A stretch of DNA of 21,718 bases from a virus: positions 1 to 21,718 of the IMG/VR virus record IMGVR_UViG_3300017824_000066; one strand, given 5' to 3'. Below the pieces are notes generated by a model. It worked only from the letters and a program-made list of their open reading frames with translations, made no database searches and was not told the origin of the DNA. Positions 1 through 21,718 of this stretch are shown here, piece by piece. The position numbers and the translations under genes are program-made. Numbering within the stretch: the first letter of the stretch is position 1; each line of letters begins with the position of its first letter.

Positions 1-417
1 CTCAGTAGTCAACTCAGTACCAGCCAATTCAAGAGCCTTCTGAGCAGATAGTTTTGCGAAGTAGTCAAATACCCAGTCCTTGAATTCAGCATCCATAGTC
101 TCAGGGTTGTGCTGACCTTGCTTCAACAACAAACCACGGTAAGAAGACTCAAGAGCGTCCTTACAGTTCAAGAAAGACCACTTGTAAGTTTCAACAGTCA
201 TTTCTTTTTCAGCTACAGAAGCAGCAGATTGTGGGTCAAATACACAAAGGTCGTTACCGAAAGTCAATGAAGCATCAAAGATAGGCACGTTTACTTTAGC
301 TTTTACACCGTCAATAAGACGGAAGCGGTTCAATACAGCCGCTGATTTTACCATTGCATCGATGAACAAGTCTGGACGTCTGTCACCGTATGGCAAGTTT
401 GAAATAGTTACACTCAT
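1..417 (-). CDS. Putative major capsid protein, N-terminal 139 codons (runs off the window)
   Basis: This ORF starts at an ATG on the minus strand (415-417) and stays open to base 1, so only the first 139 residues are visible. The N-terminus reads MSVTISNLPYGDRRPDLF and continues as a mixed alpha/beta sequence without signal peptide or membrane segment. The capsid call is by position: it lies directly after a prohead protease with a scaffold-like tail, the usual place of the major capsid gene, and it has its own 45-nt A/T-rich leader. I do not recognise a diagnostic capsid motif in the visible part. It would form the icosahedral shell after scaffold cleavage. Alternative: another head structural protein. 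The leader holds the recurring minus-strand sequence TTGTAAATTAA. Confidence 0.6.
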   Translation of the reverse strand, partial: MSVTISNLPYGDRRPDLFIDAMVKSAAVLNRFRLIDGVKAKVNVPIFDASLTFGNDLCVFDPQSAASVAEKEMTVETYKWSFLNCKDALESSYRGLLLKQGQHNPETMDAEFKDWVFDYFAKLSAQKALELAGTELTTE

Positions 418-462
418 TTTATATAAGTTTAAAAAAGATTCGTTTTACTTAATTTACAATAA

Positions 463-1503
463 TTACTTGCGATTGAAGAAGTTATTGATTAGATTTACTT
501 TTTCAGGAGTAATCGCATCAAAAACTACAGTCTTATCTTCAACTGTTTCAACTACTTCTTCAGCCTTTTGTTCAGCAGCAAATTGCTCCTCAACTTCTGC
601 ATCTGTAGCAGCAAATTCTTCTTGAAGATTTTCCTCAACTACCTCTTCAGTAGCTTCGTACTTTTCTTCTTCATCAGAAGCCATTACCTCTTCCTTTACT
701 TCAGAGGCCATTTCTTCTTTTTCTTCATCTCCGTGTTCAGCCATTTCTTCTTCTTCTTGAGAAGCTCCCATAGATTCAACGTGCTTTTGAATCATTTCGA
801 TAGCAGACTTTAGGTCTTCTACGCCACCGAACTTATCTTCAAGAGAGGTCATTGCCTCAAGAAGAGATGCATTCTCGTTCTCAAGGGCTTCAATTTTAGC
901 GTTGAATTGGTTAATAGTAGCCTCAAATTGAGCCTCCATTTTACCCAACTCTTTCGCAAAAGCAAATTCACTCATTTGATTTTCGTTATTTGTTGGTTTA
1001 ATATCTGCTTTAATCTCGATGGAGAAACCATTTATCTCCCCACTCTTGATTGAAGTAAACAATTCGTCAGACTCAATCTTGGCCTTTACGAATACAGTTC
1101 CGTTTGGAAGGTTATAACCATAGTCCTTAGACTTATCGTTATCAGACTCTTTCATCCAAACTTCAAGCATAACCACCTCATCAGTATCATAAGCGTGGTT
1201 AATACCAAATGCGTTAAACAACCCTTCCTTAGAATACTTGTACATAATCTCCTCAATAGTCTCCTTTGTGAAGCGTACATAGTAGTATCCCATATCGGGG
1301 CTGAAGCGTAGGATTTCCTTGTTAGGAATCATAATAGGTCCTACAACCTCTTTCTTTTCATCAGAGGCAAACATAGCAACTCTCTCAACTTCGTTGAAAT
1401 AGATGAAGTTCTCCTCAATAGCGGGCTTATCTACAAGGGAGATTTTATACATCCCTTGTGCGATGTCCTCTAATGATATATCAAATAATGGTAATTTATC
1501 CAT
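463..1503 (-). CDS. XkdF-like prohead protease with fused scaffold domain
   Basis: This 346-aa protein looks like a capsid maturation protease fused to a scaffold. Residues about 50-168 match the layout of XkdF-type phage proteases: a GPIMIPNKEILR stretch (55-66), YYVRFTKETIEEI (74-86), NHAYD (102-106), then a conserved VW, KDYGYNLPNGT (126-136) and KSGEINGFSIE (153-163). His103 and Ser161 are the likely catalytic pair; this is inferred from the family, where such proteases use His and Ser. Residues about 178-226 form a heptad-like coiled coil, followed by a very acidic Glu/Ala-rich stretch (about 230-325) and a short conserved-looking end (DAITPEKVNLINNFF), typical of a scaffold that is degraded during maturation. 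It precedes the putative capsid gene in transcription order. Met177 could be an internal start for free scaffold. Confidence 0.82.
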   Translation of the reverse strand: MDKLPLFDISLEDIAQGMYKISLVDKPAIEENFIYFNEVERVAMFASDEKKEVVGPIMIPNKEILRFSPDMGYYYVRFTKETIEEIMYKYSKEGLFNAFGINHAYDTDEVVMLEVWMKESDNDKSKDYGYNLPNGTVFVKAKIESDELFTSIKSGEINGFSIEIKADIKPTNNENQMSEFAFAKELGKMEAQFEATINQFNAKIEALENENASLLEAMTSLEDKFGGVEDLKSAIEMIQKHVESMGASQEEEEMAEHGDEEKEEMASEVKEEVMASDEEEKYEATEEVVEENLQEEFAATDAEVEEQFAAEQKAEEVVETVEDKTVVFDAITPEKVNLINNFFNRK

Positions 1504-1535
1504 TCTTTAGTTTTTTAGGGAAGGATTTAATCCAA

Positions 1536-1946
1536 TCAATCCTTTTTCTTGTTAGCGGGAACATTCTTGACTTTACGGTCACCCCACGGGAGGTCAGCCA
1601 CATCAGCACTTGCCTTAACTGTTCCTTTTCGTATACTTTCAGCTTTTCTAATTGCCCAATTAACGCCACTTGTTCCTCCCCAACCGAGCCAAGCAACATA
1701 GCCTCTATCTTTCCAAGGCTCGTTCTTATACTTAGGGTCAATCGCAGCATTCTTTCTGTGGCGATTAAACGCAGCCATTCTTGCAATAGTCTCATAGGAT
1801 AGTTTTCTTCTTGAAGCAAGTTGTCTTGCTCTGGCCCAACCTACAGCAGTCATACCCTTTACCTCACTTCCATACTTCTCCTTCCACTCAAGAACTTTCT
1901 TGGCGTTGTTAGTAGCAGATTTTGGGTAGTCATTGTATGTAGCCAT
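1536..1946 (-). CDS. Small conserved phage head-cluster protein
   Basis: This is a 136-aa basic protein with the pattern YPKSATNNAKKVLEWKEKYG (7-26), VGWARARQLA near residue 35, YETIARMAAFNRHRKN, and WKDRGYVAWLGWGGTSGVNWA. I recognise this arrangement as a small domain often found in phage head clusters, either alone or attached to a prohead protease or portal, but I know no proven function for it. It lies 32 nt upstream (in transcription order) of the protease gene, consistent with a head role. It is rich in Lys/Arg and Trp, so binding to nucleic acid or to the scaffold is possible but is only inference. The start is the ATG at 1944-1946, preceded by the leader TTGTAAATTAATACG, which directly follows the stop of the tail gene. 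Confidence 0.6.
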   Translation of the reverse strand: MATYNDYPKSATNNAKKVLEWKEKYGSEVKGMTAVGWARARQLASRRKLSYETIARMAAFNRHRKNAAIDPKYKNEPWKDRGYVAWLGWGGTSGVNWAIRKAESIRKGTVKASADVADLPWGDRKVKNVPANKKKD

Positions 1947-1961
1947 CGTATTAATTTACAA

Positions 1962-4727
1962 TTATTGTAGTATACCTTCAATTGTTAAGTAAGCGTAATC
2001 ATCAAACACATCGCCTTTTGCACTCTTAACCAATATAGGATTGGCTGTGAATCTTGTAGCAGATAGTGTCTGCAAGAAGAAGTCTAATGATGCAAGGTCC
2101 GAGGTGGGCACAACCATATCAAAGGTGATACGAGGATTCTCTGATTGTAATATCTTCTCGGATACAGCAAAGATGTTGTCGTAACTATCTGTAGCATTAC
2201 CATCCTCATCCTCAAACATTAGATTCCATCCAGCAGTATTGTAATGGAATAATCTACCATTAAAGATATGCTGTCCACCAATGTTAGTTGTTAATGTAGG
2301 AGCATAAAAGTTTGATTGAATAACTTGAGACTCCGTATTCATTTTCTCATTGGTAGCAAATCCCTTTAATACAACATAAGGAACTAAAAGATTTGTTTTG
2401 TACAATGGCTTATCTAAGAACGCAAACCTTAAACCAACATCCTTGTTTTGAGTAAATATGTTCTCCGTAAAACCTATTTCGTTTTGACTGAATGCATCAT
2501 AGTTTGTTAAATCATCGTAAGAAGGACCTTCGTCTCCACAAACTGATTTATAGTATATAGAAGAATTTAAGTCTATCTTTAATTCTGCTACACCATCTTG
2601 ATTTATGTCTTGCTTTGTAGAACCTATGATAACTTTATCGTTATCTAAATCATCAAAGTATAAACCATAGTCAGCGTTATTTAACTCAAGCGACTTTATT
2701 TTATCTCCACCATCGGTTATTAGAACAGACTTCAAGTCATCAACATATTGGTTTATGTCTTGTCCACCAGTTCTTGCTATAGATAATGGGTCTACACGAA
2801 GGACGTGTTCAGATGTAGAGTTATCAAACTCATAAAACAATCCACAGTCAAAACGCTTTAGTACGGCCAATAAGATTTCTTGAACAGATAAAGGACAAGT
2901 CTTATCTATTGATTCAGATATTATAAACTCATCATCTGTTTTGTACAAGAAGGTATCTGCGTTTGAAGTAAACTTAATATCTAAGCGACCATAATCACCT
3001 GTTCCGTCTGGATTGCCAATTCTTGTAATAGCCTTCTTTATATCGTAAACTTCAAATGTCCCTTGAGCAGTAGTTGCTTGATACCAATATGGAGGTATAG
3101 GTGCATTTGGAGGTTGGTACAAATAATCATCTATGTACTCAACAACCAATGTTCCATCTAATGGCTCTAAGAAATAGTTTATACTGTACTCACTACCGCC
3201 ATCAATAAACATCTCCTCATCTTGAGGGAAATAAACTGTTACGGGTTCAAACTCAAGTGTATCGAACCAATTTGAAAATGGACCAACTATTGCTCCAGCA
3301 TTGTTTAATATACCCGCTCCAGTGCGACAAGATTTATAGTCAAAGTCAACTGTGTAATCATTCTTATTGGAGTACCCTTGAATCGGAGATGCTGTTGAGG
3401 TATCTAATATTATCTCATTACCTTGAGAGTCTTGAAGAGGTATTTGCTTCTTAATTGTTCCATCAGCATATACTCCTACGTTCAATCTAAATCTGATTGT
3501 TGAATTAGGGTCAGATGGAAATAGATTTACTACCATCTTGTCTTCCTGTATGATTGGAATCTCATACTTTAGACCCGATATTGTAGCAGATGTTTGTCCA
3601 GATGATAATCCTAATGAAGCGTTAAAAGAAACCTTTGGACAAAAGAATCCTCGTATACCATCCTCATCAAATCCATTAACAAAGTCGTATGGGTAAAAAG
3701 ACATACGCTTGCTTGCTCCCCATTGTTCAACAGAGTATAATGGTTGTCCCTCGCCATCCGTGCCATAGTTTCCAGCGGTTTCCATCGCTCCAAACCATTC
3801 TGTGTGTATAAGGTTTTGTGAGCCTAAAAGGTTGGTACAAGTAGCAAGGTTGGTGTTTACCCCTGCCCAAGCAGGTGATTGCCTTATTGAAAAGTTTCTT
3901 GTATTTACATCTTGCTTTGCAAGTAGCTGTGACGGCACAACCATATGTAACTTCTCGGGCTGAAAGTCTGGATATTGTGGAGAGCCAGCGTATTGTCCAA
4001 TGCCAAACAACTTAGAATCAACTCGTACATCAAAGTTTGAGAACTGAGCATCAAGGTTTCTACCAATGTACTCAAAGAACTTAGGCACGGAGAACACAGG
4101 CATAATGCCCGTTCTGCTCAATCCAGGCCCATACTCCAGGAACTGACGAGCTGCATATCCAAACTTACCGTCTACATCGTTTACAAAGTCTATGTATGGA
4201 AAAGATATAGGTCTTGTGTAATCGGGGTTTTGACCGATAACTCCTGCTTCACCAACACCCGATGTTACATCTAAGAACTGTGCAAAGGTTCTTCTGTTTG
4301 CATAGTAAGAATCAATTGCATATAAACTACCGAGATTAAAATCCTTTACCTTTGAGAGGTATTTTGATATGTAATCCTTTATATCTACCTCAATGTAAGG
4401 TTCAGAGGAGTTGTATTCAAAAGATGTTACATTTAATATACCCTCTATCTCTGTGTTAGTACTGCTTCCAAAAACAGTTATCTTAAAGTAGAAATCATCT
4501 TTTGGGAAATCACCCGATAGAGAAGACAGAGGCTCAAAGTTAAATCTATTTGATGCCTTATTGTTTGTTGTTAGGGGGATACGCATTGTGGTATAGAAAG
4601 GAATCTTTACCTTATCTATATCAAGAGTATCGTAAAAGTCTAAATCGTACTCTAATCGTTGTTGCGGAAACAAGTCAACCTCATAATAGTTAACATTGTC
4701 TCTACTGATTTCTAATTTAAACTCCAT
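1962..4727 (-). CDS. Large tail tip / baseplate protein (possible tail hub or receptor-binding)
   Basis: This 921-aa protein is the second gene after the tape measure protein, where siphophages keep distal tail, hub and receptor-binding genes. The sequence is rich in beta-forming residues, Asn, Tyr and Phe, with no signal peptide and no membrane segment. The N-terminal ~130 residues (MEFKLEISRDNVNYYEVDLF onward) look like one beta domain. A central part (about 640-680) reads DKTCPLSVQEILLAVLKRFD then GLFYEFDN, a pattern reminiscent of the hub-type fold of gpD/Tal proteins, where a helix and a beta strand interpret local coordinates. No peptidase or glycan hydrolase motif is obvious. It follows the 183-aa gene after one base and is likely co-translated. 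Function as tail tip is inferred from context; exact role uncertain. Confidence 0.5.
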   Translation of the reverse strand: MEFKLEISRDNVNYYEVDLFPQQRLEYDLDFYDTLDIDKVKIPFYTTMRIPLTTNNKASNRFNFEPLSSLSGDFPKDDFYFKITVFGSSTNTEIEGILNVTSFEYNSSEPYIEVDIKDYISKYLSKVKDFNLGSLYAIDSYYANRRTFAQFLDVTSGVGEAGVIGQNPDYTRPISFPYIDFVNDVDGKFGYAARQFLEYGPGLSRTGIMPVFSVPKFFEYIGRNLDAQFSNFDVRVDSKLFGIGQYAGSPQYPDFQPEKLHMVVPSQLLAKQDVNTRNFSIRQSPAWAGVNTNLATCTNLLGSQNLIHTEWFGAMETAGNYGTDGEGQPLYSVEQWGASKRMSFYPYDFVNGFDEDGIRGFFCPKVSFNASLGLSSGQTSATISGLKYEIPIIQEDKMVVNLFPSDPNSTIRFRLNVGVYADGTIKKQIPLQDSQGNEIILDTSTASPIQGYSNKNDYTVDFDYKSCRTGAGILNNAGAIVGPFSNWFDTLEFEPVTVYFPQDEEMFIDGGSEYSINYFLEPLDGTLVVEYIDDYLYQPPNAPIPPYWYQATTAQGTFEVYDIKKAITRIGNPDGTGDYGRLDIKFTSNADTFLYKTDDEFIISESIDKTCPLSVQEILLAVLKRFDCGLFYEFDNSTSEHVLRVDPLSIARTGGQDINQYVDDLKSVLITDGGDKIKSLELNNADYGLYFDDLDNDKVIIGSTKQDINQDGVAELKIDLNSSIYYKSVCGDEGPSYDDLTNYDAFSQNEIGFTENIFTQNKDVGLRFAFLDKPLYKTNLLVPYVVLKGFATNEKMNTESQVIQSNFYAPTLTTNIGGQHIFNGRLFHYNTAGWNLMFEDEDGNATDSYDNIFAVSEKILQSENPRITFDMVVPTSDLASLDFFLQTLSATRFTANPILVKSAKGDVFDDYAYLTIEGILQ

Positions 4728-4728
4728 A

Positions 4729-5280
4729 CTATCGTGTTGCGATATTAAATTCTAATGTAGACTTGAATCGGTTGTTTAGTGTGTCAAAGCTACCTTCTGA
4801 AAAACCTACCCCATATGCCTTGTTATCACAAAGGTCAACAAATACAACCTCTGGATTAGTCACCAATGTCTGTGCTATACCAAAGTACTCATTTCTTTTC
4901 GCAGGTACGATAAGTGAGTAAGATACATTGGATGCATATTGAGCATAAGCCTTTGAGTACAATCCATTTTCTACATCAATATTAATTCTATATGTAGACA
5001 CCGAATCAATATCAGTATTGTCATAAGGGAATACAGTGCCTGTAATGGACGATAATCCTATAGGGTATACATTGGTATCAAACTCAAATCTTCCTGTGTT
5101 CTGGTCTACGCAAACAGCGTACACAGCCTTCTCGTACACATCTGTGTACACAATACGCACAGCATCTCTGTTTTGTACACCTCCAACACCACCACCTGCG
5201 TTAAGGACATTTCCCGTTACTGTAAATGTAATCCCGTTGATTTGGCTTAATTGCCCTTGTCTAAATACTAAGTCAGCCAT
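4729..5280 (-). CDS. Small tail-associated protein next to tape measure
   Basis: This is a 183-aa beta-rich protein with no recognised motif, lying between the tape measure gene (its ATG overlaps the tape measure stop by one base) and the 921-aa tail gene. Gly-rich and Asp/Tyr-rich stretches (GNVLNAGGGVGGVQNRDAV near 23-41) and many alternating hydrophobic residues suggest a beta-sandwich. In siphophages the gene straight after the tape measure usually encodes the distal tail protein, so a Dit-like role is the first guess; a tail tube subunit is less likely because that gene normally precedes the tape measure. No membrane segment or signal peptide is seen. The functional call is inference from position only. 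Confidence 0.4.
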   Translation of the reverse strand: MADLVFRQGQLSQINGITFTVTGNVLNAGGGVGGVQNRDAVRIVYTDVYEKAVYAVCVDQNTGRFEFDTNVYPIGLSSITGTVFPYDNTDIDSVSTYRINIDVENGLYSKAYAQYASNVSYSLIVPAKRNEYFGIAQTLVTNPEVVFVDLCDNKAYGVGFSEGSFDTLNNRFKSTLEFNIATR

Positions 5281-8200
5281 TATAGTCTATCGTTTCTATC
5301 TCTGATTCTACGTTCTGTAGCATTACTGCGTAAGTCCTTATCGGCAATGTACGCTCTAACTGGTCGGTTTGAGTTGATAGCCGTTGAAGTAGTAGCCTCA
5401 GCAATAGCCTTTAGGTAATCTACACTTTCATTTCCAATAGTTGGAACAATGCCGCCATCAGCAAACTTGTAGCTCGCTCTTGTAGGATTGGATTTGTATG
5501 AGTTGTTTATTCTATCAAGCAAGTCTCTATGCATAGCCGTAGCACGCTTGTTTATGATGTACTCACCACCTTCCATCTCGTATCCACCTTGTCCTTGAAC
5601 AGTGAATGGAACGCCTCCTTGTTCGTGTGATGGTCCACTTACAATACCCCCGTCAGCAAACTTCTTGTCTACAAACTGTCGTTTATTGATTGCAGCTACT
5701 TGTGCAGTTGTTTGAGCTGCTGCGATTCCAGCACCAATAGAACCAACAATAACAGCTGTTGCAGGTTCATATGCCTTGAATGCTTCTATGTATGCCTGAG
5801 CAACTGCTTCACCACCCTCAAGGATAGCATCGTTCCTATCTTGTTTTTTCTCCGCTTCATAGATTGTTCTATTGATTGCGTTCTCCTCAACAAGTTGAGC
5901 CTTCTGCAAGTCTCTTTGTTTTTTTCTAAACTGAGATTCTGTGATTAACTGATTGTTTAATTGAGATTTCAATATCTCCTCTTCAGTCTTGTATCTACTC
6001 TTAACGACATCAAGCTTTGCCTCTTCTGAGTTCTTTAGGTTTTCAAAACTTGTATCATTAAATTCAGATAATGATTCAGCAAGTGCATCTACGGCTTTCT
6101 TTGCGTAATCTGCCCAATCTCCTTTCTCAAGACCTTCCTTGAAGTCATCAAAGTCTTTCTTGGTCTTTTCTGTTTTACCACCTACTTCTCCAATAGCATA
6201 TCCCGCCTCAAGTGCTTTCTTAGCTATTTCCTCAAAGTATGCAGCAACCTCTGGAGAGATGTCAACTAAATCCTTGAAGGCATTTATGTTATTTATTAAG
6301 CCATCATATTGAGCATCACGAGCAGCGTTGTACTCGTCTTGGCTTATTGTTCCTGCCTTGACCTCATCATTTAATTTCTTAATCTCTTTTGAGTAATCAG
6401 ACACAGCCTTCTCAACATCAGAGATAACGTCTGACGTTAGTATCTGAGCGAGGTCATCTGATGCAAGTGCTGCGGCCTTTATCCTATCTATCTGAGTTTC
6501 AAACTCTTTAGATAAATCTCTAATTGCAGCAGATTGTTTCTTGTATGCATCACTAACAAGTTGAGTTCTTTCAGCCTCAATGTCTGCTCTCTCCTCAGCG
6601 GTTTTAGCTAATGATGTTTCAACCTTTGCTCTCTCATTGATTGCATCAACCTCCTCCTTTGTCGCTCTTTTAATCTCGTTAAGTCTTAATTTGAGAGCGT
6701 CTCTCTGAGACTTTGTTCTTATCTCAAGCAATTCCGCCTCATCCTTCAATGAGTTGTTTAATTGCTCTTGCATTTGCTTGTAGACCGCTTTCTCTGCTTT
6801 TAGTTGAAGTTGTCTTAGTCCAGTTGACTTTTCAATTTCTTTGTCTAAATCTTCAATTAATAGCGTTAATGTGTCATAGCTGTCTGCTATTTCCTCATTA
6901 ACATTTAATCCCCTTATAGATTGATTTATTATTTCTTCTACAGTTTTGCCATAAACCTTTTGAGCTTGTTCTTGTCCTTTAGTGATTGCTATGTCCTCTT
7001 TCTTTGACTGAATAGACTGGTCAAACTTTTCAATAAGCCCATCCACTGTGTTTATTAATTCAAAAGCAGCATCTCTTTCTTTACCATATTCATCTATAAG
7101 TTCTCCACCTATAGATTTTAAAAGTTGATTACCTCCTGAAAGTTTAGCAATAGCGGCATCATATTCCTCAACAGATGAACCAGCAAGTAGAATTGCTTCC
7201 TCTACCTCATCTGCTCCATTAATAATATTTTCTACACTCTTGTTATACGAATCAAATCCAACCTCAGAAATAATTTTAAATGCTCTTGCAGTCTTGGATG
7301 CTTTAGTACTAAGCACATCCATAACATCAAGTAACAAATCGCTTTGAACGATTGAGTTACCAATTCCTATTTGGAATTCCCTGAATGCAGCAGTAAGAAT
7401 ATCAAGCTGACCCGAGAAGGTGTTTATCTGTGTAGCGGCAGATTCCAATGCTCTACCCTGTTGATAGTACTTGGTGTTTGCTTCATCAATAGCATCAAGG
7501 TTTTTTAACAAGGTGATAAGCTGTGCTGCGTTTCTTTTTCCTACAAGTTCTGATGCTTCAGCCAAGTTGATGTTTCTTTCCGCAAGAAGTTTAAGTGACT
7601 TTTCAGCATCACCACTTGTCTTACCAAGTTCCGTTAAGATTCCACGAAGACCCGTACCAATACGAGATGCAGTAAAACCATTGTCTGCAAGAACAGCCAT
7701 AGCACCAGCGGTTTGTTGCAATGATAATCCAAGCGTTTGAGCAATTGGACCAACATATTGAATTGCTGTTCCAAAGCTTTCGAATGATAAGGCACTCTCA
7801 TTAATAGATGTTACAAGGGTATCAGCAATCTCAGTTGTTTGCTCAACCAATAAACCAAACTGATTACGAACCTTACCTACTAATGCAGCAGTAGATTCAA
7901 GTGGTGAGCCAAGTGCTTGTGCCGTATTAGCAATAGCTAATGTTGACTTAACCACATCTTCAGCACTAAATCCAAGCTTTGATAGTTCAGTTTGCAGCCC
8001 AACAATTTGCTCGGCAGTAAACTTTGTACTACCTGCTACCTCAAGCGCATTCTTACTTAAAGCTGCAACCTCTTCTGATGAAGCACCTGCAACAGCAGAA
8101 AGGTTTGCCAACGCTTTTTCAAATTTTATTGCCTCTTTAACAGCTCCAGTGGTTAACGCTCTAAATACTGTTAGTGCTGCGTTTATAACAGCATATGCTC

Positions 8201-8576
8201 CAGAGTATCTTGCGAGTGTTCCAACAGCCGTATTAAACCTTGAACTTAATGTTTTTTGATTTTTAGCCGCCTTGCCCGTAGCAACTGAGGTAGAGTTGAT
8301 TGTATCACGAAATTTCTTTTGTGATTTATTGGCAGCATCAATTGAAGACTTATGATTCTTATTTGCACTTACCAGATTTCTTTGCTTCTGATACAGCTGC
8401 TCATAAATCTTCGTAGCTTCTTTTTGAGTTTTATTTAACTGCTTTTGCTTTGCATTGTACTCTTTTGTGTTCTTTTGTAACTTCCCAAGTTCAGCGTAAA
8501 GTTTTTTAATCTTTGCACTAAACCCATCTAATTGCTGAGACAGTTGCTTAACACTTCCTTTTCCTGTAGTTGCCAT
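5280..8576 (-). CDS. Tape measure protein (TP901 type)
   Basis: This 1098-aa protein fixes tail length and passes through the tail tube. Residues 1-60 are a Lys/Gln-rich coiled coil. Around 150-320 lies the TP901-type core: FEKALANLSAVAGASSEE, then AGSTKFTAEQIVGL, then IGTGLRGILTELGK, the strongest family signal in the window. Long coiled coils follow (about 480-720 and 830-930). Two hydrophobic stretches, near 120-150 and 935-965 (AVIVGSIGAGIAAAQTTAQV), could insert in the host membrane. The C-terminus carries the Gly-rich GGIVSGPSHEQGGVPF and a GGEYIINKRATAMH motif often seen at ends of Bacteroidetes phage tape measures. From the general rule of about 0.15 nm per residue, a tail of very roughly 165 nm is expected, with processing ignored. 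It points to a non-contractile long tail, as no sheath gene is visible. Confidence 0.9.
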   Translation of the reverse strand: MATTGKGSVKQLSQQLDGFSAKIKKLYAELGKLQKNTKEYNAKQKQLNKTQKEATKIYEQLYQKQRNLVSANKNHKSSIDAANKSQKKFRDTINSTSVATGKAAKNQKTLSSRFNTAVGTLARYSGAYAVINAALTVFRALTTGAVKEAIKFEKALANLSAVAGASSEEVAALSKNALEVAGSTKFTAEQIVGLQTELSKLGFSAEDVVKSTLAIANTAQALGSPLESTAALVGKVRNQFGLLVEQTTEIADTLVTSINESALSFESFGTAIQYVGPIAQTLGLSLQQTAGAMAVLADNGFTASRIGTGLRGILTELGKTSGDAEKSLKLLAERNINLAEASELVGKRNAAQLITLLKNLDAIDEANTKYYQQGRALESAATQINTFSGQLDILTAAFREFQIGIGNSIVQSDLLLDVMDVLSTKASKTARAFKIISEVGFDSYNKSVENIINGADEVEEAILLAGSSVEEYDAAIAKLSGGNQLLKSIGGELIDEYGKERDAAFELINTVDGLIEKFDQSIQSKKEDIAITKGQEQAQKVYGKTVEEIINQSIRGLNVNEEIADSYDTLTLLIEDLDKEIEKSTGLRQLQLKAEKAVYKQMQEQLNNSLKDEAELLEIRTKSQRDALKLRLNEIKRATKEEVDAINERAKVETSLAKTAEERADIEAERTQLVSDAYKKQSAAIRDLSKEFETQIDRIKAAALASDDLAQILTSDVISDVEKAVSDYSKEIKKLNDEVKAGTISQDEYNAARDAQYDGLINNINAFKDLVDISPEVAAYFEEIAKKALEAGYAIGEVGGKTEKTKKDFDDFKEGLEKGDWADYAKKAVDALAESLSEFNDTSFENLKNSEEAKLDVVKSRYKTEEEILKSQLNNQLITESQFRKKQRDLQKAQLVEENAINRTIYEAEKKQDRNDAILEGGEAVAQAYIEAFKAYEPATAVIVGSIGAGIAAAQTTAQVAAINKRQFVDKKFADGGIVSGPSHEQGGVPFTVQGQGGYEMEGGEYIINKRATAMHRDLLDRINNSYKSNPTRASYKFADGGIVPTIGNESVDYLKAIAEATTSTAINSNRPVRAYIADKDLRSNATERRIRDRNDRL

Positions 8577-9223
8577 TACTCAAATACTTCTAATAAATTT
8601 AATACCGAGGCTTCTAATTGTGTTCCATAAAGAAAACCTATTCTCTCGTATGCTTTTGGTAAAGCTTTATTCACAACCGCTTGAACACCATCGGACTTGC
8701 TTTTAAAGGGAGAAAACAATTTTGTTTTCTTAATACCCTTCTTTGCTATACTCTTTGATATATTGTATGCTACGTTCTTAACTTGGTATTCCTTGCTTAC
8801 ATCAAGTGGTTTCCCTTTGTATTGGAAGTTTCCCCTTGCACCCTTTGCTCTAATCCAGTTCATAATCTGAACACCATTGGGATGCCAAACCTTTGACTCT
8901 GATTCCTCCGTCAACCAATAGTACTCAGATGCTAATCCATACTTTATGTTTAACTGTATCCGTGCAATCGTAGGTAAACCATATTTCATAGCAGAAACCC
9001 TAACAACAACAGAGTTTTTATTTACAAGCCACCTATCATCCCTTGAAGGAATAATTGAACCCGTTAACTCTGGAAGAACAAGCCCACCAGTTGCTACTTG
9101 ATTAAGTCCCCTTGCTTTCGCTACTATCTTCTTTACTATCGATGCTCTTCTAAATTCCTTAGATAATGCAGCGACAAGTATTACTTTGATTTGATTTTCA
9201 AATTGCTTTGCTGAACGCTTCAT
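8576..9223 (-). CDS. HK97-gp10-like tail completion / head-tail joining protein
   Basis: This 215-aa basic protein lies directly upstream of the tape measure gene, with start and stop codons overlapping both neighbours by one base. The second half reads WIRAKGARGNFQYKG, then VKNVAYNISKSIAKKGIKKTKLF (about residues 147-169), a layout that resembles gp10-type proteins, where a WIR-KGI stretch is followed by a helix ending in GI--T-F. Those proteins help join tail to head or complete the tail. The N-terminal 40 residues are a basic helix. Because the similarity is judged by eye, the family assignment is moderate; the role as a virion assembly protein is better supported by position than by motif. 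Confidence 0.5.
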   Translation of the reverse strand: MKRSAKQFENQIKVILVAALSKEFRRASIVKKIVAKARGLNQVATGGLVLPELTGSIIPSRDDRWLVNKNSVVVRVSAMKYGLPTIARIQLNIKYGLASEYYWLTEESESKVWHPNGVQIMNWIRAKGARGNFQYKGKPLDVSKEYQVKNVAYNISKSIAKKGIKKTKLFSPFKSKSDGVQAVVNKALPKAYERIGFLYGTQLEASVLNLLEVFE

Positions 9224-9660
9224 TATACATCAATATCCTTTGTGTAAGGACTCCTTGCTAAGTTAACTGTAAAGTCGCACATAGCAATCGTGACGTTATA
9301 ATCTTCAGCCATACCAGTAGTAATCTCAATGTTGTCAAAGTTAACATCGTCTTGTTGCTGTAAAAGATAGTCTTGAAGTTGACCAACAACATTTATGTTT
9401 TCTTCCGTTGAGCCTATGTATGATGAATCGTTATCCGCTATAATTTTATCTACAATGATAATCCCGAAGTCAAGGGTGTATATTGGTGAGTTTAAGTCCC
9501 TTGATAAATTTGCTTCAAGAGGAATCATAATCAATGTTCGGTAATCTAATTCCTTTTGATTTATCTCATCTTCAGAACCAACCAATAGGAACTGATTCAC
9601 CATTCCGTGGGATTCAGCGAATGTTTTTATATCGTTATATAATCTTGTCAGATTATTCAT
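9223..9660 (-). CDS. Putative tail terminator-like protein
   Basis: This is a 145-aa acidic protein predicted to be alpha-beta: an N-terminal helix (MNNLTRLYNDIKTFAESHG), strands around IMIPLEANL and TLDFGIIIVDK, a central helix (NINVVGQLQDYLLQQQ) and a final strand pair ending in FTVNLARSPY. That order resembles small tail terminator (gpU-type) proteins, which cap the tail tube and bind the head. It sits between the probable chaperone gene and the gp10-like gene, which fits. The leader includes TTGTAAATTAA, shared with two other minus-strand genes. The assignment is inferred from predicted fold and position; it could be another small neck protein. Confidence 0.42.
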   Translation of the reverse strand: MNNLTRLYNDIKTFAESHGMVNQFLLVGSEDEINQKELDYRTLIMIPLEANLSRDLNSPIYTLDFGIIIVDKIIADNDSSYIGSTEENINVVGQLQDYLLQQQDDVNFDNIEITTGMAEDYNVTIAMCDFTVNLARSPYTKDIDV

Positions 9661-9676
9661 ATGCGCTTTTTTTAAT

Positions 9677-10387
9677 TTACAATTTACGAGCCATTTGCTC
9701 TTGGCGGCTTCGTGCTGATTCTATTTTGTTTTTCTGTGCTATATAACTCATCTCGGGCATAACAGTACTCATCTTTAGCATATATATCTCATCATACTTG
9801 GTTATGTCCTCTTTCGCTAACATACGGACTATTGAGTACCAATACCATTGTTGATTGAACAATGCCTCCCCAGTTTTTTCTTGTATCTCCTCATCCGTAT
9901 CTTCTTCATCAGGAACTTCATAGAACACGCCCTTGAATTGTGTAAACAAAACATACTCTCTGTTGTCAAGGAAAGATTGAAGAACAGCGTACACTTGCTT
10001 TACATCGGTGTTTAATATGTCATTTTGATTTAACTTCTCTTGACTAACATCCTCATTGTCAAATACTTCGTGATTTATTGGGCGCATAATAAGCTTCGCA
10101 AGCTCAAGGTCATTGTGTGCGCTTGACTCATAATTCACTTTACCAGTTATTATCTGCTCAATCATAATGAACTGACCAAGTATCAATTCATCAATTCTTG
10201 TATAACAATTGAATTTTTTTAGCGTGTCCTCATTGATTTTGTTCTTGCTGTCTATAGGATATGTAGTTGATACATCTCTGATTGCCTCTATCCTTTCGTG
10301 TGGAGGTAGTGATTCAAGATAACCCGATAGGTTCTTGTCTCTTTCTATGTACTTATTAATCTCTAAGTGCTGTCTGAATGTTATCAT
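9677..10387 (-). CDS. Probable tail assembly chaperone (or unknown virion assembly protein)
   Basis: The product is 236 aa if it starts at the ATG at 10385-10387, which overlaps the TerL stop as ATGA. An upstream in-frame start at 10438 would add 17 Cys/Arg-rich residues coded inside the TerL C-terminal codons; I prefer the ATGA start. The protein is helical and acidic in the middle (PDEEDTDEEIQEKTGE). Its C-terminal part, with QQWYWYSIVRMLAKEDITKY followed by YDEIYMLKMSTVMPEMSYIA, resembles the WY-S--LA--DI pattern of tail assembly chaperones (gpG/gpT role) that load the tape measure. The position, two genes before the tape measure, is compatible. I see no slippery frameshift site at its end. 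Not a portal: too short and lacking that fold. Confidence 0.4.
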   Translation of the reverse strand: MITFRQHLEINKYIERDKNLSGYLESLPPHERIEAIRDVSTTYPIDSKNKINEDTLKKFNCYTRIDELILGQFIMIEQIITGKVNYESSAHNDLELAKLIMRPINHEVFDNEDVSQEKLNQNDILNTDVKQVYAVLQSFLDNREYVLFTQFKGVFYEVPDEEDTDEEIQEKTGEALFNQQWYWYSIVRMLAKEDITKYDEIYMLKMSTVMPEMSYIAQKNKIESARSRQEQMARKL

Positions 10388-11637
10388 AGGAACAAAGTTA
10401 CTCCTCCATCCTGCTCTTCTGCTGCACAGTACGCACAAATCGCTAACGACATTACCATATCATCGTGTTTACCATCAGTATTACTGAACTGAAGGTTACC
10501 CGTAATAGCGTTTCTCTTGCTTTTAAAGTCGTATAATTCCTTGATTAAGTCATCATTCTTAGGAATTTTTATGACTTTATCCTCAAATAGTTTGATTAAG
10601 TTACGAATAATCTCGGGTTTACTCTGCGCTGAGGTAATAAAAGGGATAAGCTTGTACATATTCTCGTCATCAGTAATATCGTCAAACAAGAGGTCGTTAT
10701 TGTTTACCTCGAAGTAGGCCGCTGCTAAGTACTTGTCGTGTTTTAGGTAGAACGCTTTTATGCGTTCTTTGAACTCATCGTAGTCCATACCCTCTTCCTT
10801 GTAATTAAATCTATCTACATCTATTACAACATAGTCCTCAGTCATTGCCGTAAGCACCGTGTAATCCTGTGCTACACCAATATCCATCCCGATATACACC
10901 CTCTCGTAATTCTTTGGTGGTAAACCATCGTACACCGCATCCTCTACATTACTAAACAAAGCATTTGCACTTACAGGTCTACACAAGAACTCTTGGTCAA
11001 ACTGTGCCTTGGTCATACTCTTCTTAATCCCAAGTACAGTCTTCTCCACCGCAGGGTCATTAAGGTCAAGGTAGGTCTTCTTGATACTTTTTATTTGGTC
11101 CCAGTTTTCCTCTATCTGTCCTTCCTTGTACCAATCGTAAAACCAGTTCGGACCATTGAATGTACTTGCTGCTGCTACCCTACCACCTGTCCTTGTTACC
11201 ATAGGCAACAACACTTCGTTGATAAAGTCCAACTTCATATATGCCGCCTCATCCAAGTAGATATAGTCAAGAGTGGCACCACGAAGATTATCCCCACTAT
11301 CAGCAGACCTAAACTTAATAAACGAACCATTGTAAAAATACATCTCATTTGCCTTCCTGTCATACCGCTTAATTATCTTATCCCAAACTTCTTGGTGGTT
11401 ACTGAACATACTCTCAATGTCCTTCATCACTTTGTTCGCTTGGTCTTGGATAGGCGATACCCAGAACATACGGTGTTTAGGGTTGTTTAAAGCCCTCATC
11501 ACAGCATCGTTCTGCATAAAGAAGGTCTTACCTGTCTGTCTACCTGCAACAAGGCATCCAATGAAAGGCTTGTCCTCGTGTATGAGGCGATAGAAGTCCT
11601 TCTGTGGCTCTGTAGGTTCGTATAGTTTTATTTGCAT
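10384..11637 (-). CDS. terL: Terminase large subunit
   Basis: This 417-aa protein is the ATPase-nuclease motor that packages DNA into proheads. The ATPase half has Walker A AGRQTGKT (31-38), Walker B YIYLDEA (125-131, with Glu130 as catalytic carboxylate) and a coupling motif AASTFNGP (156-163). The nuclease half has the RNase-H-like acidic triad: Asp252 in GMDIG, Glu310 in YFEVNN and Asp392/393 in KHDDMVMSLA. It is short for a TerL (typically 420-600) but has all key residues. The ATG overlaps the TerS stop in a TAATG junction, and its stop overlaps the next ATG as ATGA, showing tight translational coupling. Confidence 0.95.
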   Translation of the reverse strand: MQIKLYEPTEPQKDFYRLIHEDKPFIGCLVAGRQTGKTFFMQNDAVMRALNNPKHRMFWVSPIQDQANKVMKDIESMFSNHQEVWDKIIKRYDRKANEMYFYNGSFIKFRSADSGDNLRGATLDYIYLDEAAYMKLDFINEVLLPMVTRTGGRVAAASTFNGPNWFYDWYKEGQIEENWDQIKSIKKTYLDLNDPAVEKTVLGIKKSMTKAQFDQEFLCRPVSANALFSNVEDAVYDGLPPKNYERVYIGMDIGVAQDYTVLTAMTEDYVVIDVDRFNYKEEGMDYDEFKERIKAFYLKHDKYLAAAYFEVNNNDLLFDDITDDENMYKLIPFITSAQSKPEIIRNLIKLFEDKVIKIPKNDDLIKELYDFKSKRNAITGNLQFSNTDGKHDDMVMSLAICAYCAAEEQDGGVTLFL

Positions 11638-12086
11638 TAATCAAGGTCTATGTATCCGTGGTCCTCTTCCTTGGGTGCTGTAAGGTCTATCGTAGCCGTA
11701 ATATCCAACTTGGTCTGCTCTACCCTCGTAGGAGCCTTGTACCCTTGCATATCGTTGATAATCTTAATGGCTTCCATTGCCACCTTCATATCCCCATTGG
11801 CCAGTGCAGCATCACGAATACTAATCAACTTGCTGAGGTTTGTACCCTTCGCAGCTTCTATACTCTTAGCCTCACTCTCAACAAACTTCATAATCTCACG
11901 ATAGAATGCAGTACCCTCTGTCCTCCTATCACGATAGTAGTTCGTATAACCCATATCCTTGGCTATCTTACTTCCCTTCTCTATACCTTCATCTTTAATC
12001 CTCTCGAGAAAGGCATTCTGAAGCTCTGTAAGCTCACTTCCCTGTCCAGCGATGATATCCCCCCGCTTGTTCCTTTTGGATGCCAT
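11637..12086 (-). CDS. terS: Terminase small subunit
   Basis: This 149-aa protein lies immediately before TerL and overlaps it by one base. Residues 16-50 (GSELTELQNAFLERIKDEG onward) look like a helix-turn-helix for DNA recognition. The centre (80-115) is a helical segment (NLSKLISIRDAALANGDMKV) of the sort that oligomerises into the TerS ring. The C-terminus, with INDMQGYKAPTRVEQTKLDI, ends in an acidic tail likely to touch TerL, similar in layout to many small terminases. It would mark the packaging site, perhaps in the nearby noncoding region. Call rests on position plus layout; no single residue is diagnostic. Confidence 0.75.
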   Translation of the reverse strand: MASKRNKRGDIIAGQGSELTELQNAFLERIKDEGIEKGSKIAKDMGYTNYYRDRRTEGTAFYREIMKFVESEAKSIEAAKGTNLSKLISIRDAALANGDMKVAMEAIKIINDMQGYKAPTRVEQTKLDITATIDLTAPKEEDHGYIDLD

Positions 12087-12094
12087 AGAAGCCT

Positions 12095-12373
12095 TTATTT
12101 GAATTTGTATAGCGGTATGTTATGTGCGCCAAGCTTACCAGTGAATTCTATCTCTGCATAGTTCGGAGACTTCTCATCGTAATGATACCACTTCCATATA
12201 GCCGTCTTTACCCTCTGTATACAACTCCCACAAGCCGTCCTTGGGTTCTCCTCTCTGCCGAAGTACTTACTCTTACCTACCATAGAGTTATGGAACTTAA
12301 ACATCTCTGCCTTTAATTCCCCCTTCGGTAAGCCACCACCAACTAAAGCCAATATTAAACTCTTCCGTGTCAT
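12095..12373 (-). CDS. Small unknown protein with CxxC, first gene of the late operon
   Basis: A 92-aa basic protein starting at the ATG at 12371-12373; an in-frame TTG at 12382 would add three residues but is less likely. It has ACGSCIQRVKTAIWKWYHYD (a CxxC in the middle), which could bind a metal or form a disulfide; only one CxxC is present, so a classical four-Cys zinc ribbon is not formed. It precedes TerS by 8 nt and is the first gene of the minus arm, so its leader probably holds the operon promoter. Function unknown. Small proteins with an N-P-R-T-x-C-G-S-C pattern occur near terminases in other Bacteroidetes phages as far as I recall, which supports it being a real gene. Confidence 0.55.
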   Translation of the reverse strand: MTRKSLILALVGGGLPKGELKAEMFKFHNSMVGKSKYFGREENPRTACGSCIQRVKTAIWKWYHYDEKSPNYAEIEFTGKLGAHNIPLYKFK

Positions 12374-12402
12374 ATCTAACAACTTGTTATTTCTGTAATC
12401 TA

Positions 12403-12431
12403 CAATATAGTGAATGCAACATTCAACTCAA
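12403..12431 (-). promoter_or_regulatory. Candidate promoter for the late (minus) arm
   Basis: On the minus strand TTG (plus 12429-12431) and TATATTG (plus 12403-12409) are separated by 19 nt, close to the Bacteroidetes -33/-7 arrangement. The same TATATTG serves as the -7 element at 14874-14880. Transcription would begin near 12396, about 23 nt before the first ATG of the late operon. A 9-nt direct repeat, CAACATTCA on the plus strand (12417-12425 and 12429-12437), lies over the spacer and -33 element, which is where an operator would sit. Confidence 0.4.
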
Positions 12432-12445
12432 CATTCATCTCCTTA

Positions 12446-12559
12446 TTATAATATATTAGGATAACCTAATTATAATACCTTTACTTACATAGTAAAGGTA
12501 TTATTATAATAGTATTAGTGTAAAGTAAGACTATTATAATAATAGTATATATTATAATA
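12446..12559. repeat. AT-rich dyad cluster with five TTATAATA repeats and two stem-loops
   Basis: The octamer TTATAATA occurs at 12446, 12470, 12504, 12534 and 12552. Two inverted repeats lie inside: ATTAGG/CCTAAT (12455-12460 with 12465-12470) and a 14-bp perfect stem (12472-12485 with 12491-12504, loop of five). CTATTATAATAATAG (12531-12545) is an almost perfect palindrome. The 16-mer TTATAATAATAGTATA (12534-12549) recurs twice at 18346 and 18404. The stem core TAATACC/GGTATTA also recurs in the hairpin at 18381-18402. It lies between two divergent gene arms, so an operator cluster or replication origin are the main options. Confidence 0.7.
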
Positions 12560-12816
12560 CAATATTCCCAAAGGAGCTTTTGAGATTCTAAAATCACCTT
12601 CCCCCCGAACCCATCCCCCCGCTCCGAGTGGCTTGCTTAGGCCCAGGTTTCTCAAATGGCGGTCAATACTGACTTTCCCACTTTCCCAATGTTAAGTTTT
12701 GGTTATTTTCAGAATTTTGTTTGGTTATTAAAAAAATCCGTTTATATTTTCTATGATTCCTATTAGGGTGGGGCGTAACCTCGAACAAAAAAAAATTAAA
12801 AAAAACCTCAAAATAA
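12560..12816. other. Noncoding stretch with C-rich tract
   Basis: I see no convincing gene here; the 72-aa minus-strand ORF at 12663-12881 is A/T-skewed chance sequence. A C-rich tract with two CCCCCCG runs (12601-12607 and 12615-12621) stands out in the AT-rich genome. TTTGAGA (12579-12585) and TCTCAAA (12650-12656) are inverted, and GTCA-ATAC-TGAC (12662-12673) is a small dyad. The stretch is near the terminase genes, so a packaging (cos/pac) site is a possible use, but nothing here proves it. Confidence 0.5.
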
Positions 12817-12847
12817 TTTGGTAGTTCAAATTCTTTTCGCATCTTTG
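12817..12847 (+). promoter_or_regulatory. Bacteroidetes-type promoter P1
   Basis: TTTG (12817-12820), a 19-nt spacer and CATCTTTG (12840-12847) match TTTG-N19-TANNTTTG with one mismatch. The upstream 17-nt sequence AAAATAATTTGGTAGTT around the -33 box is repeated at the next promoter. The start of transcription would be near 12853, only about 8 nt before the ATG of a 37-codon ORF. Confidence 0.6.
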
Positions 12848-12860
12848 AAGTGTTGAAACA

Positions 12861-12974
12861 ATGAAACGAAAAACAAAACAAATGGAAATTATAACACTTA
12901 CTTTTTTAGCATCGATTTTTTTAGGTATGGTTTACTTAATTTTAGATGGAAGAAAAAAAAATAAAAAAAAGTAA
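12861..12974 (+). CDS. Small single-pass membrane peptide (37 aa)
   Basis: ATG to TAA gives 37 residues beginning MKRKTKQMEIITLTF. Residues 9-28 are one hydrophobic helix (IITLTFLASIFLGMVYLIL), flanked by a basic N-terminus and a Lys-rich C-terminus, so it could sit in the inner membrane. It lies about 8 nt after the predicted start of promoter P1 and ends 8 nt before the -33 box of P2, which makes expression plausible. It is a short unknown protein; candidate roles are superinfection exclusion or a holin-like peptide, but neither is supported by a motif. A Lys-rich AT-rich region can produce such an ORF by chance. Confidence 0.4.
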   Translation: MKRKTKQMEIITLTFLASIFLGMVYLILDGRKKNKKK

Positions 12975-12981
12975 AAAATAA

Positions 12982-13012
12982 TTTGGTAGTTTAAAAAAAG
13001 TTTTTACCTTTA
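12982..13012 (+). promoter_or_regulatory. Bacteroidetes-type promoter P2 for the early region
   Basis: TTTG (12982-12985), a 19-nt spacer and TACCTTTA (13005-13012) match the Bacteroidetes promoter with the last base differing. The 17 nt around the -33 box are identical to P1 and the spacer is the same length. Transcription would start near 13018, about 59 nt before the first ATG of the early operon. Confidence 0.65.
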
Positions 13013-13076
13013 CAACATCAAACAAAGAGAAACAAAAAAATAGAATTTATAGAAGTTTAATTTAATACATATAAAA

Positions 13077-13334
13077 ATGGAAACTACAAAGGTAGTGCTA
13101 TACCAAAATGGTAAAGCAAAAATTCAAGCGGATAGCGTGGAGGAATTAGTAACTCTACTGTATAAGGGCATACGTATGCAAAAATCCTTAGGGCGAAGAT
13201 TCCTCAAGTTAGGGACTACGGCAAAGGTAAGCGTACCAACGAAAGGCGACCAATGGTTGGACCTTCAGAAATTGAGTGCTTCCGCATTTGAAGAAAAGGA
13301 AATGTTAGAAATTGTCAAATACTTAAATGCATAA
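13077..13334 (+). CDS. Unknown small early protein (85 aa)
   Basis: This is the first gene of the plus-strand early operon downstream of promoter P2. The 85-aa product is mixed in charge: an N-terminal beta-type stretch (KVVLYQNGKAKIQ), a helix (SVEELVTLLYKGIRMQK), a basic part (GRRFLKL) and a helical end. No domain is recognised. Its place directly after a strong promoter suggests early expression, and small early phage proteins of this size often bind a host protein, but this is only inference. It is separated from the next gene by three bases. Confidence 0.55.
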   Translation: METTKVVLYQNGKAKIQADSVEELVTLLYKGIRMQKSLGRRFLKLGTTAKVSVPTKGDQWLDLQKLSASAFEEKEMLEIVKYLNA

Positions 13335-13337
13335 ACA

Positions 13338-13532
13338 ATGGGCGCATTTTTAGACCTCAATACGACCAAAGGCGATAAAACTATCAACGCCAAAAAGGTA
13401 AGGAACCTCAGCGCATCCAATCGCAAACAACGAATGGAGGCCAAGCGTGAAGCCATAGAAAATACCTATGCTATGCGTATCGATAGGGCTACAAATCAGC
13501 GCAACGAAAGAAGAGCGAAGCGCAACAAATAG
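13338..13532 (+). CDS. Unknown very basic small protein (64 aa)
   Basis: This gene starts three bases after the preceding stop and encodes a highly basic protein, with Lys/Arg-rich stretches such as NAKKVRNLSASNRKQRMEAK and NQRNERRAKRNK. Such composition suggests nucleic-acid binding, but no fold is recognised. It probably shares the P2 transcript. The stop codon at 13530-13532 lies at the first base of a predicted structured RNA, so that RNA may be processed from, or follow, this transcript. Confidence 0.5.
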   Translation: MGAFLDLNTTKGDKTINAKKVRNLSASNRKQRMEAKREAIENTYAMRIDRATNQRNERRAKRNK

Positions 13533-13664
13533 GCGCACACTTCAACACATCGCAATAGCGACAACGCCATAGGGCGGATAGTGGAGACCACACTATAAAC
13601 GGACAAACCTTAAGCGGATAAGTGTATTCACTGTATTCCAGGATATTGCTGGGAACGTGTGCCT
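13531..13664 (+). ncRNA. Candidate multi-hairpin structured RNA
   Basis: No ORF fills 13533-13719, while six short inverted repeats occur in a row inside a possible closing helix. The closing pair is AGGCGCACAC (13531) with GTGTGCCT (13657-13664), eight pairs with a two-base bulge. Inside are CGC-AATA-GCG (13551), CGCC-ATAG-GGCG (13565), ATAGTG-N7-CACTAT (13578), CTTA-N6-TAAG (13609), AGTG-TATT-CACT (13621) and TTCCAG-N7-CTGGGAA with one bulge (13636). The block is less AT-rich than its surroundings. No tRNA hallmarks are seen. It could be a regulatory RNA or 3' UTR element. The remaining bases 13665-13719 show only an A-rich leader. Confidence 0.35.
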
Positions 13665-13719
13665 TGTCGTAAGCCTTAGGGTTTGTTCGTAGTAAAAAGA
13701 AAATATAAAAAAAGAACAT

Positions 13720-13950
13720 ATGAATTCTATTAATGTAACCCCTCAGAACATTGAGGAAGTAATGAGTAATGCATACGCAATGAGCGGGTTTATTTTCACC
13801 GAATCGGGTGAGGTTTATAGTCCCGATGACTTTGACTATGTATGGGAAATGTATGGAGAAAATGTGTACTATGCTATCCATTGGGAGGGCGATGACTATG
13901 CTACGGAAGATGGTAAAGCAATAGAAAGCGTATATGGTGTAAACGAATAA
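13720..13950 (+). CDS. Unknown small acidic protein (76 aa)
   Basis: This is a 76-aa acidic protein (MNSINVTPQNIEEVMSNAYA onward) with many Tyr, Asp and Glu residues. Small acidic early proteins may mimic DNA or bind host proteins, but no family is recognised. The A-rich leader AAAAAAAGAACAT precedes the ATG. It is followed by a nine-base gap and a 38-codon membrane-peptide ORF. Confidence 0.5.
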   Translation: MNSINVTPQNIEEVMSNAYAMSGFIFTESGEVYSPDDFDYVWEMYGENVYYAIHWEGDDYATEDGKAIESVYGVNE

Positions 13951-13959
13951 AATAGTAAT

Positions 13960-14076
13960 ATGAAAGCAAAAATTTATAGAACCTTAGAGAGGTTTAACGA
14001 TGACAATAGCGGAATCTTTGAGACAATTATCTTCTTTGGATTCCTATTAGTAATTGCGATAATAATAGTAAGATGA
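13960..14076 (+). CDS. Small single-pass membrane peptide (38 aa)
   Basis: A 38-codon ORF from ATG (13960) to TGA (14074-14076). The N-terminal half is polar (MKAKIYRTLERFNDDNSG) and the C-terminal half is one hydrophobic helix (IFETIIFFGFLLVIAIIIV), giving a likely membrane anchor with a short tail. Its stop overlaps the next ATG (ATGA), which supports translation. Function unknown. The phrase ERFNDD, and the 14-nt AGGTTTAACGATGA coding for it, also occur near the start of the RecE-like gene at 20040, probably by chance. Confidence 0.5.
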   Translation: MKAKIYRTLERFNDDNSGIFETIIFFGFLLVIAIIIVR

Positions 14077-14249
14077 CACTAAAGAAATTTATAGAGCATA
14101 GCGGACTGTCAAGGGGTGCATCTTGTAAAGATGTAGCCTTCTATGTAGTGAGATTTGATATAGAAAATGATGACACAATAGCGGACATTATAGGACACTA
14201 TTTATTAGATGTTGAAGAGTTTATATTCACATACGAAAACCTAATATAG
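14073..14249 (+). CDS. Unknown 58-aa protein
   Basis: The ATG overlaps the stop of the preceding peptide as ATGA, the typical coupling of this region. The 58-aa product (MTLKKFIEHS, then KDVAFYVVRFDIENDDTIAD) shows a helix, two beta strands and an acidic end. It has no recognised motif. It ends five bases before the next gene, so it is probably translated with it. Confidence 0.5.
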   Translation: MTLKKFIEHSGLSRGASCKDVAFYVVRFDIENDDTIADIIGHYLLDVEEFIFTYENLI

Positions 14250-14254
14250 AGCAT

Positions 14255-14863
14255 ATGAAACGGAGCGTAACACAATTGACGGACCAAGATATATATACAA
14301 ACATTTATAATTGGTACAAAGAGTCCACAGAGCAAGAGCGTACCGATGGTATGCTATGGTACAAGGAGGCGCAGATGTTTGTGAAGTATTGTGCAGAAAC
14401 CTATGACATAGAACCCTACAAGGTCGCTGGAGTAGTGAGCGCACTCAGCCCAAATAATAAGTGGGAGCGTAACAAGTACGATGCGGTTACAGTGATAAAG
14501 GCACACCTTGCAGACATCTCACCCGATGATGTAAAAGTGTGTACATATAATGCGAACAAGCAGAAAGCATTTGAGATATTGCGAGGCAACACCGAGATAA
14601 CGGCAAAGAGTCCAAAGACACATTCCTTTGCGATGAACGTGGGGTTGATGAGTCCGGACCACATAACGATAGACAAGTGGCACCTAAGAGCGTGTGTAAC
14701 GCTCCCAAAAGATGGAGTGGTAGATTGTATGGAGAGTTGTACGGCAGTTCAGTACCGAAGATTGGAGGCACTCACATCAGATGTAGCGCACTCACTCGGG
14801 TACAAAGGCTACGAGTTACAAGCAATTATTTGGGTAACCATAAAAAGAGTTTGGAATAGATAA
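14255..14863 (+). CDS. Phage protein of unknown function, possibly helix-hairpin-helix DNA-glycosylase-like
   Basis: This 202-aa protein is helical. Three blocks stand out: SALSPNNKWERN (62-73), KSPKTHSFAMNV (118-129) and ITIDKWHLRA (137-146), followed by YELQAIIWVTIKR at the end. The pattern of a small Gly/Ser-Pro turn, a conserved Lys, then an Asp preceding a Trp/Arg helix is similar to the arrangement of HhH-GPD base-excision glycosylases, where the Asp is catalytic (Asp140 here). I recognise proteins with these blocks in other phages but know no proven function. Role in DNA modification or host DNA attack is inference. It ends just before a promoter-like element (14850-14880). Confidence 0.55.
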   Translation: MKRSVTQLTDQDIYTNIYNWYKESTEQERTDGMLWYKEAQMFVKYCAETYDIEPYKVAGVVSALSPNNKWERNKYDAVTVIKAHLADISPDDVKVCTYNANKQKAFEILRGNTEITAKSPKTHSFAMNVGLMSPDHITIDKWHLRACVTLPKDGVVDCMESCTAVQYRRLEALTSDVAHSLGYKGYELQAIIWVTIKRVWNR

Positions 14864-14895
14864 TAATAATTTATATATTGCACAAAAATTAAGAG
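14850..14895 (+). promoter_or_regulatory. Promoter-leader cassette, copy 1
   Basis: TTTG (14850-14853), a 20-nt spacer, TATATTG (14874-14880) and the leader CACAAAAATTAAGAG. The 18 nt TTGCACAAAAATTAAGAG at 14878-14895 are identical to 16792-16809, and the -33 box lies at the same distance in both. The ATG follows after two bases, giving a short A-rich leader typical of Bacteroidetes. The -33 box lies in the last codons of the preceding gene. Confidence 0.6.
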
Positions 14896-14897
14896 AT

Positions 14898-15080
14898 ATG
14901 AAGCAGATAGGAACTGTGATTGTCAAGGGCACAATCAAATTTGTAGGTAGTGTAGATATGACACTATACAATGGTATGACCATAGAGGAAGCCATAGCAG
15001 ATATTATTGCAGATGGTAACTATTATTTTAAGGCAGATGATGCCGAAATGTTTATTGAGGGAATTGAAGAAGTAGATTGA
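14898..15080 (+). CDS. Unknown small protein (60 aa)
   Basis: The 60-aa protein starts with KQIGTVIVKGTIKFVGSV, probably a beta hairpin, and continues with an acidic helix EEAIADIIADG. It directly follows copy 1 of the repeated promoter-leader cassette, so it is likely the first gene of a separately controlled transcript. No domain is recognised. Confidence 0.55.
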   Translation: MKQIGTVIVKGTIKFVGSVDMTLYNGMTIEEAIADIIADGNYYFKADDAEMFIEGIEEVD

Positions 15081-15082
15081 TT

Positions 15083-15250
15083 ATGTATTGGAATGTAACA
15101 AACACCGAGCAAGAAACACTAATGGATTTAGTGATTAGAGAACTACGCTTAAGAGGGCAAAGTATGGACAACTACAATGTCCAGGAGGTAGCATACCGAC
15201 AAGCCATCAGCGATGGAGCAATGAGAACGGATAACTATTTTAAACAATAA
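15083..15250 (+). CDS. Unknown small protein (55 aa)
   Basis: Located two bases after the previous stop, this ORF encodes MYWNVTNTEQETLMDLVIRE and then a helical, Arg-rich middle (LRLRGQSMDN). It has no recognised domain. The tight spacing on both sides and normal codon use support a real gene. It could be a small regulator, but nothing in the sequence shows this. Confidence 0.5.
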   Translation: MYWNVTNTEQETLMDLVIRELRLRGQSMDNYNVQEVAYRQAISDGAMRTDNYFKQ

Positions 15251-15254
15251 AGAA

Positions 15255-15425
15255 ATGGAAGAGAAATTTAAAGCATACGAGTTAGTACGAGAGTTAGGAG
15301 CGTACAATATGTTCAGCCCTAAAGCGAGAGAACTTGCACAAGAGTTTTGTGAGGTGGAAATTGAGCGAGATGATTGGGTTTATATAATTAAGAATTACGG
15401 AGAATTAAAAGAGAAATTTTTATGA
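15255..15425 (+). CDS. Unknown small acidic helical protein (56 aa)
   Basis: This ORF starts four bases after its neighbour's stop; its own stop TGA overlaps the methyltransferase ATG as ATGA. The product (MEEKFKAYELVRELGAYNMF, ending GELKEKFL) is mostly charged helix. No domain is recognised. Translational coupling to the methyltransferase suggests it is in the same operon, possibly an accessory or regulator, but this is inference from position. Confidence 0.5.
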   Translation: MEEKFKAYELVRELGAYNMFSPKARELAQEFCEVEIERDDWVYIIKNYGELKEKFL

Positions 15426-16237
15426 ATGTATTAAGTTTATTTGACGGAATGTCTTGTGGGCAAATAGCCCTCAACCAAGCGGGTATTAAGTACGACAACT
15501 ACTTTGCGAGTGAGATTGATGAGTACGCAATGCAGATTGCAAAGAAGAACTACCCTAACACTGTACACATAGGCGATGTAACACAATTAGACACCTCTAC
15601 ATTGCCCCAAATAGATTTGCTCATAGGTGGGAGTCCGTGCCAATCTTTCAGTTCCTTAGGCGATGGCTCTGGACTTGATGGTAAGAGCGGATTGTTTTGG
15701 GAGTTCGTTAGGGTATTCAAAGAAGTGAAGCCAAAGTACTTCCTACTTGAGAACGTGAGTATGAAGAAAGAGTGGTTAGATATTATCTCAAATGAGTTTG
15801 GTGTTGAGCCAATAGAGTTTAACTCTAAGTTGGTATCTGCACAAAATCGTAAGCGATTGTATTGGACTAACATACCTTTCTCTCTACCGATTGATAGAGG
15901 CTACAAGTTTACCGATGTGTTGGATGATTTACCATTCCGAGAACTCAAGCCCTTTATGCTGAAAGATTGGGGAGGTAAACCACGAATTGACAAGGGTGTG
16001 AATTGGGTATGTAATGATAAGTCGGTGTGCCTTACCACAAGCGCACATCACCCGAACCAATATCTGCTTAACGAGGATAGAACGATGATGAGAACATTGA
16101 GTCCAGCAGAGTATGAGCGACTACAAACCTTGCCTAAAAACTACACGGCAGGTGTGTCAAATACTCAGCGATACAAGATGATTGGTAATGGTTGGACTGT
16201 GAGTGTAATAGAACATATATTTAAAAACATAAAGTAA
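15422..16237 (+). CDS. DNA (cytosine-5) methyltransferase
   Basis: A 271-aa C5-methyltransferase that would transfer a methyl group from S-adenosylmethionine to cytosine. Motifs in order: I LSLFDGMSCGQIAL (4-17, SAM binding), IV GGSPCQSFS (69-77, catalytic Cys73), VI ENV (110-112, Glu110), VIII QNRKRLYW (141-148), IX RTLSPAEYERLQTLP (224-238) and X GNGWTVSV (255-262). All key residues are present, so it should be active. The target-recognition part between VIII and IX is short (about 75 residues). No restriction enzyme gene is next to it, so it is probably an orphan phage enzyme that masks phage DNA from host restriction. Confidence 0.93.
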   Translation: MNVLSLFDGMSCGQIALNQAGIKYDNYFASEIDEYAMQIAKKNYPNTVHIGDVTQLDTSTLPQIDLLIGGSPCQSFSSLGDGSGLDGKSGLFWEFVRVFKEVKPKYFLLENVSMKKEWLDIISNEFGVEPIEFNSKLVSAQNRKRLYWTNIPFSLPIDRGYKFTDVLDDLPFRELKPFMLKDWGGKPRIDKGVNWVCNDKSVCLTTSAHHPNQYLLNEDRTMMRTLSPAEYERLQTLPKNYTAGVSNTQRYKMIGNGWTVSVIEHIFKNIK

Positions 16238-16238
16238 G

Positions 16239-16496
16239 ATGGGAGCAACATTAGAAACAATTAGAGTAAAAGCAACAACGGCTAAGGAAGCGGCTGTTAA
16301 AATTATGAATAGCGGAGACACAAATGATTCGTATAGTGGTTGGTTTAATACTTGCCACGAATTTGAAGACAAGACATTTAAACTTCGTGAGGAAGATTTT
16401 GAGGATTGGGTAATAGAGAACGGAGAGAAACGTGTACTCTATGTTATGAAAGATACGACTACTGAATATATAGGTTGGGCGTGGTGCGCTTGTTAA
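16239..16496 (+). CDS. Unknown phage protein (85 aa)
   Basis: Starting one base after the methyltransferase stop, this 85-aa protein reads KATTAKEAAVKIM near the start, then DSYSGWFNTCHEF and a Trp/Cys-rich end (YIGWAWCAC). I recall a family of small phage proteins with a helix followed by a YSG--NT stretch, but no proven function. It is probably co-translated with the methyltransferase. The C-terminal cysteines could bind metal, but only C-x-C is present. Confidence 0.5.
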   Translation: MGATLETIRVKATTAKEAAVKIMNSGDTNDSYSGWFNTCHEFEDKTFKLREEDFEDWVIENGEKRVLYVMKDTTTEYIGWAWCAC

Positions 16497-16517
16497 TAAT
16501 ATATAAATAAAAAAGAT

Positions 16518-16718
16518 ATGACTAAAGAAGATGTAAGAGAAAATCTGCAAGAGCAGATAGAATACTACGCAGACCAAGTGTGTAGAGGTAGTATTATTGA
16601 TAATGCGGTGGATGCCCTCTTTGAGGGTATTCATACGGAACTCAGATGTGCTGATGTGCCAGAGGAGATATACCAAGAGGTGTTTGATTATGTGAACTCA
16701 ACCTTTCACGTAGGATGA
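16518..16718 (+). CDS. Unknown small acidic protein (66 aa)
   Basis: This is a helical, acidic 66-aa protein (MTKEDVRENLQEQIEYYADQ, then VCRGSIIDNAVDALF). It is likely soluble and might bind DNA-processing or host proteins, but no motif is recognised. The ATG is preceded by AAAAAAGAT, a typical A-rich leader. Its stop overlaps the ATG of a short basic ORF as ATGA. Confidence 0.5.
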   Translation: MTKEDVRENLQEQIEYYADQVCRGSIIDNAVDALFEGIHTELRCADVPEEIYQEVFDYVNSTFHVG

Positions 16719-16783
16719 TACGAAGACTGACTAAACACCTAAAGAAAAAAATCTCCATATACATTTGGTGGTTTAGAAATTAA
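16715..16783 (+). CDS. Possible 22-aa basic peptide
   Basis: The ATG overlaps the preceding stop as ATGA. The 22 residues are MIRRLTKHLKKKISIYIWWFRN: a basic start and an aromatic end, giving an amphipathic helix. The ORF also contains the -33 box of the promoter at 16764-16794, so its coding function is doubtful. Low support beyond the coupling. Confidence 0.22.
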   Translation: MIRRLTKHLKKKISIYIWWFRN

Positions 16784-16809
16784 TGATTAACTTGCACAAA
16801 AATTAAGAG
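16764..16809 (+). promoter_or_regulatory. Promoter-leader cassette, copy 2
   Basis: TTTG (16764-16767), a 20-nt spacer, TAACTTG (16788-16794) and the leader CACAAAAATTAAGAG. The last 18 nt, TTGCACAAAAATTAAGAG (16792-16809), are identical to copy 1 (14878-14895), while the spacer differs. The ATG follows after two bases. Confidence 0.6.
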
Positions 16810-16811
16810 CA

Positions 16812-17093
16812 ATGGTAAAGTATTTCAATGAAGTAGTTACAGAACTACAAAGCAAAGGAACTATCTTCGGTGCTGAGTACCGCAAGAAGAACGGAGAAGT
16901 AACCAAGATTAATGGTCGCTTCGGAGTAGCAAAGTTTGTTAAGGGTACTGGGCAGAGTAGCCCAAGTGTACTCACAGTATGGGACAACAATCGTAAACGC
17001 TACACATCGCTTATCCCCGATAACATTATGAGTGTTACCACATCGGGAACTAAGTATGTAAAGGCTGATGAGTTTTTAATTGAAGAGTTATGA
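16812..17093 (+). CDS. Unknown 93-aa protein, possibly SH3-like beta-barrel
   Basis: The 93-aa product starts with a helix (VKYFNEVVTELQSKG), then a beta-rich part: GAEYRKKNGEVTKINGRFGV and LTVWDNNRKRYTSLIPDNIM. The pattern of a -KK-G--- and -NGR-GV- strand pair resembles small SH3-barrel-like proteins of Bacteroidetes phages and prophages (judged by eye, moderate). Such proteins usually bind nucleic acid or protein. It follows copy 2 of the promoter-leader cassette, so it starts its own transcript. The stop overlaps the next ATG as ATGA. Confidence 0.5.
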   Translation: MVKYFNEVVTELQSKGTIFGAEYRKKNGEVTKINGRFGVAKFVKGTGQSSPSVLTVWDNNRKRYTSLIPDNIMSVTTSGTKYVKADEFLIEEL

Positions 17094-17239
17094 CTAAGTG
17101 GAAGTATGAAGTATGGTGGGATGGCGATTTAACCACCTACAAACAAGAGTTTGAATCATTGGAGGAAGCGAGAATTGCTCTCGCCCTCCATCATAATCGC
17201 AATGCAAGAATGAAAGTATCAATAGTAAACAATGATTAA
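17090..17239 (+). CDS. Unknown small protein (49 aa)
   Basis: The ATG at 17090 overlaps the preceding stop (ATGA). The 49-aa product is MTKWKYEVWW, then FESLEEARIALALHHNRNAR and MKVSIVNND: a Trp-rich strand, a helix and a final strand. This beta-alpha-beta order would suit a tiny nucleic-acid-binding or adaptor fold. It ends two bases before the next gene. Confidence 0.5.
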   Translation: MTKWKYEVWWDGDLTTYKQEFESLEEARIALALHHNRNARMKVSIVNND

Positions 17240-17241
17240 TT

Positions 17242-17823
17242 ATGCCTAATTGGTTTTATTTCACACTTGATGTGAGCGGGAAAAAAGAAGATGTACAAGC
17301 ATTCGTTGAGAATGTTAAAGGTAAAGAGGGTACTGAGTTTGAGGGCCGTGAGTTTGATTTTAATCATTTCATACCTCAGCCCGAAGGACTTTATGATGAG
17401 AAAAGTGAGGATAATATTTTCCCTAATTGGTACAATTGGAACATAGAGAATTGGGGTACAAAGTGGAATGCCTCAGTTGATGATACTATGGTGATGTCCG
17501 ATAAAGATGGCTTCCCATATGAGTATCAATACAATATGCGTACTGCTTGGGCAGACCCTCGTCCAGTAATTTTCAAGATGATTGAGATGTATCCTCAATT
17601 AGATTTTAACATTAGTGGCGAAGAGGAAAGTAATGCCTATGGCATCTATGTATCTTCTTCAGAGGATGTGTACTTAGAGGAGGAGCCAACACTCATTGAT
17701 GAGATGAACGACAAGGAAGTATTTTGGGAGGACTCAAGTGGACTATGGCGTTATGTAGAAGACAACGAAATAGTAGAAGACCAAGATGGCTTCTGGCCAA
17801 TTAACAAATACTCGTGGTATTAA
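17242..17823 (+). CDS. Api92-like phage protein
   Basis: A 193-aa acidic protein. The N-terminus MPNWFYFTLDVSG and the block NWYNWNIENWGTKWN (62-76) match the Api92-like family (named after phage APSE-1), which begins MPNW-Y--L-V-G and has a W-xx-NWGTKWN block; the fold is ferredoxin-like. Function of the family is unknown to me; it is common in phages and prophages, where it is a small cytoplasmic protein. The C-terminal third here (FWEDSSGLWRYVEDNEI) is extra and acidic. It follows the 49-aa gene closely. Confidence 0.7.
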   Translation: MPNWFYFTLDVSGKKEDVQAFVENVKGKEGTEFEGREFDFNHFIPQPEGLYDEKSEDNIFPNWYNWNIENWGTKWNASVDDTMVMSDKDGFPYEYQYNMRTAWADPRPVIFKMIEMYPQLDFNISGEEESNAYGIYVSSSEDVYLEEEPTLIDEMNDKEVFWEDSSGLWRYVEDNEIVEDQDGFWPINKYSWY

Positions 17824-17825
17824 TT

Positions 17826-17996
17826 ATGAAAGAGTACTATCAGTTCTATTACGAGAACAATAACGGACATATGTGTGTGTTAGGCACAGGATTTTATAAA
17901 CAACCGAAGCGTACTTACTACTACAAATCTTTAGAACATTGGTTCAATAGAGGTTGGGTAAAGTCCTTTGGATATAAAGTGTTAAATGAAGATTGA
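17826..17996 (+). CDS. Unknown small Tyr-rich protein (56 aa)
   Basis: The likely start is the ATG at 17826, two bases after the Api92-like stop; an upstream in-frame ATG at 17814 would overlap that gene. The product, MKEYYQFYYENNNGHMCVLG onward, is rich in Tyr and Lys and looks like a small beta protein. It overlaps the next gene by 11 bases. No domain is recognised. Confidence 0.45.
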   Translation: MKEYYQFYYENNNGHMCVLGTGFYKQPKRTYYYKSLEHWFNRGWVKSFGYKVLNED

Positions 17997-18303
17997 AGAT
18001 GACTTATTAATCAAAGCAGACTTCCAAGTACTGTACTATGTGCTTGGGGAAGTAGCAAAAAAATGTAAGGAGGACAATGGCTTTACCAAAGTCCTCCTAC
18101 ATCTTGAGCAATTTGTGGAAATCCACAAGACAAGAACCAATGATATGGTTACTTATCGAGACACAATTGAGAAAGCGAGAAATGAATATCGTAGTCTTAA
18201 ACTAAAGTACGATGGAACTGTCGAGTTGCTCAACGAAACTCGTGAGTTGTTACACAAAGTTATGAACGAAAAGATGGATGAAAATGTGGATAACGGATTC
18301 TAA
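17986..18303 (+). CDS. Unknown coiled-coil protein (105 aa)
   Basis: This 105-aa protein is almost entirely helical, with heptad-like stretches at about 45-98 (NDMVTYRDTIEKARNEYRSL, then VELLNETRELLHKVMNEKM), so it probably forms a coiled-coil dimer. It starts inside the previous gene (11-base overlap) and overlaps the next small ORF. No domain is recognised. It could be a regulator or adaptor, but no sequence evidence shows which. Confidence 0.5.
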   Translation: MKIEDDLLIKADFQVLYYVLGEVAKKCKEDNGFTKVLLHLEQFVEIHKTRTNDMVTYRDTIEKARNEYRSLKLKYDGTVELLNETRELLHKVMNEKMDENVDNGF

Positions 18304-18370
18304 TTTAGATGATTTTATTGATGCTGAATACCAGTATCAAGAGTATTATAATAATAGTATAAATAAGTAA
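18278..18370 (+). CDS. Possible 30-aa acidic peptide
   Basis: ATG AAA ATG TGG at 18278 (or the second ATG at 18284) opens a frame of 30 codons to TAA (18368-18370), overlapping the coiled-coil gene by 26 bases. The product, MKMWITDSNLDDFIDAEYQY then QEYYNNSINK, has a normal acidic composition, which favours a real gene over chance. However, its last codons are the repeat TTATAATAATAGTATA, so the end may be regulatory. Confidence 0.3.
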   Translation: MKMWITDSNLDDFIDAEYQYQEYYNNSINK

Positions 18371-18419
18371 TAGTATAATAGTAATACCCTTTAGGGTATT
18401 ACTTTATAATAATAGTATA
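18344..18419. repeat. AT-rich repeat module upstream of the sigma-like gene
   Basis: The 16-mer TTATAATAATAGTATA occurs at 18346-18361 and 18404-18419, and again at 12534-12549 in the divergent region. Between the two copies is a perfect hairpin GTAATACCC-TTTA-GGGTATTAC (18381-18402), whose TAATACC/GGTATTA core is also the core of the 12472-12504 stem. The module ends eight bases before the sigma-like start. It may be an autoregulatory site, a promoter or a terminator-attenuator; the hairpin is followed by only a short T run. Confidence 0.65.
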
Positions 18420-18426
18420 CAGAGCA

Positions 18427-19146
18427 ATGAAGATTACAAACGATGATATCAAGAAGTGGTTCCCACGAAACAATAGGTTCCTATACTTCTGTGCAAAGTA
18501 CTACGGACTTACCTTCTACAAGGATGAGGTAGTTGAACACGCAGCGTACCTTGCATTCAAGAACATCAAGAGGTATATGGATAGGGATGAGGAGTTTGAG
18601 AACGAGAAGCAGAAGATAGGGATGGCGATGAGTGCTTTCCGATTCGCTATACTGAACTCCTATAAGACCTACGAGAGTGCCAATAGGAGGAACTTAGATG
18701 CACGAACTGAGTCCGAACTAACCTACGGCTATGACGGAGATGAATACAGCGTGTATCAGTCTAATTTGATATCACACGATACGCACTATGATAACTCTAC
18801 CGAACTACTCAAGGAGTTTATAGAGACTAACCTACCCTACCTACAACGCAAGGTTATTATTGAGTGCTTCTTTAATGGTAAGGGATACAGTGAACTTGCA
18901 AGTGAACTGGAGGTATCAAGGCGTAAGATTGAGTTGGCAAAGTACAAAGCCTTCACAAAGATTAAGGAATACTATAAACAACAAGAGAGAGATGAAGACC
19001 GTTACAAAGAGACTACCAATAACAAGCAATACATTCCAGCGTCTTACAGCAAGTTACGAGCAGAGACACTCCGTAAACCCATTGAAGAAGAGCAGAGAAG
19101 AGAGGTACGTTATTCCGAGGCAATGTCTTTTATACATTCTTCATAA
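18427..19146 (+). CDS. Sigma-70-like (ECF type) transcription factor
   Basis: A 239-aa protein with sigma factor layout. The N-terminal half (about 10-90) is a helical region-2-like block (KDEVVEHAAYLAFKNIKRYM and FRFAILNSYK). Region 4 is the clearest part: LPYLQRKVIIECFFNGKGYS (136-155) then ELASELEVSRRKIELAKYKA (156-175), a helix-turn-helix of sigma-70 region 4. No region 3 or 1.1 is present. It would join host RNA polymerase and direct it to phage promoters. The last ~50 residues (Lys/Glu-rich) overlap, out of frame, the DnaA-like gene. The repeat module at 18344-18419 is directly upstream. It may be divergent or act as a region-4-only regulator. Confidence 0.6.
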   Translation: MKITNDDIKKWFPRNNRFLYFCAKYYGLTFYKDEVVEHAAYLAFKNIKRYMDRDEEFENEKQKIGMAMSAFRFAILNSYKTYESANRRNLDARTESELTYGYDGDEYSVYQSNLISHDTHYDNSTELLKEFIETNLPYLQRKVIIECFFNGKGYSELASELEVSRRKIELAKYKAFTKIKEYYKQQERDEDRYKETTNNKQYIPASYSKLRAETLRKPIEEEQRREVRYSEAMSFIHSS

Positions 19147-19465
19147 GAAATATAAGCAGACATCAATCCACATAGGTCGTTTAGCAGGTAAGGACCACGC
19201 CACTATAATCCATAGTTGCAAGGTCTTAGATAACGCCTTGTATTGGAGAGATGCAAAGTACATTGAAGCCATAAACAACTGGTCCGAAATCTTTACTGAG
19301 GTGCTACCTAACAGTGAGGAGACCAAGCAAGAGTTGACCGATAAGATAACTCTTATGCTACTCGGTACGATGCTATCAAACGATAGTAAGGAGGAGGTTT
19401 TAGATATGGTAAAAGAAAAAATATTAAACAAGAACGTGCAAGAGAGTGATTTTGCAGTAATTTAG
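18992..19465 (+). CDS. DnaA domain IV-like DNA-binding protein (no ATPase)
   Basis: From the ATG at 18992 this is 157 aa. Residues about 35-100 match DnaA domain IV, the DnaA-box-binding part: SREERYVIPRQCLLYILHKK (34-53), SIHIGRLAGKDHATIIHSCK (58-77). The GKDHATIIHS stretch matches the DnaA signature GxxDHxTVxH. The rest is an acidic helix with no AAA+ ATPase domain. It overlaps the sigma-like gene by 155 bases in another frame, including the first domain-IV helix; an in-frame TTG at 19082 would shorten the overlap. A longer frame from 18860 is rejected as N-terminal extension. It may bind DnaA-box-like sites to recruit or block replication. Next gene starts 22 nt later. Confidence 0.72.
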   Translation: MKTVTKRLPITSNTFQRLTASYEQRHSVNPLKKSREERYVIPRQCLLYILHKKYKQTSIHIGRLAGKDHATIIHSCKVLDNALYWRDAKYIEAINNWSEIFTEVLPNSEETKQELTDKITLMLLGTMLSNDSKEEVLDMVKEKILNKNVQESDFAVI

Positions 19466-19487
19466 TAGTAACCAATTTAAATTAGAT

Positions 19488-20021
19488 ATGAGCAATTACA
19501 AATTCAAGACAACCAACATCAAGGGGAAAGAGTATGTTGAGGTTAACGAGAGAATCAAGTACTTCCGATTCTCTGATGATTACAAAGGATGGTCGCTATC
19601 TTCTGAGATAGTACACCTTGATGCTGACTCGTGTGTGATACGAGCAGAGATTCGTGATGACCAATGGGTGCTAAGAGCCACTGGCTTTGCCCAAGAGGAT
19701 AAGTCAAGTAGTTACATCAACAAGACAAGTTATGTGGAGAACTGTGAGACAAGTGCTTGGGGTCGTGCCTTGGCTAATCTCGGTATTGGGATTGACACTT
19801 CTATTGCGAGTAGCAACGAGGTATCAATTGCTATCGCAAAGCAGAATGGTACACCTAAGACTGAGACTAAGGCGGCTAACAAACCCTCGCTATTGGAATT
19901 AACTGATGACATCGTTGAGAAGATGGTAGATGCAGTTAAGAATGGTAAGCGTGATGCCGTTGAGAATGCCTTAGGCAAGTACAAGGTATCTGCCCAGCAG
20001 AAGAAACTAATCTTAGGATAA
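19488..20021 (+). CDS. Putative single-strand DNA annealing protein
   Basis: A 177-aa protein with the block ENCETSAWGRALANLGIGID (84-103), preceded by YINKTSY, and an N-terminal YVEVNERIKYFRF. I recognise this as a widespread phage family usually found beside exonuclease genes and often annotated as ssDNA-annealing (Erf/Rad52-type) protein; the exact family name is uncertain. It would anneal complementary single strands in recombination-dependent replication. The C-terminal 50 residues (SLLELTDDIVEKMVDAVKNG) are a separate helical tail. The stop overlaps the nuclease ATG (TAATG), which strongly supports joint function. Confidence 0.6.
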   Translation: MSNYKFKTTNIKGKEYVEVNERIKYFRFSDDYKGWSLSSEIVHLDADSCVIRAEIRDDQWVLRATGFAQEDKSSSYINKTSYVENCETSAWGRALANLGIGIDTSIASSNEVSIAIAKQNGTPKTETKAANKPSLLELTDDIVEKMVDAVKNGKRDAVENALGKYKVSAQQKKLILG

Positions 20022-20779
20022 TGGTTGATATAATAGAAAGGTTTAACGATGATGAGGTGTACTATGCGGACAGAGAGTATCTGTCCAATAGTTCCCTCAA
20101 GTTATTAAAGGAGTCCCCAACCAAGTTTGACTTGTGGCGTAAGAACAAATGGTCTCAATCATCTACCTCAGCGTTTGATGTAGGCCGTGCTTTACACGCA
20201 AGGTTCTTAGAGGACAAGGTAAACTACACAGGATGGGATGGTGCAAGGAGAGGTGCAGAATACAAGAACTTCTGTGCTGAGAATCCCGATACCATTGTAC
20301 TCACAAAGAATGACTACCACATCGTTGAGGGTATGTACGACAAACTATCTAAGGTTCCTCAAGTGGAGGAGATTATGGGCTTGTCTATGAAACCCGAAGT
20401 GCCTGGTGTTATGGAATGGGAAACGGCAAAGGGCAACATCATCAAGGTAAAAGGTAAGGCAGATGCCTTGGCTTGGGACGGTGAGTTATCCTACCTTGTA
20501 GACCTAAAGACTACGAAGGACCCATTGCATAAGTGGAAGAAGAATGCCTTCTACAACTACGCACAACAAGCCTATCTATACAGCCAAATCTTTGAAGTAG
20601 ATGTGTTCTACTTCCTTGTGGTACAGAAAGAGTTCCCTTACGAGGTAGGCATATACAAGGCAGGGGATGCGTTCCTTGCACGAGGAGAGAGAGAGTTAGA
20701 AGATTCTATAGAACTATACGAAAGATTATTTATTGATGGAGAATACCAACCCTACAGTGCAGACATTGACATCATATAG
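20021..20779 (+). CDS. RecE-like PD-(D/E)XK exonuclease
   Basis: A 252-aa nuclease of the RecE/lambda-exonuclease type. It begins with a YLSNSSLKLLKESPTKFDLW block (20-39), then FDVGRALHARFLE (52-64, with His59), then catalytic core residues in KVKGKADAL (Asp148) and LVDLKTTKD (Asp161 and Lys163), and AQQAYLYSQ (181-189). These fit the PD-(D/E)XK order with the lysine two residues after the acid. It would degrade 5' ends of double-stranded DNA to make 3' overhangs for the annealing protein. It overlaps that gene by one base at its start and the next gene at its end. Confidence 0.82.
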   Translation: MVDIIERFNDDEVYYADREYLSNSSLKLLKESPTKFDLWRKNKWSQSSTSAFDVGRALHARFLEDKVNYTGWDGARRGAEYKNFCAENPDTIVLTKNDYHIVEGMYDKLSKVPQVEEIMGLSMKPEVPGVMEWETAKGNIIKVKGKADALAWDGELSYLVDLKTTKDPLHKWKKNAFYNYAQQAYLYSQIFEVDVFYFLVVQKEFPYEVGIYKAGDAFLARGERELEDSIELYERLFIDGEYQPYSADIDII

Positions 20780-21164
20780 TAGCCTTGAGAACTTGGTGGT
20801 CTATGCGACCAGCACAGTTACCAATGTTCCTTTAGCAGAGATAATGTCTAATGGAAAGAAAAAAGAAATCGCAATGGCTAAGAGTATTGCGTGTCAACTA
20901 TTAAGCGAGTACGGATATGGTGTTCGTGAGATAGGTAGACTAATTAATCTTGACCCGAAAGGTGTTAATGTGTACATCGGTTCACACGAGAATCGTCTTG
21001 CTGACAAGCGGTACAGCATTAAGTACACTAAGGTTAAATCGTTTGTTGAGGGCTATGAGCAATCAAATGAGGTAAAGCTGAACGCCTTAATGGAGCTGAA
21101 GGCAGAGTACTTGAGACTGTCTGAGAAGTACGAGCATTTAAAAGAACTATTAACAAGTAACTAA
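20736..21164 (+). CDS. Second DnaA domain IV-like helix-turn-helix protein
   Basis: The ATG at 20736 is preferred over the in-frame TTG at 20733; it gives 142 aa and a 44-base overlap with the nuclease gene. Residues about 31-85 look like a DnaA domain IV helix set: VPLAEIMSNGKKKEIAMAKS (31-50), IACQLLSEYGYGVREIGRLI (51-70), then NLDPKGVNVYIGSHENRL (71-88). The position of the recognition helix matches, but the usual DH-T motif is replaced by DPKGVNVY, so DNA specificity is probably changed. The C-terminal 35 residues are a coiled coil (KAEYLRLSEKYEHLKELL). A role in origin binding is inference. Confidence 0.5.
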   Translation: MENTNPTVQTLTSYSSLENLVVYATSTVTNVPLAEIMSNGKKKEIAMAKSIACQLLSEYGYGVREIGRLINLDPKGVNVYIGSHENRLADKRYSIKYTKVKSFVEGYEQSNEVKLNALMELKAEYLRLSEKYEHLKELLTSN

Positions 21165-21175
21165 ATTAAAACAAG

Positions 21176-21421
21176 ATGGCAAACGACAAAGTATTCGTAG
21201 GTAAAACACAAGTAGTGAACACCAAGTATGGTGAGATTGTAAAGGTAGCATTAGGTCCACAAGACTTTGAGGTTCTTATGAACGCAAAGAATGAGAAGGG
21301 CTGGGTTAACCTTGAGATGAAGGACAAGCGTGATGGAGGTAAGTACTTCCAGTTGCAAGGTGAGATGAAGCCACGAGCTGCGGCAGCAGCGGTAAACGAT
21401 GGTGATGATATGCCGTTCTAA
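21176..21421 (+). CDS. Small ssDNA-binding-like protein with SSB-type C-terminal tip
   Basis: An 81-aa protein that begins MANDKVFVGKTQVVNTKYGE and is beta-rich (VKVALGPQDFEVLM, WVNLEMKDKRDGGKYFQLQG). The end is Ala-rich then DGDDMPF, which matches the acidic C-terminal tip of bacterial SSB (DDDIPF) that binds other replication and repair proteins. It is too short for a full E. coli-type OB domain, so it would be a reduced phage SSB; this is inferred. It sits after the annealing protein and exonuclease genes, has an AAATTAA leader, and ends 14 bases before a strong terminator. Confidence 0.55.
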   Translation: MANDKVFVGKTQVVNTKYGEIVKVALGPQDFEVLMNAKNEKGWVNLEMKDKRDGGKYFQLQGEMKPRAAAAAVNDGDDMPF

Positions 21422-21435
21422 CTATATGCAGGAAG

Positions 21436-21468
21436 ATATAAAAAGGGGGGTCAACCCCCTTTTTATAT
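21436..21468. terminator. Strong intrinsic terminator (possibly bidirectional)
   Basis: ATATAAAAAGGGGG (21436-21449) pairs perfectly with CCCCCTTTTTATAT (21455-21468): 14 base pairs, five-base loop GTCAA, with A-tract and T-tract on the two sides so it could stop transcription from either direction. It follows the SSB-like gene and ends the recombination module. Confidence 0.88.
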
Positions 21469-21487
21469 GCTATAACAAGGGTAATGC

Positions 21488-21587
21488 GTACCAAAGTGGT
21501 ACACAAAGTAAGGGTATAACCTTACGATGTTGTCACATAAGTAAGGTAATAGTGTGACAAAGTGTAAAATATCGTGTATTGCGATAT
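21488..21587. other. Hairpin-rich noncoding stretch after the terminator
   Basis: Four dyads follow one another: GTACCA-AAG-TGGTAC (21488-21502), GTAAGG-N6-CCTTAC (21508-21525), TTGTCACA-N15-TGTGACAA (21530-21560) and ATATCG-N7-CGATAT (21569-21587). GTAAGG recurs within the loop of the third. A 43-codon ORF (21426-21557) runs through the terminator and three of these dyads and looks like chance. This could be an operator array, regulatory RNA or replication-related site. Confidence 0.5.
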
Positions 21588-21618
21588 GCAATAATGAAAC
21601 CTTTAACACCAAAGAGAA

Positions 21619-21718
21619 ATGACAACAGAAAGAATTAAAGAAATACAAAACAAGACTGCTTACCCCGAAAGTGCAAGTGTACAACAAGCCTTATTACAAG
21701 TTTGGAATGAAGTAGCGC
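21619..21718 (+). CDS. Partial unknown protein, N-terminal 33 residues
   Basis: An ATG at 21619 opens a frame to the window end. The visible part MTTERIKEIQNKTAYPESAS then VQQALLQVWNEVA is a helical N-terminus. I recall similar N-termini (ending SVQQALLQVWNE) in uncharacterised phage proteins of Bacteroidetes, but no function. The leader CACCAAAGAGAA is A-rich and shares the phrase CAAAGAGAAA with the P2 leader (13023-13033). ACCTTTA at 21599-21605 may be a -7 element, but no -33 box is clear. Confidence 0.45.
   Translation, partial: MTTERIKEIQNKTAYPESASVQQALLQVWNEVA

Follow-up and report, generated by a model that had tools for sequence, protein, structure and literature searches.

A gene for a sigma-like protein and a gene for a protein resembling domain IV of DnaA share 155 nt of DNA in the window, which is an entire IMG/VR virus record of 21718 bp. 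The shared stretch (18992-19146, plus strand) has a relative frame of +1. It almost certainly codes for both proteins, the second starting at an internal ATG, as judged from a comparison of related sequences. Its coordinates, length and frame are exactly those given in an earlier sequence-only reading of this DNA. All 30 distinct records (the window and 29 IMG/VR contigs) have an overlap in the +1 frame and an ATG start for the DnaA-like gene; the overlap is 140-179 nt long, with a median of 164. Identity of the contigs to the window is 28-68% for the sigma-like protein and 27-64% for the DnaA-like protein.

Relatives were gathered by a scan with the downstream exonuclease, which gave 22, and by further scans, which gave L071, L072 and L088. 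Wherever both genes can be read in these, the +1 frame is open and the ATG lies 155-179 nt before the sigma stop. A second query consisted of the sigma core without its tail, so as to avoid bias from patterns within the overlap. It gave ten more distinct homologues, with identity down to 28%; 10/10 have an overlap, of 140-170 nt. Sigma homologues without the overlap were sought among all the records found, and there are none. A homologue whose sigma-like protein ends before 19082, the case that the earlier reading had named as evidence against it, was also looked for among the homologues and not found. Taken by itself, the window gives only a moderate case against chance, as synonymous resampling leaves the second frame open with a P of about 0.04; it is the comparison across records that is decisive for the overlap.

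The structural genes of the window, including terminase (10384-11637), are on the minus strand. The plus-strand operon extends from about 13 kb onward and contains the sigma-like and DnaA-domain-IV-like genes, with a recombination/replication-type exonuclease gene (20021-20779) downstream of the latter. The sigma-like gene runs on the plus strand from an ATG at 18427 to a stop at 19146. It encodes 239 aa: an ECF-type core (about residues 15-182) and a C-terminal tail of about 57 aa. TIGR02937 (sigma70-ECF) covers residues 15-182 with E=6e-10 and 39.0 bits against a cut-off of 42.9; the match ends at profile position 164 of 165. Sigma-70 region 4 is matched at E=3e-5, just under Pfam's cut-off, and the PF08281 score is 24.1 bits against 25.7. 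The homology to TIGR02937 and to region 4 agrees with the original sigma-like call, at scores below the curated cut-offs. The best Foldseek matches of the protein model include ECF sigmas. Past residue 182 the sequence is extra tail, and residues 189-239 are encoded within the overlap. The tail is modelled with low confidence (pLDDT about 40-50) and is probably flexible; its most conserved part is YSEAMSFIH (19111-19137, plus strand). Protein-only scans with the sigma-like sequence for close relatives returned no match in bacterial (host) genomes and no match in viral contigs and phages.

The DnaA-like gene runs on the plus strand from the ATG at 18992 to a stop at 19465. Its product of 157 aa comprises domain IV (about residues 11-84) and a three-helix C-terminal extension. 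PF08299 (Bac_DnaA_C) is matched with E=3e-10 and 40.4 bits, above the curated cut-off of 31.5, and 13/13 family members tested also match, which bears out the domain assignment made from the window. An AAA+ domain III was sought in the 157 aa without a match. The model has a pLDDT of 86, with helices at 12-26 and 37-53, and the top structures in Foldseek are the DnaA DNA-binding domains 3pvp and 1j1v. In E. coli DnaA, residues R407, Q408, H434, T436 and H439 are reportedly in contact with DNA (Fujikawa et al. 2003). Positions 13-81 of the family profile align to 1J1V, the DNA-bound domain IV of E. coli DnaA. This alignment places R399, R407 and Q408 of E. coli opposite R35, R43 and Q44, three residues whose codons lie in the overlap; the counterparts of H434, T436 and H439 are H69, T71 and H74, encoded beyond it. 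A DNA contact by R399 has also been described (PMC9638019). Among 32 phage proteins R35, R43 and H69 are invariant, and A70, T71 and H74 are nearly so. The overlap thus encodes both N-terminal helices of domain IV (12-26 and 37-53) and the basic loop. This amounts to about 126 nt of folded dual coding, well above the 50 or so bases estimated initially.

Pairs of DnaA-IV-like and sigma-like proteins are known from gene transfer agents (GTAs). GafY of Caulobacter, a stand-alone DnaA-IV-like protein, has GafZ as its partner in a complex. It binds at the promoters of the GTA cluster and of the operon that encodes it, and it also makes contact with sigma-70 domains 3-4; GafA of Rhodobacter is a fused form similar to DnaA and to sigma factors (PMC9632790, PMC9638019, PMC11150451). 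The likeness to the present genes is that a stand-alone DnaA-IV-like protein and a sigma-like protein are encoded in one operon of a phage-type system. The Gaf proteins differ in being alphaproteobacterial and in having the DnaA-like part first and the sigma-like part second, and no long out-of-frame overlap is noted in the available text of these papers. The sigma-like protein described here has sigma70-ECF homology over both main regions. DUF6456, the family of GafA and GafZ, was sought in 20 sigma-like members and gave no match at E<=0.5, so membership of the GafZ/DUF6456 family is rejected. ECF-type sigmas of phages and bacteria (TIGR02937, phrog_1740) share the core, residues 15-182; the present protein differs from them in its tail of about 57 aa, mostly encoded by the overlap, and in a core that scores below curated cut-offs. 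Pelagibacter phage HTVC034P and the Skadi phages have the same DnaA-IV domain without AAA+, but no sigma-like gene adjoins it there, and long overlaps are absent.

A role in transcription is proposed on this basis. The upstream gene would give a sigma-like protein with a tail, and the downstream gene, from its internal ATG, a DnaA-IV DNA-binding protein. The two would be made together and probably paired on the host RNA polymerase, one being a factor for promoter specificity or for elongation, the other a site-specific DNA-binding activator. Such a pair would switch on the late (structural) operon and regulate its own, in the manner of GafY and GafZ. By analogy with these proteins, a joint function in transcription has about an even chance of being correct. 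The combined explanation of dual coding, an overprinted tail and paired late-gene activation is considered likely as the best account of the locus. Points that count against it are the sigma scores under the curated cut-offs, the low model confidence of the tail, the lack of a match to the GafZ family and a gene order opposite to that of gafYZ.

A near-palindromic sequence, TAATAATAGTAT, occurs five times in the window (12504, 12537, 14060, 18349, 18407) against 0.3 expected. One pair, with a spacing of 33 nt, occupies 12504-12548 in front of the structural (late) operon on the minus strand; it adjoins a hairpin (12469-12507) at the head of that operon. The sites at 18349-18360 and 18407-18418 (plus strand) are upstream of the sigma gene, and between them is the hairpin GTAATACCC-tttA-GGGTATTAC (18381-18402, plus strand). 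The sequence thus precedes both operons, which resembles the targets of GafY (promoters of its own operon and of the structural cluster). A pair precedes the structural operon in nearly all relatives. The window and nine relatives carry a TAATAATAGTAT pair 33-34 nt apart beside a hairpin at that operon's head; in one record the pair is 24 nt apart and inverted. Most of these records have sites again upstream of the sigma gene, on either side of a hairpin, and L072 has none at its sigma gene. The reversed pattern, used as a control, gives 0-6 counts per record, so single sites mean little and it is their placement that counts. In the window the sites have the same strand orientation at both operons despite divergent transcription, a pattern more in keeping with a symmetric protein site than with a promoter hexamer. 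The placement before the late and the sigma-DnaA operons is suggestive only, a hint of a regulon at the level of sequence. The hairpins beside the sites are candidates for a terminator, a leader structure or an operator. It is possible, if less likely than not, that the overprinted tail (AMSF) contacts the DnaA-IV partner or RNA polymerase and that the pair reads TAATAATAGTAT at the late promoter and its own. If so, these phages would have a transcription system independent of the alphaproteobacterial GafYZ, and the shared DNA would leave recombination unable to separate the specificity factor from its DNA-binding partner. Separately, the arms of the hairpins adjacent to the sites co-vary across relatives; one example is GTAATACCC/GGGTATTAC in the window and GTAATATCC/GGATATTAC in L037.

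The main rival to the transcription model is action at a replication origin. The overlap would then be real, but the DnaA-IV-like protein would bind the phage origin or titrate host DnaA boxes, and would be tied to the sigma gene only by sharing an operon with it. Recombination/replication-type genes such as the exonuclease do come next, DnaA-IV-like genes of pelagiphages are annotated as replication initiation, and the DNA-contact residues of domain IV are kept. However, the protein lacks an AAA+ domain III, which rules out working in the manner of DnaA. The window has no excess of DnaA-box-like sites (3 found against 3.3 expected), GafY, the characterised stand-alone DnaA-IV-like protein, acts in transcription rather than replication, and the sigma gene is adjacent in 30/30 records. 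A replication role is therefore rated as unlikely. The sequence-only reading had suggested that the locus might link transcription and origin control. The first half of this is retained by inference; origin control is the less likely half, given the lack of enrichment of DnaA-box-like sites and the precedent of GafY, GafZ and GafA.

Selection is visible in both frames. Substitutions per third position were counted on a tree of the 30 records. In the sigma frame they number 3.91 in the overlap and 7.84 outside it (p=7.8e-12); in the DnaA frame, 5.48 and 8.16 (p=3.3e-8). An earlier set of 20 records gave the same drop in both frames. The codon-wise comparison of homologues that had been proposed as a check thus finds third-position change reduced in each frame; together with the overlap, its frame and the ATG in 30/30 records, this upholds the dual-coding reading. 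In windows along the gene, the synonymous drop in the sigma frame begins approximately at the DnaA start, and the first few DnaA-like codons are weakly constrained. Identical residues reuse the same codon more often within the overlap, at 78% against 56% outside it in the sigma frame and 68% against 58% in the DnaA frame (ten lineages; the pairs are not independent). When one protein is held fixed in simulations, the other frame gains stops in 36-100% of trials; none are observed in the records.

The clearest signal lies in the DnaA residues RQCL (19118-19129), which are the +1 reading of the YSEAMSFIH segment of the sigma tail. Among the codons of RQCL, Cys is TGT in 30/30 records, Leu is CTT in 30/30, and Gln is never CAG. 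The invariant TGT and CTT preserve the S and F of the sigma motif AMSF, beyond what the DnaA-like protein needs. Third positions of the DnaA frame average about 8 substitutions outside the overlap, and the invariance of these codons therefore points to selection of the sigma tail for its own sake, most clearly at AMSF. An alternative is that the tail is functionless read-through: the DnaA frame alone would be under selection, an earlier sigma stop would be impossible, and the tail would be tolerated. The low model confidence of the tail is compatible with this. So are pairwise identity tests with the DnaA-like protein fixed, in which most sigma-frame identities other than AMSF are explained and, in several pairs, lie at the expected level. 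These tests are conservative and their outcome is mixed, so third-position rates and invariant codons are relied on instead. A functionless tail is improbable on this evidence, as DnaA third positions change less in the overlap than outside it, TGT and CTT are invariant, and simulations that fix the DnaA-like protein alone put stops into the sigma frame in 57-100% of trials.

Whether the two proteins are separate or fused bears on how the overlap is used. Programmed +1 frameshifting, raised in the sequence-only reading, would give a sigma-DnaA fusion protein. The frames are related by +1, and a fused sigma-like/DnaA-like protein is known in GafA of Rhodobacter; the domain order of GafA, however, is the opposite one. 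The DnaA-like gene has its own ATG in 30/30 records. Codons at the sigma stop differ between records (TCA_TAA, ATA_TAA, GTA_TAA, GAA_TAG, CTA_TAA), and the position of the stop shifts by up to 9 nt among close relatives. No conserved shift site or shift-prone stop was found when stop contexts and positions were compared among relatives. A fusion made in this way is very improbable; with a separate ATG and an unconserved stop context, independent internal initiation is the simplest reading.

It is hardly credible, too, that the DnaA-like protein begins further downstream and that only a short overlap is used. An in-frame TTG at 19082 had been put forward as another start in the window, but relatives do not conserve it. 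L035 has just one listed start codon in the overlap region, the ATG; in L036 the next start codon after the ATG falls deep within the domain. Helix 12-26 folds with high confidence and aligns to DnaA domain IV, and the fall in sigma synonymous change sets in at about the ATG. The largest group of relatives has an in-frame stop a few codons 5' of this ATG. That a sequencing or assembly indel fused two ordinary neighbours is practically impossible, despite the metagenomic origin of the record, because identical frames recur in 30 distinct records from many samples.

Internal initiation within a shared stretch raises the matter of which frame is older. Many other phages carry DnaA-IV-like genes next to something other than this sigma, with a short overlap or none. 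The overlap takes in half of domain IV but none of the ECF core, which stops short of it. We infer that the DnaA-IV frame is probably the older of the two and that the sigma tail arose by overprinting on it. Codon usage is not informative here (z of -0.5 and 0.2 in the overlap; the sigma frame outside it is itself at -3.3). As in the overprinted virus genes of published surveys (PMC8903798, PMC7017920), two proteins are encoded in different frames of one DNA. Viral +1 overlaps have a median of 14 nt and an interquartile range of 8-26 (PMC8903798), unlike the 140-179 nt found here, which include a folded DNA-binding domain.

Long overlaps are already known; the pairing of sigma and DnaA and the depth to which it is kept appear to be new. 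Searches of open-access papers turned up no deeply kept overlap of 140-179 nt between a sigma tail and a DnaA DNA-binding domain, and an exact-term search for a phage-encoded DnaA domain IV protein returned nothing. Long overlaps in phage genomes are often written off as start-site errors, whereas here both frames are under selection across divergent phages. About half of a folded DNA-binding domain sits in dual-coding DNA, and the overlap is a clean natural case for studies of overprinting. It also suggests that pairs of DnaA-IV and sigma-like proteins are a broader phage late-gene switch, beyond gene transfer agents. Gene callers that bar long overlaps will cut the DnaA-like gene short or overlook it.

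Several features lie downstream of the overlap. The sequence GTAATTTAGTAGTAAyCAATT (19457-19477), which lies at the DnaA-like stop and just past it, is conserved across many relatives, even those in which the DnaA-like gene terminates sooner. It therefore probably serves the next gene as a non-coding signal. The triple stop TAGTAGTAA after the DnaA-like gene was checked for enrichment elsewhere, and there is none. The next gene (19488-20021) encodes a different protein in the window than in L038 (753-1298) and L002; the flanks are conserved on each side, which suggests a replaceable recombination-gene slot. A second DnaA-domain-IV-like gene is found at 20736-21164 on the plus strand (PF08299, 2.5e-5, below cut-off). 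Its ATG lies 44 nt inside the exonuclease gene (stop 20779), in the +1 frame; overlaps elsewhere in the window had been put at 1-11 nt, which is too short. The first 15 records checked all have this second overlap at exactly 44 nt; in four that are more distant it measures 44-62 nt.
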